Positions 1 through 64,000 of a stretch of 64,000 nucleotides of DNA are shown here, in pieces. The notes beneath the pieces were generated by a model that made no database searches, was not told the origin of the DNA, and saw only the letters and a list, made by a program, of their open reading frames with translations. Every line of letters starts with the position of its first letter. The stretch's first letter is position 1. Source of the stretch: Flavobacteriales bacterium (lineage in GTDB: Bacteria; Bacteroidota; Bacteroidia; CAIKAF01); contig JAGYKD010000001.1 in the NCBI GenBank assembly GCA_018401695.1, positions 970,016 through 1,034,015 on the forward strand, given 5' to 3'. The position numbers were made by a program, and so were the translations under genes.

Positions 1-1409
1 TGGTATGAGGCAAAGAACTTTAAGTTTTCGCGGCTTCCCGGCTTGGCGTTGGGAGAAAGGCCGGTCCATTCCCGATAAGCGCTAACATGATGCGCCGACG
101 GAGAGTACATACGCGGGAAGACGGTTTGTCGAGAATCCTCATACACGTATTTGGGTTTTTTGTCTACCTCCACGTACTCGTGGTCAATAGTTAACCCACT
201 TCCGCTTTGTTCCATAAAATTATTAGCATCGTGCTCCAGACCGAATACCGACACCTCTTTTCCTTTTTCATCGCGCACCACATAGGCTTTCATGCGTATG
301 GGCTTTCCTTCCTCAATCTCCACCACTTTAGCATCGAAATACTGACCATAAAATAGGGGGCGGTCGCCGTATTGATCGCGATTTAGGTAAGAAATCATGG
401 AGTAAACGTTCTCCGGATTGTTTTCGTCCATGGTGGTATTGGCCATAGAGCGAATAAAAATGATAGAATAGGAAGAGTATCCGATAATTACTACGGCAAT
501 TGACCATAAACCCAGATTTAGAATTTGTTTTCCGAGTTTATTGGTTCGGTAAATCCCATAGGCAAGACCACCGGCAACCACCAACAAAAAGACAAAGAAG
601 CCCATGCCAAAGTTCATATGTAAGCTGTTGGCAAAGAGGCGTTCAAAGCCTGCCGCAATTTTAATGGTTCCCGGAATAATACCGTATTGAATAAACAGGA
701 GTACAACTAAAGACACCCCAATGGCAATTAAGTCGCCATATTTTTTGCGCGGATAGCGTTTGTAGTAATAAATGAGACCAATGGCAGGAATGGTAAGTAG
801 GTTGAGCAAGTGAACACCAATCGACAAGCCCATCAAATAGGCAATCAGCAAAATCCAACGGTCGGCAACCACCACACCTTTATCTACATCGGCATCCCAT
901 TTAAGGATGGCCCAAAAAACAACGGCAGTAAAGAGGCTGGACAAGGCATAAACTTCTCCTTCTACGGCAGAAAACCAAAACGTATCGCTAAAGGTATAAG
1001 CCAAAGCTCCAATGGCAGCAGACCCCAAGCTTAGTACAATTCTTTCTTGGGTCCAGGCTACAGAACCTGCGCCGTCCATGGTTTTGAACATCTTGATGCA
1101 CAGCGCACTAATGGTCCAAAACAAAAAACCGATGGTAAGCGCGCTGGAAACCACCGAAAGGTAGTTGACCATTACGGCCGCATTTCCCGGGTTATCTCCT
1201 CCAAAAATAATAAATACGCGTCCAAGCAAAGCAAAAAAGGGAGCGCCGGGAGGGTGGCCAACCAGCAATTTATAGGCAGAAGCAATGAACTCACCGCAGT
1301 CCCAAAAGCTTACGGTGTCTTCCATGGTTATAGAATAAACCACGGCCGCAATGAGCGTTACTGCCCATCCCAGAATAATATTTAAGCGATTGAATTCTAA
1401 ATTTTTCAC
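1..1409 (-). CDS. DUF2723 / GT117-family membrane protein, C-terminus beyond window edge
   Basis: Reverse-strand translation from GTG at 1409: VKNLEFNRLNIILGWAVTLIAAVVYSITMEDTVSFWDCGEFIASAYKLLVGHPPGAPFFALLGRVFIIFGGDNPGN..., the DUF2723 hallmark SFWDCGEFI...GHPPGAPFF. Open to position 1; not in the ORF track. Confidence 0.88.
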   Translation of the reverse strand, partial: MKNLEFNRLNIILGWAVTLIAAVVYSITMEDTVSFWDCGEFIASAYKLLVGHPPGAPFFALLGRVFIIFGGDNPGNAAVMVNYLSVVSSALTIGFLFWTISALCIKMFKTMDGAGSVAWTQERIVLSLGSAAIGALAYTFSDTFWFSAVEGEVYALSSLFTAVVFWAILKWDADVDKGVVVADRWILLIAYLMGLSIGVHLLNLLTIPAIGLIYYYKRYPRKKYGDLIAIGVSLVVLLFIQYGIIPGTIKIAAGFERLFANSLHMNFGMGFFVFLLVVAGGLAYGIYRTNKLGKQILNLGLWSIAVVIIGYSSYSIIFIRSMANTTMDENNPENVYSMISYLNRDQYGDRPLFYGQYFDAKVVEIEEGKPIRMKAYVVRDEKGKEVSVFGLEHDANNFMEQSGSGLTIDHEYVEVDKKPKYVYEDSRQTVFPRMYSPSAHHVSAYREWTGLSPNAKPGSRENLKFFASY

Positions 1410-1504
1410 AATAGATTGAATTGAGCTAAGGACGAAAATAGGAAAAAGAGCGGTGCATAGGCGGATTAAAGCGAACAAAGGTAGTACCTAAGCATGTTAA
1501 AGCA

Positions 1505-3301
1505 CTAGTTTTGAAGGCTAACGTCATCTGTCTTTTGGTATTGTTCGCCTAAGGACTGCCATTGGTTACCTTTTTCAGAAAAACCGTAAAAGTCCTCATA
1601 CCCCACGCGGTTGCTGATGAGGTTTTTTCGCAAGTCCATCAGAGATTTTGCAAAACGGTTGTCTGCTGGCTTGGGTAAGTCAAAAGGTTCGTTTTCAGGA
1701 ATGTTTACAGGGACATAGCTGCTATCGGCCCTTACCATAAAAAAGAAGGCATGAGGTACCAAAAGGCTGCCCGGAGGCTTGGGGACATCTACCCTACGAC
1801 TCATTTCTTCGGCGACCAGCTCCGGGCCAAGCATTACCGGTTTTGTTTTGTAATTGGCCTGAATGACCCCGCCAATCCAAGCTTCGTAGGCTTGCTGGAT
1901 TCCTTCGGGAGAAGGGTTGCCGGACTCAAACTCCAAAAGTTTCTCGTGAAGTGTTTTATATTCCGGGCTGTTGTCACCTCCAAGGCTTGGATAACGCTTT
2001 ACTTTTTGTTCTAAATACCAAGACCTGCGCAGCAACTCTTTGCCTAAAACAACCACATCGGGGCGTAGTCCTTCCACCTCTTGCAGGTATAGGCCTGGAG
2101 AAAGAAAAATGTCCCATTGTCGGGTAAGTACGATGCTGTTTTCCGGCAGGCTTTGCAGGGCCGCACGGGCGTAAACTTCTATAAAATCCCTGTCTGATCG
2201 GTCGCATCGCTCCCAATGCTGTTGTATCGAAATGGCAGGAAGCAGGAAACTTAAAAGGGGAATCCAAGCCCAGGAAGGCTTTAGCATTGAAAGGTAATGC
2301 CAGGCTGCCGACGTGGGAATAATAAGAGCTATAGTAGCGGAAAGGTAGTAGGGTTCAATATCGTGAATTTGGTAGCTGCTGGCGTAAACCATGCAACTGA
2401 TGGCTTGAATTCCCACCCAAATGGCTTTTTTACCGGCGACCATAAAACCTGCTAAGGCAAACAGCAAGCCAAGGCCTAAATCAATGGGCAATCCCCTTAA
2501 AAACAAACGCATTTGTTGGCCAAGAGCACCCTCCTCACCAAACATCCAAACCCTATATTGCCAGCCGCTCACATGTCTGTAAAAGCGATCCCAATCGGAA
2601 GGGGCGCCCCAATTCACCAAAGGGTCGGAAGAGGCCAAAGCCATCATGGATCCATATAAAGCAATGGGTATAAGCACTGCGGGACCAACCAAGTTTTGAA
2701 AACTGCGCCACCGGCCTTTCCAATTCTGGTGCGCAACAAACCAAACATAGGCCAAGCCCGGTAAAAGAACGATGGAGATTAGGTGATTGCTGAATATAAA
2801 GCCGGTAGCTACGCCTAACCATATCCAATCTTTTTTTTGTCCATGGTTCCAGGCCTCCATCAAACGCCACATCCAAACAGCAAGCAAAAGCATTTGCAGG
2901 GCATGCACTTCTACAGCAGTAGCTTGTTCCCAATACCTCAAACTCAGCGAAAAGGTGAGCGCGGCACCTGCGGCAATCCAAGGATTATTGAGTTTGGGCC
3001 AGGAAAGCACAAAGCGCTGCAAAACAAGGGAGCCTAGCAAGGCGCAGGCCACATTAAGGCCAAGGCTTACCCACATGGGTTGGACAAAGAAGAATAGCTT
3101 TTGCACCAAAAAACCAAGCCAGGTAAATAAGGGGTATCCTGTGGGGTGAGCTACCCCCGGCAAGGCTTGGACGGCCATTAACTCGCCGGAATCAATTTCT
3201 TGAATGCTTTGGGCCATGGTTAAGACATAGACCAACAAGAGAATGAAGCCATGGATAAGATACGACAGAACCAAGGGGCGAGAAAGACGAGCTATTACCA
3301 T
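1505..3301 (-). CDS. DUF2723-family multi-pass membrane protein (GT117-like)
   Basis: 598 aa; EIDSGELMAVQALPGVAHPTGYPLFTWLG motif, many TM segments; paralogue of the preceding gene. Confidence 0.8.
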   Translation of the reverse strand: MVIARLSRPLVLSYLIHGFILLLVYVLTMAQSIQEIDSGELMAVQALPGVAHPTGYPLFTWLGFLVQKLFFFVQPMWVSLGLNVACALLGSLVLQRFVLSWPKLNNPWIAAGAALTFSLSLRYWEQATAVEVHALQMLLLAVWMWRLMEAWNHGQKKDWIWLGVATGFIFSNHLISIVLLPGLAYVWFVAHQNWKGRWRSFQNLVGPAVLIPIALYGSMMALASSDPLVNWGAPSDWDRFYRHVSGWQYRVWMFGEEGALGQQMRLFLRGLPIDLGLGLLFALAGFMVAGKKAIWVGIQAISCMVYASSYQIHDIEPYYLSATIALIIPTSAAWHYLSMLKPSWAWIPLLSFLLPAISIQQHWERCDRSDRDFIEVYARAALQSLPENSIVLTRQWDIFLSPGLYLQEVEGLRPDVVVLGKELLRRSWYLEQKVKRYPSLGGDNSPEYKTLHEKLLEFESGNPSPEGIQQAYEAWIGGVIQANYKTKPVMLGPELVAEEMSRRVDVPKPPGSLLVPHAFFFMVRADSSYVPVNIPENEPFDLPKPADNRFAKSLMDLRKNLISNRVGYEDFYGFSEKGNQWQSLGEQYQKTDDVSLQN

Positions 3302-3348
3302 TTTTTAAAGACTTATGTACAACCTAAGCCGGACGTTTTACGTTTCTA

Positions 3349-3864
3349 ATGTACATGAAATGGATGCTAATTTCGGTTTTTTTGTTTTCCCTTTCAGTTT
3401 CCGGTTGTGGACAGCAACCCAAAGCAACAAATAATATGGAGTTTCCTGTACAAAAATCAGAAGAGGAGTGGAGGTCAATGTTGACAGAGGAGCAGTTTAG
3501 GGTGCTACGCAATAAAGGCACCGAACGGCCGTATTCCGGAGATCTGTATTATTTGAACGATAAAGGGGTGTATTCTTGTGCTGCATGTAAAGCACCCTTG
3601 TTTACCAGCGAAACCAAATTTGATGCCCACTGCGGGTGGCCCAGCTTTTATGCTCCCGTTTCTAAAAACGCAGTGGTTGAGCAATTAGACAAAAGCCATG
3701 GCATGATTCGCACGGAAATAGTGTGCGGCAACTGCGGCGGCCATTTAGGGCATGTATTTAACGACGGACCCAATCCCACAGGCTTAAGGTATTGCATAAA
3801 TAGTGTATCTATGGAGTTTGCACCAAAAGTTTTAGACTCGGGAACGGGCAATAAGGTGGAGTAG
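3349..3864 (+). CDS. msrB: Peptide-methionine (R)-S-oxide reductase, lipoprotein-type signal peptide
   Basis: [28 protein letters not shown]...[32 protein letters not shown], classic MsrB zinc and active-site motifs; N-terminal lipobox SVSGCG. Confidence 0.95.
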
Positions 3865-4566
3865 TTATGTAATGCACAAACCTGCGAGCGACTCAAAGAG
3901 TGCTTTTCCAAAAGGAAAGCCAAGCTTGGCATCTACTGCTCTTTCGGGGTGTGGCATCATTCCTACCACATTTCCTTGTTTATTGCAAATGCCTGCAATA
4001 TGCAACATGCTTCCGTTTGGAGTCCAGGATTCTCCTAACTCCCCACCGGGAGAGCAATAACGAAAAAGTATTTGCCGGTTGGCTTCCAGTTCTTCCAAGA
4101 CCTCTTTTGAGGCCATATAATTTCCCTCGCCATGGGCAATCGGAAGTTGAATCACTTCGTGTGTCTGGTATGCACAGGTAGCCATGGACTCGTTATGCTC
4201 CACACGGAGATGCACCTTTTCGCAAATAAATTGCATGCTTGGGTTATGCCTTAAAGCCCCCGGAAGCAGTCCGGCCTCCGTTAAAATTTGAAAACCATTG
4301 CATATACCCAAGACAGGCTTTCCGGCTTGAGCATGTGCAATAACCTGATTCATAATGGGAGAGAACCTCGCAATGGCGCCGCTCCTTAAATAGTCTCCAT
4401 AAGAAAACCCACCGGGAAGGATAACAAGATCCACATTTTCCATGGAGTGGTCTTTATGCCAAAGTTTTACGGGGCTTGCCAACCCTAAGGTTTCGATAGC
4501 ATCCCAGAGGTCCTGATCGCAATTGGAACCGGGAAATGTTACAATTCCCCAACGTGCTTGTTTCAT
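3865..4566 (-). CDS. purQ: Phosphoribosylformylglycinamidine synthase subunit I (glutaminase)
   Basis: WGIVTFPGSNCDQDLWDAI, LPGGFSYGDYLRSGAIA, GKPVLGICNGFQILTEAGLLPGAL, MMPHPERA. Confidence 0.95.
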   Translation of the reverse strand: MKQARWGIVTFPGSNCDQDLWDAIETLGLASPVKLWHKDHSMENVDLVILPGGFSYGDYLRSGAIARFSPIMNQVIAHAQAGKPVLGICNGFQILTEAGLLPGALRHNPSMQFICEKVHLRVEHNESMATCAYQTHEVIQLPIAHGEGNYMASKEVLEELEANRQILFRYCSPGGELGESWTPNGSMLHIAGICNKQGNVVGMMPHPERAVDAKLGFPFGKALFESLAGLCIT

Positions 4567-4685
4567 CGGCCAAAAATACGCCAGTCAGCTCAGCTACACA
4601 AGTAAGAAATGAAGGCAAAAAATCGAAACTTGGCCGGCTTTTCAAAAGCAGACCACCGTTTTAAACCGCGAAACTTCAACCCGGG

Positions 4686-5657
4686 TTATTCGAACAGCTT
4701 TACAGCCAAGGCCAAAATAAGCCAAACCAACAGCCAAAGATTCCCAATGTTCACCTTTTTAATTCTCAAAAAATAAAAGGAAAAGAATAAGGCCAAGGGG
4801 AGCGCAAGCCAATGAAGGTGGTGAAAAAATCCCGAAGGATGAAGGTAGGCCACACAAAGACTCCCTAAGAAAAACAAGGCAAACCACCGCGAAAAGAGGC
4901 GTTCAATGCTGCGGTGACCGGCTTGTAGGGCCGTGAAATCTAAAAAACTGGCAACAGATAAGCATAGCAACCATAAAGGCAGGGCCCATAGCCAAAGGTT
5001 TTCTAGAGAAAAGGAGGGCGAAAAGTCCAAGACCTGACCCACTGCCAAAGAGATTTCTTGAGGTTTTTCCCAAGTAAATGTCCAGGCAGTAAATAAGTAC
5101 AACCAAGGTAGAATGTTGCCCAGCATAAAGCCTAGCAAAGCTTTACCATTGGTTTTTCCATTCCATAGCAGCCCTAAAACAAACAATGGCGTAAAGATAA
5201 GGCTGGCCCAAAGGCCAAATTGCGCAATCCCCAGGCAAAGCCCCCCTTGAAAAGTGGCACCCGGCTTGTTTTCGTTGCCGGGAGCCTGCAGTAAACCAAA
5301 ACAAGAAAGGCATAGGAATAGAGACGAAAACCATTGGACCCAATAAAAATGTCCGTCCGATAAACTACCGGTAATCCAAACAATAAAGAAAACAGGAAAA
5401 TAGGTGGTGCGCTCGTATACATTTAGGCGTATGAGCAGGCCATGGAATAAAAAACCAAGCAATAAACTAAAACTTAGGTTTAGTAAGGCCGATAACCAAG
5501 GGAAAGGGGGGAGTATATTTAACCAGGTCTCCGGAAAAGCTGAGCCGAAATGAGGCTTGGGAGAAGGCAAGGTCCCCCATGGCAAAAAGAGCAGAAAGCC
5601 GCTAAGGACAATCAATGCCAAGCCCTGAGGTTTATGACCAATGAGTAGACGCCACAC
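4686..5657 (-). CDS. Multi-pass membrane protein, DUF6427-like
   Basis: 323 aa, hydrophobic helices throughout; size and purQ neighbourhood consistent with DUF6427 but no single diagnostic motif. Confidence 0.6.
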   Translation of the reverse strand: MWRLLIGHKPQGLALIVLSGFLLFLPWGTLPSPKPHFGSAFPETWLNILPPFPWLSALLNLSFSLLLGFLFHGLLIRLNVYERTTYFPVFFIVWITGSLSDGHFYWVQWFSSLFLCLSCFGLLQAPGNENKPGATFQGGLCLGIAQFGLWASLIFTPLFVLGLLWNGKTNGKALLGFMLGNILPWLYLFTAWTFTWEKPQEISLAVGQVLDFSPSFSLENLWLWALPLWLLCLSVASFLDFTALQAGHRSIERLFSRWFALFFLGSLCVAYLHPSGFFHHLHWLALPLALFFSFYFLRIKKVNIGNLWLLVWLILALAVKLFE

Positions 5658-5863
5658 AGCTGCGAATATCTTTATTTTTTAGCTCCCTTGAGTCCTTTTT
5701 TTAGGTCTTTCAATCCGGCAACTATGGAAAATGTAAGCCCTTTGCCTGAGATTTTTTTTCGTTCGTCTTTTCCGAACCAAGGCGATTGCTTAATTTAGTG
5801 CAGCATTCTTTTTTTTAGATTTAGCTAAAAAAAAAGAAACATTCAAATGATATACAACTTATT

Positions 5864-7204
5864 ATGATATTATTTCAGGTGGATTTGCTGGAGCAAAAGC
5901 GTGAGGAGGCTTTTATTCTCCTTGGAATTACGACAGGCTTGTTCCTGGCAGCTCTAATTTTAATCGCAATTTTGATTCTGCGCCGAAAAAGTAAGCAAAG
6001 TGAGGAACTCGCCCTAGATTTTTCTACGGAAATTCCCAAAATCGGCACACAAAAACCGCGTGAAAAGAGAAAGGGAACAAAACCAACAAAAGAAATTACG
6101 GCAAAGAAGAAGGAAGTCGATACGGTAGATCCCCAGGCTACCAAAACTTCCCCAAAGAAAGAGGTTCCGGAAGACTTCATGCCCCGAAACCCCAAAACGG
6201 CGCAAAAAGAACCTAAACAAGGAAATGCCCCAAAGGAATTCAGTATGGGGCCTACAAAGCAGGCAACACCAACAGTAACCATAAGTAAACAGACCCCTAC
6301 CAATCCAAAGGACTCTGAAGAAAACACAAAAAAAATCGAGCAATCCAAGTCAAAAGAGCCTAAGGCGCCCATCGCTCCTAAATCGGAGGTTGGCATAAAG
6401 GCAACCCCTGTTATTTCCTCTGAAAATGCAGCACCTCCGCTGTCAAAGGATCAAGTGGCAAAGAATGTAGCTGAAGCCATTGACAGGGGGAATTCAAAAG
6501 AAGATAATATGGCACGGGTTCAAGCGTATTTGGAGGAGCTAAAGGCAAAAAAATCATCTGCCAAAGGAAACGGCGCAACAGAGGAAATAGCCAAGCCCGT
6601 AAAAAGAGCAAAGGAAAACACCTCAGAAGAAAAACCAAAGGCAGAGGATAAGGCAAGGGGAGAGTCGCAAGCAATACCAGACCCCGAGATGCCTTCCGGA
6701 GCTTTAACCCCGCCCTTTGTTCCCACCCCAAATTTGCCCGAAACACCTACCTCAGAATCTATCCGCCTTGAATTTGAAAAGCCGGAGGAAAGGCCAGCAG
6801 AGTCTGGCGAAAAGGGTTCCCGGGAGGTTTCGGGAGACCCTGAGGACCCCTCTTTGAGTTCACCTGTGCAACAGCTTAAAGGAAGCCCTGCGGAAGCAGA
6901 AAAGCCCTCGATTTCTTTAAAGGTAAACAAGAGCGCACCAAGTAAAGAGAGTGGTCCTGAACTCTCAGGAGGCATTCAAGAAAAGGGAACCGATTTGGAC
7001 CAGGCTCAACCTCACCTACCCCCTGCGCAGACGCCAACCACTACAACAACAACGTCGAAAGGTTCTGCGGTTGCTTTATCCGAAAAAGAGGTGGAGCCGG
7101 TAACGAAACAGGAGGAAAACGCAAAAAAGGCTCCTAAGGGTAAAAAAGTGCCCATGGACGGTTACCGGTCCTTTGCCGATTGGCTAAGACAGACCAAAGG
7201 CTAA
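5864..7204 (+). CDS. Single-pass membrane-anchored low-complexity (K/E/P/T/S-rich) protein with short conserved-looking C-terminal tail
   Basis: N-terminal TM (LLGITTGLFLAALILIAILILRRK), ~350-aa low-complexity linker, C-terminal GYRSFADWLRQTKG. Confidence 0.75.
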   Translation: MILFQVDLLEQKREEAFILLGITTGLFLAALILIAILILRRKSKQSEELALDFSTEIPKIGTQKPREKRKGTKPTKEITAKKKEVDTVDPQATKTSPKKEVPEDFMPRNPKTAQKEPKQGNAPKEFSMGPTKQATPTVTISKQTPTNPKDSEENTKKIEQSKSKEPKAPIAPKSEVGIKATPVISSENAAPPLSKDQVAKNVAEAIDRGNSKEDNMARVQAYLEELKAKKSSAKGNGATEEIAKPVKRAKENTSEEKPKAEDKARGESQAIPDPEMPSGALTPPFVPTPNLPETPTSESIRLEFEKPEERPAESGEKGSREVSGDPEDPSLSSPVQQLKGSPAEAEKPSISLKVNKSAPSKESGPELSGGIQEKGTDLDQAQPHLPPAQTPTTTTTTSKGSAVALSEKEVEPVTKQEENAKKAPKGKKVPMDGYRSFADWLRQTKG

Positions 7205-7950
7205 ATGAAGCTTTTTGATTGTTCCCACCAATAGTCAAGGTCGGACAGATCCTGAAGATGAACCTTGAATTGGGCTCTTAGAGCCTCCAGCGTTTGGGCT
7301 TTGACCTTATGGAAATCAATGTTTTCTGATTCTAAATGCAGGCTGGTTACCCCTTTGTCTGAAATGCCGCAGGGAACAATCCAGTCGAAGGGCTTAAGGT
7401 CGGCACAAATATTAAATGCAAACCCATGCATGGTTACCCATCGGCTGGAGTGTACGCCAATAGCGCAAATTTTTCGTGCGGAGAGTGGGCTATCGCTTTC
7501 CAGCCAAACGCCGGTTAAGCCTTCGATTCGCCCTCCTTTGATGCCATACAAAGATAGGACATCGATAACAGCTGCTTCCAACAGCCTTAAATAGAGTCCT
7601 ATATCGGTAAAGAAATGGTCTAAGTCAAAAATGGGGTATCCGGTAAGTTGGCCGGGACCATGGTAAGTGATGTCGCCTCCTCGATTGATAGGCACAAAGT
7701 CTACCTCATGCTCCTTGAGTTGCTCGGCAGAAATCCTTAGATTCTCTTCATTTCCGTTTTTCCCCAGGGTAAACACCCGGTTGTGCTCACAAAACAATAA
7801 GAAGTTTTGGGTTTCTACACGGTCCTTTTCCGGCCGTTTTCTGTTGGCTAACTTTTTTTGAATAATGGAAGCGTGTAGGGCCTTTTGTAAGGCCCAAGCT
7901 TTGCGGTATTCTACCTGTTGAAGGTCAGAAAAAAGGACCGTTGGCGGCAT
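7201..7950 (-). CDS. lipB: Octanoyltransferase (lipoyl(octanoyl) transferase)
   Basis: NRGGDITYHGPGQLTGYPIFDL, ...KICAIGVHSSRWVTMHGFAFNI..., PCGISDKGVTSL. Confidence 0.95.
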   Translation of the reverse strand: MPPTVLFSDLQQVEYRKAWALQKALHASIIQKKLANRKRPEKDRVETQNFLLFCEHNRVFTLGKNGNEENLRISAEQLKEHEVDFVPINRGGDITYHGPGQLTGYPIFDLDHFFTDIGLYLRLLEAAVIDVLSLYGIKGGRIEGLTGVWLESDSPLSARKICAIGVHSSRWVTMHGFAFNICADLKPFDWIVPCGISDKGVTSLHLESENIDFHKVKAQTLEALRAQFKVHLQDLSDLDYWWEQSKSFI

Positions 7951-7952
7951 GT

Positions 7953-8966
7953 TTAGTGTTTAGAAAGCTCTCCTTTGAGGAAATCAATAACATGCACTTC
8001 CATTTCGTCAGCACCGCGTAATCTTGCCAAATGCAAAGACACCCAGTCGCCTAAGTGAATATGCTCAAGGGCCTGTTCTACAGGGTGCTCAGAAGAGGAT
8101 TCTATGCTTAAGGTTTGCGCTTCACGTTGCTTAAAAATCCCTTCAGCTATGTCCATGCGTAAGCGATTTCGCTTAAAGTCTGAGGGGTTTCTCAACGAAA
8201 CCACCAAAATTTCCGGATGTTTATCGGCCCAGCCTACCATTTCATTATGGTTCATTTCCGGAACAATATGGTGCCAGCAGAGCATTTTGGCGTTTTCGTT
8301 GATTTGTTGCCTAAATCGAACGGCAATTCCTTCAGAAAGGGTTTCGGCATAAATCACCGGAAGAGTTCCATTTAGTCGAGCTGCAATTTCCTGCGCTTTT
8401 TGAGAAACTTGCGCTTGACTTTCCTTAAGTCTATTGGCCGCATTTTCTAAAACTCCAATATAGTTTGAGGGCAACCAACCTTGTTGCACAAAAATGGCAA
8501 CCAGCTGGGTTAAGGAATATCCTAAACAAGCTCTGGGAGGGTTTCCTCCGGGGATGGTACGTAATCCCCAACCATGCTCTTTGGCGAGTTCGGCTAGTTT
8601 TCCGCCACTGGTTATGCACACTACGGTAGCTCCGGCCTTGTGCGCCTCGTGCACTGCTTGCAAGGTTTCTTCGGTGTTCCCTGAGTAAGAAGAAGCAATA
8701 AAAAAGGTGTTTGGCCCTACAAAAGCAGGAATTCGGTATTCTTTGTTTACAATTACAGGCAAAGAGGCATGGCCGGCTGCCCAGTTTGATACAATGGTTG
8801 CTCCAATGCCGGAACCTCCCAGCCCCGAAATCATAATTTCCGAGTATGCTTTGTTGGGAATGCTGAGGACTTGCTCCCTGGCAATGCTCAGGCTCTCGTG
8901 TATGTGATTCGGAAAGGCTTCGATTAAGGCTTGCATCGTCATAAAACCAAAGATTTTAAAGGTCAA
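7953..8966 (-). CDS. SIS-domain bifunctional phosphoglucose/phosphomannose isomerase
   Basis: SGLGGSGIGATIVSNWA..., SSYSGNTEETLQAVHEA, CWHHIVPEMNHNEMVGW. Initiation may be at the second Met (MTMQALIEAF). Confidence 0.85.
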   Translation of the reverse strand: MTFKIFGFMTMQALIEAFPNHIHESLSIAREQVLSIPNKAYSEIMISGLGGSGIGATIVSNWAAGHASLPVIVNKEYRIPAFVGPNTFFIASSYSGNTEETLQAVHEAHKAGATVVCITSGGKLAELAKEHGWGLRTIPGGNPPRACLGYSLTQLVAIFVQQGWLPSNYIGVLENAANRLKESQAQVSQKAQEIAARLNGTLPVIYAETLSEGIAVRFRQQINENAKMLCWHHIVPEMNHNEMVGWADKHPEILVVSLRNPSDFKRNRLRMDIAEGIFKQREAQTLSIESSSEHPVEQALEHIHLGDWVSLHLARLRGADEMEVHVIDFLKGELSKH

Positions 8967-9058
8967 ACCTACGCATTTTATAGCAATGGAGAGGCCGGGC
9001 TGCAGGCTAATGTGTCGAGTGGCTTAGAGCTACAAAATGCATCCTTACCTTTGTTCGG

Positions 9059-9535
9059 ATGGAAGATGGCCAAGAAAAGGTAATTCGAATTTATACCGAT
9101 GGTGCCGCCAGAGGCAACCCAGGGCCTGGAGGTTTAGGGGTCGTATTGCTTATGGGCAAACACCGAAAAGAATATGCCGAAGGCTACCGGCGAACAACAA
9201 ACAACCGAATGGAGCTGTTGGCTGTGGTTCGTGCCCTTCAACTGCTTAAAACCAATGCCTATCCTGTGGAAGTTTACTCCGACAGCAAATACGTAGTGGA
9301 TGCCATTACCAAAGGTTGGCTTAAGAACTGGGTGCGCACCGATTTTAAGCAAAAGAAGAACCGAGATCTTTGGGAAAAGTATCTTAAGGTTGCCAAACCC
9401 TTTGACCTTCGTTTTTTTTGGGTGAAAGGGCATGCCAACAATCCGGAAAATAACCGTTGCGATGAACTTGCCGTTTGGGCTTCAAAGCAACCAGGACTTC
9501 CCTCCGATGTGCCTTTTGAATCAGAAAACCCCTGA
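9059..9535 (+). CDS. rnhA: Ribonuclease HI
   Basis: IYTDGAARGNPGPGGLGVVL..., TNNRMELLAVVRAL, VYSDSKYVVDAI, WVKGHANNPENNRCDELA. Confidence 0.95.
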   Translation: MEDGQEKVIRIYTDGAARGNPGPGGLGVVLLMGKHRKEYAEGYRRTTNNRMELLAVVRALQLLKTNAYPVEVYSDSKYVVDAITKGWLKNWVRTDFKQKKNRDLWEKYLKVAKPFDLRFFWVKGHANNPENNRCDELAVWASKQPGLPSDVPFESENP

Positions 9536-9537
9536 AT

Positions 9538-10470
9538 ATGGAGTTTAGAACCCCTTGCATGCCGCCAAGGCTTCCCTTGATTGAACATGGCAGCCCCATT
9601 TCTTTTTTAGGCTCTTGCTTTAGTGAGCACCTAGCTGCGCGCTTGGCTTATCAAGGTTTTGACGTTTGTCCTCCCAGCCATGGCATTTTGTTTGACGGTT
9701 TTTCCATGGTTCGGGCAATGGAACACTGGACTCAAAAGCCCAAACAAAGAAGGTTTGACTTGGTTGCGCAGCATAATGTTTGGTATTCTTGGGACCACCA
9801 TGGCTCTTTTAGATCTGAATCCAAACAAACCCTGCTGTATAGTCTGAATAAGGCCTGCAACAGGCAAGGCAAAATGCTTAAAAAGGCCCAGGTGCTTTTC
9901 ATTACCTTGGGTACCGCTTGGTATTTTGTGCTTAAAGAAAGCGAAAGACCCGTGGCCAATTGCCACAAAGTGCCGGCTAACCGGTTTGAACGAAAGTTGG
10001 CAGAACCACAAGTGTTGGCAGAAAAACTAAGCAATGCACTAAACAGCTTGAGGCTATTGAACCCTAACCTAGAGGTAGTGTTGTCTGTTAGTCCTGTAAA
10101 GCATTTGCGGGACGGTATTTCCGGCAATTTGCTAAGTAAGTCAGTGCTATTGCTTACCAGCCATATGCTAACCACAGAACTGCCTTTTTGCTCTTATTTT
10201 CCCGGCTATGAGCTCTTAACAGAGGACTTAAGAGATTATAGATTTTATGCAAAGGATATGGCACACCCCTCAGATCAAGCCATTGATTACATTATGGAGG
10301 CCTTTGCAGGAAGCGCTTTTTCCAAAGAAACAGCAAAAATTGTCGGAGATGTAGAGCGATTTAGGAAATTAGAGGGCCATAGGCCTTTAGGTAATTCTAA
10401 GGCGCATAAGTCGGCCATAGTGCAGGCTAAGAAACAATTGCTTAATGCATATCCAATCCTAAGCTTATGA
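9538..10470 (+). CDS. GSCFA domain-containing protein
   Basis: ISFLGSCFSEHLAARLAYQGFDVCPPSHGILFDGFSM...; LFITLGTAWYF; VVLSVSPVKHLRDG. Confidence 0.88.
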   Translation: MEFRTPCMPPRLPLIEHGSPISFLGSCFSEHLAARLAYQGFDVCPPSHGILFDGFSMVRAMEHWTQKPKQRRFDLVAQHNVWYSWDHHGSFRSESKQTLLYSLNKACNRQGKMLKKAQVLFITLGTAWYFVLKESERPVANCHKVPANRFERKLAEPQVLAEKLSNALNSLRLLNPNLEVVLSVSPVKHLRDGISGNLLSKSVLLLTSHMLTTELPFCSYFPGYELLTEDLRDYRFYAKDMAHPSDQAIDYIMEAFAGSAFSKETAKIVGDVERFRKLEGHRPLGNSKAHKSAIVQAKKQLLNAYPILSL

Positions 10471-11234
10471 ACATCATCTCTTACAACCTCAACGGAATCC
10501 GAGCGGCAATGAACAAAGGTCTGTTGGACTGGCTAAAGGCCGCTAATCCGGATGTTTTTCTTATACAAGAAACTAAGGCCAACGAAGATCAGGTGGACTG
10601 GACCGGCTTTGCAGCCTTGGGTTACCGACAGCACTTGTTCTCTGCAGAAAAGAAGGGCTACTCCGGAGTGGCCCTGCTGAGCAAAAAAGCTCCTGATCGC
10701 ATGGTTGCGGGCATGGGCTTGGACGCTTACGATAAAGAAGGGCGGGTGTTACGCGCCGATTACGGTGACCTGACGATTGTTTCGGCTTATTTTCCTTCCG
10801 GTTCATCGGGCGATGAGCGCCAGGCCTTCAAAATGAAGTTTTTGGCCGACTTTTTACCTTGGGCAAGGGCCTTGAAAAAAGAAAGGCCCAAACTGATAAT
10901 TGCCGGAGACGTAAATATTTGCCACTTGGATATCGACATTCATAATCCTAAGGCCAATCAGAACACCTCGGGATTTTTGCCGGAGGAGCGGGCATGGGTT
11001 TCAGCGTTTTTAAACGAAGGTTTCGAAGACAGTTTTCGTCTTTTTAATCCGGAGCCGGATCAGTACACTTGGTGGAGTTATAGGGCCGCTTCCAGAGCGC
11101 GCAATAAAGGGTGGCGTATCGATTATCAGTTTGTGTCCGAAGCTTTGGCGCCACAAGTGCAGCAAGCCCGCATTTTGAGCCAGGCGGTTCATTCGGACCA
11201 TTGTCCTACGCAGCTTATTTTGGACTGGAAGTAA
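10467..11234 (+). CDS. xth: Exodeoxyribonuclease III
   Basis: MNIISYNLNGIRAAMNKGLLDWL..DVFLIQETKA..; GDVNICHLDIDIHNPKANQNTSGFLPEER; YTWWSYR; WRIDYQFVSEAL; SDHCP. Confidence 0.95.
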   Translation: MNIISYNLNGIRAAMNKGLLDWLKAANPDVFLIQETKANEDQVDWTGFAALGYRQHLFSAEKKGYSGVALLSKKAPDRMVAGMGLDAYDKEGRVLRADYGDLTIVSAYFPSGSSGDERQAFKMKFLADFLPWARALKKERPKLIIAGDVNICHLDIDIHNPKANQNTSGFLPEERAWVSAFLNEGFEDSFRLFNPEPDQYTWWSYRAASRARNKGWRIDYQFVSEALAPQVQQARILSQAVHSDHCPTQLILDWK

Positions 11235-11244
11235 GGGGTTTTGC

Positions 11245-11415
11245 CCGGAGCAAAGTCTGCGCCCCTGACCGAACCGATAGCTGTTTGCAGCCTTGGGGTT
11301 GGCAAGACTTGGCACGAGGAGGCTTTCCGACCCTTCGGAAAGACCCCGCAGGGCCTAGGCTTGCCCCCCAAGGCAAGAACACTAAAGGAGAGGGCAGGAT
11401 AAGGCGCCCTAAAAA
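11245..11415. repeat. Intergenic repeat family 2 copy
   Basis: gcgcccctgaccg head and agggcaggataaggcgccctaaaaa tail, matching 39636-39786. Confidence 0.65.
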
Positions 11416-11470
11416 TTAGCTTAGGCTAAAAAATGAGTTCAAAAGCTTGTAATTTAGTCGTTTGAAGCGT

Positions 11471-12154
11471 CTAATTTCGCTCCACTAGTTCGTGGGTGTA
11501 GGCGTAATTCAGAAGTTCCGCCGCACTTTTGCACGAGAGTTTTTTCAGGATGTTTTTCCGGTGGGTGTTGATGGTATGGTAGCTAAGGTGAAGCTTTTCC
11601 GCAATTTCTTTGCTGGATAGTCCCTCGGCCACCATTTTAAGGATTTCTAACTCCCTTTCCGAGAGTTGCTCATGCAAAGGCACCCGACTTTCGGGGGCTG
11701 CCCGAAAGCTCAACTCTATAAGCACTTCCACCACTTTAGGCGAAAAAAAGCGCACCCCTTTCCAAGCCGAATATATGGATTCCACAAGCTCGTCGTGGGT
11801 TGCCTCGGTGGTTAAAAAGCAGGTGATTCCTATTTTGTGTACGTGATATATCCAGTCTCGGTCTTTGCCAGTGATGAGAATGACTTTTCGATTCTCTAAA
11901 AAGCTTTTATGCTTTGCGGGCAAGGACTCTGAAAGGAAAAAGGACGCATATCTATCGTCCATGAAAATAAGGGCCTCCGGATTTTTTTGGGCTTCCCTAA
12001 AAAGGGTTTCAACCGCTTCTTTTTCCGAGCTGTAGGGTAAGGCTTTTTGCCATTGGATATCCGTTCGGCCAGAGAGCGCTGCGGCCAAGCCTTGCTCCAA
12101 AAAGGGTTGGGCAAATGCCGGAAGAACATCGATATGTATGGGAGCTGCAGCCAT
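11471..12154 (-). CDS. LuxR/FixJ-type DNA-binding response regulator
   Basis: C-terminal LSERELEILKMVAEGLSSKEIAEKLHLSYHTINTHRKNILKKL HTH; divergent receiver-like N-terminus. Confidence 0.85.
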   Translation of the reverse strand: MAAAPIHIDVLPAFAQPFLEQGLAAALSGRTDIQWQKALPYSSEKEAVETLFREAQKNPEALIFMDDRYASFFLSESLPAKHKSFLENRKVILITGKDRDWIYHVHKIGITCFLTTEATHDELVESIYSAWKGVRFFSPKVVEVLIELSFRAAPESRVPLHEQLSERELEILKMVAEGLSSKEIAEKLHLSYHTINTHRKNILKKLSCKSAAELLNYAYTHELVERN

Positions 12155-12207
12155 GGCGCAAAATTGCTAAAAAATAAACAATTGGCAGGCCGGATAGTTT
12201 CGCAGCC

Positions 12208-13755
12208 TCAAGGCGTCTGCGGGGCTATGGTCAGTTTTTGTCGCCATTGGCCATTTATACTTTGCAGCAAATATAGCCCGGGAGCCAAGCCGTAAAGTGG
12301 CATAGAGCTTCCTTGCACTTCCCGCACAAGTTTTCCCGAAATCGTGTATAGCTGCCAATCGGCTTCTTGGTTAAAATGCACTTGATTGGAAGCTGGGTTT
12401 GGAAATGCATATTGTTTTCCTGTCTCGTTTTCCTGTAAGCCCATGGGGCAATTAACGACTTCTATGGTGTCGTTGGTTGTTGCCGAACAGCCATTGGTAT
12501 CTATATAGGTATAACTCAACACCCAGTTCCCTATTCCTGCATTGGAGGGGTCAAAAGTGTTGTTTGTTAGGATTCCTGCGCCTTGGAAGGAGCCGCCGGA
12601 CGGGCTAGCAGTGTTGGTTAAACTTATGGGAAATCCAAACAGACAAAATGTGTCAACGCCTAAGTCAAACACAGGAATGGTGGGGTTAACCACTTGGTAG
12701 TGGAAGGTGTCTGCTGCGGTACAGCCGTTGTTGTCGGTAAATGTGTAATGTGCCGCAAAACTTCCCTGGCCTTGGTTTTGTGGGTTAATGAACCCAAAAA
12801 TTTGATCTCCGCCAAAGTTGCCTCCGGGAGGTGTAGCTTGAAGTGCAATGGGCGCTTCGTTGGCGCAAAATAGCGTGTCGGCAGCGGTCAGCGCGACCAG
12901 AGGAGGAGGATTAAAAGAGATTTGAATGGAGTCGGTACCGCTGCAACCTAGGCCGCTGGTGCCGGTGAGACCGATCGTGCCACTTTGCAATACGTGTATG
13001 GAAGGGGCATTAGACCCGTTGGACCAGGTGTAGGTTGCTGCTCCTGAGGCTGTAAGGCTTATGGTGTCGCCTTGACAAGCGGTGGTATTGCCTAAGATTT
13101 GAACTTGTGGTGCGGGGCTAATGATCAAGACTCCTCCCATATTTTGAGGGGTTGTGGCAGGTTCTGTACTTTGCACGGCCAGCATATAGCCATTGCCAAA
13201 GGGCAATCCGGAAGGGATGACCATTTGAATTACCCCTCCACTACTTCCGTTTAATGTGCCGACAATGCTAGGGTTTGCAAAACTGCCTGAGGCGTCGCTT
13301 AGCAACACCTGAAACTGGTTGGTGGGGTGAAAAAAGCCCACGGCATTTATGATACCTAAAATGGTGTCTCCCGCGCAGGGCTGCAAATTGTTGACAGAAA
13401 CCAATTGGGCGGAGCCGGGAGGGTGTACCACAATCACCGCCTTCATGCCAAGGCTTGCATGTGGTGTGCACACATAATAAAAGGTTCCGGTGTTGGTGGG
13501 AACCCATTGTCCTCCGCCAAAAGGAATATTGAAACCGCCGTTCGAGGCCGTGCCATTGGCGCTCCAGGTGGCTTGATCAACCTCCAGGGCGTTGTGGTTA
13601 TTGCCCAGGGTAAACTGCACGGTATCGCCCAGTGCAATGTGCAAGGTGTCGGGGGAATAGGTAAAACCTACCGTAGTTATTGGGTAAATGGAGGCTTGGG
13701 CGGCAAAAGACAAGCAGCAAAGAACGAGTGCGGAGTAAAGGAGCTTGCGCAGCAT
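12208..13755 (-). CDS. T9SS type A sorting-domain protein with N-terminal cupredoxin (type-1 copper) domain
   Basis: Signal peptide MLRKLLYSALVLCCLSFAAQA (internal ATG of the track ORF 12208-13824); GDTVQFTLGNNHNALEV...YYVCTPHASLGMKAVIVV copper ligands; C-terminal PNPASNQVHF...GLAPGLYLLQSINGQWRQKLTI. Confidence 0.85.
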   Translation of the reverse strand: MLRKLLYSALVLCCLSFAAQASIYPITTVGFTYSPDTLHIALGDTVQFTLGNNHNALEVDQATWSANGTASNGGFNIPFGGGQWVPTNTGTFYYVCTPHASLGMKAVIVVHPPGSAQLVSVNNLQPCAGDTILGIINAVGFFHPTNQFQVLLSDASGSFANPSIVGTLNGSSGGVIQMVIPSGLPFGNGYMLAVQSTEPATTPQNMGGVLIISPAPQVQILGNTTACQGDTISLTASGAATYTWSNGSNAPSIHVLQSGTIGLTGTSGLGCSGTDSIQISFNPPPLVALTAADTLFCANEAPIALQATPPGGNFGGDQIFGFINPQNQGQGSFAAHYTFTDNNGCTAADTFHYQVVNPTIPVFDLGVDTFCLFGFPISLTNTASPSGGSFQGAGILTNNTFDPSNAGIGNWVLSYTYIDTNGCSATTNDTIEVVNCPMGLQENETGKQYAFPNPASNQVHFNQEADWQLYTISGKLVREVQGSSMPLYGLAPGLYLLQSINGQWRQKLTIAPQTP

Positions 13756-13877
13756 AATTTTCAATTTGATTGACAGCAAGTTACGATAATTTTGGGATTG
13801 TTTTGCAAAAACAATAAAACACATGTATCGGGGATTGTTAGAGGGTTTTTGTGGGGGAATGGCGTGGGGATACTTGG

Positions 13878-13949
13878 TGGCCTCGACAGGAATCGAACCT
13901 GTATCTTAAGTTCCGGAGACTTACATACTATCCATTGTACTACGAGGCC
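13878..13949 (-). tRNA. tRNA-Arg (anticodon CCG), copy 1
   Basis: Reverse complement GGCCTCGTAGTACAATGGATAGTATGTAAGTCTCCGGAACTTAAGATACAGGTTCGATTCCTGTCGAGGCCA folds as cloverleaf; anticodon loop CTCCGGA. Confidence 0.95.
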
Positions 13950-13979
13950 AAAAAAAAGCCGATCTTCCGATCGGCTTTA
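13950..13979 (-). terminator. Rho-independent terminator-like hairpin immediately 5' of tRNA-Arg copy 1
   Basis: Minus strand AGCCGATC-GGAA-GATCGGCT followed by T8, directly abutting tRNA position 1. Confidence 0.7.
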
Positions 13980-14091
13980 TATAGCAGCTTGTTTTGGTGT
14001 GGGTTAGGGAGTAAATTCAGGCGTTTAAAAATTACTAAAAAATGCCAGCAGACATGTTTTAGTGGCAAAATCGAGTGTTTCTAAGAAAAGC

Positions 14092-14107
14092 CATTATATT
14101 TATAATG
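14092..14107. promoter_or_regulatory. Perfect inverted repeat upstream of the AbiE-like operon, candidate autoregulatory operator
   Basis: CATTATA-tt-TATAATG about 60 bp upstream of the ATG at 14169. Confidence 0.4.
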
Positions 14108-14168
14108 TTGGCAAAAATGAGTAATTTAAAAATATGCCAAATATAGTACCGATAAGCAGGGTTGATCT

Positions 14169-14939
14169 ATGTCTAAAATCATTGACCGCCAAGTAGCGAA
14201 GCATTTCAAAGGCAAAGGGAATTTCGACCGAGCTACCCTAAGTGCCTTTTTAACCGATTTGAATCCGGAAATCACCGAAAGTGCCTTGGCATGGAGAATC
14301 CATAATTTGGTGAAGCGAAAGGTGATTGACCAAGTAAAATTGGGCGTATATACCATTTCAAACAAGGCGGCCTACAGACCATTTGTATCAGATAAGCTGG
14401 CTCAATTATCAAAGATTGTGGCCAAGGAGTTTGACCGGTTAGATTATTGCCTTTGGAGCACCGAATGGCTGAATGATTTCACAAGGCATCAATTGGGAAC
14501 CTTCTTTTATATACTTGAGGTGGAAAAGGGTTTTGTTGAGGAGGTGTTTAACGCCTATTTAGAAACCAAACCGTATCGCGTGTACCTCGATCCAACAGAG
14601 GACATCATGGAAAGGTATGTGGAAAGTGAAATTTCCATCGTAATTAAGCCACTAATTAGCCGTTCGCCAAGACAGAAAATTGCCATTAAGGAAAAGTCAA
14701 AGGATAAAATTTATGTACCGACTTTAGAGAAAATGCTAATTGATGTGTACAGCGATGCAGTAACCTTCTATGCCATTCAGGGAAGTGAAATGGATGCGCT
14801 GTTTGAAAATGCCTTAAAGCGCTATCCAATAAACTTCACCAAGCTTATTAGCTATGCTAGAAGACGAAATAAAGAAGAACAAATTAAAAATTACTTAGAG
14901 AACAACTTTGGTGCGCTTGTAAAAGATATTATAGAATGA
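14169..14939 (+). CDS. AbiEi-like / DUF6088-type antitoxin-transcriptional regulator
   Basis: 256 aa; N-terminal winged-helix-like region (DRATLSAFLTDLNPEITESALAWRIHNLVKRKVIDQVKLGVYTI); 4-bp overlap with an AbiEii-type nucleotidyltransferase. Confidence 0.75.
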   Translation: MSKIIDRQVAKHFKGKGNFDRATLSAFLTDLNPEITESALAWRIHNLVKRKVIDQVKLGVYTISNKAAYRPFVSDKLAQLSKIVAKEFDRLDYCLWSTEWLNDFTRHQLGTFFYILEVEKGFVEEVFNAYLETKPYRVYLDPTEDIMERYVESEISIVIKPLISRSPRQKIAIKEKSKDKIYVPTLEKMLIDVYSDAVTFYAIQGSEMDALFENALKRYPINFTKLISYARRRNKEEQIKNYLENNFGALVKDIIE

Positions 14940-15991
14940 TAAAAGCACATTGTTTTACCAAAGAGTGGATCAACGGCTTTAAGCAGCAAAAGCATTTGAA
15001 GCGTATCAATCCGCCGATACTGGAGAAAATGATACACGCCCTTTTCTTATTGCAGCAGCTCAAAGCTCAGGGGCTGGATTTTACCTTCAAAGGTGGAACA
15101 AGCCTTGTGTTATTGCTTGCCAAATCGAGAAGGTTTTCGGTGGACATCGACATTATTACCACGCATAGCCGTGAAGAAGTTGAAGCTATCCTGAACAAAG
15201 TGGTGGCTAACTCACATTTCAATACATGGGAACTGCAAGATTTAAGGAGCTATAAGGAAGGTGTGCCTAAAGCACATTACGCATTTGATTATGCATCGAC
15301 CCTAAATCAAAATGCCCACTTTGTATTGTTGGATATTCTTTTTGAGAAAACGGATTACCCAAGGTTATTGTCAGCTCCTATTCAATCGGAATGGATTGAT
15401 TCCGAAGCCGTATGGGAAGTATCGGTTCCGTCTATTGAATCCATTTTAGGAGATAAACTCACTGCCTTTGCTCCAAATACTGTTGGAATCCCTTACGGAA
15501 GGGGCAAGGAGCAGGAAATCATAAAGCAGCTTTTTGACATTGGTTGTTTGTTTGATGAAGCGGAAAATATAGAAGAAATTGCCTTAAGCTTTGAGAAAAT
15601 TGGAGCAAAGGAAATCAAATACCGCAAACTTGAAATTGGCGTATCGGACATACTGGATGATATTTTCACCACTTCTTTACTCCTCGCCAAACGAACCAAA
15701 AACACCGAAGACCCGGACAAAACAAGATTTGCAGAACTCACTAACGGAATACGTAGGTTCGAAGGATTTTTGATGGCAGAGAAATTCAAAATAGAAGATG
15801 CCATTCTTGCAGCAGGTAAAGCAGCGTACCTCGCGAAAAAATTAAAGAGAAAAGACCATTCAGCCATACAGAAATTTGATGGTCAGGACATGAGTAAACT
15901 GGAAATTTCGGAAGAGCTAAACTTTTTGAACAAGCTCAAAAAGTCGAGAGACAAGGCAGCATTTTTCTATTGGTATAAGGCCTTGGATTAA
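14936..15991 (+). CDS. AbiEii/AbiGii-type nucleotidyltransferase toxin
   Basis: LDFTFKGGTSLVLLLAKSRRFSVDIDIITTHSRE..., the GGTSL...SVDIDI nucleotidyltransferase signature; later SVPSIESILGDKLTAFAPNTVGIPYGRGKEQEIIKQLFDIGCL. Confidence 0.87.
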   Translation: MIKAHCFTKEWINGFKQQKHLKRINPPILEKMIHALFLLQQLKAQGLDFTFKGGTSLVLLLAKSRRFSVDIDIITTHSREEVEAILNKVVANSHFNTWELQDLRSYKEGVPKAHYAFDYASTLNQNAHFVLLDILFEKTDYPRLLSAPIQSEWIDSEAVWEVSVPSIESILGDKLTAFAPNTVGIPYGRGKEQEIIKQLFDIGCLFDEAENIEEIALSFEKIGAKEIKYRKLEIGVSDILDDIFTTSLLLAKRTKNTEDPDKTRFAELTNGIRRFEGFLMAEKFKIEDAILAAGKAAYLAKKLKRKDHSAIQKFDGQDMSKLEISEELNFLNKLKKSRDKAAFFYWYKALD

Positions 15992-16187
15992 GAGACAAAA
16001 CCTTATGCATCTGAGCTCTATGATAACTGTCTAACGACCTTTCGTTCTAAATTCAATCTGCCCAAAAAGCCGTTTGAGTTCAAACCATGCTTACCCAAAC
16101 AGGAAGAGGATTAACCAAAGGCGTATTTTACCCAATGTTTTTCTTATTCTAAGGCCTTTTATTTCAGGACTTAAAATAGGGTTGACG

Positions 16188-16259
16188 TGGCCTCGACAGG
16201 AATCGAACCTGTATCTTAAGTTCCGGAGACTTACATACTATCCATTGTACTACGAGGCC
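16188..16259 (-). tRNA. tRNA-Arg (anticodon CCG), copy 2
   Basis: Identical tRNA body to 13878-13949. Confidence 0.95.
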
Positions 16260-16289
16260 AAAAAAAAGCCGATCTTCCGACCGGCTTTA
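16260..16289 (-). terminator. Terminator-like hairpin between tRNA-fMet and tRNA-Arg copy 2
   Basis: Minus strand AGCCGGTC-GGAA-GATCGGCT + T8; the C/T difference from copy 1 gives a G-U pair. Confidence 0.7.
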
Positions 16290-16294
16290 TCTAG

Positions 16295-16367
16295 TAGCGG
16301 GGGTTGGACTCGAACCAACGATCTTCGGGTTATGAGCCCGACGAGATACCTACTTCTCCACCCCGCA
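16295..16367 (-). tRNA. tRNA-Met, initiator-type (CAT)
   Basis: Reverse complement TGCGGGGTGGAGAAGTAGGTATCTCGTCGGGCTCATAACCCGAAGATCGTTGGTTCGAGTCCAACCCCCGCTA; GGG/CCC anticodon-stem pairs and unpaired 1:72 are initiator features. Confidence 0.92.
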
Positions 16368-16447
16368 CTCTATGTTCAGAACACTTACCGCTCTGGGGCT
16401 GCAAATATAATATAACGTACCTTTATCTCCAAACTTATTCAGCCTCT

Positions 16448-17341
16448 ATGCAGCATAAAGCCGGATTTATAAACATCCTTGGCAAGCCCAATGCCGGCAA
16501 GTCCACCCTCCTCAATGCCCTCCTCGGCGAAAAACTAGCCATTATGTCGCGGCGTGCCCAGACCACCAGGCACCGCATCCTTGGCATGATCAATGATGCA
16601 GACCACCAACTTATTTTTTCTGACACCCCGGGAGTGATCGACCCCGCTTACAAGCTCCAAGAAAAAATGATGCACGTGGTCGAAGAAAGCCTCTCCGACG
16701 GCGATATCTATATCCTTGTGGCCGATGCTTTTTCTCAAAAGGGCCTCCAAAGCACCCTTGAATTTCAGGATTCCTTTAACCAACGGCTGCTTGAACTGGA
16801 TGTCCCCTTGGTTTTATTCCTCAACAAAACCGAATCACTCAGCAACGAAGAAAAGGCACTCCGATCCGAGGAGGCAAGGCTGCGCTTTCCTATGGCACAA
16901 GTGATTTGCGGCTCCGCGCTCCATAACCAGGGCTTGGAAACCCTGCTGAGCCTTATCAAAGAATCCCTTCCCGAACACCCTCCCTATTTCGATAAAGACC
17001 AGTTTACCGATAAAAACCTGCGTTTTATTGCCTCCGAATACATTCGGGAACAGCTCCTAAACCAATACAGGCAAGAAGTGCCTTACCACTGCGAAGTGGT
17101 GATTGTGGAATACAAAGAGGCTCCCGACATCGACCGCATTCGCGCGGAGATTCACGTGGGTAGAGAGTCCCAAAAGGGAATCCTCATAGGTAAAGGTGGG
17201 CTGGCCTTAAAGAGCACAGGCACTGAGGCCCGAAAAAATCTCGAGGCTTTTTTGGGTAAAAAGGTGTATTTGGAAATGCAGGTCAAGGTAAAACCCAACT
17301 GGAGAGAAGATGAGCAAAGCTTAAAATGGCTGGGTTATTAA
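16448..17341 (+). CDS. era: GTPase Era
   Basis: GFINILGKPNAGKSTLLNALLGEKLAIMSRRAQTTRHRILGMI..IFSDTPGVI; C-terminal KH (GKGGLALKSTGTEARKNLEAFLGKKVYLEMQVKVKPNWRED). Start trimmed from 16304, which overlaps tRNA-fMet. Confidence 0.95.
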   Translation: MQHKAGFINILGKPNAGKSTLLNALLGEKLAIMSRRAQTTRHRILGMINDADHQLIFSDTPGVIDPAYKLQEKMMHVVEESLSDGDIYILVADAFSQKGLQSTLEFQDSFNQRLLELDVPLVLFLNKTESLSNEEKALRSEEARLRFPMAQVICGSALHNQGLETLLSLIKESLPEHPPYFDKDQFTDKNLRFIASEYIREQLLNQYRQEVPYHCEVVIVEYKEAPDIDRIRAEIHVGRESQKGILIGKGGLALKSTGTEARKNLEAFLGKKVYLEMQVKVKPNWREDEQSLKWLGY

Positions 17342-17344
17342 TCC

Positions 17345-17475
17345 AAGACCGTTGACAGGAGACTATGCTGGCGGCATTCCTGCCTGCCCTGACCGAAGCG
17401 TCAGGAGGCCTTTCCATTGGTCCGTGCCTCAATCTGCATCGACGCTGAGGTCGGCATCTAAAGACCTTGAAAACG
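17345..17475. repeat. Intergenic repeat family 1 (GTCAGG-hairpin family), copy A
   Basis: cctgaccgaagcgtcagg hairpin plus gcatcgacgctgaggtcggcatctaaagaccttgaaaacgg, similar to the reverse complement of 25564-25605. Confidence 0.6.
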
Positions 17476-17550
17476 GCTCCCGTCCACGCGCTCAATCCAT
17501 GCGGTTTCCCCATATCTCCTCCCCAAACCACACTTTTGTATCTTGAGGGC

Positions 17551-18438
17551 ATGAATGTGCAAGAGGCCTACAAGCTCATTGAACAAAAATTCGTCGACTG
17601 GAGCGAGGAGTTGATTGCCTTAATTCCCAACCTTCTTTTGGCCTTGGCCCTCATGGGCCTGTTTTTGCTTTTGGCTCATGTGTCACGGCGGCTGGTTCGA
17701 AAGTTGTTGCAACGCCTTATCGATGGACCTACCCTGGTGAGTCTTGCCGGATCACTAACCTATGTGTCCATTTTAGCACTGGGCCTTTTTGTAGCCCTTT
17801 CGGTATTAAAGCTGGACAAAGCCCTAACCAGCATTTTGGCAGGTGCCGGAATCATTGGACTCGCTCTCGCTTTCGCGTTTCAAGACCTTGCCGCCAACTT
17901 TATCAGCGGCATTTTCATTTCTCTCCGTCGTCCCCTTCGGGTAGGCGATTTAATCGAAACCGAAAACACCATTGGGGTAGTGCAAAGCATCAATTTGCGG
18001 GATTTGATTTTGCTCAACTTTCAAGGGCAAGAAGTGATTATTCCCAACAAAGATGTTTTTCAACGCAGTGTAAAAAATTACACCCATTCAGGCATGCGGA
18101 GGCTCGATTTGGAAGGAGGGATATCCTACGGAGATAACCTCAGGAAAGTGAGGGAAGTAAGTCTTAAAGCCCTTGAAAAACTGCCGGGTGCTGACCCAAC
18201 CAAGAGCCCCAACTTTTTTTTTACAGGCTTTGGCGACAGCTCCATCGACTACCTTATTACCATTTGGTTGGCAGAAACCGACCAGCTTAATTGGCTCAAA
18301 GCACGCAGCGAAGCCGTAATCCTCCTCAAAGAAGCCTACGACGCCAACCACATCACCATTCCTTTCCCCATTCGCACCTTGGACTTTGGAATTAAAGGAG
18401 GAAAAACTTGGCGCGATATGCAGTTGCAGGAACAATAG
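17551..18438 (+). CDS. Small-conductance mechanosensitive channel (MscS family)
   Basis: MNVQEAYKLIEQKFVDWSEELIALIPNLLLALALMGL...AGAGIIGLALAFAFQDLAANFISGIFISLRRPLRVGDLIE...VIIPNKDVFQRSVKNYT. Start trimmed from 17467. Confidence 0.92.
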   Translation: MNVQEAYKLIEQKFVDWSEELIALIPNLLLALALMGLFLLLAHVSRRLVRKLLQRLIDGPTLVSLAGSLTYVSILALGLFVALSVLKLDKALTSILAGAGIIGLALAFAFQDLAANFISGIFISLRRPLRVGDLIETENTIGVVQSINLRDLILLNFQGQEVIIPNKDVFQRSVKNYTHSGMRRLDLEGGISYGDNLRKVREVSLKALEKLPGADPTKSPNFFFTGFGDSSIDYLITIWLAETDQLNWLKARSEAVILLKEAYDANHITIPFPIRTLDFGIKGGKTWRDMQLQEQ

Positions 18439-18473
18439 ATTTACCCTAAGTTTGATTTATTAATTTTGAAGCT

Positions 18474-20381
18474 ATGTTACGCTCCATTTTTTTGGCTGTT
18501 TTTGCCTTATTTCTGAGCTTTAGTTCCTTTGAACCGCTCCATGCACAGTGTCCGGGCTGCCAGCCCAATACCGTCCTTTGCCAAGGAACCAACGGCCCAT
18601 GTCCCAACAATATGGACACCGCAACGGTAGGCTCCACCTACGAAGATACCCTTACGTTTTTCTTGCCCGAACAGGTAGACGCAAGCCAACAATCCGGAGG
18701 TGTCTTGGGTTGGGTCGATTTTATAGAGTTTGAGATTGTAAGCATCGCAGGCCTGCCGTTTGGGCTGCAATGGTCTTGCGGGGTTTCCAATTGTACCTAT
18801 TTCCCAAGCCAATTTCCATCAGGTACCTTTGCCTGCGTCCGCTTTTGCGGTACTCCGCTTGCCCCTCCGGGCGTCTATCCTATTACCATCACTACTATAG
18901 GTACCGTCGACACACCCTTCGGAAACCAAAGCGGAAATGAGGTGTTTACCGTCGATTTAGTGGTTCAACCCGGATCAGCAGGCAACAATGCTTTTAGTTA
19001 TAGCCCCGCTTTTGGCTGTTCTCCCTTGGCCGTGTATTTCCAAAACAATATTCTAAGCAATGGATACCAACCCGGTCCCAACAACCTTGGATTTACTTAC
19101 CAATGGGATTTTGGCAACGGACAACAGAGTACCCAAGAACAACCCGATACGGTGCATTACGCCAATGGAGGCAACTATGTAATTCAATACCAATCCGTAG
19201 TCGATACCCTCCCTTTTATCCTGCAATCGCTTACCGTAAATTCGGTAAACTGCACCGACATTCCCTTTTTGAACGATTGGCCCGACTTGTACCTGCTCCT
19301 AACCGACGGTTCCGGAAATTTAGTGCTCAATACCAGCAACAATACCGTTAGTTTTGATCCGGGAGGTAACCCGCATACATGGACCATCAACCAGGCCCTC
19401 GATAACCCGCCCTACCAAATCGAAATCATGGACCAAGACGGCGGCATCTACGGATCAGACGACAACTGCTTCGACAATACCACCAATCCCATGCCGCAAC
19501 CGGTTACGCTTGGTCAAGCAACACAGTACAACACCGCTGTAGTTCAGTCTTTCAACCAAAATGGCCTGGATTATAGCTATCAGATGCAAAAAACAGCCTT
19601 TGTGACTCAGGTAACCGACACCCTTGTGGTTTCCAATAGTCCTCCCGACATGACCATTGGCCTGAACCCAAGCGCGGTTTCTTGCGAACGCGACTCCATA
19701 CAACTCAGCTTGCCTCCGGGTTATGTCTACGAATGGTACCAAAACGACACTGCCTTGCTCGTTCAAAGCTCCAACCCCGTTTTTTATGCCAAAAGCTCCG
19801 GGAGCTACAAAGCCAAAATCATCGATTCCATTTCCGGCTGCATCAATTGGACCAACGACACCTTACTCACCTTCCATCCCACTACGCCTCCGGGTTATCC
19901 TAACGTTGGAATTTCTTATGCCAACGGTCTGCTAAGTTCCAACCTAAGCGGCACCTGGACCTACCAATGGATTTTCTTCGACAACGGACAGTGGACGCCG
20001 ATTGCCCCGCCCTTGGGAAGTGTAGCAACCCTGAGCCCCGGCCAAGACGGCGACTATGCCCTCATCGCCACCAACAGCTTGGGCTGCGGCGACACCAGCA
20101 ACGTCATTACCGTAACCAACAGCGGCCTAAACCAAACGAACGAATATTTGGTGCGCCTCTATCCCAACCCGGCTCAAGGCAGCTTCAACCTGGAACTTCC
20201 GGAAGGTGCTGACCAACATTGGAAACTCAGCATTCTGGATCTCAGCGGCCGAGAACTCTGGCAAGGCCAGGCAAAAACCGGAACGCAGCTGCTCCGCCCC
20301 GAATTGCCCGCCGGCACCTATTTGCTCAAAGGTCATTCAGTGCAAGGATACTGGGTAAAACGCTTTGTTTGGGAACCCTAA
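18474..20381 (+). CDS. T9SS-exported surface protein with PKD-like domain and type A sorting domain
   Basis: Signal peptide; GFTYQWDFGNGQQSTQEQPDTVHYANGGNYVIQ (PKD); C-terminal RLYPNPAQGSFNLEL...LPAGTYLLKGHSVQGYWVKRFVW. Confidence 0.85.
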   Translation: MLRSIFLAVFALFLSFSSFEPLHAQCPGCQPNTVLCQGTNGPCPNNMDTATVGSTYEDTLTFFLPEQVDASQQSGGVLGWVDFIEFEIVSIAGLPFGLQWSCGVSNCTYFPSQFPSGTFACVRFCGTPLAPPGVYPITITTIGTVDTPFGNQSGNEVFTVDLVVQPGSAGNNAFSYSPAFGCSPLAVYFQNNILSNGYQPGPNNLGFTYQWDFGNGQQSTQEQPDTVHYANGGNYVIQYQSVVDTLPFILQSLTVNSVNCTDIPFLNDWPDLYLLLTDGSGNLVLNTSNNTVSFDPGGNPHTWTINQALDNPPYQIEIMDQDGGIYGSDDNCFDNTTNPMPQPVTLGQATQYNTAVVQSFNQNGLDYSYQMQKTAFVTQVTDTLVVSNSPPDMTIGLNPSAVSCERDSIQLSLPPGYVYEWYQNDTALLVQSSNPVFYAKSSGSYKAKIIDSISGCINWTNDTLLTFHPTTPPGYPNVGISYANGLLSSNLSGTWTYQWIFFDNGQWTPIAPPLGSVATLSPGQDGDYALIATNSLGCGDTSNVITVTNSGLNQTNEYLVRLYPNPAQGSFNLELPEGADQHWKLSILDLSGRELWQGQAKTGTQLLRPELPAGTYLLKGHSVQGYWVKRFVWEP

Positions 20382-20399
20382 TCGATTGATTTTCCATTG

Positions 20400-20600
20400 A
20401 AGGTTTTTGGGTTTTGGGCCCCGGCTCCGATATTCAATCTTGTAATCTATCCGGCCCTAGGCGCCAGCCCTGCTTGCCAAGCCTAAGGCCGGCATAGCCC
20501 TGTGGTGGCTCTCTTATGGCCGCCTCCTCGGGCTGCCGGCCTAAGGCTTAGCTGCGCAGGGGCTTTTGCCCGGCCGGGTGGCCATGCTGTGGAGTTTGTT
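20400..20600. repeat. Intergenic repeat family 2 (GC-rich element), diverged copy
   Basis: tttttgggttttgggccccggc ... ccggcctaaggcttagctgcgcaggggcttttgcccggccgggtggcc; GC-rich and rich in inverted repeats, intergenic. Confidence 0.5.
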
Positions 20601-20679
20601 GAAACGGTTTTAGCGTTTTTTTACGATGTACCTTTCAACCCTTTTGGCACGGAATTTGGTTTACTTTAGAAAAATCCTT

Positions 20680-21363
20680 ATGAAAACGCTATTGTCCCTA
20701 TCCCTATTCCTTCTTTTGGCCCTTATGGGGTGCAAAAGAGAAGATTCCGACACCGTAGACCAAGACAAAATCTATCAAGACTACAGCCTGGTATATAACG
20801 GAACGGAAGACAAAACCTACGCCCGCGCTTCTTTCCGCTTTAGCAACGTCCTCGGAACTGCCCTCGAATTAGCCGGTGGCGCTGAGGTTAAGTTCAATGG
20901 ACAAACCATGCTTTGGAAAAACGCTCTGGCCTATTATGAAATGGAATTTGCAGGCGTTTTGGATTCCGGAACCTTTGCCTACACCGATGCCGATGGCAAT
21001 ACCTTTACCAATAGCATTGGAATGCCCGACCCCATTTCTTTTCCTACCAACTTTCAAAGCCTCAATCAAGACGGCACTAGTTTTACCCTTAGCTGGGTGG
21101 GCAATCCCTTGGCTGCCGACGAAGGAGTAAACGTTTCCATTGAAGGAACCGCAGAGAACGACCTTCAGCTGTTCAACACCCAATTCGATGGAGCCACCAG
21201 TATAATTTTGGGCGCCAACAAAATTGGAGCGCTTGGCCCCGGAACCGCCGACGCCTGGATTAACCGAAACAGACCTAGAGACCTAGCCGAAGCAACCAGT
21301 GCCGGCGGAGTTATCAGCGGCAGATACGAAGGCGCAAAAAAGCAAATTCAGATTAACCCCTAG
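20680..21363 (+). CDS. Predicted lipoprotein of unknown function
   Basis: MKTLLSLSLFLLLALMGCKREDSD lipobox; trimmed from 20626. Confidence 0.75.
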   Translation: MKTLLSLSLFLLLALMGCKREDSDTVDQDKIYQDYSLVYNGTEDKTYARASFRFSNVLGTALELAGGAEVKFNGQTMLWKNALAYYEMEFAGVLDSGTFAYTDADGNTFTNSIGMPDPISFPTNFQSLNQDGTSFTLSWVGNPLAADEGVNVSIEGTAENDLQLFNTQFDGATSIILGANKIGALGPGTADAWINRNRPRDLAEATSAGGVISGRYEGAKKQIQINP

Positions 21364-21429
21364 TTTGTTTCAGCAAACGGCCCTTTTCCGGTCTTGTTTT
21401 TTGGGTTCCGATAATGGTGTGATTCTGTC

Positions 21430-21437
21430 TATTTTTG
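21430..21437 (+). promoter_or_regulatory. Candidate Bacteroidota -7 element TATTTTTG upstream of thioesterase gene
   Basis: Matches TAnnTTTG, 16 nt before the TTG start at 21453; no clear -33 element assigned. Confidence 0.35.
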
Positions 21438-21452
21438 TAGAAAACCGACGAT

Positions 21453-22151
21453 TTGACAAAACCCACCTTATACCTCTTTAGCTTCGGCGGAGGGAATGCC
21501 GCTTCTTTTGCCAAACTTCAAGAACGCCTGGAGCCTCAAGTCAATACCCGCACCTTTGAAATGCCCGGCAAAGGAAAGCGCATAAAAGAGCCGATGTTGC
21601 GCAACCTGCACCTTATGGTGCAGGAGCACTTGGAGCAATTGGAACCATTGCCCCGGCCACCCTTTGCTTTTTTTGGCCATTCCATGGGCTGCTACGTGGC
21701 ACATTTGCTCATTCATCAACTGCAAAAACAAGGCAAACCTTTGCCACAACACGTGTTTTACAGTTCCAAAGTGGCCCCCTCAAAGAATTACGACAAAAAG
21801 CGGTCCATACTCTCCGACGACGAGTTTGTGGAAAAACTCCGCATACTCAAAGGCATGCCGGATGCCATACTCGAAAATCCGGAATTGCTCCGTATTTTTT
21901 TGCCTATGGTTCGGAACGACTTTTATGCCATAGATTCCTACCGCTATCGTGCCGGCGAGCCTTATCCCGTGGATATGTCTGTATTTTGCGGCAGCGAAGA
22001 GGTGGTAGACGATCAAGAACTATTGGATTGGAAAAGGGAAGGGGCTGGAACCTTTCATTTTGAACGTCGCCCGGGCCATCATTTTTGGCTGTTCAACGAT
22101 TTGGATTGGTTAAGCACATACATTTTAAAGACGCTTGGCCATGGAAACTGA
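21453..22151 (+). CDS. Type II (surfactin-synthase-like) thioesterase; TTG start
   Basis: LYLFSFGGGNAASFAKLQERLEP...FEMPGKGKRIKEPM...FAFFGHSMGCYVAHLLI...RRPGHHFWLFND, alpha/beta-hydrolase GHSMG and catalytic His. Confidence 0.87.
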   Translation: MTKPTLYLFSFGGGNAASFAKLQERLEPQVNTRTFEMPGKGKRIKEPMLRNLHLMVQEHLEQLEPLPRPPFAFFGHSMGCYVAHLLIHQLQKQGKPLPQHVFYSSKVAPSKNYDKKRSILSDDEFVEKLRILKGMPDAILENPELLRIFLPMVRNDFYAIDSYRYRAGEPYPVDMSVFCGSEEVVDDQELLDWKREGAGTFHFERRPGHHFWLFNDLDWLSTYILKTLGHGN

Positions 22152-22788
22152 GGCCAAAGTATGGTTGTGGCACTTGGAGCAACCGCATGAGGGGCCCTCT
22201 GAGCGCCTTTTGGAATGGATGCCCCAGGCATTTATGCGGCAAATGCTGCAATACAAAAAGCTCGACGATCAGGCGCGTTTTGCCGCCGGGCGCTATTTGC
22301 TTTTTCATGCCTTGCGCGAAGCAGGACAGCCCGAAGCGCTTCAAGAACTTACAACCGACGCGTTTGGCAGGTCTTTTATTCCTAATATGCCGGACTTTAA
22401 TATCTCACACTCCGGCAACTGGGTAGGCCTGGCGTGGAGACCTTCTGCAAGGATTGGATTGGATATTGAGCTCAAAAGAGCGCTGGATCCTTCTGCGTTC
22501 ACAAAACAGTTTAGCCCTTCAGAAATGCAAGCCATGCTGGCATCGCCCAACCCGCTGGAGGCTTTTTTTAAAAACTGGACCCGAAAAGAGGCGGCAATGA
22601 AGGCCGAAGGAAGAGGCATGCGTATTGCCTTGCACAGCATAAGGCTTGCCAAGCATGGGGCCAGAATTGATGGGGATGAACGATTTTGGTATTACCGACC
22701 CATAACGATAGATGAGGGGCATGCTTGCCATGTATGTTCGGACAATCCTTTAACCAACCTAAGTGTTTGGAAGCTTAACCAAGCATAG
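22135..22788 (+). CDS. Sfp-type 4'-phosphopantetheinyl transferase
   Basis: FNISHSGNWVGLAWRPSARIGLDIELKRALDPSAFTKQFSPSEMQAML..FFKNWTRKEAAMKAEGRGM. Confidence 0.9.
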   Translation: MAMETEAKVWLWHLEQPHEGPSERLLEWMPQAFMRQMLQYKKLDDQARFAAGRYLLFHALREAGQPEALQELTTDAFGRSFIPNMPDFNISHSGNWVGLAWRPSARIGLDIELKRALDPSAFTKQFSPSEMQAMLASPNPLEAFFKNWTRKEAAMKAEGRGMRIALHSIRLAKHGARIDGDERFWYYRPITIDEGHACHVCSDNPLTNLSVWKLNQA

Positions 22789-22954
22789 GGCATAGGCGAT
22801 TGATGGTATAATTCCGCCTCGGCCGGTTGCACCCACAGTGTTTTAAAGAGGTTATGTTCGTTCCATTGATTTGAGCGAAAAGGCCTTTTTTCGCTACTCG
22901 TATGGCCTAAAGCCCGGCAATTGACAACTTTAAGAAGCCTTTGATTGTCAAAAA

Positions 22955-22981
22955 GACAACAAAAACTTTCTTTTTGTTGTC
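22955..22981. repeat. Perfect 11-bp inverted repeat hairpin
   Basis: GACAACAAAAA-CTTTC-TTTTTGTTGTC. Confidence 0.75.
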
Positions 22982-23026
22982 AAAAAACAAATTCCCTAAG
23001 TATATTTACCGCTTAAATTACCAATC

Positions 23027-23632
23027 ATGAAACTATCCTTACGCGTTTTATTGCCAATGGTATTGGCGGCTGTTATGTTTTCCTGCAGCGACGATTCGGA
23101 CGACCCAAACAGCCCAAACAACCCAAACAACCCCAATAATCCGGACAACCCTTGTTATGGTGTGGTGTGCGAAAACGGAGGGACTTGCGTTAATGGCGTC
23201 TGCGATTGCCCGAATGGATACGGGGGCCCCGACTGTGGCACGCCGGTAAACCCCTCTTCGGTGCGCATCACTCGGGTGGATGTTACCAGCTTCCCACCCA
23301 CCGACGGCGGCGCCGGTTGGGATTTGACCAGTGGAGCAGATATTTATGTTAAGTACTATGTAGGAAATTCTTTAAAATTTACCTCAGGGTACATTCAAAA
23401 TGCCTCTCCTAACGGGTCAAATCAGCTTACGGTAAGTCCTGCCATAACAACGAGCAGTTATAGTGCACACCGCGTAGAATTATTTGACTTCGATGATTTT
23501 GATCTAGATGATTACATGGGTGGACATACTTTCAATATAGCAGGAGCTTTCCATGGCATGGGCTTCCCGGCCTCCTTTACGGTAGGCACCGGAAGTCTTG
23601 TGTTTAGGGTGCACCTCAGCTACCAATTTTAA
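23027..23632 (+). CDS. Lipoprotein with (NNP)n linker and one EGF-like domain
   Basis: VMFSCSDDSDDPNSPNNPNNPNNPDNPCYGVVCENGGTCVNGVCDCPNGYGGPDCG. Confidence 0.8.
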   Translation: MKLSLRVLLPMVLAAVMFSCSDDSDDPNSPNNPNNPNNPDNPCYGVVCENGGTCVNGVCDCPNGYGGPDCGTPVNPSSVRITRVDVTSFPPTDGGAGWDLTSGADIYVKYYVGNSLKFTSGYIQNASPNGSNQLTVSPAITTSSYSAHRVELFDFDDFDLDDYMGGHTFNIAGAFHGMGFPASFTVGTGSLVFRVHLSYQF

Positions 23633-23643
23633 TATACAAACCA

Positions 23644-24309
23644 ATGCTTAATCTAATGAAAACAGCCAAACGCATTCTGCCTATCATTGCTGTGCTCTTT
23701 TTTCTTTTCTCTTGCTCTTTGGAGCGGCAAATGTATACCCAAGGCAACCGCACCAAATGGCATGCTACCGGAAAAGGGCGTTTGAAATCCGAACAAGCGA
23801 AGGTTCCCAAGAAGGAAACCCAAGAGGCTGTCATAGTCTACCGGGAGGATGCCTCCACAGCATCAGCGGCCACGCTGCCCGCACCCGACTCCTTTAATGA
23901 GCAAACGGAGGCAATTTTTTCCGAAGTTAATACCGAAGCGAGGCCTGCGCTTAAGCAATCAAATCGGGCGGTAACTATGCACGGTTTTCGAGGTCAATAC
24001 TCGAACCCTTTGGAAATGAACCCGTTTGAGCGCTTTATTGCCAGGCAAGCCGCTGAAATGCTATCCAACGACAGCCCAAGAACCGAAGGCTTCTCTGTGG
24101 CCAGTTTGGTTTTGGGGATTGTGGGCTGGTTCATTCCTTATGTAGGACTCCTTTGCTGTTTGTTGGCCGTGATTTTTGGAATCATTGGCATTGTTAAAAT
24201 CAGTAATAATCCGGATAAGTTTAAGGGCATGGGCATGGCCATTGCCGGTCTGGTACTAGGCGTCCTTGGTATTGGAGTTGTGTTATTATTGATGGCCTTG
24301 CTTTTCTAA
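23644..24309 (+). CDS. DUF4190-like membrane lipoprotein
   Basis: Lipobox LFSCS; C-terminal SVASLVLGIVGWFIPYVGLLCCLLAVIFGIIGIVKI...GMGMAIAGLVLGVLGIGVV. Confidence 0.75.
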   Translation: MLNLMKTAKRILPIIAVLFFLFSCSLERQMYTQGNRTKWHATGKGRLKSEQAKVPKKETQEAVIVYREDASTASAATLPAPDSFNEQTEAIFSEVNTEARPALKQSNRAVTMHGFRGQYSNPLEMNPFERFIARQAAEMLSNDSPRTEGFSVASLVLGIVGWFIPYVGLLCCLLAVIFGIIGIVKISNNPDKFKGMGMAIAGLVLGVLGIGVVLLLMALLF

Positions 24310-24389
24310 ACAACCAAAGAGCAAGGGCATAAAAGCAAACGATACCGTAGGAATACGTTTAAGAGGATTGGACAGGTGGCTTTGGTAAG

Positions 24390-24734
24390 TCACCGGTCCT
24401 TTTTTAGTAAGTCAATCAGATCTTGCTGTACGCTCACCAGTTTTTGTAGCTGCTCTATTTCTTTGCGCAAGCTTTCGTTTTCTTCTTCCAATTTGCTTTG
24501 ATAGCCCGGACGTTCTTCCGCAAACTTTTCGAAGAATTCATCCTGAGTTATTTCCAATGCCTTTAAAATATCGTTAAAGGTGGCCGCATTCACTCTTCCT
24601 TTGCGCTCAATGGAGCTAATTAGCGACCTGGTCTTGGAAATGGCTTCCGCCAAATCTTCCTGGGTCATACCTCGAAAAGTTCTGGCCATCCGTATTTGTC
24701 GTCCAAGGTGCATATGCCAAATTTGGACAGCCAT
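24390..24734 (-). CDS. XRE-family helix-turn-helix transcriptional regulator with C-terminal coiled coil
   Basis: LGRQIRMARTFRGMTQEDLAEAISKTRSLISSIERKGRVNAATFNDILKALEI. Confidence 0.88.
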   Translation of the reverse strand: MAVQIWHMHLGRQIRMARTFRGMTQEDLAEAISKTRSLISSIERKGRVNAATFNDILKALEITQDEFFEKFAEERPGYQSKLEEENESLRKEIEQLQKLVSVQQDLIDLLKKDR

Positions 24735-24913
24735 TCGTTTTCATAAAGGTCATAAAAGGTTTCGTAAAGACATAAAACGGTGTTTTTATGCGATTTTTTG
24801 GGCCTTTCACGTCGAGTTTGGCCCGGATTCCCGGCACAACCTTTAGTTATTTAATGCCATAATTCACCATTTGGAATGTTTTTGTTTGATTTATACGATT
24901 TTTTGGTGTCAAA

Positions 24914-24945
24914 TTTGCACTTTTCGGTTTCCTTTGTTACATTTG
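24914..24945 (+). promoter_or_regulatory. Candidate Bacteroidota promoter (TTTG-N20-TACATTTG)
   Basis: tttg at 24914-24917 and tacatttg at 24938-24945; start codon at 24964. Confidence 0.5.
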
Positions 24946-24963
24946 AAGTATTATAAACAACCT

Positions 24964-25443
24964 ATGAAATCCAAAATTGCTATCCAGCTCCTTGCTCTAA
25001 TCTTTCCTTTGGCCTTTGCCCTTAATGCCTGCGGTGGGGACGAAGAAGCCCAAGTTGAGTCAAACACCTTTACTATTTCAAATTGGCAGTCTACCGGCCA
25101 ACAGTGGTTTGCAGAGGTCTCTTATTCTGCCATTACCCAAGATATTATAAACCGAGGGGCCGTGTTGGTTTACATGCAGGTAAGCAGCGGCGCCTACAAT
25201 CAAGTACCTTTAACGTTCTACACCAACTCAAGTTACTCCACCACCATTGAGGTATCAACGTATGTTGGTGGCCTTACCTTGTTTTGGACGGACTCGGATC
25301 TTATACAGCCTGGAAATCCTGGCACACAACGCGCCAAAGTGGTTGTAATTCCTGCCGGCCCCTTGGAAGAGTGGGTGCATCAAAATCCTGAGGAGCTCCA
25401 GCACTTTAAAGAGGCTAGCAAAGCCTTGGGGCTAGAAAAATAA
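24964..25443 (+). CDS. Predicted lipoprotein of unknown function
   Basis: MKSKIAIQLLALIFPLAFALNACGGDEEAQ lipobox; trimmed from 24871. Confidence 0.75.
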   Translation: MKSKIAIQLLALIFPLAFALNACGGDEEAQVESNTFTISNWQSTGQQWFAEVSYSAITQDIINRGAVLVYMQVSSGAYNQVPLTFYTNSSYSTTIEVSTYVGGLTLFWTDSDLIQPGNPGTQRAKVVVIPAGPLEEWVHQNPEELQHFKEASKALGLEK

Positions 25444-25487
25444 CCCATAAATTCATTACTCATAAGTACAACAATTTAGATGGTTAG

Positions 25488-25532
25488 AAGGGAAGCAAAG
25501 GGTTGCCGCTTGGCAGCCCTTCCCTTTTTTTT
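25488..25532 (+). terminator. Rho-independent terminator
   Basis: aagggaagcaaagggttgccgcttggcagcccttcccttttttttgg: GGGTTGCC/GGCAGCCC stem extended by AAGGG/CCCTT, then T8. Confidence 0.75.
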
Positions 25533-25549
25533 GGACGATTGTACATTCC

Positions 25550-25833
25550 GAGACTGTTGATGCGTTGCGTTTTCAAGGTTTTTTAATGCCGACCGTAGCG
25601 TCGGTGCAAATTAAGGCGCAGGCAAATAGAAAGGCCGCAGTTTACTAGTTGTAAATGAGGACCCGCTGACGCAAGGGTCAGGGCAAAATGCTTGATATTT
25701 GACTGCAACGCATACCCTGACGCTGCGGTCAGGACAGTTGCCCGAATAGCACATCAAGCTTTGCTGCAACGCATACCCTGACGCTGCGGTCAGGACAGGA
25801 TTGCCGCCAGACTAGCGTCGCATCAACAGTCTC
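25550..25833. repeat. 284-bp intergenic element with 15-bp perfect terminal inverted repeats and internal tandem 34-bp repeats (family 1, copy B)
   Basis: gagactgttgatgcg (25550-25564) and cgcatcaacagtctc (25819-25833); ctgcaacgcataccctgacgctgcggtcaggaca at 25703-25736 and 25764-25797. Confidence 0.8.
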
Positions 25834-25959
25834 ATTCCTTGAACTAGCTGCTTTAAGCCATAAAAGAATACCGACCAAAGGAAAGGAGGAAAGATCCTTA
25901 TGCGGTTTTCTCCGGAATATGCAAGGTGGAGAAGCCAAAAGTGAATAGAGAAGATAGAC

Positions 25960-26115
25960 GGCCCAGGGGCCGGTACGGAAAGCCCCCGGAAGCCAAGCGC
26001 CATGCATGCGGAACTACGGGCGTGGCGCGCAGCAAACGCCCCGGAGTTTCTTGCATGCATGCGTGCTTGGCGACGGGGCTTGAAGGGAGGGCCCGGTGCT
26101 TTGCAGGGCCCAAAA
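25960..26115. repeat. Intergenic repeat family 2 copy (core GTGGCGCGCAGCAAAC at 26022-26037)
   Basis: GC-rich, inverted repeats, ends ...gggcccaaaaaaa; shared core motif. Confidence 0.65.
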
Positions 26116-26134
26116 AAATCAAGCAATAGAGGGC

Positions 26135-28327
26135 TTAATTGCCCATGTCGGAAATGAATTTTATGCGGACCAACTGCAACTCTTCTTCATCGTAGACGTC
26201 GCCGTATTCATCGCATAAGGCTTCGAGTGTGGCGTTTTCGGAGTTTCTAAGTATGTCGTACATGTCGTCCAGCTCATCTTCTTCCACCAGTTTGCCAAGG
26301 TAGTAGTCCAGGTCGAGCCGGGTGCCTGCATTCACCACCGAGTCCAATTCGTGCACCAGCTGTTCCATGTCAATGCCTTTGTTTCGTGCAAATACATCGA
26401 GCGGGATTTTGCGGTCCACGGCTTGAATAATAGCCACTTTCATGGCAGACTTATTGGCTACACTTTTGACGGCCAAGTCGTTGGGCCTGTCGATTTCGTT
26501 GTTTTCTACGTAGCTTTCAATGAGGTCAACAAAAGTCTTTCCAAATTTCATGGCTTTGCCTTCGCCTACCCCGGAAATTTGCTTTAGCTCTTGCAAGGTC
26601 ACCGGATATTGGGTGGCCATTTCTTCGAGGGTGGGGTCTTGAAAAACTACAAAAGGAGGAAGGTTGCGTTTTTTAGCCAAATCTTTTCTAAGGTCACGAA
26701 GCATGGATAGCAAAGTTTGGTCAAGGGCTCCGCCGCCTTTTCGTGCACTAAGGATTTCGTCTTGTTCGTCTTCGTCTTCAAAATCCCGATCTTTTACAAA
26801 GAAAATGGGTTCGGGCTTTTCGATGAATGCTTTTCCTTTTTGGGAAAGGTAAAGTGTGCCGTAATGTTCTATTTCTTTTTGAATGAGGTCGTGCACCAAG
26901 GCTTGGCGCACAATGCCCATCCAGAAGGCCTCTGATTCGTCGTTTCCTTTGCCAAACCAGTCCAGCGCGTCGTGTTTGTAGGATTTGGTGGCATTGTTGA
27001 GCTGCCCGGTAATGACTTGAACCAGGTGTTTGGGTTTAAACCGACCGGTTAACGATGCTAAGGTTTTGAGCATCAAATGTACTTGGGCCGATGCGTCGAA
27101 CTGCTGTTTTGGGTGGGCGCAATTGTCGCACATACCGCCGCAATCCTCGGCGGGGTAGTGTTCTCCAAAATAGTGAAGCAGCGCTTTGCGTCGGCAAGCG
27201 CCGGTTTCGGCAAAGGCCACCACCTCGTGGATTAGCAGTTTGTTGATTTCTTGTTCGGCAATGGGCTTGCCGGCCAGCAATTTTTCGAGTTTGAGGATGT
27301 CGTTGTAATCATAAAAAGCCACACAAATGCCTTCGCCTCCATCGCGGCCGGCCCTTCCGGTTTCTTGGTAGTAGCTTTCGAGGCTTTTGGGGATGTCGTG
27401 GTGGAGGATGTAGCGAATGTCGGGTTTGTCAATGCCCATGCCAAAGGCAATGGTGGCCACAATTACTTCTACCTCTTGGTGGAGGAATAAATCTTGGTGT
27501 CGGCTGCGGGTTTTGGAATCCATTCCGGCATGGTATGGAACGGCTTGAATGCCATTCACCTGAAGGGTTTCGGCGAGTTCCTCCACTTTTTTCCGGTTTT
27601 GGCAGTAAATAATGCCTGATTTGCCGGGGTGTTTTCGTATAAAGCGAATGATTTCGCGATTGATGTCTTTTTTGGGTCGGATTTCGTAATAGAGGTTGGG
27701 TCGATTGAAGGAATCCTTGAAAATGGTGGCATCGGTCATGCCTAGGTTTTTTAGGATGTCGTGCTGTACTTTGGGAGTTGCTGTGGCGGTTAAGGCAATG
27801 ATGGGCACGCGGTCAATTTCTTCAATAATGGGCCTTAATCGGCGGTACTCCGGTCGGAAGTCGTGGCCCCATTCCGAAATACAGTGGGCTTCGTCAATGG
27901 CAAAGAAGGAGATTTCAATAGACTGAAGAAACTGCACATTTTCTTCTTTGGTAAGCGATTCAGGAGCGACAAACAACATTTTGGTTAAGCCCGAAAGGAT
28001 ATCTGCCTTTACCCGTTCGCGCTCAGATTTAGATAGTGAGCTGTTAAAAAAGTGGGCAATGCCTTCTTGTTCGCCATAGCCGCGTATGGAGTCCACCTGA
28101 TTTTTCATTAAGGCAATTAAAGGACTCACAATAATGGCTGTGCCGGGACTTATGAGCGCAGGGAGCTGGTAGCAGAGGCTCTTTCCGCCTCCCGTAGGCA
28201 TAATTACAAAAGTGTCTTTGCCTTCCATTAAGCTCTCAATGATGGCTTCTTGTTGGCCTTTAAAGGTGTTGAAACCAAAAATGCGCTTTAGGTGATGGCT
28301 CAATTCCAAGTCAGCAACTTCTATCAT
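26135..28327 (-). CDS. recQ: ATP-dependent DNA helicase RecQ
   Basis: IFGFNTFKGQQEAIIESLMEGKDTFVIMPTGGGKSLCYQLPAL...DEAHCISEWGHDFRPEY...QETGRAGRDG...; trimmed to MIEVADLELSHHLKRIFGF from 28414. Confidence 0.95.
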   Translation of the reverse strand: MIEVADLELSHHLKRIFGFNTFKGQQEAIIESLMEGKDTFVIMPTGGGKSLCYQLPALISPGTAIIVSPLIALMKNQVDSIRGYGEQEGIAHFFNSSLSKSERERVKADILSGLTKMLFVAPESLTKEENVQFLQSIEISFFAIDEAHCISEWGHDFRPEYRRLRPIIEEIDRVPIIALTATATPKVQHDILKNLGMTDATIFKDSFNRPNLYYEIRPKKDINREIIRFIRKHPGKSGIIYCQNRKKVEELAETLQVNGIQAVPYHAGMDSKTRSRHQDLFLHQEVEVIVATIAFGMGIDKPDIRYILHHDIPKSLESYYQETGRAGRDGGEGICVAFYDYNDILKLEKLLAGKPIAEQEINKLLIHEVVAFAETGACRRKALLHYFGEHYPAEDCGGMCDNCAHPKQQFDASAQVHLMLKTLASLTGRFKPKHLVQVITGQLNNATKSYKHDALDWFGKGNDESEAFWMGIVRQALVHDLIQKEIEHYGTLYLSQKGKAFIEKPEPIFFVKDRDFEDEDEQDEILSARKGGGALDQTLLSMLRDLRKDLAKKRNLPPFVVFQDPTLEEMATQYPVTLQELKQISGVGEGKAMKFGKTFVDLIESYVENNEIDRPNDLAVKSVANKSAMKVAIIQAVDRKIPLDVFARNKGIDMEQLVHELDSVVNAGTRLDLDYYLGKLVEEDELDDMYDILRNSENATLEALCDEYGDVYDEEELQLVRIKFISDMGN

Positions 28328-28662
28328 ATACTCTTCTTCCTTGCGTGGTCTCCTTGGGTGCTGCCACACAAAATTACATCTTGTTTTTGGTGAAAACGCC
28401 AAAACCTTACCCATATTGGACGCATTATTTCACAATTTTCTATAAAGTTCAATTTAAGGAAAATACCGCTTTGGGACACTTTTTTTGCGCAAGAAATTGA
28501 ACTTTTTAGCTGTAGGAACACCGTTTTTTTGTGTATCACCCTGTTTTTAAGGCTTGTAGACTAAACAATATATGGTATGGCTATGCTGCATGGCCCCTTT
28601 TCCCTGCACCGTGCGGCAATCTACCGCCATAAAGCTAAAGCTAAACAGCAGGTTTTTAGCAG

Positions 28663-30807
28663 TTAACGAAAAGACTTCCCGTTTACTCCTTTTAAATGCA
28701 AATCAAAATATCGGGTAATTTTTTCCATTAAATGCACCCGATCCTTTCCTCGAACGTTATGGGCATGGCTAGGATATAAAAAGAAATCTACCTGAGTTCC
28801 GGATTTTATGCAGGCCTCTACAAATTCCAAGGCATGTTGGGGTACTACGACATCGTCTTGGTAGCCGTGAATAATGAGTAGCGGGTTCTCTAAGCGGGCG
28901 GCGTTTTCCATGAGCGAAGTTTCGGCATAGCCTTTGGCATTTTCTTGGGGACTGTCCATATAGCGTTCCCCGTACATAACCTCATACCATTTCCAATCTA
29001 TAACCGGACCTCCGGCCACTCCGGCGGCGAAGGTTGCCGGGTATTTGGTCATGAGGGAAGTGGTCATAAATCCGCCAAAGCTCCATCCATGCACTCCTAT
29101 TCGAGTGGGGTCCACATAGCTTTGTTTTTTAAGCCAGGCCACTCCTGTCATTTGGTCTCGGCACTCTATTTTTCCCAGTTGCCGGTGAATGATTTCTTCA
29201 AAAGCCTTACCTCTATCGGCAGAGCCCCGGTTGTCTAAGGTAAACACCACATAGCCCCGCTGCGCCATATAATAATCCCACAAACGGCCACCACCTAACC
29301 AAGTATTGGTAACCATTTGCGCATGTGGCCCCCCATACACATAAACAATGGTTGGGTAACGTTCCCCTTCTTGCATGTTTTGGGGCTTTATAAGGCGTCC
29401 ATAAAGCGGCGTACCATTTCCTGCTTTCAATTCCACCATTTCCATTTCCGGAAGCCTAATGCCGGCGTCGTTGAATGGATTTTTAGCCTCCAAAAGGAGT
29501 TGCCTTACCGTACCATCGCTGCTAAGTATTTGGAATAGTCCGGGGTGTGCGGCCGATTCAAAGCTATGGGCCAAAAAGCGTCCTTGCGGAGACACCACAG
29601 CGCTGTTCCAGCCCGAAACACCGCTTATTTTTCGCTTTTTGTTCTTTTTTAAGGATACCGCATACACGTGGCGGTCTCTCGGGTCGGGCTCTGTACTTTG
29701 GTAATAAATTTCGCCGCCAAAGGCTCCGTAAAGCTCGGTAACTACAAAATCTCCTTGGGTTAACTGGCTTTGTAATTCTCCTTGGGTATTGTACAAATAC
29801 AAATGATTGTAGCCGTCTCTTTCGCTTTGCCAAACAAAGAGCTCCGGCTTTTCGGGAATAAAATACAAAGGGTGTTCGGGCTCTACCCAAGTCGTGTGGG
29901 TTTCGGTAAACAGCTCCCGCAACTTTTTTCCGCTTTCGGCATCGTAGACCTGCATAGATAGGCTGTCTTGCCCGCGGTTTAGAATACCCACATACATGTG
30001 CTTTCCTTCCGGCCCCCAAGTTACGGAGGTAAGGTATTGTTCTTTCGGGCCGGCCACATCCAAGGGGCGTTGCGAGCCATCCTTTAGATCATGAATACGA
30101 ATGCTTACTTCTTCCGATTTCATTCCGGCCATAGGATATTTTACGGCTTTTTGTGCTGCAATTCGGCGGTCTGTTGCCACCAGCGGATAGTCGGTTACCA
30201 TGGACTCGTCTTTTACATACCAGGCCAGTTTTTGGCCGTCTGAAGACCACCAAAGCCCCTTTTTGATACCAAATTCTTGCCGGTGCACGTAACCTGAACC
30301 GTGGGATACGCCCGCCTTTTTTTCGTCGGTAAGCCCCAATAAGCTTCCGTCCTTTTCGGCAATCCAAACGTTTTGTCCCATGGTAAAAGCGGTTCTGCCA
30401 CTGGCAGGATGCACTTCTATATTCTCGGCCTCCTTAGGCAAGTCGTAGGTATAAACCACCGAAGCCGTTTCAAGATTTATGAGCCACAAATCCAATCCCT
30501 GTTGAATAAACAGCAAATGAGGCTCAACCCATGCGTGCGAAAACGGAACGCTTTTGAATTCTTTGCCGGTGATTTGGGCTAAGCCCTCGGCCGTAAGCAG
30601 GGTGTCCGGGGCCTTTTTGGCGCTTGCTTCCCATAATACGCCGTCCTTCCAGGCACTTAATCGCTCACCGTCGCGCCACTGCATTTGATAAAAGGCATCC
30701 GGTCTAAAATCCATCCACTGACCCAGCGTGGCTTGCTGAATGTTGAGCTGCTGCGCCGCCGCAGAAAGGCTTAAGGCACAAAACAAGGCAAATACGCGTG
30801 TTTTCAT
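28663..30807 (-). CDS. S9-family peptidase, dipeptidyl peptidase IV-like
   Basis: DPPIV beta-propeller N-terminus; VYGGPHAQMVTNTWLGG...FTLDNRGSADRGKAFEEIIH...GVHGWSFGGFMTTSLM (GWSFGG nucleophile)...HAHNVRG. Confidence 0.92.
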   Translation of the reverse strand: MKTRVFALFCALSLSAAAQQLNIQQATLGQWMDFRPDAFYQMQWRDGERLSAWKDGVLWEASAKKAPDTLLTAEGLAQITGKEFKSVPFSHAWVEPHLLFIQQGLDLWLINLETASVVYTYDLPKEAENIEVHPASGRTAFTMGQNVWIAEKDGSLLGLTDEKKAGVSHGSGYVHRQEFGIKKGLWWSSDGQKLAWYVKDESMVTDYPLVATDRRIAAQKAVKYPMAGMKSEEVSIRIHDLKDGSQRPLDVAGPKEQYLTSVTWGPEGKHMYVGILNRGQDSLSMQVYDAESGKKLRELFTETHTTWVEPEHPLYFIPEKPELFVWQSERDGYNHLYLYNTQGELQSQLTQGDFVVTELYGAFGGEIYYQSTEPDPRDRHVYAVSLKKNKKRKISGVSGWNSAVVSPQGRFLAHSFESAAHPGLFQILSSDGTVRQLLLEAKNPFNDAGIRLPEMEMVELKAGNGTPLYGRLIKPQNMQEGERYPTIVYVYGGPHAQMVTNTWLGGGRLWDYYMAQRGYVVFTLDNRGSADRGKAFEEIIHRQLGKIECRDQMTGVAWLKKQSYVDPTRIGVHGWSFGGFMTTSLMTKYPATFAAGVAGGPVIDWKWYEVMYGERYMDSPQENAKGYAETSLMENAARLENPLLIIHGYQDDVVVPQHALEFVEACIKSGTQVDFFLYPSHAHNVRGKDRVHLMEKITRYFDLHLKGVNGKSFR

Positions 30808-30844
30808 AGCTCAAATATAAGATACCCTACCCAAAGGTTTTGGT

Positions 30845-31000
30845 AGATTTTTGTGGGGCCCTACTCCGGCCCTTGGCTTTACTCCCTTTGCTGCTGTCAC
30901 ATGGCCCTAGGGCTTGCGTGGGTTTGCTGCGCGCCACCTCCGCAGCCCAAGGGCCATGGACAGCAGCTGCAGGGCGGTACCGCCGCGGTCCGGGGGCCAA
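30845..31000. repeat. Intergenic repeat family 2 copy (core GTTTGCTGCGCGCCAC at 30922-30937)
   Basis: tttttgtggggccctactccggccc ... gtttgctgcgcgccac ... cgggggccaaaaaaa. Confidence 0.65.
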
Positions 31001-31035
31001 AAAAAAAGGCCGGACAAAAAGTCCGGCCTTTTTTT
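30999..31035. terminator. Bidirectional Rho-independent terminator
   Basis: aaaaaaaaaGGCCGGAC-AAAAA-GTCCGGCCttttttt between two genes whose 3' and 5' ends flank it. Confidence 0.88.
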
Positions 31036-31050
31036 ACAATTCTATGGAGT

Positions 31051-34000
31051 TTATTGCTTCACAAGTCGGGTGCTGTACACCTGACCATTGGCCTCCACTT
31101 GCAGTAGGTACACTCCTTTGGCTAGGCCAAGACTGCGTGCATCTACCGGCAATTGGTGTTGTCCGGCGGGCAACATGCCATAAGCATAGCTTGCCAAACG
31201 ACGTCCGGTAATGTCTACCAAGTTGGCTTGCAATTCGGTAGCACTTTCCAAGCTTACATTCAAGAAGGCCTCGCCATCGAATGGGTTTGGATATACCGTC
31301 ATGTGCAAACCGTTGGCCATTCCGTCTTCAAAGCTGAACACGTCTTTAGCAATTACGGAGTCGCATTGAGTGCTGGTGCAACCGTCTTTCTCTACCGTTA
31401 AACATACCCAATAGGTACCTGACTGGTTGTAGGTCTTAACGGGGTTAGGCAAGGTAGAGTTGGTGGTATCACCAAAGGTCCAGAAATGGTTGGCACCCAA
31501 TTGAGGTTGAATGGTGGTAAAGCTCAGCTGATTCACACCAAGGTTTATTCCACTCCAGTTGGCATCAGGCGTAGGCAAGATGTTCACTGTGGCGTTTTGC
31601 TGATCGGTGCAGCCTTCAGGCGTTTGAACCGTCAAGGATACCACATAGGCACCAGCCTGAGCAAAGGTGTAGCTTGGGTTCATTAGGGTGTCGGTTGCTG
31701 AACCGAAATCCCAGTTCCAAGAGCTTATGTTACCGCTTGACAAATCCTGGAAGTTTATGGCATCTCCGGAGCAACCGTTTTGGAAGAAGAAGTCTGCCGT
31801 AGGTTGCGCGTCGATGTTCACTGTTCCGGTTTGCTGTTGCACACAACCGTTTGCCGCTGTTACCGTAACTTGGTAGTTGTAGGTACCGGGGTTGTTAAAG
31901 TTGTAGCTTAAGCTTTGTCCGAACCCGTTGTTGGTTCCACCAAAGTTCCATTGGTAATTGCTTACCGGCAGGTTGGAAACGTAGGCGTCAAACTGAGCCG
32001 GGTTAGGGAAACAAGCCCCTTGTACCATCAACGAGTCAATTACCGGCAAGGCCTTCACTTGAACGTTTTGGGTTAAGGTGTCTGTACAACCGTCGGTTGA
32101 GCTCACCACCAATTGAACCGTGTAGTTTCCTGCAGAAGCATAGGTTTCTGAGGTGTTTTGACCGGTTCCGTTGTTGCCGTTGCCAAAGTCCCAGCTGTAG
32201 GCAGCAAGGGTTCCACCGCTAGGGATAGATGCCGCTGCACTCATTTGGGTAGCTAAGCCTTCACAAACAGAAGTTGCTGTGATTTGCTGAGCAATTGGGT
32301 TAGGAGCTATCATAACGGAAATAGGACCAAAGCTAGAGGCGCAACCATTGGCATCGGTACCCATAACGGAGTACTGACCGTTCATGGAAGCGTTATAGCT
32401 CATGCTGTTGGCTCCACTGATGTTTTGGCCGTTGTTCATCCATTGGTAGTTCACCGCACCGGAAGCATTCAATTGTACCTGGTTGCCGGAGCAAACAGTG
32501 GTTGCCCCTTGTGCGGCTGCACTTACTACCGGAGGAGCGGTTACTGCAATCAAAACAGTGTCTACACCGGTACAGTTTGCGTTGCTGAGGGTATAGGTAA
32601 CCTGAGCGGCTCCTGTACCTGCCAAAGCAGGGTCAAACAAACCGGAGCTGGAAGAGGCGATGCCATTTCCAAACCAAACGCCGCCACCATTTTGGCTGGT
32701 CAACAGACTTAGACCACCATTTTGACAAAGGTTTTGAGGCGCATTCAAAATGCTGGCATCCGGAGTTGGGTGTACCATTACCATTACAGAGTCCATGGCC
32801 ATACAACCATTTACGGTTACGCTGTATTGAACGGTGTTTTGACCCAGCAAGTTCATGGATGGGCTAAAGGTGCCGTTGCTTGTATTGCTGATTCCGTTGC
32901 CGGACCAAGTACCGCCGGAAGTTGCTGCGCTAAGGTTGGCAGGAGCATCTGCGGAGCAGAAAGCATTGACCGGGTTGATGGCAGCATTTGGGCTAGGATT
33001 CACCACAATGGCTAAGCTGTCCATGTCGGAGCAACCGGTGTTGGCATCCATAATATGGTAGTAAGCCATGTAACTACCCGGCATAATTGCTGTAGGATCA
33101 AAGACACCTAAGTTGTTGTCTACAATACCCATTCCAGACCACATACCCCCGCTGTTTTGACTTGCCAAGGTGTCGGTAAGGTCGTAATCGCAATAGGTAG
33201 GTGCTTGGCTGGTGATGCTGGCATCGGGACCTGCAACCACAGCCAGTTGAATAGAATCTGCATCGGAGCAGCCATTCACGGTAATGCTGTAGTTGATTTG
33301 GTTGTTGCCAATTTGAGCCTGAGTGGGGTCAAAAGCACCGGTTCCGTTGTTGGTGATGCCGTTTCCGGACCAAACACCACCCGAATCCGCCACTTGCAAG
33401 AAGAGCGCAGGATTTGTAGAGCAGAGTTGTCCCGGGTTTGTGATGCTGGCATCAGGAATAGGATTTACGGTAATTACCCCGAAATCGTAACGTGAAGGAC
33501 AGCCGCTGGCATCGTTGTATTTGGCATACACGGTGTCGGTTTGAGTTAAGGTTCCGGTGTTGTATGAAGTACCTAATCCCAGAAGGTTTCCGTTGGGTGC
33601 GTCATACCAGCCGTAAGTTCCGGAAGGACCGGTTGCGGTAAAGTTGTTGGAACCTGAGCCACAGAAGGTGGTATCTACAGAAACTACAGGAGCCTGCAAC
33701 GAGTCGATTTTGATGGCTGCCGGAATGCGGGCGCTGGCACAGGTAAGGATTTGGGTGTAAGAAAGTACAATTTGCCCATTCCCTGATTTAAAGCCTTGAG
33801 TGTGTGTGGTATTGTTGGTAAGCTGTGGGTTGGCATAGGAAGAGCCGCCGCCACCGCCGCCAAGTCCTCCACGGCCGCCGCCATACCAGCCGCCACCGCC
33901 ACCGCCGCCGTCAGAGCAGTCCGTGCTGGTGCCACCTTGGCCAAAACTACCATCGCCATCTGCGGTGCAGTTAGTACATTGTTGACGCGTACCACCTGCA

Positions 34001-36957
34001 TTTTGAGATCCACCAAAACCTCCCCAGCAAGTGTTCGCTCCCCCACAATGCCAACCTTGTTCGGCAGTTCCGGAGCCTCCTCCGGCACCGCCGTTGTTTC
34101 CGGTGCTGCAGTTATAACCGCCACCGCCGCCGCCGCCGGCGACTGCTACACGGTCGTTTAAGGTGTTGCCGCCGATACGGATATCGGTTGCTCCACCGCC
34201 GCCGCCGGCCCTTTGAGAGCCGCCGCCGCCACCGTTGTATCCACCCCCATTTCCGCTATTTCCTCCGCTAACGCCTTCTCCGCCTACATATAGGTGTAAG
34301 GTTTGGCCGGGAGAAACAGGAATGTTGGTTTGTACACGTCCACCCAATCCTCCGGGGTTTTGACTAGGGTTTATAGTATTGCTGCCGCCTTGGGCACCTT
34401 GCAAATCTACGGCAACGGAAAATACACCATTAGGAACCACAAAGGTTTGAGGACTGCCTGTGAATCCAAAGGTAATCGATTGAGGGTTAGTTGAAATTCG
34501 CTCAGTAGCAGCCCAAAGGGTGTCGGAAGAAACGACATTTGGAACTACAATTCCGGCGCCGCTGGCCAAAACATTACCGCCGTTGGACTGGGTATACCAG
34601 TTGATGGGACCTGTAGGGGCTGTTGCAGAAACAAATGCAGCGGCACCGCAAGATACGCTATCGCCCACAGTAACAGGTGCCTGAAGTGGTACCACGTTTA
34701 TGTTTACAGGAATTCTTGCTGTTGCGCAAGAGGGGTTGTTGTAGAATATGGTGATTTGACCGTTACCGGTTTTAAACCCTTGCGTATGAGAGACGTTTGA
34801 GGTAAACAAAGGGTCTGCAAAAGAGGAACCTCCTCCTCCGCCTCCGCTGTAACCACGGCCGCCGCCATAATAGCCACCGCCACCGCCGCCGCCACTGGAG
34901 CAGTCGATGTTGTCGCCTCCTTGGCCTAAGGAACCATTTCCACTAGAATTACAGCCCCAAGAATTCGAGCGGTTCCCCGGCCCAGATTGGGTAGCCCCAA
35001 ATCCTCCGTCATTGGTGCTCGGAGAGTTGCAATAGTAGCCACCTTCGGCAGCACCCGATCCGCCGCCTGCTCCTCCATGGTCGTTACCGCAAGCCCAAGC
35101 ACCACCGCCGCCGGCACCGGCAACGATTACTCGGTTAGATAGGTTTTGGCCACCGATACGGATGTCGGAAGCACCGCCACCGCCGCCGCCATTGGAGTTG
35201 CCGCGGCCACCGCCGTTCCATCCGCCGTTGTTGCTTTGGCCTTGTTGACCAACGTAGAGAAACAAGGTTTGACCCGGAGTTACGGAAAGGGTTGCTTGAA
35301 CCCTTCCACCATTTCCACCTCTGGAGCTACCGGGGCTGGGTAGGCCCCCTTGGCCTTGAGCACCTTGTACGTCTACGGAAATTTCGGTTACACCGGAAGG
35401 AACCGTCCAGCTTTGTGGACTTCCTGTATAGTTAAAGGTTTGAGAAGTTGCAGGATTTTGGGTAGCAGCCGCTTGGGCATATACTACCATGGTGTCCATA
35501 ACAAAGGGTAGGCTGAGGCTAGCGCCTACAGGACCAATTTTGTTGCCTCCGGTTGGGGCGTCGTACCATTCAAAATAGCCGGCACCGACACCGTTTAAGG
35601 CAATGGTGTCTCCACAATTGATGGGACTCGGCACATTCACCGAAGCCTGGCCCAATGGGTTTGAAACAGCTTGTACAGGAATACGCTGGCTTGTACAGAA
35701 AGGAAATGTGTATTGGATGGTAGCCATTCCGTGTCCCATTCTTACGCCTTGCTGGTGAATTACATTACTGGTAATGGCAGGGTCTGAATAAGAAGAACCA
35801 CCACCGCCACCTCCGCGATAAGCACCAGTGCCACCCCAGTAACCGCCGCCGCCGCCGGCGCCGCGATAGCAAGCCGAACTTCCGTTGAATAAGCTGCCAG
35901 AATTCCCACAGTTGGGGTTCAGCGGGGCATTGGTTTGAGTACCCCCTTGTCCGATTTCGCTTGTGTTTTGGCCGTTGCAATAGCGGCCATTTTCACCGGT
36001 TAGTCCTCCACCATCACCACCACGGGATTCGTCAATGCCACAGTTGTAGCTGCCGCCACCGCCGCCACCGGCAACGAGTACGCGGTTGCTGGTGCTGGTG
36101 CTGTTGATGCGGATGTCGGTTCCACCACCACCGCCTTGTCCATAGCTGCTGCTGCTGCCAGATCCGCCTCCGTTGTAACCGCCGCTTGTGCTGGTGCTGG
36201 GCCAGCCTCCTACGTAAATCCAAATGGTTTGTCCGGGAGTAACGGCTACGTCTGCGGTTACACGTCCGCCATATCCACCGCGGGCTCCGGGGTTGGAATT
36301 GCGGCCTCCTTCGGCACCATAAAGGTCTACAGTGATAGAGAAAACACCTGCAGGAACGGTCCAGTTTTGGGAGCCGCCTGTGTAGTTAAAGGTTACGGTT
36401 TGGGTTGGGTTGGCATTGGTGGTTGCCGCTACATAATAGGTTTTGGTTTGGTTTACCCAAGCCGTGTAGCTGTTGCCTGTATGCAAAATGTTATTGCCTG
36501 TAGGAGAGTCGTACCACCAATAGTTGCCTGAGCTTCCACTTGCCGTCAGGGTGGCGTTGGAGCCACAGTTAACGGTAGCTCCTTGTGCCGTAGGAGAGGC
36601 AATGGGACCGGCAGGCACTAAAATCGCAATGCGACCGCTTTGGCAGCTGCTGTTGTTAGGGTCTACGGCTGCCAAATAATAGGTAGTTGCCTGATACAGC
36701 GTAGGCGTCGTATATACGCTGCTGCTGCTCAGTGGAGAACCTCCCGTGGGCTGACTATACCAACGGTAAATACCGGTAGAACCGGAAGCTGTTAGGGTGG
36801 TGGTTTGTCCACACACCGAATTGCCAACGTTTGCACCCGGCAAAGCTGGCGGATTTGGGCATTGGGCACTTAGGTTTTGCATGGGTAGAGCCATAGATAA
36901 GCCCATCACCACTGCAGCAACCACCGATCCCCAACGCTTGGGTCTAAGATTCCTCAT
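31051..36957 (-). CDS. Giant (1968 aa) T9SS surface protein: Ig-like modules, three ALK/LTK-type glycine-rich domains, repeated GG(T/V)WSGNGI modules, PKD domains, type A sorting domain
   Basis: Signal peptide; three copies of (S)QxWTVPxGVxxIxVDLxGAEGG...GGRVxxxxxVxPGQTLxLYVGG...YNGGGxG...GGGGATDIRIxxxxxxxRVxVAGGGGGG; repeated SGGTWSGNGISNTSNGTFSP; four PKD WDFG/WTFG modules; C-terminal VYPNPFDGEAFLNV...KGVYLLQVEANGQVYSTRLVKQ. Confidence 0.9.
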   Translation of the reverse strand: MRNLRPKRWGSVVAAVVMGLSMALPMQNLSAQCPNPPALPGANVGNSVCGQTTTLTASGSTGIYRWYSQPTGGSPLSSSSVYTTPTLYQATTYYLAAVDPNNSSCQSGRIAILVPAGPIASPTAQGATVNCGSNATLTASGSSGNYWWYDSPTGNNILHTGNSYTAWVNQTKTYYVAATTNANPTQTVTFNYTGGSQNWTVPAGVFSITVDLYGAEGGRNSNPGARGGYGGRVTADVAVTPGQTIWIYVGGWPSTSTSGGYNGGGSGSSSSYGQGGGGGTDIRINSTSTSNRVLVAGGGGGGSYNCGIDESRGGDGGGLTGENGRYCNGQNTSEIGQGGTQTNAPLNPNCGNSGSLFNGSSACYRGAGGGGGYWGGTGAYRGGGGGGSSYSDPAITSNVIHQQGVRMGHGMATIQYTFPFCTSQRIPVQAVSNPLGQASVNVPSPINCGDTIALNGVGAGYFEWYDAPTGGNKIGPVGASLSLPFVMDTMVVYAQAAATQNPATSQTFNYTGSPQSWTVPSGVTEISVDVQGAQGQGGLPSPGSSRGGNGGRVQATLSVTPGQTLFLYVGQQGQSNNGGWNGGGRGNSNGGGGGGASDIRIGGQNLSNRVIVAGAGGGGAWACGNDHGGAGGGSGAAEGGYYCNSPSTNDGGFGATQSGPGNRSNSWGCNSSGNGSLGQGGDNIDCSSGGGGGGGYYGGGRGYSGGGGGGSSFADPLFTSNVSHTQGFKTGNGQITIFYNNPSCATARIPVNINVVPLQAPVTVGDSVSCGAAAFVSATAPTGPINWYTQSNGGNVLASGAGIVVPNVVSSDTLWAATERISTNPQSITFGFTGSPQTFVVPNGVFSVAVDLQGAQGGSNTINPSQNPGGLGGRVQTNIPVSPGQTLHLYVGGEGVSGGNSGNGGGYNGGGGGSQRAGGGGGATDIRIGGNTLNDRVAVAGGGGGGGYNCSTGNNGGAGGGSGTAEQGWHCGGANTCWGGFGGSQNAGGTRQQCTNCTADGDGSFGQGGTSTDCSDGGGGGGGWYGGGRGGLGGGGGGSSYANPQLTNNTTHTQGFKSGNGQIVLSYTQILTCASARIPAAIKIDSLQAPVVSVDTTFCGSGSNNFTATGPSGTYGWYDAPNGNLLGLGTSYNTGTLTQTDTVYAKYNDASGCPSRYDFGVITVNPIPDASITNPGQLCSTNPALFLQVADSGGVWSGNGITNNGTGAFDPTQAQIGNNQINYSITVNGCSDADSIQLAVVAGPDASITSQAPTYCDYDLTDTLASQNSGGMWSGMGIVDNNLGVFDPTAIMPGSYMAYYHIMDANTGCSDMDSLAIVVNPSPNAAINPVNAFCSADAPANLSAATSGGTWSGNGISNTSNGTFSPSMNLLGQNTVQYSVTVNGCMAMDSVMVMVHPTPDASILNAPQNLCQNGGLSLLTSQNGGGVWFGNGIASSSSGLFDPALAGTGAAQVTYTLSNANCTGVDTVLIAVTAPPVVSAAAQGATTVCSGNQVQLNASGAVNYQWMNNGQNISGANSMSYNASMNGQYSVMGTDANGCASSFGPISVMIAPNPIAQQITATSVCEGLATQMSAAASIPSGGTLAAYSWDFGNGNNGTGQNTSETYASAGNYTVQLVVSSTDGCTDTLTQNVQVKALPVIDSLMVQGACFPNPAQFDAYVSNLPVSNYQWNFGGTNNGFGQSLSYNFNNPGTYNYQVTVTAANGCVQQQTGTVNIDAQPTADFFFQNGCSGDAINFQDLSSGNISSWNWDFGSATDTLMNPSYTFAQAGAYVVSLTVQTPEGCTDQQNATVNILPTPDANWSGINLGVNQLSFTTIQPQLGANHFWTFGDTTNSTLPNPVKTYNQSGTYWVCLTVEKDGCTSTQCDSVIAKDVFSFEDGMANGLHMTVYPNPFDGEAFLNVSLESATELQANLVDITGRRLASYAYGMLPAGQHQLPVDARSLGLAKGVYLLQVEANGQVYSTRLVKQ

Positions 36958-37331
36958 AAAAAGGGTTTGGTTAAAAAATGTTACGCAAGATAGTTTATAG
37001 AGGCTGTACTTTTTCTTCGTTCATTGGAGGAGTAAGAATTTGATAATGATTTGGTTAAAAACTAATGGGCTTTTCAAATCTTTATTTTTTTTTACTTTTA
37101 AAATTTAGCATTTAATTCATTGAAATAAAGAGCTTAGATGTAGTTTTTGAATAATAATCTAAAGAATAGTATACGAGGGGAAAAGATTACAATCCCTTAA
37201 TTTCGGCTCTTGTTTTTTTACCCTTAAATTTTTTAAATGCCCAGCATATATGGTGTGGTTTTAGTTGGCTAGGAATGTTGTTCTCCAGCCTTTATAGCAC
37301 GCTTTTCCGTAGCCTTCTGTATTTTAGTAGC

Positions 37332-39590
37332 ATGAAACGGTTAACATTCCTTGTTTTTTCCTTGTTTTGGTTGTTGCTGAGTCATAGTGGCTACGCGGCT
37401 AAGCCAGTGTCTTTTGAATCTTTAGAGGGGCGTTTGGTCTTCGCTCCTATAGACGAAAATCCTCCTCAAAAGATTACACAAATACGATGGTTGCTCAAGG
37501 TAATCGGCACAGAGGGCAAAAATGCTCAGCTGGAAATGACCGCCTTGGTAGAAAAAGGGTGGCATCTGTATGCCCAAGCCAATCCTCCCAACCCAACCGG
37601 TTTCGAAGTAACGATAAACGGAAAGGCTTTGGGGGCGCTTCCCTTTAAGGAGCCCACACCAGTAAAAGAAGATGACCCCTACCTGGGCCCGGTTGCCTAT
37701 TTTAAGGAACATAAGGTAGTATTTAGCAAAAACATGGACCTATGCGGCTACCCAAGCCCTATGGATATTGAAGTGGTGGTGTATGGTCAGGTGTGCACCG
37801 AAGATGCCGGACAATGCCTTCCATTTGAGCAGAAAGTAAAGGTGCGCTATGCGGCGAACTGTTCAAACGCTATGGAACCCGGTAATCAAGAGGGACTAAA
37901 CGAAGGAGGGCAAACCGAAGAAAATGTTGATGACACCGACGGGGATGGCGTCCCCGACATGGAGGATGCGTGCCCAGCGGAACCGGGTAAATTGGAGTGG
38001 CAGGGTTGTCCGGACAGCGACGGCGATGGTTTGCCTGACCATAAAGATGCTTGTCCCGGAGTGGCTGGAGCAGGAGCCGATGGATGTCCGGAAGCGGGCG
38101 CGGAGCAAAAAGGCCTTTGGGGTGCTCCACACGATCCGCAGCGTCTTGATGAGTCTGCTCGCGCCGAATTAAGGGCTGAGCAGGATTGTGGAGTGGCTGC
38201 AGCAGAATCCAAAACCCCTTGGAGCATTTTTGTAGGTGGGTTTTTGGCCGGTTTTTTGGCCTTGCTTACCCCTTGTGTGTTTCCAATGATTCCTTTAACG
38301 GTTAGCTTTTTTACCAAGCAAAGCTCCAACCGCTCCAAAGGCTTAATGAATGCCTTTACCTATGCCATATCCATTATGGCGATTTATACGGGCTTAGGCT
38401 TTTTGATTACCGTGATTTTTGGAACCAGTGCGCTGAATGCCATGGCCACCAGTGCGTTTTGGAACCTTTTGTTTTTTGTAGTTTTTGTGGTCTTTGCGAT
38501 TTCTTTTTTAGGGGCTTTTGAAATTGTGTTGCCGGCACGTTTTGTGAATGCGGTAGACAAAGGCTCCAACAAGGGGGGCTTGATTGGTATCTTTTTTATG
38601 GCTTTTACCCTTTCGCTGGTATCGTTTAGTTGCACAGGGCCGCTCATAGGCACTTTGTTGGTTGAGGCCGCCAATACGGGCAATTTTATTGCACCCTTGT
38701 TGGGGATGTTTGGTTTTTCGGTTTCTCTGGCCATGCCTTTTGCTTTGTTTGCAGCATTTCCGGGATGGTTGAACAGCTTACCCAAGTCAGGTGGTTGGCT
38801 TAACTCAGTAAAGGTGAATTTGGGCTTTTTGGAATTGGCGCTGGCGCTTAAGTTTTTGTCAACGGTAGATATGGCCTACCATTGGGATTTTCTGTATAGA
38901 GAGCGGTTTATTGCCATTTGGGTGGCCATTTTTGGCTTGCAAAGTTTGTATTTGTTGGGGATGTTTAAGACGGCTCACGATAGCCCGGGAGAGGTAAAGC
39001 TCAAGGTTCCTCGAATTTTATTTACCACCCTTATATTGTCTTTTACCATTTATTTAATTCCCGGAATGTGGGGTGCACCCCTAAAGTTGTTGGCCGGTTT
39101 GGCTCCTCCGATGCATTACACGGAGGGCGCTATGGAAGAGAGCCACTGTCCTATGGGCTTGGAGTGCAGCAACGATTATGGGGAGGGCATGCAGCGTGCC
39201 GTGGAAAAGGGCAAGCCATTGTTTATTGACTTTACGGGCTATGGATGTACCAATTGCCGGCTAATGGAAGAGAATGTCTGGACCAAGTCGGGGAACCTGA
39301 CTTTGTTGGAGACGGAGTTTCAGGTGGTGAGTTTGTATTGTGATGACAAAACTGCCATACCCGATGCTGAGCAAATGATTTCACCGGTGACGGGAGAGCC
39401 TATGGCCACTTATGGTCGCCAATGGTCTGATTTTCAGTCTTACTATTTTGGTCAGCAGTCTCAACCGCTGTATGTAATGTTGGACCACCAAGGACGGCTT
39501 TTGGGTGATTCCTACGGCTACGATGCGGATTCGGAAAAGTTTAAGCAATGGTTGTTGTGTGGTTTGTCTCGTTTTGAGGCCCGCAAATAA
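37332..39590 (+). CDS. Thiol:disulfide interchange protein, DsbD-like, with inserted thrombospondin type-3 repeats
   Basis: N-terminal DsbD-like domain ([17 protein letters not shown]); [19 protein letters not shown]...[16 protein letters not shown] (TSP3); multi-TM ([25 protein letters not shown]); C-terminal [18 protein letters not shown] thioredoxin domain. Trimmed from 37275. Confidence 0.9.
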
Positions 39591-39629
39591 TGCAAGCTGA
39601 AAGGAAGAAAACCTCAGAGATTATTGAAG

Positions 39630-39787
39630 ATAGACGCGCCCCTGACCGCAGGGATGCCCCGGATGCTGTGGGGCCTAGGGCGGCCTGTTGAGGCACGTGG
39701 CGCGCCAGCAAACGCTGACGAAACAGGAGCCGGCCTAAGCCCCACAGCAACGGAGCAGGACTAAGGGCAGGATAAGGCGCCCCAAAA
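39630..39787. repeat. Intergenic repeat family 2 copy (core GTGGCGCGCCAGCAAAC at 39697-39713)
   Basis: Head gcgcccctgaccg (39636) and tail agggcaggataaggcgccccaaaaa shared with 11259-11406. Confidence 0.7.
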
Positions 39788-39813
39788 AGAGTCCAAAGAG
39801 ATTGGCAAATAGC

Positions 39814-39844
39814 TTGTGTATGTAAAAACTTAGGGCTAAATTTG
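39814..39844 (+). promoter_or_regulatory. Candidate Bacteroidota promoter for RRM gene (TTG-N20-TAAATTTG)
   Basis: taaatttg at 39837-39844, ttg at 39814-39816; implies ~90-nt 5' UTR. Confidence 0.4.
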
Positions 39845-39943
39845 CATAAATCTTAGCGATACGCTACATCTGGCTCTATAAGCCCTGGCCTACAGATCAG
39901 ATTGGTAAGTTCTAAGACCAATCGTTTTTTTTCTTTTTTTCCT

Positions 39944-40339
39944 ATGAACATTTTTGTTGCAAAGCTTAGTGGTGAAACCACGAGCGAAGACCTCCACGAC
40001 CTTTTTGCGTCGTATGGAGAAGTAACCTCTGCGAAGGTTATTATGGACCGTGAAACCGGCATGTCCAAGCGTTTTGGATTCGTTGAAATGAGCAACGATG
40101 ACGAGGCGCAAAAGGCCATTACCGAGTTAGATCAGGCCGAGTATGACCACCATGTAATTGTGGTTAAAAAAGCACGTCCCAAAGAAGATCGTCCTCAAGG
40201 CGGTTTTCGTCGTCCCGGCGGCGGTGGTGGCGGCGGTGGTTTCCGTGACCGTCAAGGCGGTGGCGGCTTCCGCAGCGGCGGCGGTGGCTCACGTCCCAGA
40301 AATGACTACGGCAATTCAAACGAAGGCGGAAGCTGGTAA
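39944..40339 (+). CDS. RNA-recognition-motif (RRM) RNA-binding protein with Gly/Arg-rich C-terminus
   Basis: MNIFVAKLSGETTSEDLHDLFASYGEVTSAKVIMDRETGMSKRFGFVEM..., RNP1/RNP2; GGGGGGGFRDRQGGGGFRSGGGGSRPRN. Trimmed from 39902. Confidence 0.93.
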   Translation: MNIFVAKLSGETTSEDLHDLFASYGEVTSAKVIMDRETGMSKRFGFVEMSNDDEAQKAITELDQAEYDHHVIVVKKARPKEDRPQGGFRRPGGGGGGGGFRDRQGGGGFRSGGGGSRPRNDYGNSNEGGSW

Positions 40340-40360
40340 TTTGATTTAGGTACGATTTTT

Positions 40361-40397
40361 GCCCGGACATCTCCTATGATGGTCCGGGTTTTTTTTT
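40361..40397 (+). terminator. Terminator-like hairpin containing the next gene's start codon in its loop
   Basis: CCCGGAC-atctcctatgatg-GTCCGGG then T9; tandem ATGs at 40376 and 40379 lie in the loop. Confidence 0.65.
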
Positions 40398-41287
40398 GTC
40401 TCTTTTTTTCTGCCGGCAGCTTATTGGCCCAACCAAACCTTTGGTACTTTTCGACCAAAAACTGCCCGGCCTGCATGCGCATGGAGCAGGAAGTACTGCC
40501 GGCCCCGGAATTAAAATCTTGGCATATACGCAAGTTTTTGGCTCCGGCTCCAAACCTTCCTCTTTCCGTTCGTTGGTTTCCCACCTTTGTTTTGGTAAAT
40601 ACCAAGGGAGAAGAAAAACACCGTTTGGTAGGAGCCTATGCCAAAATCCACTTTTTGGAGCGTTTGCAGCTGCCTGAGCATGCATGCTGGAAGCATGTGG
40701 AATCTTATGTCAAGGACAGCGTGCAGGATTTTTCCTTTAGGATGCGGTACATGCTTGCTTTGCAAGACCGGGCCGATTTAAACGATAGTATTTTTGAGGC
40801 ATTGGTGGAGGGGAATCCATTAGATTGGGCGAAGGCCCCGGAGTTTAAGGCTTGGGTTTCAAGTTTTTTGTATCCGGCTGCGGGACCCTCTTTACGAGCG
40901 GGGCATCCCATTTGGGAATTTGTACTTCGGCACCAAAACTTTTGGCCAGACCGTAGAGGAGATGCGGAGCACCATGCGCTCAGACTTCGCTTTGCTTTGG
41001 ATGTATTTGAACAGATGCGGGTTCAGGAAATTCCCGATATGGAATACTTGCGGCAACTGTTGGCGCCTTTGCCGGAAAGTGGAGACTGGGTGCTAAGCGA
41101 TATTGATGCTGTTGTGATTCAACACCTATCCGTGCCTCAAAAATCGCATGTTTTGGCCTTGTTGGAAAGCGCCTTGTTTCGTAAGGAAAGCCTTTTGGAA
41201 TTATGGATGCAAGGGGTTAAGCAGGAGCTAAATCCTAACTTTTTGCAAATCAGTCATGACGGGGTGATAAAAGTCACCAATACGTAG
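40376..41287 (+). CDS. Secreted thioredoxin-fold protein
   Basis: Signal peptide MMVRVFFCLFFSAGSLLAQ; LWYFSTKNCPACMRMEQEVL (CPAC) ... WFPTFVLVNTKGEEKHRLVGA; cis-Pro-like position. Confidence 0.75.
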   Translation: MMVRVFFCLFFSAGSLLAQPNLWYFSTKNCPACMRMEQEVLPAPELKSWHIRKFLAPAPNLPLSVRWFPTFVLVNTKGEEKHRLVGAYAKIHFLERLQLPEHACWKHVESYVKDSVQDFSFRMRYMLALQDRADLNDSIFEALVEGNPLDWAKAPEFKAWVSSFLYPAAGPSLRAGHPIWEFVLRHQNFWPDRRGDAEHHALRLRFALDVFEQMRVQEIPDMEYLRQLLAPLPESGDWVLSDIDAVVIQHLSVPQKSHVLALLESALFRKESLLELWMQGVKQELNPNFLQISHDGVIKVTNT

Positions 41288-41324
41288 GAAAGAAGATAGC
41301 AATTTCGTACAAAACACACCTTGT

Positions 41325-42920
41325 ATGAAAATTAGGATCATTTTTTTCTTTTGGCTGGCTTTACATGCCTTATGGGGTCAGCAAGACCACTTTCCCTGGC
41401 GTGTTTTTGTGCGGGATGCAGGAGTAGCAAATCCCGGCTTTCATTCCTATGCTTGGGCTTCGCACGACAGCCTGGTTTTGGTGGTAGGTGGCCGGCGTGA
41501 TGGACTTCATGCACGGCAGCCTTTTAATGCATTTCCGCAGAGCTTTAATAACGATAGCTTGTTTGTTGGACATTTGGCAAGTGGCACCTGGAAATCCCTG
41601 CCCTTGTCTCAAATGCCTGTGCCCATTGCCGAGCAGTTGGCTTTAACCAATCCGGTGTTTCACCAAATTGGGGATACCCTGTATTTTGGAGGAGGTTATG
41701 GATATGTTGGTTCTGCTCAAGATCATATTACCTATCCGGCGCTGTGTTTGATACATGTACCCGGTATGATTCAAGCCGTTTGGCAACAAGGGAATGCTTC
41801 TCCTTTTGTTCAGCAAATTCAAGACCAGCGTATGGCCATTACCGGAGGCTATATGGGAGATATTGAGGGAAAGCTTTTTGTGGCCGGCGGCCATCGGTTC
41901 GACGGCAGGTACAATCCTATGGGAAACCCCACCTACAGCCAAACCTATACCGAGGCATTGCTTTGGTTTTATGTAGACAGGAACAACATGCAGCTGAGTC
42001 AGGTGCAGAGCCTCAGTGATCCCGGTCATTTGCACCGCAGGGACTTCAGTTTGTTGGAGGAAATGACCCGTGCCGGCAAACCCGGATATGTAATTTCCTC
42101 CGGGGTTTTTCAGGTAAACCAAGACTTGCCTTGGTTGTATCCGGTTCGCATACGAGAGGACGGTATTGTTCCTGAGCCGACCTTTAGCCAGCAATTGGCC
42201 AATTACCATGGAGCCCATCTGAGTTTGTTTGACAGCATACACAACCAGTTGCATCACTTGTTTTTAGGCAGTATGAGCCGGTATTATTATCAAAATGGAC
42301 AATTGATAGACGACCCCTTGGTTCCCTTTGTGCCAACCATAAGTCGTGTGAGCCGATATGCAGACAGCAGTTTGGCGGAATTTGTATTGCCGGACATCCT
42401 TCCCGGCTATTTTGGAGCTTCGGCAGAGTTTGTGCCGGCTAGTAGTTTTGCGCCCCAATATTCCAATGGTGTTTTTCGACTGCATGAGATGCAAGCCGAC
42501 TCCTTTTTGTTGGGTTATTTGTTGGGTGGATTGGAGAGCAGCTCGCCCAATCCATTTTCGGCCAATCAAACCCAATTGACTCAAGCGAGTACCCGGGTTT
42601 TTGAAGTGTGGATAAAACAGGATCAGAGCATGGCAGCCGATGCCTTTGAAGCACCTTTGCCTTTTGAAGCACAACTGCTTCCAAATCCGGGAAATGGGGC
42701 GGCTTTATGGTTGAAAGCAGCGGGTGTTTTAGGTCAAGTAGGCGTTGAAGTTTTTGATTCCTCAGGTAGGCGGGTGGGTTTTCCACTCCATGAAAAGGTG
42801 GATGTTAGGGAGATTAAAATTCCTTTGGATGCTTCCTTGGCTTCCGGCATTTATGTGGTTCGAGGTTCCACCGGTAGCGGCCATCAGTTCAGCTTGACTT
42901 GGGTGCATCGGAAGGAGTAA
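41325..42920 (+). CDS. Secreted kelch-like protein with T9SS-type C-terminal domain
   Basis: Signal peptide; LVLVVGGRRDG.., DTLYFGGGYGYVG, GKLFVAGGHRFDG kelch-like strands; C-terminal LLPNPGNGAALWLKAAGVLGQVGVEVFDSSGRRV...ASGIYVVRG. Confidence 0.75.
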   Translation: MKIRIIFFFWLALHALWGQQDHFPWRVFVRDAGVANPGFHSYAWASHDSLVLVVGGRRDGLHARQPFNAFPQSFNNDSLFVGHLASGTWKSLPLSQMPVPIAEQLALTNPVFHQIGDTLYFGGGYGYVGSAQDHITYPALCLIHVPGMIQAVWQQGNASPFVQQIQDQRMAITGGYMGDIEGKLFVAGGHRFDGRYNPMGNPTYSQTYTEALLWFYVDRNNMQLSQVQSLSDPGHLHRRDFSLLEEMTRAGKPGYVISSGVFQVNQDLPWLYPVRIREDGIVPEPTFSQQLANYHGAHLSLFDSIHNQLHHLFLGSMSRYYYQNGQLIDDPLVPFVPTISRVSRYADSSLAEFVLPDILPGYFGASAEFVPASSFAPQYSNGVFRLHEMQADSFLLGYLLGGLESSSPNPFSANQTQLTQASTRVFEVWIKQDQSMAADAFEAPLPFEAQLLPNPGNGAALWLKAAGVLGQVGVEVFDSSGRRVGFPLHEKVDVREIKIPLDASLASGIYVVRGSTGSGHQFSLTWVHRKE

Positions 42921-44085
42921 TGGGATATACCTGTCGGGGAATATCCATAGGAAGCCGGGTCAGCAGTTCATAGTTGAGCTGGCTGCTCATTTCACTAAAA
43001 GAAGCCACAGAGACTTCTTGGTCGTCTTGATGACCAATGAGCACTACTTCATCTCCGGGAACAACTTCCGGGACATCGGTAATGTCTAGGCTTAGGGCGT
43101 TCATATTTATGGTGCCAATGACCGGAACGCGTCGTCCGCGAATCAAAGCGTGACCGCTATTGCTTAAGGCTCTGCTAAATCCATGAGAATAGCCTACAGG
43201 CACTACGGCAATATGCATAGGACGGGAAGCCAAAAAGCTGGTGCCGTAACCAATAAAATCGCCTTCGGCGACCCGTTTGGTACTCATAACCTCAGATTCC
43301 CATCGGATGACCCTTTTAAGCGGATCGTTTTTTCGTTTTCTGTTTTTAACGTATTCGATAAAGGTTTCGCGACTGGGCCAAAAGCCATATTGAAGAATGC
43401 CAATGCGCACCATATCCATGCGTGTGGCAGGATAACGAATGGCAGCGGCGGAGCAGGCACAATGGTAACGCTTGGGTCTATGTCCATGACTGGCAAAATA
43501 GGCCCGTGCCATGCCAAACTGCTTTTTTTGCCGCATGATGCGGGCATAGTTGGCAATGCTTTCGGCACCGGCAAAATGGGTGCAAAGCCCTTCAAATACC
43601 AACCACTGCTTGTTCTGGTGTAAAAGTCGACAGGTTTCTTCCCAGCAGCCTCTCTCCAAGCCTGTTCGGTTCATTCCCGTCTCTACTTCCAGGTGAATTC
43701 GCGCAGGGATGCCTAGGTTTTTTGCTGTTTCTATGGCCAGGCGAAGCCGGTCTAAGTCAAATACAAAAAAAGAAACCTTATGCCGAACGGCCCAGTCCAG
43801 CTCATCCGGAAACAGCATGCCCATAATCATTATTTCGCAAGGCTGATTGGCGGCCTCTTTTACTTGCCAGGCCTCCCAGGCACTAAATACAGAAAAGTGA
43901 TGCATGCCCAAGCTCTCGGCCAAGGGCACGTAGGCATGAATGCCATGTCCGTAGGCATTGCCTTTAACTACCAAAGAAATGAGTCGGTCTTGGCCCATCA
44001 TGCGGCGCAAAAAGCTAAGGTTTGCCTTTAAAGACTCTCGGTTGAGCAGTATGCGTGAGGTGTTTCTCATGCCTTTGGGTTCCAC
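42889..44085 (-). CDS. alr: Alanine racemase
   Basis: LISLVVKGNAYGHGIHAYVPLAESLGMHHFSVFS PLP-Lys motif; HLEVETGMNRTGLE; VGYSHGFSRALSN; VIGTINMNALSLDIT. Confidence 0.92.
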   Translation of the reverse strand: MEPKGMRNTSRILLNRESLKANLSFLRRMMGQDRLISLVVKGNAYGHGIHAYVPLAESLGMHHFSVFSAWEAWQVKEAANQPCEIMIMGMLFPDELDWAVRHKVSFFVFDLDRLRLAIETAKNLGIPARIHLEVETGMNRTGLERGCWEETCRLLHQNKQWLVFEGLCTHFAGAESIANYARIMRQKKQFGMARAYFASHGHRPKRYHCACSAAAIRYPATRMDMVRIGILQYGFWPSRETFIEYVKNRKRKNDPLKRVIRWESEVMSTKRVAEGDFIGYGTSFLASRPMHIAVVPVGYSHGFSRALSNSGHALIRGRRVPVIGTINMNALSLDITDVPEVVPGDEVVLIGHQDDQEVSVASFSEMSSQLNYELLTRLPMDIPRQVYPITPSDAPKSS

Positions 44086-45227
44086 TGTTGGGCAAAGGCA
44101 TAAAAGAGGGCAATCCCATGGCCTAAAAGGGCGTCGGGGAAGTTGAAATCCGGGTTATGCAGCGCCGGCTGGTTTTCGCCGGAGCCTAAGCCAAACATCA
44201 TGCCTGGGACTTCCTGGGTGATGGCACCAAAGTCTTCGCACCAAGGATAAGGAACCTCGAGTTCCCTTAAGGGCATGTGTAAGCCCGCAGCGGTTTCTCG
44301 CAATTGGCGGCACAAATAAGGAGCGTTTGTGTTGGCAAAAAAGATTTCTTCTTGGGTATGAGCAAAGGCAAGCCCTGCTTTTTGGGCTTCTTTTTGAGCC
44401 ATTTCTAAAAATCGGTGCTGCAATGATTCCAAACCTTCATTGTCTAGGGTCCTTAAGGTATAGCGCATAAAGCCCTCACCGGCAGAGGTCCCAAAGGCCT
44501 TGCTGCCCATTTGGATTTCTACGGGAGTAAGCAAACTAAAATCGGCTTTTGAAATATCGGGCTGCACCATTTTAGAGGCTCCAATGGCAATTTGTGCCAT
44601 GGCTAAGGCGGGGTTGATACCCTTGTGAGGTTCCGCGGCATGGCTGGTTTTGCCTTCAAGGAATAGGGTGGCTCCCAACGATGCAGGGGTGAAAGCCCCA
44701 TCTTTTATGCGGACTTCGCCCAAGGGATTGCCCGGAATGTTGTGGAGGGCAATAGCTGCATCGGGCTTATGTTTTTGGAATATGGGATCCTTTACTACTT
44801 CCGGACCTCCCTGCCCGGTTTCTTCGGCCGGTTGAAATAATAAGGCTATGCGCTTGCCTTCGAGGGGCTTTTGGGCCAACTTTCTTGCCAAGCCAACCAG
44901 CATGGTCATGTGGCCATCATGACCGCACAAATGCCCTTTCCCTTTCACACTCGATGCGTAGGGTAAATCCGGATTTACTTCTTTTAAAGGCAGCGCATCC
45001 AACTCGGCACGAATCATGAGCATGGGCCCCTGCCTTCCAAAAATGAATAATCTTCCTGTCCCTGCTAACGCTAAGCTATGATCGGGTGTGCAATCCTCAA
45101 GAGCCTCTGTTACTTTTTGAGAGGTTCGGTGCTCTTCCAAACCAATTTCGGGGTGCTTGTGGATGTCGCGGCGAAAGGATTCAAGCCAGTGCTGTTCTTG
45201 GGGCTCTAAAGACTGCATGAACCCCAA
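44067..45227 (-). CDS. M20-family amidohydrolase / aminoacylase-type peptidase
   Basis: HKHPEIGLEEHRTSQKV; IRAELDALPL; GHLCGHDGHMTMLVGLA; LLFQPAEETGQGGPEVV; GKTSHAAEPHKGINPA. Confidence 0.92.
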   Translation of the reverse strand: MGFMQSLEPQEQHWLESFRRDIHKHPEIGLEEHRTSQKVTEALEDCTPDHSLALAGTGRLFIFGRQGPMLMIRAELDALPLKEVNPDLPYASSVKGKGHLCGHDGHMTMLVGLARKLAQKPLEGKRIALLFQPAEETGQGGPEVVKDPIFQKHKPDAAIALHNIPGNPLGEVRIKDGAFTPASLGATLFLEGKTSHAAEPHKGINPALAMAQIAIGASKMVQPDISKADFSLLTPVEIQMGSKAFGTSAGEGFMRYTLRTLDNEGLESLQHRFLEMAQKEAQKAGLAFAHTQEEIFFANTNAPYLCRQLRETAAGLHMPLRELEVPYPWCEDFGAITQEVPGMMFGLGSGENQPALHNPDFNFPDALLGHGIALFYAFAQQWNPKA

Positions 45228-45272
45228 AATACAGGTTTTCTTTGAGCTACAAGCCCATTGTTTGGCTTCTTT

Positions 45273-47492
45273 TTACTGCTTAACCACCCTTTTTAGGTCT
45301 ATACGTCCCTCAGGACTCTCCATGCTAAGCAGATATACCCCGGGACTGAGGTTTTGAATGTCCCAATGATGCAGCCCCTGGTTCAAGGTTTCGCGTTTGA
45401 GTATTCGGCCTTGCATATCTGTCAAACTTAGGTCATACACTCCCTCCGGAAGCATACTTAAGTCAATGCTGAGGCCTTGAGCGCTTGGCACCGGATAGCA
45501 TGACCAATGGAGTTTTTTCTCGTTGACCACATTCATTTCATAACCCACCGTGAAACTGAAATCTACTCCACTACCAAAGTCAGGTTGGAAAATTTTCAGC
45601 GGTTGTATGCCGGAGGTACTGATGCGCTCAAAACGCAATAAGCCGCTGCCTGCATTAGGATTAGCCCAAAAAGACAAGCCGTCTCCTCCTGTGTCTAAAA
45701 AGCGGAATCGATAACAGCCCGGGCTCAAACGCAAGGTGTCTCTGCGAATGGCATTGGCTGCAAAGCCGTTTGCGGAGGCCACCACCTGCCCCTGTGCATC
45801 GGTCAACTCCCAACTGTTTTCGTTGGGGCGCACATTGGTTTTAAGAAAAAGCACCAAGGAGTCGGGAAACTGAGGCACCGATTCAAATAGGCTGGTTTTT
45901 TCATTGTTAAAGCTTAGGGCATCGCTTTGTTGGTTGGCTTGCACAATACGCACCACAAACTTTTTTTGCCCAAACCCATTGAACCATGAACCAATCGATG
46001 GAAGCTCTATGGTTTCGGTTTCCAACAATTCCAATTGTCCGGTCCAAGTATGGCTATATATGGGTCCCCCCTCTACGCCATACTCAAAGCTTAGTTCTGT
46101 GAGGGCTTGTGCTCCTTCGTTACGCACCTGAACCACTGGGCTTCCACAAATGGGGTTGTGCCTGCTGTTGGGAAGGGTATTGGAGGGCGCCAAAATGGAT
46201 TCCAAAGAGGCTTCCACCGGATAGCTCGGAGCGGCATAATCAATGACATACCCTTCTGCAATATAACTGGTGTTGTTGTTGTTTATGTTTACAAAATCCT
46301 GCATTCTAAAACGGATTTCGCTGCTGTCGCTGCCCAACCAACTGTTGACCTTGTGGCGGTACCAATCTACCTTGTCGCCGGGACACCAATTGGAGCGGTC
46401 ATAAACCCAGGTGCCGCCTTGCGGAAATATTGGATTCCAGCCGCAGCCATCGCGCCATACCTGAGCCGATGCTCTTTGTTGTTGATCCACATCTAAATAA
46501 TAGGCTTTGCTGCAGAATTCCGCACAGTTTTCGTTACCCCCAAATCCATGGCCGGTAATGTGCAATAAGGCGTCGGTTCGGGTAGCCTGAGCCAAGGGTT
46601 TATGCATCAATGGACGCATTCGGTTGTTTATAGGTTGGTTTGGATTTCCATAGGCAAACGAGCCTCCAAACATTTTTTTTACTTGAAGGGCCTCCAAAGG
46701 CGGACTGCCCTCAATAAAATAAAAGTCAAGGCTAACCGTAAATCCGTCTTGCCATCCGCTGTATTTGGCGCGAATTTCTACCGAATCTTTAAGCAAATGC
46801 TGATAATCGGTTACATCGTAAGTCCAGCCCCAAGACCAACCGGTACCAAAGGTGCCCGAAAAGGGGGTAATTACCCGTCCAAGTTCATAATCTTCTATTA
46901 CTTCAAACACCTGGTAGGTGGTCGTAAAACTTTGCTGCACCACAGTGTCTGCCGCCCACCATACGGAGTCTATTACCTGTCCGGTGGCATCAAACAAACG
47001 GTACCACGACCACACCGGCCAACCCATAAGGGTGTCGGTGGCCTGTCCCGGTTGCCCGGGGTTTTGAAATAAAACTACTTGAACCTGGGGGTGAAAAGTA
47101 GTGTCTACTTCTTGATTTAGGGTGTCCCAAAAGGTAATGTAAGTGGGGCTAAAAGACAGGCCTACAGAGTCCGGACTGTTGCCATTTACGGTAAAGTAAG
47201 GGTGTTGAACGGCATTGCTGTCCATAACTCCTGTGCGGTGCCGCAAAAATACCTGTGTGGTATAGTCCCATTCCGAACAGCCGGTGCTTGGGCAGCCCAA
47301 AGTATAGTCCATTGCCACACGGTAAAAAGGCCCGCTGCCCGCCGCCGGAAAGTTGGCCCATCGGTCAAAGTTGCCAAACCAATTCATGTGCACTTTATCG
47401 TGGCTCTGCACATGAAATAAAGTGTCTCCCGGGCCTCCATAAGCCTTTAGCGCGCTCAAAAAGCACAAAAAGATGGCCATAAACCTCCCCAT
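45273..47492 (-). CDS. T9SS-exported peptide-N-glycosidase F-like protein
   Basis: DTLFHVQSHDKVHMNWFGNFDRWANFP...DYTLGCPSTGCSEWDYTTQVFLRH; ITGHGFGGNENCAEFCSKAYYLDVDQQQRASAQVWRDGCGWNPIFPQGGTWVYDRSNWCPGD; type A sorting CTD ending SPEGRIDLKRVVKQ. Confidence 0.85.
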   Translation of the reverse strand: MGRFMAIFLCFLSALKAYGGPGDTLFHVQSHDKVHMNWFGNFDRWANFPAAGSGPFYRVAMDYTLGCPSTGCSEWDYTTQVFLRHRTGVMDSNAVQHPYFTVNGNSPDSVGLSFSPTYITFWDTLNQEVDTTFHPQVQVVLFQNPGQPGQATDTLMGWPVWSWYRLFDATGQVIDSVWWAADTVVQQSFTTTYQVFEVIEDYELGRVITPFSGTFGTGWSWGWTYDVTDYQHLLKDSVEIRAKYSGWQDGFTVSLDFYFIEGSPPLEALQVKKMFGGSFAYGNPNQPINNRMRPLMHKPLAQATRTDALLHITGHGFGGNENCAEFCSKAYYLDVDQQQRASAQVWRDGCGWNPIFPQGGTWVYDRSNWCPGDKVDWYRHKVNSWLGSDSSEIRFRMQDFVNINNNNTSYIAEGYVIDYAAPSYPVEASLESILAPSNTLPNSRHNPICGSPVVQVRNEGAQALTELSFEYGVEGGPIYSHTWTGQLELLETETIELPSIGSWFNGFGQKKFVVRIVQANQQSDALSFNNEKTSLFESVPQFPDSLVLFLKTNVRPNENSWELTDAQGQVVASANGFAANAIRRDTLRLSPGCYRFRFLDTGGDGLSFWANPNAGSGLLRFERISTSGIQPLKIFQPDFGSGVDFSFTVGYEMNVVNEKKLHWSCYPVPSAQGLSIDLSMLPEGVYDLSLTDMQGRILKRETLNQGLHHWDIQNLSPGVYLLSMESPEGRIDLKRVVKQ

Positions 47493-47560
47493 TCTCTGTA
47501 ATTTTATTGCGTAAATCTTAAATTTCTATTTCTAATTTTCAATGTAATAAATTTCTATAA

Positions 47561-47788
47561 ATGAAGCCACTTTACTTTTTTTCGGCGCTATTTCTTGTCT
47601 TTTGGGTCTCCTCCTCTTGCCGTAGTACCGAACGGCCGTTAAAGACCAATGAACAAACACCTGCCGAAACTACTCCTGAGCCCAAACCCAACATGCCCGA
47701 CATGCGCCCCAAAGACGGGCAAAGGCTTCGCCACATGCCGCCTAATGCCAATACCCCCGTAGGTGAACCCGAACAAGTGGGAGACTGA
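47561..47788 (+). CDS. Small predicted lipoprotein (75 aa)
   Basis: MKPLYFFSALFLVFWVSSSCRSTERPL lipobox; TGATG overlap with SRAP gene. Confidence 0.65.
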   Translation: MKPLYFFSALFLVFWVSSSCRSTERPLKTNEQTPAETTPEPKPNMPDMRPKDGQRLRHMPPNANTPVGEPEQVGD

Positions 47789-48498
47789 TGTGCTACAACG
47801 CTTCCGTTTATTTTAAGCCCGAACAGGTGCAGGCGCAATTTAAGGCTCAAGCCTTGTTGCAAGTGCTTTTTCCGCCCGCCTATTTGGTGTCTGTGCACCG
47901 CAGCCCCCATCCGGCATTACCCATGCTTACTGCCGATGGGCCTCAGTTGCAGCCAATGTATTGGGGGCTAACCCCCTCTTGGAATACTTCATTTGATCCG
48001 GCTTGGGCAAAACGTATGGCCAATGCACGGGTCGAAAACCTCGAACAAAGTAAGGCGTGGAAGGGGCCATTTACCTACCGCCGTGGAGTAGCCGTGGTTG
48101 ATGCTTTTTACGAATGGAGGCACCAAGGAAAGCTCAAAGTTCCCTACCGAATCCAAGCAACCCAAAATCGATTGTTGGCATTAGGGGCCATATGGACTTA
48201 CCATGGTGCGCTGGACTTATACAGCATGAGCGTGGTTACGGTGCCTGCAAACCCCATGATGGCCTACATTCACAACAGCAAGGAGCGCATGCCGCTCTGT
48301 TTCACCAAAGCCGAGGATTGGCAAACCTGGATTCATGGCTCGCCCAAAGAGGCTATGGAAGTAGCCAAACCCCTGACAGATGGGCAGTTGGAGGCCTATT
48401 CTATTGCAAAAAACATTATTCGAACCGATGTCGAGCCCAACGACCCCACCCTCATTCAGCCTTTCGATTACCCCGGCTTTCCTGCCCATTTAGACTAA
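47788..48498 (+). CDS. SOS response-associated peptidase (SRAP; YedK/HMCES family)
   Basis: MCYNASVYF (catalytic Cys2); WGLTPSW; NARVENLEQSKAWKGPFTYRRGVAVVDAFYEW; HNSKERMPLCF. Confidence 0.93.
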   Translation: MCYNASVYFKPEQVQAQFKAQALLQVLFPPAYLVSVHRSPHPALPMLTADGPQLQPMYWGLTPSWNTSFDPAWAKRMANARVENLEQSKAWKGPFTYRRGVAVVDAFYEWRHQGKLKVPYRIQATQNRLLALGAIWTYHGALDLYSMSVVTVPANPMMAYIHNSKERMPLCFTKAEDWQTWIHGSPKEAMEVAKPLTDGQLEAYSIAKNIIRTDVEPNDPTLIQPFDYPGFPAHLD

Positions 48499-48514
48499 GG
48501 GTATTTGGGGCGGA

Positions 48515-48660
48515 AACGGGCTTTCAGCCTTCGGGTTAAGGCTTGGCGCTCTGTATCCCTAAGGCTCCGGTAGTTTGCTGCGCGCCACTTCCTCGCCTAA
48601 GGGCTACATGGCGCCAAACCTTAACCGCTCCCGGCTTCAATCCCTCCGCCGGTTAGCCGC
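48515..48660. repeat. Intergenic repeat family 2 copy (core GTTTGCTGCGCGCCAC at 48573-48588)
   Basis: tggggcggaaacgggc ... gtttgctgcgcgccac; inverted repeats (ggttaaggcttggcgc / gcgccaaaccttaacc). Confidence 0.65.
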
Positions 48661-48706
48661 TTTGTTTCCTTAATCTAAAAAAATAAACGGAAGCCAAAAA
48701 AGCCTG

Positions 48707-49477
48707 CTACTCAAACTTCAAATGCTTCACAGATTCGCCCGAATCTCTAAGCTCTCCCAAGGAATCTATGCCAATGTCTAAGTGCCTTTGGGCAAAAGCC
48801 CGGGTTACTTTTTGGTCGTTTTTGCTGGTTTTTACCCCTTCGGGAACCAAAGGGTTGTCCGACACCAAAAGCAAGGCACCATGAGGTAAGCCATTGGCAA
48901 AACCTGTGGTGAAAATGGTGGCGGTTTCCATGTCTATGGCGTTTGCTCGAATTTCTTGGAGGTAATCTTTGAACTTTGTATCGTGCTCCCAAACCCTACG
49001 GTTGGTGGTAAATACCGTGCCGGTCCAGTAGTCGCAGCGGTGTTCGCGAATCATAGCCGAAACCGCCATTTGAAGGCGAAAGCTGGGCAGCGCAGGAACC
49101 TCGGGCGGCATGTAATCGTTGGAGGTACCCTCTCCTCTAATGGCAGCAATGGGAAGTACCAAATCACCGATTTTGGTCTTTTTTAGTCCACCGCATTTTC
49201 CCAAAAATAAAACCGCCCGGGGCATTACTGCCGAAAGCAAATCCATAATGGTGGCAGCCATGGCACTGCCCATTCCAAAGTTGATAATTGTTATATTGTT
49301 GGCCGTTGCTGTTTGCATGGGCTTGTCCTCTCCAAGAACAGGCACTCCAAACTTTTCTGCAAACATTTCAACATAATTATGAAAGTTCACCAACAGCACA
49401 TACTCTCCAAACTGATCCAAAGGCGTTCCGGTGTATCTTGGAAGCCAGTCTTGTACAATCTCTTCTTTTGTTTCCAT
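48707..49477 (-). CDS. amn: AMP nucleosidase
   Basis: Phosphorylase fold, NITIINFGMGSAMAATIMDLLSAVMPRAVLFLGKCGGLKKTKIGDLVLPIAAIRGEGTSNDYMPPEVPALPSF...NAIDMETATIFTTGFAN. Confidence 0.9.
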   Translation of the reverse strand: METKEEIVQDWLPRYTGTPLDQFGEYVLLVNFHNYVEMFAEKFGVPVLGEDKPMQTATANNITIINFGMGSAMAATIMDLLSAVMPRAVLFLGKCGGLKKTKIGDLVLPIAAIRGEGTSNDYMPPEVPALPSFRLQMAVSAMIREHRCDYWTGTVFTTNRRVWEHDTKFKDYLQEIRANAIDMETATIFTTGFANGLPHGALLLVSDNPLVPEGVKTSKNDQKVTRAFAQRHLDIGIDSLGELRDSGESVKHLKFE

Positions 49478-49510
49478 AGCGCATTTGAACTTTGCCCGAA
49501 GGTACGGCTA

Positions 49511-50941
49511 ATGGCGTATTTCTGGGGTCAAGGTGTAAGATATTCCCTGCTCTTGGCAAGCTTTAGCCTGTTTCCTATGCTTCATGCCCAGGAAGACTCC
49601 TTGGTTTTGAGGCGTATTTATGACGAGGCCTTGGTGTCCGAAAAAGCCTTTACTACGCTTCGAGAACTATGCGCTAAAGCTCCGGCTCGGCTTTCAGGCT
49701 CAAAAAACGCGGAGGTTGCCGTGGCCTTTTGTTTTCAATGGCTCCAACAAATTAAACCCGACTCCGTTTGGCTTCAGCCCACGTGGGTACCCGTTTGGGA
49801 GCGTGGCCATGGAAGAGTGGAGTATAGGGTTGCCGAGGGAGCCTGGCATCACTTAGCGTTTACAGAACTTGGAGGGTCTTATGGCACGCAAGGCAAATGG
49901 CTGCAGGCCGACCTGGTTTTGGTAGAAAATATGGAGGTCCTAAAGGCCATGCCTGAACATGCGCTTCAGGGTAAAATTGCGCTGCTCAATCAGGCTATGG
50001 ACCCCAGACTAATCAACACCTTTGCTGCCTATGGGGCATGCGGCGCTCAACGGGTTTTGGGGGCAGATATTGCTTCTCAAAAGGGAGCAAAGGCCGTATT
50101 GGTGCGTTCTCTGAGCCTGGGGCACGACCATCATCCCCACACCGGAATCATGCACTATAAGAAGCCTCCGTTTATTCCAGGAGTAGCAATACCGGTGCGA
50201 GAGTCTGCATTTTTGGCGGACCTCCTGACCCAAGGGGAAAAGGTTGAGGTTCGTTTGAAGCTTAGTTGCAGCCCAAAAGACTCTGTACTTTCTTACAATG
50301 TAGCAGCTCAATGGCATGGAAGGGACTTGCCGGAAGAGCTGGTGTTGGTTGGAGGGCATTTGGACAGTTGGGACAATAGCCAAGGTGCGCACGACGATGG
50401 TGCCGGTGTGGTTCATGCCATGGAAACCCTAAGGCTTCTGAAAAAACTTAACTTTCGGCCAAGAAGGTCTGTCCGCTGTGTGTTGTTTATGAACGAGGAA
50501 AGCGGGGTGCGGGGAGCTCAAGCCTATGCCGATTCTGCCCATGCGGAGGCTCAACGGGGAGTTATCCATTTGGCTGCTGTTGAGTCGGATCGGGGAGGTT
50601 TTAGTCCAAGGGGTTTTAGTTTTGAAGCCTTAGGAGCCACGGAATGGCTTGGCGAAAGGAGACTGAAGTCATGGCTGCCTTTGTTGGAACCCTACGGGCT
50701 CCAGCATATGGCTTCCGGGGGCAGTGGGGTGGATGTGAGTAAACTAAAGCCGCTTGGCACCTTTCTTTTGGGTTTGGTGCCTGACCCCCACCGGTATTTT
50801 GATGTGCACCACACTCCGGCAGACAATATTGATGCCGTACACCCTAGGGAACTCTGTTTGGGTGCTGCCGCCATGGCATCTATGGCTTGGCTTTTGGCCG
50901 AACACGGCCTGCCTGCTCCCCCAAAACCTATGAAGGAATAA
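49511..50941 (+). CDS. M28-family zinc peptidase, secreted
   Basis: Signal peptide MAYFWGQGVRYSLLLASFSLFPMLHAQ; LVGGHLDSWDNSQGAHDDGAGVVHAME; MNEESGVRGAQAYAD. Trimmed from 49313, which overlaps amn antisense. Confidence 0.9.
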   Translation: MAYFWGQGVRYSLLLASFSLFPMLHAQEDSLVLRRIYDEALVSEKAFTTLRELCAKAPARLSGSKNAEVAVAFCFQWLQQIKPDSVWLQPTWVPVWERGHGRVEYRVAEGAWHHLAFTELGGSYGTQGKWLQADLVLVENMEVLKAMPEHALQGKIALLNQAMDPRLINTFAAYGACGAQRVLGADIASQKGAKAVLVRSLSLGHDHHPHTGIMHYKKPPFIPGVAIPVRESAFLADLLTQGEKVEVRLKLSCSPKDSVLSYNVAAQWHGRDLPEELVLVGGHLDSWDNSQGAHDDGAGVVHAMETLRLLKKLNFRPRRSVRCVLFMNEESGVRGAQAYADSAHAEAQRGVIHLAAVESDRGGFSPRGFSFEALGATEWLGERRLKSWLPLLEPYGLQHMASGGSGVDVSKLKPLGTFLLGLVPDPHRYFDVHHTPADNIDAVHPRELCLGAAAMASMAWLLAEHGLPAPPKPMKE

Positions 50942-50967
50942 TTGAGTTAGGCCCAAGATTCTTAGGC

Positions 50968-52248
50968 CTAATCTTGCCATTCATAGCCTATATCGCTGCG
51001 GTATTGCATGCCTTCAAAAGCCACAGTTTTGGCGAGGGAATAAGCTTTGTCTAAAGCTTCCTGGCGATTTACTCCTTTGGCGGCAGCTGCAAAAACGCGA
51101 CCTCCGGAGCTTAGCAAGCGCTGTTGCTGGTGCTTGGTGCCGGCATGAAACAGTACCGCCTCCCTTTCTTCTGCTCCTTTGCTTAGGTGAATTACCAAAT
51201 CTTTTGGATAATGTCCGGGGTATCCCGGCGCTGCTAAAATTATGGCGGCGCTTGCAGAGGAACTGATGTTTAGGTGCATGTCCTTAAGTCCTCCCGGTCG
51301 GGTACTGGCTTCTAGAAAAGGAACTAAGTCGCTGTCTATTCTTAGCATTATGGCCTGGGTTTCCGGGTCTCCCATGCGTGCGTTAAATTCTATGACCCGC
51401 GGGGTTCCTTCTTCATCTACCATCAATCCTATGTATAAGAATCCTGTGTAGGGGTTCCCTTCGGCTTTCATGCCTTGGAGTAGCGGTTCTAAAATATCTT
51501 TAGTTACGCGATGCATAAAATCCGGATTTTCATGGGGCCAGGGAGAGATGGCGCCCATGCCTCCTGTGTTTGGGCCTTTGTCGCCTTCTCCTATGCGCTT
51601 GTAATCTTTGGCTGTGGGGAGTAATACGTAGTTTTCTCCGTCGCACAGGGCAAATACACTACATTCTATACCTGTTAAAAAAGACTCCAACAACACGGTT
51701 TTCCCGGCGGCGCCATATTTTTCAGGATTGGTCATGATGGCCAACTCCCGTTTGGCATCGTCTGGATTTTGTAAAATAAGGACTCCTTTTCCTGCGGCCA
51801 GACCATCGGCTTTAAGCACATAGGGAGGGTTGCCGGCGTCAATGGCTTTAAAGCCAAGGTATAATGTATCGCGTTGAAAGGCCTGAAAAGGAGCTGTTGG
51901 AATGTGATGTCTGGCCATAAACTCCTTGGCAAAAACCTTACTTCCTTCCAGTTGAGCTGCGGTTTGATTCGGGCCAATAAGCTTACAAAAGCTAAGATCC
52001 TCTTGTTCTTTAAAATAGTCTACAATGCCTTCGACTAGAGGGAGTTCCGGCCCAATTACCAATAAGCCTATTTGTTTTTCCCGTACAAAAGAAGCTATGG
52101 AAGGGAAATCCATGGGATCCAGATGTGTGCTATTTGGACACCCGGCATTCCCGGGAGCTACAAAAAGCGTATCGCAAGAGGGGCTTTGTGCCAGTTTCCA
52201 AGCCAGGGCATGTTCTCTACCTCCGCCACCTAAAACCAATATATGCAT
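50968..52248 (-). CDS. purD: Phosphoribosylamine--glycine ligase
   Basis: MHILVLGGGGREHALAWKLAQSP..; GPELPLVEGIVD; KADGLAAGKGV; GPNTGGMGAISP; EFNARMGDPETQ. Confidence 0.96.
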   Translation of the reverse strand: MHILVLGGGGREHALAWKLAQSPSCDTLFVAPGNAGCPNSTHLDPMDFPSIASFVREKQIGLLVIGPELPLVEGIVDYFKEQEDLSFCKLIGPNQTAAQLEGSKVFAKEFMARHHIPTAPFQAFQRDTLYLGFKAIDAGNPPYVLKADGLAAGKGVLILQNPDDAKRELAIMTNPEKYGAAGKTVLLESFLTGIECSVFALCDGENYVLLPTAKDYKRIGEGDKGPNTGGMGAISPWPHENPDFMHRVTKDILEPLLQGMKAEGNPYTGFLYIGLMVDEEGTPRVIEFNARMGDPETQAIMLRIDSDLVPFLEASTRPGGLKDMHLNISSSASAAIILAAPGYPGHYPKDLVIHLSKGAEEREAVLFHAGTKHQQQRLLSSGGRVFAAAAKGVNRQEALDKAYSLAKTVAFEGMQYRSDIGYEWQD

Positions 52249-52254
52249 AGCTGT

Positions 52255-53802
52255 TTACAATGGAATGTTTCCGTGTTTTTTTTGAGGTAGACTTTCGCTT
52301 TTATTGTCAAGCATGGCAAATGCGCGAATGAGTTTGGCCCGTGTTTGTTCGGGCATAATAACCTCGTCTACATAACCTCTGGCGGCTGCTTCGTAGGGGT
52401 GGGCAAATTGCTCCCCATAAGCCAGCTCTTTTTCTTTGAGTTTGGCCTCCGGGTCTTCTGCGGCCGCTATTTCTTGTCTAAAAATAATTTCTGCGGCACC
52501 CTTGGCACCCATAACGGCAATTTCGGCCGTGGGCCAGGCAAAGTTCATATCGGCACCAATGTGCTTGGAATTCATTACATCGTAGGCGCCCCCATAGGCT
52601 TTACGGGTAATTACGGTTATTCTAGGCACGGTGGCTTCGCAAAAGGCATACAGCAGTTTGGCCCCGTTGGTGATGATTCCGTTCCATTCCTGATCGGTTC
52701 CGGGCAAAAACCCCGGTACATCTTCGAATACCAGCAAAGGGATATTGAAGGCATCGCAAAAGCGCACAAAGCGTGCCGCTTTGGTGGAGGATTTAATATC
52801 GAGTACTCCGGCTAAAAAGGCAGGTTGGTTGGCTACAATGCCAATGCTTTTTCCGGCTAAGTGGGCAAAACCCACCACCATGTTTTCGGCATAATCTTTG
52901 TGTACTTCCAAAAAGGATTCCGGGTCTATGACCTCTCGAATGACCTCACGGATATCGTAGGGTTGGTTTGGGTTTTCGGGGACGATGTGGTTTAGGGCAG
53001 GCCGTTGCTCGTTGCTTGGCGTATAAGGAAGACACAGGGGCTTTTCCTCGCAGTTTTGGGGCATGTACCTTAACAGTTTTCGGAGGTGTCGAATGCAGTC
53101 GGTTTCGTTGAGGCAAGCAAAGTGGGTTACTCCCGATTTTTCGGCATGGGTTGAGGCTCCTCCAAGTTCTTCGCTGGTTACGGTTTCGTGGGTAACGGTT
53201 TTGACCACATTTGGGCCGGTAACAAACATGTAGGAAGAGTCTTCGACCATTAAAGTGAAATCGGTAATGGCCGGAGAATACACCGCACCACCGGCACAAG
53301 GCCCCATAATGGCCGACAATTGAGGAATAACTCCTGATGCTCGGGTGTTTCTGTAAAAGATATCGGCGTAACCCCCTAGAGAAACAACGCCTTCTTGAAT
53401 GCGGGCTCCGCCGGAGTCGTTAAGTCCAATGACCGGCGCGCCATTTTTCATGGCTAAATCCATAATGCGGCAAATTTTTTCGGCGTGTGCTTCGGCCAAG
53501 GAACCGCCCAAGACAGTAAAGTCTTGAGAAAAGACATAGACCAAACGTCCGTCAATGCTTCCGTAGCCTGTAATTACGCCGTCGCCCAAAAAGGTTTGTT
53601 TATCTAAGCCAAAATGTTTTGACCGGTGGGTTACCAACATGCCAATTTCTTCGAAGGAGCCGGGATCGAGTAGTAAATCCAGTCGCTCTCTGGCGGTTAG
53701 TTTGCCTTTGGAGTGTTGGGCTTCAATCCGCTTTTCTCCTCCGCCAAGCTGTGCTTCCTGCTGTTTTTTGGAAAGGAGTTCGTATTTATTTTGGTGTTTC
53801 AT
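52255..53802 (-). CDS. Acyl-CoA (propionyl/methylmalonyl-type) carboxylase beta subunit
   Basis: [26 protein letters not shown]..; [75 protein letters not shown]. Confidence 0.94.
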
Positions 53803-53944
53803 AGAGTCAAGCTTTAGGTTTTGGCCAAGAGGGCACAGAATACCTATAGAAGGTCAAAAATACGAGCAAATGAACAACGAACAAGTTGGGGACGGTATAT
53901 GGACAAAAGATGCAGCCGTGGCAAGGCATTTGGGAAGGGCTTAG

Positions 53945-54035
53945 GAGCTGTTGTTTGGCATCTAAGGCCCCCTGACGCATCGGTCTGGAACATCGTCCTA
54001 AAAACGTTTACAGTCAACGGTCTTGTTTTATCGGA
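53945..54035. repeat. Intergenic repeat family 1, possible diverged copy C
   Basis: ggcatctaag, ccctgacgcatcggtctgg and aaaacgtttacagtcaacggtcttg resemble segments of copies A and B. Confidence 0.4.
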
Positions 54036-54044
54036 GCTTAAGCG

Positions 54045-54195
54045 CCCCGACCTGAGCGGTTAGCTGGAAGTATGGGCTTGCAGCGGGGCTTGGCCGAGGA
54101 AGTGGAGCGCATGCGAACTACCGGAGGCCTTAGCACCGCTAGCAAGGGCATGCTTCCACTAAAAGCGGAGGGCGGAAAAGGCGCCCAAAAACTAA
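54045..54195. repeat. Intergenic repeat family 2, diverged copy
   Basis: gcgccccgacc head, gtggagcgcatgcgaac (54102) core-like, ggaaaaggcgcccaaaaa tail; inverted repeat tagctggaagt/acttccacta-like. Confidence 0.5.
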
Positions 54196-54332
54196 AGCGG
54201 TGCTTCTTTTTGCGCTTGTTCGGCTTTGCCCCAGGTAGGACAATCGCAATTTTTGGAGGACTTGCAGGAATTGAGCGCCAAGGCTAGCAGCAGGCAACCT
54301 GCAGGAAGGAGATGTTTTTTCTTGAACAGCAT
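54192..54332 (-). CDS. 46-aa small lipoprotein, not in the ORF track
   Basis: Reverse-strand translation MLFKKKHLLPAGCLLLALALNSCKSSKNCDCPTWGKAEQAQKEAPL*; TGATG overlap with the upstream gene's stop. Confidence 0.75.
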   Translation of the reverse strand: MLFKKKHLLPAGCLLLALALNSCKSSKNCDCPTWGKAEQAQKEAPL

Positions 54333-54784
54333 CAGAGGTCGTCGAATGAAGGCATGGGGGCGCGTTCGTAGGCTTTTTTCTTGGGCTTGAGGTGGTTTTG
54401 AAAGATGACGTTGATGAGTTCTTCTTCCATGGTAATCATGGTTCGGGTTATGCCTCCGCTTACAGAAAATCCGTCGGGGCCGTTGTTTTTCTCGCTTTGG
54501 AAGTTGGGTTTGAAGAGGTCGTATTTGCCGTCGACAAACCGGATGTAAATTTGGGTTACTTTGCCGTTAACTACTTGGACTTTTCCGAGGAAGCAGTCGT
54601 TGGTGCTTTTGTGGCGAATAGAAATAATAACGTCTTCGTGCCAACCGTCTTTTACTTCGTTGGCGCCGCGCGCGTCAAAGGCTTTGGCCCACTGGTTGTA
54701 GCAGGTGTGAAGTTGATTGCCGTTTTCTTGGGCTTGCATAGCCGAAGCAAAAACGAAAAAGAGCGCTGCTAGGAGGTGTTTCAT
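54332..54784 (-). CDS. Secreted protein of unknown function (150 aa)
   Basis: MKHLLAALFFVFASAMQAQENGNQLH signal peptide; trimmed from 54805. Confidence 0.75.
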   Translation of the reverse strand: MKHLLAALFFVFASAMQAQENGNQLHTCYNQWAKAFDARGANEVKDGWHEDVIISIRHKSTNDCFLGKVQVVNGKVTQIYIRFVDGKYDLFKPNFQSEKNNGPDGFSVSGGITRTMITMEEELINVIFQNHLKPKKKAYERAPMPSFDDL

Positions 54785-54858
54785 GCGGATAAAAATAAGA
54801 CACATCTCTTACCGGGAGGCATGAGATGTATCAAATTTACATGAAAATACACAAAACC

Positions 54859-55815
54859 TTAGTTTTTGAGGCCAATTTCCTGAAGTCGTTGGTTCAAGTA
54901 TTCACCGGCAGAGCAGGGTTCGTAGTGTAGAGGATTGTCCGGCCTTATGCAAGATTTCAGGCAGTCCAGGCGCATTTCGGAGCGCGGGTGTAAGAAGAAG
55001 GGAATAGAATACCGGCTGGTATTCCAAAGCTCTTTTGGGGGATTAATAACCCTGTGGGTAGTAGACTTAAGCACGTTGTTGGTAAGTCGTTGGAGCATAT
55101 CGCCGACATTTACGACTACTTGGTCGGGAAGTGCGGTAACGGAGACCCACTCACCTGCTTTGTTTAGGATTTGCAGGCCATCGGCAGAGGCGCCCATGAG
55201 TAGGGTAATGAGGTTGATGTCCTCGTGTGCTCCGGCCCTCACGGCACCTTTGGGTTCGTTAAGGATGGGGCCGTAGTGAATGGGTCGAAGAATGGAGTTG
55301 CCGTTGTGGATTTTGTCGTCGAAATAGTTTTCGTCGAGTTCGAGGTAAAGGGCAATGGCGCGCAGGAGTTGTCTTCCGGCGTCTTCGAGGCGGTTGTAAG
55401 CTTCTATGCCGACTTTATTGAATTCGGGCAATTCTTCGCACCAGATATTGTCGGGATATTCTTTGGCTATGGGATCCTTGTCGGTAACTTCTTGTCCAAA
55501 GTGCCAAAACTCTTTTAGGTCGGCTTCGGTCATGCCTTTGGCGTGTTCCCTGCCCCAAGAGGTGTAACCGCGTTGTCCGGCGAGCTCTTTGACTTCGTAT
55601 TTTAGTTTGCTTTCGGCGGGCAGGTCAAAGAATGCTTTTACTTCGCGGTACAGGGTTTCGGTAAGGTCGTTGCTTAATCCGTGATTTTTAACAGCTACAA
55701 AGCCGACTTGGCTAAAGGCCGCACCCAGGTCCTTAACGAACTGCGCTCGTTGTTCGGGGGAGCCTTGAGTAAAATTTGCTAAGTCAACCGAAGGAATACC
55801 AAGAGACTGAGACAT
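54859..55815 (-). CDS. 2-oxoglutarate/Fe(II)-dependent oxygenase, isopenicillin N synthase family
   Basis: IPSVDLANFTQG..GFVAVKNHGLS; GAHEDINLITLLMGASADGLQIL; VNVGDMLQRLTNNVLKSTTHRVINPP; RYSIPFFLHP. Trimmed from 55881. Confidence 0.92.
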   Translation of the reverse strand: MSQSLGIPSVDLANFTQGSPEQRAQFVKDLGAAFSQVGFVAVKNHGLSNDLTETLYREVKAFFDLPAESKLKYEVKELAGQRGYTSWGREHAKGMTEADLKEFWHFGQEVTDKDPIAKEYPDNIWCEELPEFNKVGIEAYNRLEDAGRQLLRAIALYLELDENYFDDKIHNGNSILRPIHYGPILNEPKGAVRAGAHEDINLITLLMGASADGLQILNKAGEWVSVTALPDQVVVNVGDMLQRLTNNVLKSTTHRVINPPKELWNTSRYSIPFFLHPRSEMRLDCLKSCIRPDNPLHYEPCSAGEYLNQRLQEIGLKN

Positions 55816-55926
55816 AATTGTGCAAATTAATTTGCTACAAATATGCAACAAAGCCCGGGCAAAAACCATGATTATGGTCATACCCGGGCTTTAGGAATCG
55901 CCAAAAAAGGCGAAAAACTTTCGTGC

Positions 55927-56436
55927 TTAGTGTGGTGTATTGTCGGGGCCATGGGCGTGTCCATGGGCTTTTTCTTCTTCGGTAGCTTCTCTAACATCCA
56001 CCACCGTTCCTGAGAAGTTGAGCTCTTTGCCGGCCATCGGGTGGTTAAAATCAATGGTTACGGCATCTAAACCTCGCTTCATCACTTTTCCCATAAGGGG
56101 GTTTCCTTCGGGGTCTTGCATTTGAATGAGTTCGCCTTCTTTAACGTGTTCTTCGGCGAATTTTCCGTCAATCATAAAGGCAGAAACCGGCAGGTCGACT
56201 ACGGCATTTTCGTCTATTTGACCGTAGGCTTGGTCGGCAGTGAGGACAAATTGGAAGTCCTCGCCTTGAGCTTTTCCTTCCAAAGCCTCTTCAAAGGCAG
56301 GAAGAAGGTTTCCTGATCCAAAAAGAAAATAGAAAGGTTGCTCGGCCTGAACGGATTCGATGATGTCTTCGTGTCCGTTTTCGCGCAAGGTGTAGGAGAT
56401 GCCTACTACCAAGTCGTTTTGAATGTGCATGTGCAA
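55927..56436 (-). CDS. FKBP-type peptidyl-prolyl isomerase, SlyD-like
   Basis: QPFYFLFGSGNLLPAFEEALEGKAQGEDFQFVLTADQAYGQ...VTIDFNHPMAGKELNFSGTVVDVREATEEE...HGHAHG His-rich tail. Confidence 0.92.
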   Translation of the reverse strand: MHMHIQNDLVVGISYTLRENGHEDIIESVQAEQPFYFLFGSGNLLPAFEEALEGKAQGEDFQFVLTADQAYGQIDENAVVDLPVSAFMIDGKFAEEHVKEGELIQMQDPEGNPLMGKVMKRGLDAVTIDFNHPMAGKELNFSGTVVDVREATEEEKAHGHAHGPDNTPH

Positions 56437-56575
56437 AATTAAATTGGTGCAGTGGTCAAAGATGCGGATAGTTTGTTAAGTGAGCAAACGGAGTCCATAT
56501 GAGGCTTGCCCAATGGGTGTTGTTTTGGGAGCTCCCCAGGGCTTTAGTCCCATAAAATTGGGGTATTCAAGAATT

Positions 56576-58054
56576 TTATCCCGGGTTGCGCTCCAAGAAA
56601 AAGTCGAGCTGTACCAGCTTAAGATGGCCGGTGCAGTCTTGCAGGTTCAAAAATTGTTGCCGTAGCTCATCTACTTTGGCCGGTCTTTTATTTTTGGAGT
56701 GCGCATTGAGCACATCCAAAAAGGCGGCGATTAATTCGGAATTGGCATCGGTTTTTTTGAGTTGCCGTTTTAGGTATTTTTTTTCGGAATCCATGAGTTG
56801 GAAATTGCCTTCTCGGCTTAAGACCATAAGGGCAAAAACGGAGGCGTCCACCAAAACCCATTGGCTGTTTTTTTCGAGGAATTTGGTGTAATTTCTGGCT
56901 TTGAGTAAATAGCTGTAGGCTTTGCTGAATTGGCCTCCATAAAAATTCACTACGCCTTTGAGGTAGAGCAGGTAAAAGCTAATTTTATTAGATGCTCCCA
57001 GCACATCCATTTCGGTAATTTGCTCGTTTATGTAGTCGAGCATTTCCCGGTATTTTTTTTTCCGAATAAAAATGTCGCATACCGAGTGTAAATAATAGAA
57101 GTATACGTCTTCGTAGGGTCTAAATCCTTTGATATCGTCTAAGGATTCGGCCATTTCTTCGATGATACTTTCGTAGAGTTCAAAGCGTCCGGAGTTGTAA
57201 TAGAATTTACCCAGCAAGCATTGAATGGCCGGGTTGCAGTTGGGGTAGTAGAATTTGAGGGGAGTTTTTAAGTAGGTCAGACTCAGCTGTCGAATCCGGT
57301 CTAAATCTTGAGGCTGGGTAGAGCTGCGGTGGTTTAGCTTTACCGAAAGCGCGGTAGATTCAAGCATAAAGAGCGAAATGGCGGCTTGCAATTCTTTATG
57401 GATGCCCTCCATTTCCTGCACAATTTCATAGAGTCGAGTGCTGCAACTTTCTTCTTCCAGATAAAACTGGTCGTGGGTAAGAAAAACCGATTCAAAAAAC
57501 AGAAATTCCAGCCGATTGAACAGGTGTGATTTCCGAGCGGTGCTTCGGATTTCTTCTTCGTGTTGCAATCTTTTTTTGGAGTCGTGGTAATGTAATAGGT
57601 ATTTACAAAGAGCTACCTCATGAGCTCCGCCAAAAAGTTCGGTTTCTTCGGAGCGCCGGGTGAGATCGTTGAGTTTTTTCTCGAGCAGCTTAGGTTGGTT
57701 GGAATACAGTAGGCTGCGGATATTGTCTATGTCTTCGCGCAGCTTAACTACGGCGTTTTTTCCCGAATCGAATTTAAACGTTATGATGTCCTGAAGCAGC
57801 CGATGCTTAAACGTGTAGTACGCACTCTTGTTGTTTTGGTAATTGAGCACCTCCATGATTTCCTGATTGTTGATTTCATCAGTGACCAAGAGGTATTCAA
57901 GCAATTTAATTTTTTGCTTGTCGGTCTTTAACTCCCTTTTGAGTTGGGCAATCTCTACAGTAGAGAGTTGGTGTACAATTTCTATTAAGTCGTCCATAGG
58001 TCGAACGTGTGAAATGTGCTTTAAAACTTGGGTGGCTTGAGCAAAGCTAGCCAA
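56576..58054 (-). CDS. Cytoplasmic helical-repeat protein of unknown function
   Basis: 492 aa, predicted helical, no signal peptide; LSTVEIAQLKRELK...KIKLLEYLL N-terminus; start could be the internal Met (MDDLIEIVHQLS) at 57997. Confidence 0.7.
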   Translation of the reverse strand: MASFAQATQVLKHISHVRPMDDLIEIVHQLSTVEIAQLKRELKTDKQKIKLLEYLLVTDEINNQEIMEVLNYQNNKSAYYTFKHRLLQDIITFKFDSGKNAVVKLREDIDNIRSLLYSNQPKLLEKKLNDLTRRSEETELFGGAHEVALCKYLLHYHDSKKRLQHEEEIRSTARKSHLFNRLEFLFFESVFLTHDQFYLEEESCSTRLYEIVQEMEGIHKELQAAISLFMLESTALSVKLNHRSSTQPQDLDRIRQLSLTYLKTPLKFYYPNCNPAIQCLLGKFYYNSGRFELYESIIEEMAESLDDIKGFRPYEDVYFYYLHSVCDIFIRKKKYREMLDYINEQITEMDVLGASNKISFYLLYLKGVVNFYGGQFSKAYSYLLKARNYTKFLEKNSQWVLVDASVFALMVLSREGNFQLMDSEKKYLKRQLKKTDANSELIAAFLDVLNAHSKNKRPAKVDELRQQFLNLQDCTGHLKLVQLDFFLERNPG

Positions 58055-58562
58055 ATCAAGACGTTTAAGGTACGAATTTTCATCCTTTCGGTCCTTATGG
58101 TCAGGTAGGTGCCCTAATGCTTTAGGAAAGGTTTGGGCTTGTTTTTTTTTGTTTTTGCTGTTTTATTGCTCCAAAGGTGTTGTGGGCTTGATTTTTAAGG
58201 TTTAAGGGGCAGAACTCCCTTCATATTTAAGAGACCGTTTGCTGCTGTTCGGCGTTTTGATGGTAAGCGAAGGGGCAATTTCTTAGATTTATTTTTGACT
58301 ATACATGTAAATGGCGCCTTTCAGTTTTGTTCATTTTGCGTTAGAAAAGTCTGCCAAATGGTCGGCTTTTTGAATGTGTGTAAAGTTAAGCCGCTGCAGC
58401 TTTTTGGTTTTTGTTTCATTTCAAGGCGGTGAAAAATAAGTGGCTTAGTCTTGGCCCTTGGCTTTTGTGTAAAAAGAGTTTTTATGGACTTAAAAGGGGT
58501 TTAGTAATTTCTTAATGTAAGAATGTAGGAGTAAATGCCCTACACAACCGCAGTTAATGTGC

Positions 58563-58570
58563 TACATTTG
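58563..58570 (+). promoter_or_regulatory. Candidate Bacteroidota -7 element TACATTTG upstream of secreted-protein cluster
   Basis: Matches TAnnTTTG; 28 nt before ATG at 58598. Confidence 0.4.
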
Positions 58571-58597
58571 ATAAAACATCTACTCAATTACACAATT

Positions 58598-59056
58598 ATG
58601 AAAACCTGGTCTTTAGTAGTTGCATTCGCCGGACTGGCCTTAGGAGTTAATGCGCAAAACGTTGGGGTGGGTACCTCCAACCCCAATGCCCGATTGGAGG
58701 TGGAAGGCACCGGCAATACCAGCGGCACCACCGCCTTAGATGTGAAGAACAGCGACGGCAATTCTATGTTGACCGTTCAGGACGACATGCGCACAGGTAT
58801 CAATACCAATTCGCCCGATGCTTCTTCGGTTTTGGACGTAAGCTCCACCACCGGCGGTGTGTTGATTCCTAGAATGACTGCTGTTCAATACCAAGCTATT
58901 TCTAACCCGGCAACCGGCTTGCTTATCTTTAATACCGACGACAATAAGTTTTATTATTACGACGGTACTCAATGGGTTACCATGGTAAGCGTAGTTGGCG
59001 GTGGCGGTGGCCAAGGCGGTGATCCTACCTTGGTGTACACCGTAGACGGATTCTAA
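58598..59056 (+). CDS. Secreted repeat/tail-fiber-like protein
   Basis: Signal peptide MKTWSLVVAFAGLALGVNAQ; NVGVGTSNPNARLEVEGTGN...GVLIPRMTAVQYQAISNPATGLLIFNTDDNKFYYYDGTQWVTM; C-terminal DPTLVYTVDGF. Confidence 0.8.
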   Translation: MKTWSLVVAFAGLALGVNAQNVGVGTSNPNARLEVEGTGNTSGTTALDVKNSDGNSMLTVQDDMRTGINTNSPDASSVLDVSSTTGGVLIPRMTAVQYQAISNPATGLLIFNTDDNKFYYYDGTQWVTMVSVVGGGGGQGGDPTLVYTVDGF

Positions 59057-59076
59057 TCCTTAAGAATAAAATACCT

Positions 59077-59571
59077 ATGTTGATTTCACGTGTCGTTTTG
59101 ATGGGTGTGGCTTGGGTTTTGTCTCTTGCAATCATGGCTCAAGGGGGGGCCTTGCAGTACAATCAAACCCTGGTGATTGACCACACCGACGGACTGATTA
59201 CGGTGCCGGCAGGAAAAACCTGGAAAATCGTAAACATGCGCAATACCGGAGGGCAAATAACGGCTACCGGTGCCGTTTCTGGGCACTGCGGCACCAGTTG
59301 TGGTGGAGGGGTTTGTAGCTCTAGCTCTTGCCGCTACCTGGCTTATTTGTACGACATCAACGGAATTGGTTTCAACGAAGCCGTGGGTTGCTTTGTGTGC
59401 AGTGGCAGCACCTGCACCGGAGGAACAGGGAATTGCCCCCCAACACTTACCTACAACGTGAATATGACGGCCTCCCTAAACACCCCTTTTTGGTTGGCCG
59501 CCGGAAATACCTTTCAAGTGAATGTAACCAATATGTTGGTGAGTATTCTGGAATTCAACATAGTACCTTAA
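59077..59571 (+). CDS. Array paralogue 1: small secreted VPAGK...WLPAG...EFNIVP protein
   Basis: Signal peptide; LQYNQTLVIDHTDGLITVPAGKTWKIVN...TPFWLAAGNTFQVNVTNMLVSILEFNIVP; Cys-rich middle. Confidence 0.88.
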   Translation: MLISRVVLMGVAWVLSLAIMAQGGALQYNQTLVIDHTDGLITVPAGKTWKIVNMRNTGGQITATGAVSGHCGTSCGGGVCSSSSCRYLAYLYDINGIGFNEAVGCFVCSGSTCTGGTGNCPPTLTYNVNMTASLNTPFWLAAGNTFQVNVTNMLVSILEFNIVP

Positions 59572-59582
59572 TAGTTTGTGTT

Positions 59583-60002
59583 ATGAAACAAGGAGTAATG
59601 ACGTTGCTTTTAGCCGTCGCCATTTTGGGGTTTTCCCTCAATGGCCGAGCTCAGGGCTCACTGCAGTTCAATCAGGTGAAATTGGTGACCAGCTTGGAAA
59701 CCGTTCCTGCCAACAAAGTTTGGAAGGTGGTATCTGTAGTTTTTGATATTGGAACCACCAGTTCCGGGGCTATGTCCTCCACCAGTTCCAGCTGCTCAAG
59801 CGGCACCTATTATTCACGCAGTATTGTAGTGAATGGGGTGAACACCAAAACGGGCGAGGGAATGCACACCGCTTCCTATTCCAGCCTTTCCTACGCACAT
59901 GGCTACACCGAGCTTCCTCTTTGGCTTCCGGCCGGAGCGACCCTTTCCGGAGGGCCTTGCAACAACCAAATAAGTGTGATTGAATTTAATGTAGTGCCAT
60001 GA
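59583..60002 (+). CDS. Array paralogue 2
   Basis: MKQGVMTLLLAVAILGFSLNGRAQGSLQFNQVKLVTSLETVPANKVWKVVS...LPLWLPAGATLSGGPCNNQISVIEFNVVP. Trimmed from 59328. Confidence 0.9.
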   Translation: MKQGVMTLLLAVAILGFSLNGRAQGSLQFNQVKLVTSLETVPANKVWKVVSVVFDIGTTSSGAMSSTSSSCSSGTYYSRSIVVNGVNTKTGEGMHTASYSSLSYAHGYTELPLWLPAGATLSGGPCNNQISVIEFNVVP

Positions 60003-60394
60003 AACAAGTGTTGTTTGTTGTATTGTCCATCTTGTTTCTTTTGCCCTTTGGTGCAGAAGCTAAGGCACAGTCGCTCAGTTTTAGTCAAGCCAAATTGGTA
60101 ACGCAAACCGAAACGGTGCAGGCAGGAAAAGTGTGGAAGGTGGTGAGTGTGCTTTCCAATGCCAGCTTGAACGTGTCGAGTTTTGGAAGTTATTTTACAA
60201 ATACCCTAGCCATTTCGGTAAACGGACAGTTGACAAACATAAAATCTCGGGTGGTAATGATTGAAAATGACATGGCCGCCGCCGATGGCATGGATGTTAC
60301 GGATCTTCCGCTGTGGCTCCCGGCCGGCACCAGCTTGGGTCTTAACCAGAACGCCACCGGCATAAGCGTCATAGAATTTACCGTGAATCCTTAA
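59999..60394 (+). CDS. Array paralogue 3
   Basis: SLSFSQAKLVTQTETVQAGKVWKVVS...LPLWLPAGTSLGLNQNATGISVIEFTVNP; ATGA overlap with paralogue 2. Confidence 0.9.
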   Translation: MKQVLFVVLSILFLLPFGAEAKAQSLSFSQAKLVTQTETVQAGKVWKVVSVLSNASLNVSSFGSYFTNTLAISVNGQLTNIKSRVVMIENDMAAADGMDVTDLPLWLPAGTSLGLNQNATGISVIEFTVNP

Positions 60395-60397
60395 GCT

Positions 60398-60931
60398 ATG
60401 AAGCATTTGTCTTGGATATGCATAATGTTACTGCCCTTAGTCCTTAGGGCTCAAGGCAGCTTGCAATTCCATCAAGTGCGGGTAATCGACAACAATACCG
60501 TAACCATCCCCTCCGGCAAGGTATGGAAAGTGATTTCGGTATACGGATTGGATTACCGAACCAACGAGTGCATCGATTACAGCAACGGATCCACCCATGA
60601 AGTGGGCCAGTTGGTGCGCTGCTCGGTAGGAAGCTCCTGGCCTACCGGCTCGTTTCGTTACAGCTATGCCATTCGAGGGTTGATTATTGATGGCCGCACC
60701 GTGCCTACCTTTTTGTCGGGATTTAGAAACGGATCCAGCTGCAGTAGCACCTACACTACCACCAACTGCACCGGGAGCCAACCTTCCTGTTTTAATTTGA
60801 GCCAGTTGGCCTGCGTAAACCAAACCGAAGATACCGACGTGCTGCCTCTTTGGTTGCCGGCCGGAGCGCAGGTGGCTTCTACCGGTGCGGGCACCCGTCT
60901 TTCCGTAATTGAATTTAATGTGGTTCCATGA
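60398..60931 (+). CDS. Array paralogue 4
   Basis: SLQFHQVRVIDNNTVTIPSGKVWKVISVYG...LPLWLPAGAQVASTGAGTRLSVIEFNVVP. Confidence 0.9.
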   Translation: MKHLSWICIMLLPLVLRAQGSLQFHQVRVIDNNTVTIPSGKVWKVISVYGLDYRTNECIDYSNGSTHEVGQLVRCSVGSSWPTGSFRYSYAIRGLIIDGRTVPTFLSGFRNGSSCSSTYTTTNCTGSQPSCFNLSQLACVNQTEDTDVLPLWLPAGAQVASTGAGTRLSVIEFNVVP

Positions 60932-61320
60932 TGAAATTAGGTTTCTTTTTGTTGAGCTTTTTTGCTGCATGTGCCTTGCACGCTCAGGGAAATTTGCAGT
61001 TCAATCAGGTGATTATGGTGGGGACACAACCCCAAACGGTACCTTCCGGGAAAGTGTGGAAAGTGAATAGCTTTTTGCAGGCGAATACCACAAACTCCAA
61101 CAATTCCAATAGCACCGTTTGCTCCAGCACCGGGTGGCACAGTCCTTTTATCATGAACGGGGAGCGCTACTACACGTTTATCGGCCTCACTACCGGAAGT
61201 GGAAACTTGTTTATGGCCGTCGGCAATCATATCCCTTTCTGGGCTCCCGCAGGCAACACCTTTCAAACCGTGTGCTCCGGCGATGTGCTTTCCATCATTG
61301 AATTTAACATAGTGCCATGA
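60928..61320 (+). CDS. Array paralogue 5
   Basis: NLQFNQVIMVGTQPQTVPSGKVWKVNS...IPFWAPAGNTFQTVCSGDVLSIIEFNIVP; ATGA overlap. Confidence 0.9.
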   Translation: MMKLGFFLLSFFAACALHAQGNLQFNQVIMVGTQPQTVPSGKVWKVNSFLQANTTNSNNSNSTVCSSTGWHSPFIMNGERYYTFIGLTTGSGNLFMAVGNHIPFWAPAGNTFQTVCSGDVLSIIEFNIVP

Positions 61321-61706
61321 AGAACTTATTCTCTTTAGTATTCATTGCTGTGCTTTCTCTTTCAACCGCCGCTCAGGGCAATCTACAGTTCAACCAGGTG
61401 CTAAAGGTGAGCGATCAGGTGCAAACGGTGCCTGTGGGCAAGGTTTGGAAAGTAGTAAGCTACTGGCAAGGAAACCTAAACGTTACGTCAAATACACAAA
61501 CTACCTGTTCCAACAACAGCCGGCACACTCCTTTTATTCTGGATGGACAAATTTACTATCTGTTTAGAAACGTTTCAACCGGAAGTTCCAACTTTTTAAT
61601 AGCTCCTTCCAACGAACTGCCCCTGTGGCTCCCCGCCGGCACCACCCTTCAAACCCAATGCAGCAAAGACTTTCTTTCGGTTATAGAATTCAATATTGTC
61701 CCATGA
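61317..61706 (+). CDS. Array paralogue 6
   Basis: NLQFNQVLKVSDQVQTVPVGKVWKVVSYW...LPLWLPAGTTLQTQCSKDFLSVIEFNIVP; ATGA overlap. Confidence 0.9.
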   Translation: MKNLFSLVFIAVLSLSTAAQGNLQFNQVLKVSDQVQTVPVGKVWKVVSYWQGNLNVTSNTQTTCSNNSRHTPFILDGQIYYLFRNVSTGSSNFLIAPSNELPLWLPAGTTLQTQCSKDFLSVIEFNIVP

Positions 61707-62155
61707 AACCATTCTTCATTCTAGTTCTTCTTAGTTTTTTGGGCCTAAAGGTTTCCGCTCAAGGCACCTTACAATTCAATCAGGCCTTAGTCGTTACCGA
61801 CCAACTGCAGACGGTTCCGGCCGGTAAAGTTTGGAAAGTAACCGCCATTTACGGTAAAGACGAGGTGTGCCGCAGCGTGGCTCCGCTCTACAACACCTGG
61901 TTTTCCAAAGCCTTGGTAGCCGGGTTTTTTCTGAATGGGGTAGAGGTGCTTTCTTTCCGTAAGTTTCTTACGCAAACCATGTACAACAATAGCCCCACCT
62001 GTACCTCTAGCAATAGCAACGGCTACAATTTTTCCAGCCTAAATTTCGAAAGCGACCCCAACGTTTTGCCCATTTGGATTCCTGCAGGATCTACCGTGCA
62101 GACCAGTGGGCCCAACATTTTTCTTTCGGCCATCGAATTCAATATCGTACCCTAA
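61703..62155 (+). CDS. Array paralogue 7
   Basis: TLQFNQALVVTDQLQTVPAGKVWKVTAIYG...LPIWIPAGSTVQTSGPNIFLSAIEFNIVP; trimmed from 61625; ATGA overlap. Confidence 0.9.
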   Translation: MKPFFILVLLSFLGLKVSAQGTLQFNQALVVTDQLQTVPAGKVWKVTAIYGKDEVCRSVAPLYNTWFSKALVAGFFLNGVEVLSFRKFLTQTMYNNSPTCTSSNSNGYNFSSLNFESDPNVLPIWIPAGSTVQTSGPNIFLSAIEFNIVP

Positions 62156-62547
62156 TGCGCAAGCTTCTCCTACTTTTATTATTCGGAATTTCCTTACAGG
62201 GACTTAAAGCCCAAGGTGCCAATTTAAAGTACAACCAAGCCTTATTGTTGACCAGCCAAGCCAGCGGATGCCAATCCTGTTGGACAGTCCCCTCAGGTCG
62301 GGTTTGGAAAATTACGGGTGTTTCTACCAACTCCAATACCATGACCTCCATCCATTTGAATGGTCTTTCTTTAGGCTTTTTAATAGGAAGTGTCTTTACC
62401 TCAAGCAGCGGCACCTATTTAAATGCTCAATATGCGGATCAAGTATTCCCGATTTGGTTGCCTGCCGGCTCAACCCTAGGTTACAGCAGCATTGGCTCCA
62501 ACCGCAACATCGCTTTCTACGGCATCGAATTTTTAGAAGTACCTTAA
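62155..62547 (+). CDS. Array paralogue 8 (CxxCWTVP subgroup)
   Basis: NLKYNQALLLTSQASGCQSCWTVPSGRVWKITG...FPIWLPAGSTLGYSSIGSNRNIAFYGIEFLEVP; trimmed from 62074; TAATG junction. Confidence 0.9.
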   Translation: MRKLLLLLLFGISLQGLKAQGANLKYNQALLLTSQASGCQSCWTVPSGRVWKITGVSTNSNTMTSIHLNGLSLGFLIGSVFTSSSGTYLNAQYADQVFPIWLPAGSTLGYSSIGSNRNIAFYGIEFLEVP

Positions 62548-62548
62548 T

Positions 62549-62944
62549 ATGCGACGTTTTTTATGCACGTTAATCTTTGGTTTAGGACTTAGCTTGGGTG
62601 CACAGGCTCAAGGAACCCTACAGTTCAATCAGGCCCTGGTGCTCACTGCACAATCTCAGGCCTCCTGCACCAGCTGCTGGACGGTTCCATCGGGTAGGGT
62701 GTGGAAAATCACCGGCTTTTCTTGCAATTCCACGGGCTTGCCCTCTATGTATATAAACGGGCTCGAAGGCTCCGGCATGCTCGGCAGCTCATTTAGCACC
62801 GGATCCACTAGTTATTGGGGCCCGCGGTATGGAAAGCCTACCTTCCCCCTTTGGCTTTCTGCCGGAACAACCTTGGGTTTTGCCAACGGCACTTCCGGTA
62901 TGAATACCATTTTCTATGGCATTGAATTTAATATAATTCCCTAA
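62549..62944 (+). CDS. Array paralogue 9 (CxxCWTVP subgroup)
   Basis: TLQFNQALVLTAQSQASCTSCWTVPSGRVWKITGFS...FPLWLSAGTTLGFANGTSGMNTIFYGIEFNIIP. Confidence 0.9.
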   Translation: MRRFLCTLIFGLGLSLGAQAQGTLQFNQALVLTAQSQASCTSCWTVPSGRVWKITGFSCNSTGLPSMYINGLEGSGMLGSSFSTGSTSYWGPRYGKPTFPLWLSAGTTLGFANGTSGMNTIFYGIEFNIIP

Positions 62945-63312
62945 TGAAGCTCCTGTCACTTTTTTTATTGGCCTTTTGCCTTTCAGTTATGGCATCTGCA
63001 CAGGGAAGCTTGCAGTTTAATAAAGCCGTTTTACTAGAGGCCCATCAAAGCGATTGCGCCAGTTGCTGGACGGTACCCGCCGGAAAAGTTTGGAAAGTCA
63101 CCTCCATGAGTACCAATTCCTCTAATTTGGCCTCCATCCACGTCAATGGTTATACGCTCGGCTTTTTGTCCCGCAGCACCACCCAGTCCGAGTCGCGCTG
63201 GGTCATTGAGTTTCCCCTTTGGTTGCCGGCGGCCGCTACCATGGGCTACACCAACCTTGGCTCCAACCGCAACATCACCTTTTTTGCCTTAGAATTCAAT
63301 GTGGTGCCCTAA
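62944..63312 (+). CDS. Array paralogue 10 (CxxCWTVP subgroup)
   Basis: SLQFNKAVLLEAHQSDCASCWTVPAGKVWKVTSMS...FPLWLPAAATMGYTNLGSNRNITFFALEFNVVP; TAATG junction. Confidence 0.9.
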   Translation: MKLLSLFLLAFCLSVMASAQGSLQFNKAVLLEAHQSDCASCWTVPAGKVWKVTSMSTNSSNLASIHVNGYTLGFLSRSTTQSESRWVIEFPLWLPAAATMGYTNLGSNRNITFFALEFNVVP

Positions 63313-63490
63313 GGTTTATTTTTTTGGGCGGCCGGGCGGGCTGCTGCCTGCAAGTCCGCGCATCCAAACCAAGGGTGGCGGGGCCGCAGCGCCCTTCGCT
63401 AAAGCTCAGTGGCTGCAACCCTCGCCCCCCTTTGGCTTGGCTGCTTGCGGGCTTTCCGGCGCATCCCTGCCGCATCTTCTTCCAAACACA
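63313..63490. repeat. Intergenic repeat family 2-like GC-rich element interrupting the array
   Basis: ttttttgggcggccgggcgggctgctgcctgc...ggggccgcagcgcccttcgct...; GC-rich, non-coding, only long gap in the array. Confidence 0.45.
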
Positions 63491-63501
63491 AGTTTCTGCT
63501 C

Positions 63502-63885
63502 ATGAAAAATCTAGTCGTTTGTACCATCTTTTTGTTTGCCTTCTTCTGGGCCAACACCGGCTCGGCTCAATCCCTACAATTTAGCCGGGTAATGCTTGTC
63601 ACCAATCTGCAAACCGTGCCGGCCGGAAAAGTATGGAAGGTAGAATCGGCGATGCTTACCGGAAACCTTGGCATCAACACCGGAACAACCTCCTATCAAA
63701 CCCAATCAGCAATCATCCGTGTGGATGGCCAAAACATAAACCTTATGCACACGTTTGGCAATTCCTACGGGGTGCAATTTCAAGAACTGACTCGTCTGCC
63801 CATGTGGCTACCTGCAGGAACTACCCTAGAGCCTTCTACCAACATTGGTAAAATAAGCATCATCGAATTTACCGTTGTGCCATGA
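63502..63885 (+). CDS. Array paralogue 11
   Basis: SLQFSRVMLVTNLQTVPAGKVWKVESA...LPMWLPAGTTLEPSTNIGKISIIEFTVVP; trimmed from 63409. Confidence 0.9.
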   Translation: MKNLVVCTIFLFAFFWANTGSAQSLQFSRVMLVTNLQTVPAGKVWKVESAMLTGNLGINTGTTSYQTQSAIIRVDGQNINLMHTFGNSYGVQFQELTRLPMWLPAGTTLEPSTNIGKISIIEFTVVP

Positions 63886-64000
63886 AACAGCTTCTTTTTT
63901 TAGTTTTCTTAGGTTTTGGAGCTTTGCTTCATGGCCAGAGCCTTCAATTTAGCCAAGTGAAACTGGTAACCAACCAAGAAACCGTCCCCGCCGGAAAAGT
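63882..64000 (+). CDS. Array paralogue 12, truncated by window end
   Basis: MKQLLFLVFLGFGALLHGQSLQFSQVKLVTNQETVPAGK...; ATGA overlap with paralogue 11. Confidence 0.85.
   Translation, partial: MKQLLFLVFLGFGALLHGQSLQFSQVKLVTNQETVPAGK

Follow-up and report, generated by a model that had tools for sequence, protein, structure and literature searches.

An AbiE toxin–antitoxin cassette bracketed by duplicates of a whole tRNA-Arg gene in a Flavobacteriales bacterium

In the 64,000-nucleotide stretch of Flavobacteriales DNA analysed here (the window), a two-gene AbiE cassette lies between two direct copies of a segment that contains a complete tRNA-Arg(CCG) gene and the hairpin on its 5' side. The cargo is of a known kind; its placement between whole-tRNA duplicates is new, and we found no description of AbiE between tRNA duplicates in the titles and abstracts of the papers found. 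The reading that we prefer, with a probability of about one half, is that homology-assisted insertion duplicated the end of a recipient gene and that the toxin–antitoxin pair counter-selects pop-out of the cassette.

The repeat copies (13877-13988 and 16187-16298) are 112 bp long and 97.3% identical; a repeat search of the window gave, on extension, a longer version of 121 bp at 94%, and the likelihood that such a pair arose by chance is negligible (BLAST E 5e-49). The repeat spans the last ~5 nt of tRNA-Met, a terminator-like hairpin and a complete tRNA-Arg(CCG) up to its 3' end. The tRNA genes are on the minus strand, where the order is tRNA-Met(CAT), hairpin with T-run, proximal tRNA-Arg, AbiE operon, hairpin and distal tRNA-Arg, the AbiE operon itself being coded on the plus strand (Table 1). 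In both copies the hairpin and T-run stand directly 5' of tRNA-Arg, and the proximal hairpin separates tRNA-Met from tRNA-Arg. A sequence-only reading of the window had described a repeat-bracketed AbiE operon with a whole tRNA-Arg in each copy and no integrase in the segment; ARAGORN, repeat and profile searches confirm this, since the AbiE genes are alone between the repeats, with neither an integrase nor any other gene found there. That reading was right to include the whole tRNA-Arg and hairpin in the repeat, which extends further to take in the end of tRNA-Met and stops at ~16298. No further copies were found in the whole 2.99-Mb assembly, ruling out a dispersed repeat as the source of the pair, and the diverged repeat copies in two congeners, G002 and G003, rule out an assembly artefact.

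Table 1. Features of the AbiE locus, in window coordinates
Feature	Position	Strand	Basis or remark
Distal tRNA-Arg(CCG) duplicate	13877..13949 (ARAGORN from 13875)	-	degenerate in G002 and G003
Distal spacer: hairpin and trace of tRNA-Met 3' end	13950..13988	-	sequence
Mobile core	14004..15991	+	left end motif TAGGGGATAAATTC at ~14004; right end, AbiEii stop
Predicted AbiE operator region	14024..14132	+	27-nt imperfect inverted repeats, 14024-14050 / 14106-14132
AbiEi (DUF6577) antitoxin/regulator	14169..14939	+	PF20217 / PADLOC AbiEi, E 1e-80
AbiEii nucleotidyltransferase toxin	14936..15991	+	PF08843 / PADLOC AbiEii, E 1e-127
Junction region, AbiEii stop to proximal tRNA	15992..16186	.	common to G002 only
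Proximal tRNA-Arg(CCG), intact	16187..16259	-	ARAGORN; 68.6 bits
Proximal spacer: end of tRNA-Met, then the terminator-like hairpin with its T-run, immediately 5' of tRNA-Arg	16260..16298	-	sequence
tRNA-Met(CAT), first gene of the tRNA pair	16294..16367	-	ARAGORN

The AbiEi-like and AbiEii identities proposed from the letters alone were borne out by PF20217, PF08843 and PADLOC, and the two adjacent ORFs, which overlap by 4 bp, form a single operon. As marks of AbiE membership we took an AbiEi–AbiEii operon, nucleotidyltransferase (NTase) motifs I–IV, promoter inverted repeats bound by AbiEi, toxicity neutralised without direct binding, and phage resistance. Like the type IV toxin–antitoxin system described by Dy et al. 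(2014; PMC3985639), the locus has a bicistronic AbiEi–AbiEii arrangement, the NTase motif hG[G/S]x15DhD (KGG-x15-DID at residues 52-72 of AbiEii, motifs I/II) and putative inverted repeats of the promoter; unlike that system, its AbiEi is of the DUF6577 type and motif IV reads KQLFD rather than +DxxD. The motif III lysine is present (DKLTA at 173). The +DxxD motif was not found in AbiEii, where KQLFD stands in its place at 197, and the occurrence of KQLFD or KQLYD in relatives makes it probably a subfamily variant of motif IV. AbiEii is AbiE-type by profile and a putative member in function, and the window's toxin is presumably active. The arms of the operator region (27 nt, 70% complementary, 55 nt apart) are kept in relatives and are putative AbiEi binding sites. 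No solved structure matches AbiEi or AbiEii by sequence. The window's genome also has a second, more distant AbiE operon (G000:C12:217205-217963, L074; 40% AbiEi identity), which has a counterpart in G002 and no bracketing repeats.

Comparison of the window's genome (G000) with G003, a distant congener with 62% amino acid identity in Era, indicates how the cassette was acquired. Third-codon identity is 32.6% in era, near saturation, as against 78.9% in AbiEi and 77.0% in AbiEii, which shows that the AbiE cassette was transferred between lineages, not inherited. Among 13 near relatives, the AbiE sequences of G000, G002 and G003 group together as a clade (100/100). These relatives, mostly 80–90% identical in AbiEii protein, are found in Galbibacter, Roseivirga, Algoriphagus, Belliella, Salibacteraceae and other Bacteroidota; they occupy unrelated sites, and none outside the window's genus is beside a tRNA. 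All that those in unrelated genera share with the window is the mobile core, whose GC content of 39.4% is lower than in any of the 2-kb samples taken from the window (mean 48.3%), a comparison that the sequence-only reading had proposed. Transposon ends or another shared terminal structure were considered and rejected: only TAGGGGATAAATTC and the stop codon are common, and no inverted ends were seen. The proposal of a horizontally acquired, integrase-free AbiE cassette is supported by GC content and third-codon identities, and by relatives with a single tRNA at the site.

The same site was compared among relatives. G002 has the layout of the window, with flanks ~89% identical; the score of its distal tRNA is 59.4 bits, against 68.6, and AbiEii is interrupted by an in-frame stop at codon 121 (L033:7934-8989), AbiEi being intact. 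The same AbiE also adjoins this tRNA in G003, where the second copy is a decayed pseudogene whose hairpin and tRNA letters match G003's own spacer and tRNA. G001, G008 and G012 have a single tRNA-Arg after tRNA-Met and no AbiE cassette. The site in G004, whose surroundings are 96% identical to those in G003, holds a single tRNA, a different cargo and a 62-bp remnant of AbiEii. The single-tRNA sites that the earlier reading had suggested looking for therefore exist, and conservation of the arrangement across distant relatives, which would have indicated an ancestral state, was looked for and not found; the single-tRNA relatives and the third-codon identities rule out a conserved ancestral arrangement. 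Because a close sister genome of G000 in the state before insertion was not found, the joins are not readable base by base. In the proximal spacer of the window (16260-16289) the hairpin and T-run leave no obvious room for a promoter between tRNA-Met and tRNA-Arg, and the hairpin stands directly 5' of tRNA-Arg in G001-G004, G008 and G012 likewise.

The distal copy is of the recipient type in both G000 and G003, each carrying its own hairpin letters, and the copies within each of these lineages are more alike than those between lineages: the distal copy of G003 is 81% identical to the G003 proximal copy and 72% identical to the window's proximal copy. This distal copy has decayed by ~19%, a value near the ~22% by which the cassettes differ at third codon positions, and the duplication therefore looks about as old as the insertion; a neutral pseudogene dating from the G000–G003 split should no longer be recognisable. 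These figures suggest that the cassette was inserted and the segment duplicated in a single step, or almost so, separately in the two lineages, or that one transfer was followed by gene conversion.

A TAnnTTTG element (TATATTTG), which we take to be the Bacteroidota −7 promoter element, lies 42 nt upstream of tRNA-Met, while the nearest one upstream of the distal tRNA-Arg is at −196; the proximal tRNA-Arg is therefore probably the working gene. No recognisable promoter motif was found near the distal tRNA-Arg, and because this copy is also decayed in two of the three genomes it is probably a by-product. This speaks against the suggestion that the duplicated tRNA is a dedicated recombination handle: the distal copy decays in G002 and G003, outside the genus the relatives of the cassette have no neighbouring tRNA, and the only loss observed, in G004, left a cassette remnant rather than a clean repeat–repeat deletion. 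Because related MenT toxins are reported to act on tRNA, the tRNA was also considered as a target or decoy of the toxin; this idea was dropped on two of the same grounds, the decay of the distal copy and the position of cassette relatives away from tRNAs.

AbiE operons elsewhere are also bracketed by direct repeats. We surveyed AbiE loci from class- and phylum-wide searches together with near relatives, using a tight bracketing criterion and a wider, permissive one. Tight direct repeats flank 11 of 65 AbiE operons, compared with 5 of 1762 control windows; removal of the window's genus leaves 8/62 (p 1e-9, this and the following p-values being guides only because control windows overlap and loci are not all independent). 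Under the wider criterion about a quarter of AbiE loci are bracketed (17/67), against 4 of 40 HipA toxin loci and 11 of 333 random windows. The HipA control is itself raised (10%), and the difference between AbiE and HipA is not significant (p 0.08; 0.18 without the window's genus), so that a bracketing specific to AbiE is not established against this control. The repeats are of at least two sorts. In three loci they are the ends of neighbouring genes, namely the 3' ends of dinB (L076), sdaA (L137) and dacB (L126), each ending at the stop codon and with a 5'-truncated gene copy on the far side; in L087 and L089 they are dispersed repeats. Recombination by homology, as proposed from the window's sequence, is thus partly supported, in that AbiE operons at other sites lie between direct repeats, some of which are neighbouring-gene ends. 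In L089 and at G113:C8:76796-83187 an AT-rich repeat of ~100 bp occurs in a row at a spacing of 0.6-4 kb and also brackets a DUF6577 gene, possibly as a cassette array.

Another arrangement was seen in the window's genome at L192:1698-3810 (G000:C1:573197-575309), where a PIN-domain toxin and a small upstream ORF lie, as a toxin–antitoxin pair, between two 360-bp copies (90.6%) of a gene for a 97-aa lipoprotein-like protein. Beyond the PIN pair comes a Polbeta/HepT (MNT/HEPN) pair, and a 57-bp repeat occurs at 3282 and 4712.

In the preferred reading, the horizontally acquired AbiE type IV toxin–antitoxin cassette was inserted just downstream of the tRNA-Met/tRNA-Arg pair, the incoming DNA pairing homologously at one end and being joined by microhomology or illegitimately at the other. 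A second join placed upstream of the first one, where tRNA-Met has its 3' end, would copy the recipient's spacer, hairpin and tRNA-Arg to the far side; such a pair of joins would thus give a recipient-type duplicate of any gene end. The proximal tRNA would remain the working gene and the distal copy would be a by-product. The ~110-bp direct repeat would allow RecA-type pop-out, and the toxin–antitoxin pair would counter-select loss, so that AbiE may protect its own repeat-flanked cassette. For small variable segments, incoming DNA has been proposed to enter by homology-assisted illegitimate recombination (PMC2884548), and AbiE is known to stabilise a plasmid (PMC3985639). The horizontal transfer, the recipient-type duplicate, the single-tRNA sites, the survey pattern and the PIN pair within its 360-bp duplicate all favour this route. 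Against it, repeats that end exactly at gene 3' ends are also expected from integrase islands, a duplicate of apparently recipient type could result from conversion of one copy by the other, the HipA control is raised, and some AbiE repeats are dispersed rather than gene ends.

Gene conversion is central to another account, possible though rather doubtful, in which a circle of spacer, hairpin, tRNA-Arg and AbiE from a relative integrated by Campbell-type homologous recombination and the copies were then converted in each host. At 112 bp and 97% identity the repeat is long enough to serve RecA, the AbiE of G000, G002 and G003 form their single clade at one site, and the dinB copies of L076 agree wholly or almost wholly across ~110 bp in the middle and differ towards both ends, a pattern like that left by homeologous exchange. 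A plain crossover should, however, leave a donor-type hairpin in the distal copy, where G000 and G003 carry their own type, and the origin of the first duplicate is left unexplained. An older tandem duplication of tRNA-Arg, with AbiE inserted between the copies later or swapped in by recombination, would explain the native-type copies in each lineage, and tandem tRNA copies are common; but G001, G004, G008 and G012 have one tRNA-Arg, and the distal pseudogene of G003 shows only ~19% decay while era third positions have reached saturation between the two genomes; unless it was renewed by conversion, the copy therefore postdates the split of G000 and G003. We regard this as very improbable.

A relic of a tRNA-targeting integrative element, its tyrosine integrase lost or acting in trans and its attP comprising the whole spacer and tRNA, would account for repeat ends that coincide with tRNA 3' ends. 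In such islands the integrase is part of the element and the far end retains a fragment of the tRNA (Islander; PMC4383910). The cassette resembles them in having been inserted beside a tRNA, in having tRNA-derived sequence again on its far side and in a presence that varies among relatives; it differs in that the full tRNA and its 5' hairpin are duplicated, the segment is 2.2 kb and a tyrosine integrase is absent. Elsewhere than between the repeats, the genome does have an integrase next to a tRNA-like fragment, together with numerous C-terminal pieces of integrases, and many integrases would be needed to place AbiE relatives at targets as unrelated as dinB, sdaA, dacB and dispersed repeats. 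The inclusion of the 5' hairpin, too, is unlike the tRNA fragment that defines such islands (PMC4383910), and we consider this origin unlikely. In the same genome, a 429-aa integrase-type ORF at L197 (G000:C14:154010-155398) adjoins a weak partial tRNA match (31 bits), possibly as a conventional tRNA island. Seven scattered fragments (L191-L196, L201; G000:C12:290762, C1:573797, C1:740755, C14:34825, C12:528541, C1:550085 and C1:1463516) match only the C-terminal ~50 codons of Phage_integrase; with up to 93% DNA identity and further common repeat blocks, they resemble a family of dispersed repeats in which a relic of an integrase is carried along.

A likeness to the preferred insertion route is found in small variable segments (PMC2884548), which are small accessory segments between direct repeats with no mobility gene; their repeats are mostly under 30 bp, whereas those here are gene ends of 88-259 bp or a whole tRNA with its spacer. 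The filters of Islander discard both matches in full-length tRNA genes and candidates without an integrase (PMC4383910).

The locus alone is of moderate interest, and would be of more if the survey pattern holds. Integrases are the usual means of tracing the transfer of toxin–antitoxin and defence genes; the two-gene cassette described here passes between genera and, in this genus, lies between long duplicates of host sequence with no integrase. We suggest, tentatively and as an extrapolation that may well fail, that Bacteroidota have a general recombinase-free route by which small toxin–antitoxin cassettes are inserted beside core genes with duplication of the recipient's gene end (tRNA-Arg here; dinB, sdaA and dacB elsewhere), the pair holding an unstable duplication in place, so forming minimal addiction islands that island-finding tools reject by design. 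If this is general, target duplicates would be a direct marker of such transfers, and island finders that require an integrase or discard full-length tRNA matches would miss these cassettes. The idea that toxin–antitoxin pairs persist by punishing repeat–repeat deletion would thereby become testable.

What the first reader, a model, noticed from the sequence alone, without database searches (positions are those of the whole stretch)
59077..64000. Tandem array of 12 or more paralogous small secreted proteins with a shared undescribed-looking domain
Twelve consecutive same-strand genes each encode a signal peptide ending about AQ(G), then (S/T/N)LQFNQ(V/A)..., TVPxGKVWKV, a divergent middle of about 30-90 aa, (L/F)PxWLPAGxxL, and a C-terminal (I/V)SxIEFNxVP. 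They lack T9SS-type C-terminal sorting domains. Middle sections differ strongly in length and Cys content while the framing motifs stay fixed, which suggests one compact (probably beta-sandwich) fold diversified by duplication. Possible roles are a secreted multi-subunit surface or fibre assembly, a set of binding or recognition proteins, or effectors. The array continues beyond 64000, so total copy number is unknown.
Basis: partly seen in the sequence, partly recalled or inferred. Interest (0 to 1): 0.93.

Follow-up and report, generated by a model that had tools for sequence, protein, structure and literature searches.

The report
Multi-gene cassette for a surface fibre
A run of about 18 related small exported proteins, always built from the same conserved parts list (a fibre-like starter protein with a fixed tail, many β-sandwich subunits ending in the same proline, and a terminal relative), looks like an undescribed surface-structure system of mostly uncultured aquatic Bacteroidota.

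Summary
The array is real and larger than seen: 12 genes in the window, 18 in the genome, plus a divergent terminal relative and then a T9SS-sorted protein. The family has no match in Pfam, NCBIfam, PHROGs or the PDB. Two members model confidently as one ~110-residue β-sandwich (pLDDT 87) without a significant structural relative. All five sampled genus-mates carry the same locus. Most members have orthologues between species, and the closest pair shows purifying selection (ω about 0.1) in the variable middles too. This argues against an arms-race or effector repertoire.

New here: (1) 382 of 386 complete homologues end exactly in proline. (2) The gene just upstream ends in ..TLIYTxDGF in nearly every lineage; elsewhere it is a collagen-repeat fibre protein. 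(3) A divergent family relative closes many arrays and occurs only in genomes that have the family (8 of 8 among 395). (4) A T9SS-sorted protein sits at a recurrent end of the cluster. (5) Circularly permuted copies of the domain head Gly-rich and collagen-like proteins.

Best reading: a secreted, heteromeric surface fibre or appendage nucleated by a trimeric stalk. Assembly, location and function are inferred, not shown.

The parts
58598..59056 (+). Starter ('scaffold') gene: signal peptide, fibre-type repeats (GVGTSNPNARLEV.. GVLIPRMT..FYYYDGTQWV), C-terminus ..DPTLVYTVDGF
   Evidence: the same C-terminus lies directly upstream of the arrays in five genus-mates and other lineages; collagen repeats in L064 and L106 versions.
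59077..59571 (+). Family gene 1 (164 aa, 8 Cys in the mature part)
59583..60002 (+). Family gene 2 (139 aa); structure modelled, pLDDT 87.2, pTM 0.79
   Evidence: reciprocal best hits in all five genus-mates at 68-88% identity
59999..60394 (+). Family gene 3 (131 aa)
60398..60931 (+). Family gene 4 (177 aa)
60928..61320 (+). Family gene 5 (130 aa)
61317..61706 (+). Family gene 6 (129 aa); structure modelled, pLDDT 86.6, pTM 0.80
61703..62155 (+). Family gene 7 (150 aa)
   Evidence: orthologues at 70-77% identity in the four more distant genus-mates
62155..62547 (+). Family gene 8 (130 aa, CxxCW type)
62549..62944 (+). Family gene 9 (131 aa, CxxCW type)
62944..63312 (+). Family gene 10 (122 aa, CxxCW type)
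63502..63885 (+). Family gene 11 (127 aa)
63882..64000 (+). Start of family gene 12 (132 aa; continues to window-equivalent 64280). Six more family genes follow to 67339, then the terminal gene 67344-67877, a 1014-aa T9SS-CTD protein 67935-70979 and a terminator-like stem at about 71003-71018
   Evidence: locus L009; window coordinate = L009 coordinate + 55984

Best explanation
The locus is one co-expressed cassette for an exported, heteromeric surface fibre or appendage. The upstream gene makes a fibre-type protein whose C-terminal peptide (..LIYTxDGF) is the attachment or nucleation point. The tandem genes make the building blocks: one beta-sandwich domain each, in distinct conserved versions, whose free N- and C-terminal strands lie side by side and whose chain ends at an invariant proline. 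The divergent last gene makes an end piece. The following T9SS-sorted protein brings the structure to, or anchors it at, the outer surface. Shown: family membership, gene order, fixed C-termini, co-occurrence, purifying selection, predicted fold. Inferred from sequence: signal peptides. Inferred only: export to the surface, assembly into one structure, roles of starter and end piece, an adhesive or protective function.
For: Same order starter - 17 to 22 subunits in view - (end piece - T9SS protein where the contig reaches) in six species of the genus. Outside the genus, 22 of 23 visible same-strand 5' ends carry the DGF-tailed gene, counting two variant tails (my tally, genus-mate loci included; Gly-rich breaks inside one array not counted), and all 20 ORFs with the motif are family-adjacent. 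A DNA pattern for the tail hits 7 of 395 class genomes: six are upstream of family genes, one is antisense chance. PF01391 collagen repeats in the starters of L064 and L106, and a Peptidase_S74 trimer chaperone in a sister gene of L064. The end piece occurs in 8/395 genomes, all family-positive (24/395). Por_Secre_tail in the adjacent proteins of the own locus and L062. Permuted copies of the domain fused to Gly-rich or collagen-like chains show that the termini are adjacent and that the domain belongs to fibre-type proteins. Omega about 0.1 and conserved orthologues point to specialised subunits.
Against: The subunits lack a sorting domain of their own, so surface export is not explained and a periplasmic place is possible. 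No complex could be modelled. In this genus the starter has no collagen repeats; only other lineages do. The idea that the starter tail mimics the first strand of the subunits (donor strand) failed a profile test. Six family loci stand alone in the genome without starter or end piece. Co-occurrence counts are not corrected for phylogeny.
Confidence: 0.5

Rival explanations
1. Secreted binding proteins: each paralogue is an independent, soluble or loosely surface-bound lectin-like or ligand-binding protein, expanded to cover many ligands such as algal polysaccharides, and the operon is only co-regulation.
For: Long divergent middles of varying length and Cys number; dispersed single copies in the genome; mostly freshwater metagenome origin.
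Against: The fixed starter and end piece, the exact C-terminus and permuted copies inside fibre-type proteins are not expected of independent binders. No known carbohydrate-binding family matched.
Confidence: 0.25
2. Diversifying effector, toxin or phage-evasion repertoire under an arms race.
For: Tandem paralogues with variable middles; copy number varies between species.
Against: Omega about 0.10 in the middle, 0.10 in the N-frame, 0.08 in the C-frame; 18:18 one-to-one orthologues with the closest species; no immunity-like gene between members.
Confidence: 0.05
3. Virion or tail-fibre genes of an integrated phage.
For: The starters and their sisters carry fibre-type domains and Peptidase_S74; the fold recalls viral jelly rolls weakly.
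Against: No relative confirmed in IMG/VR or phage records (best E = 6); no PHROG match below E = 0.05; no phage genes seen around the locus, and it is conserved across the genus.
Confidence: 0.04
4. A periplasmic or outer-membrane-associated scaffold (not exported), with the T9SS protein a mere neighbour.
For: Signal peptide but no sorting domain, lipobox or anchor on the subunits.
Against: A T9SS-sorted protein recurs at the cluster end in several lineages, and collagen-like starters are typical surface proteins.
Confidence: 0.16

Closest known systems
Bacterial collagen-like surface proteins (BclA, Scl, Lcl; reviewed in PMC8968730)
   Same: Collagen repeats in the starters of some lineages (PF01391) and a role as an exported stalk is plausible.
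   Different: Their non-collagenous domains are part of the same chain; here the beta-sandwich subunits are separate genes in 2-22 versions and the starter ends in a short fixed peptide.
C1q/TNF-type jelly-roll heads on collagen stalks
   Same: Beta-sandwich of similar size; a collagen stalk in the system.
   Different: No C1q or TNF structure among the top Foldseek matches, and the heads are not fused to the stalk except in the rare permuted copies.
Nucleoplasmin, cupin and viral jelly-roll folds
   Same: Weak fold resemblance.
   Different: No match at E <= 0.001, best PDB E 0.06-0.08, TM at most 0.51; no sequence relation.
T9SS CTD cargo of Bacteroidota
   Same: A Por_Secre_tail protein follows the array; the genome has SprA.
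   Different: The 18 subunits have no such domain.
Chaperone-usher and type V pili
   Same: Multi-gene sets of beta-sandwich subunits with base and tip versions.
   Different: No usher, chaperone or pilin family matched in the locus, and the donor-strand idea for the starter tail failed.

Membership tests
T9SS cargo (type A CTD) | Por_Secre_tail sorting domain on the protein | tested here: not met
   No member of the array matches; the flanking 1014-aa protein does, E = 5.5e-9.
Bacterial collagen-like protein | Gly-X-Y repeat region (PF01391) | tested here: not met
   Not in the array subunits, nor in the window's starter. Met in the homologously placed starters of L064 (1.6e-26) and L106 (2.1e-19).
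C1q/TNF superfamily | C1q/TNF jelly-roll fold or profile | tested here: not met
   No Pfam match; not among the best 50 Foldseek PDB matches.
C1q/TNF superfamily | Trimeric assembly | not testable with these tools
   Only monomers can be modelled.
Nucleoplasmin, cupin or viral jelly roll | Significant structural match | tested here: inconclusive
   Best PDB E 0.06-0.08, TM at most 0.51; best viral E 0.0076 with TM 0.41.
Chaperone-usher or type V pilin | Pilin, usher or chaperone domains in the locus | tested here: not met
   Pfam scans of the array and its flanks show none.
Phage structural protein | Relatives in viral genomes | tested here: not met
   IMG/VR scan without a confirmed relative, phage records best E = 6, PHROGs nothing below 0.05.
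Any named Pfam, NCBIfam or PDB family | Match over the curated cut-off | tested here: not met

The most novel reading that the evidence does not exclude
A previously undescribed class of bacterial surface appendage, in which a trimeric stalk with a fixed C-terminal docking peptide (LIYTxDGF) is capped or extended by an ordered set of up to about 20 non-covalent beta-sandwich subunits and closed by a dedicated end piece, exported with the help of a T9SS partner.
Probability: 0.3. Interest if true: 0.9.

Novelty: new variant of a known kind. Interest (0 to 1): 0.72.

Why it matters
It adds a protein family absent from current libraries that takes up to 42 profile matches in a 2.5-Mb genome, and ties it to fixed partners. 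That turns a list of hypothetical proteins into a testable parts list for a surface structure of mostly uncultured aquatic Bacteroidota. The exact C-termini on two partners (..DGF and ..P) give sharp handles for experiments. The natural circular permutants show how a free subunit and a built-in domain of a fibre protein can interconvert.

Tried and rejected
Donor-strand idea (starter tail mimics subunit strand A): the profile score of the tails is no better than that of about 20% of unrelated C-termini; dropped. A subunit type shared by every array: a motif test found it in only 11 of 45 loci; not claimed. Phage origin: no support. Arms race: rejected by ω. Bacteroidota promoter scan: one match in 20 kb, no more than chance; sigma-70-type sites and terminators near shuffled levels, apart from one plausible stem after the T9SS gene. 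Literature searches found no description of the system, within an open-access library only. The pattern match in G161 is antisense to a T9SS gene and counts as chance.

Full report
What is there. The window lies at G000:C1:970016-1034015 of a 2.99-Mb genome. From 59077 to the window's right edge there are 12 same-strand paralogues. The genome continues the run to 18, ending at window-equivalent 67339. Sixteen of 17 junctions are 11 nt or less and ten overlap, so a single operon with translational coupling is likely. The exception is a 189-bp spacer at 63313-63501, which is a dispersed repeat with matches at 12 places in the genome. Directly upstream (58598-59056) is a fibre-type protein ending DPTLVYTVDGF. 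Directly downstream are a 177-aa divergent relative with a helical-looking N-terminal insert and a 1014-aa protein with PKD domains and a Por_Secre_tail. A terminator-like stem follows that gene.

The family. Eighteen members share 12 invariant columns. Pfam, NCBIfam, PHROGs and PDB sequences give nothing significant. A profile finds six further loci in the genome, one of them a two-domain protein. In a set of 425 unique homologous ORFs from fetched loci, 386 complete ones match to the profile end, and 382 of these end exactly in Pro; ORFs that do not reach the profile end are not counted. AlphaFold2 models of two members (39% identical) both reach pLDDT 87 and pTM 0.8 with the same order of strands: a long first strand, TVP, a second strand, a variable middle, short strands, the WLPAG region and a long last strand. 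Foldseek finds no match at E <= 0.001. The best hits are weak nucleoplasmin, cupin and viral jelly rolls.

Distribution. All five other sampled genomes of the genus carry 28-42 matches and the same locus. In the class, 24 of 395 genomes have the domain. In a phylum-wide draw, only the own genome of 348 has it. Named hits are nearly all uncultured aquatic Flavobacteriales and related MAGs.

Selection. Between the own genome and its nearest relative, the 18 genes pair one-to-one. Pooled ω is 0.10 in the N-terminal frame, 0.10 in the middle and 0.08 in the C-terminal frame, and 0.30 in the signal peptide (Nei-Gojobori, dS high in places and in one gene saturated, so values are rough). Against the more distant genus-mates, roughly ten to twelve members still have reciprocal best hits at 41-77% identity, with lineage-specific expansions such as genes 15-18. 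This is the pattern of specialised parts, not of a rapidly renewed repertoire.

Conserved neighbours. Open reading frames around the 70 named loci were clustered. The commonest non-family neighbour is a fibre-type protein (35 loci). Of ORFs that end in the [LIV][IV]YTxDGF-like motif, 20 of 20 are directly next to family genes, nearly always just upstream on the same strand. By my tally, 22 of 23 visible same-strand 5' array ends have it, counting the variants TMIYLSDGF and LVHTVKGF. A degenerate DNA pattern for the tail was then run over 395 class genomes: seven matches, six next to family genes, the seventh antisense to an unrelated gene. The starters of L064 and L106 contain collagen triple-helix repeats, and a sister gene of L064 with the same N-terminus ends in Peptidase_S74, a trimer chaperone.

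End pieces. A second recurrent neighbour is the short protein that closes many arrays (DTSFVKSAYGGSSLTVPEG..GDGYNILIS..). It is a divergent member of the family: hhalign gives 97.5% probability over 33 columns around VPxGKxW. In 395 genomes it occurs in eight, all family-positive. The count by genus is 4 of 4; kinship inflates the genome count. In several lineages two divergent arms flank the starter region, and one arm ends in the end piece while the other ends in a 173-178-aa protein of the type that has Por_Secre_tail in L062. In the genus both follow the single arm. In L141, of another family, the end piece is followed by a protein resembling the genus's 1014-aa one.

Circular permutants. 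In L033, L085, L149, L150 and L151 the second half of the domain comes first, right after the signal peptide, and the first half follows after a few residues (..SVIEFTINGTTLDYSQN..TVPAGKVWKIES..). The chains then continue as Gly-rich or other fibre-type sequence; L034/L152, cut at its start by the contig end, continues with GTNGTNG and GPxG repeats. So the first and last strands of the domain can be joined by a short turn, the termini of a free subunit lie together, and the domain also lives inside fibre-type proteins. The invariant final proline is absent from these joined forms.

Interpretation. The simplest account is a cassette for a multi-part exported structure: starter, graded set of subunits, end piece, T9SS-sorted partner. 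The collagen and trimer-chaperone features make a fibre or stalked surface assembly the best guess. What is shown is the parts list, its conservation and the fold; assembly, place and function are inference. The neat donor-strand version of the model was tested and not supported. The rival that members are independent secreted binders remains open at about one in four.

Limits. Adjacency tallies rest on simple ORF calling, and many MAG contigs end inside the arrays. No signal-peptide predictor, multimer modelling or expression data were available. The literature library is open-access only, so an earlier description elsewhere cannot be excluded.

Noticed in passing
window 63313-63501: The 189-bp spacer between family genes 10 and 11 is a dispersed repeat with 12 matches in the own genome.
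   Followed up: partly
window 56576-57997 (- strand): A divergently transcribed 473-aa gene without Pfam match (MDDLIEIVHQLS..) is conserved next to the array in the genus.
   Followed up: partly
L025 4582-5751 (- strand) and L084 2629-3744: Two-domain version of the family (389 aa), without the C-terminal proline.
   Followed up: partly
L149, L150, L151, L033, L085: Natural circular permutants of the domain at the N-terminus of Gly-rich or fibre-type proteins; L150 and L151 also have a domain in normal order at the C-terminus.
   Followed up: yes
L087 6338-9366, L064 1827-4137: Paralogues in one array share nearly identical signal peptides but differ in the rest, which suggests recent gene conversion or duplication of 5' ends.
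   Followed up: no
L064, L083, L110, L117 (records titled Chryseobacterium gleum); L114, L119 (Lishizhenia tianjinensis): MAG records with species names that probably do not fit: their loci resemble those of other uncultured Flavobacteriales.
   Followed up: no
G005:C43:12983-13348: One array copy in a genus-mate has an in-frame TAA, a likely pseudogene or assembly error.
   Followed up: no
L025 3301-3831 (- strand): An ORF made of repeats of about 17 aa (MELQRFRSYGAGRGFAP), probably a repeat element rather than a gene.
   Followed up: no
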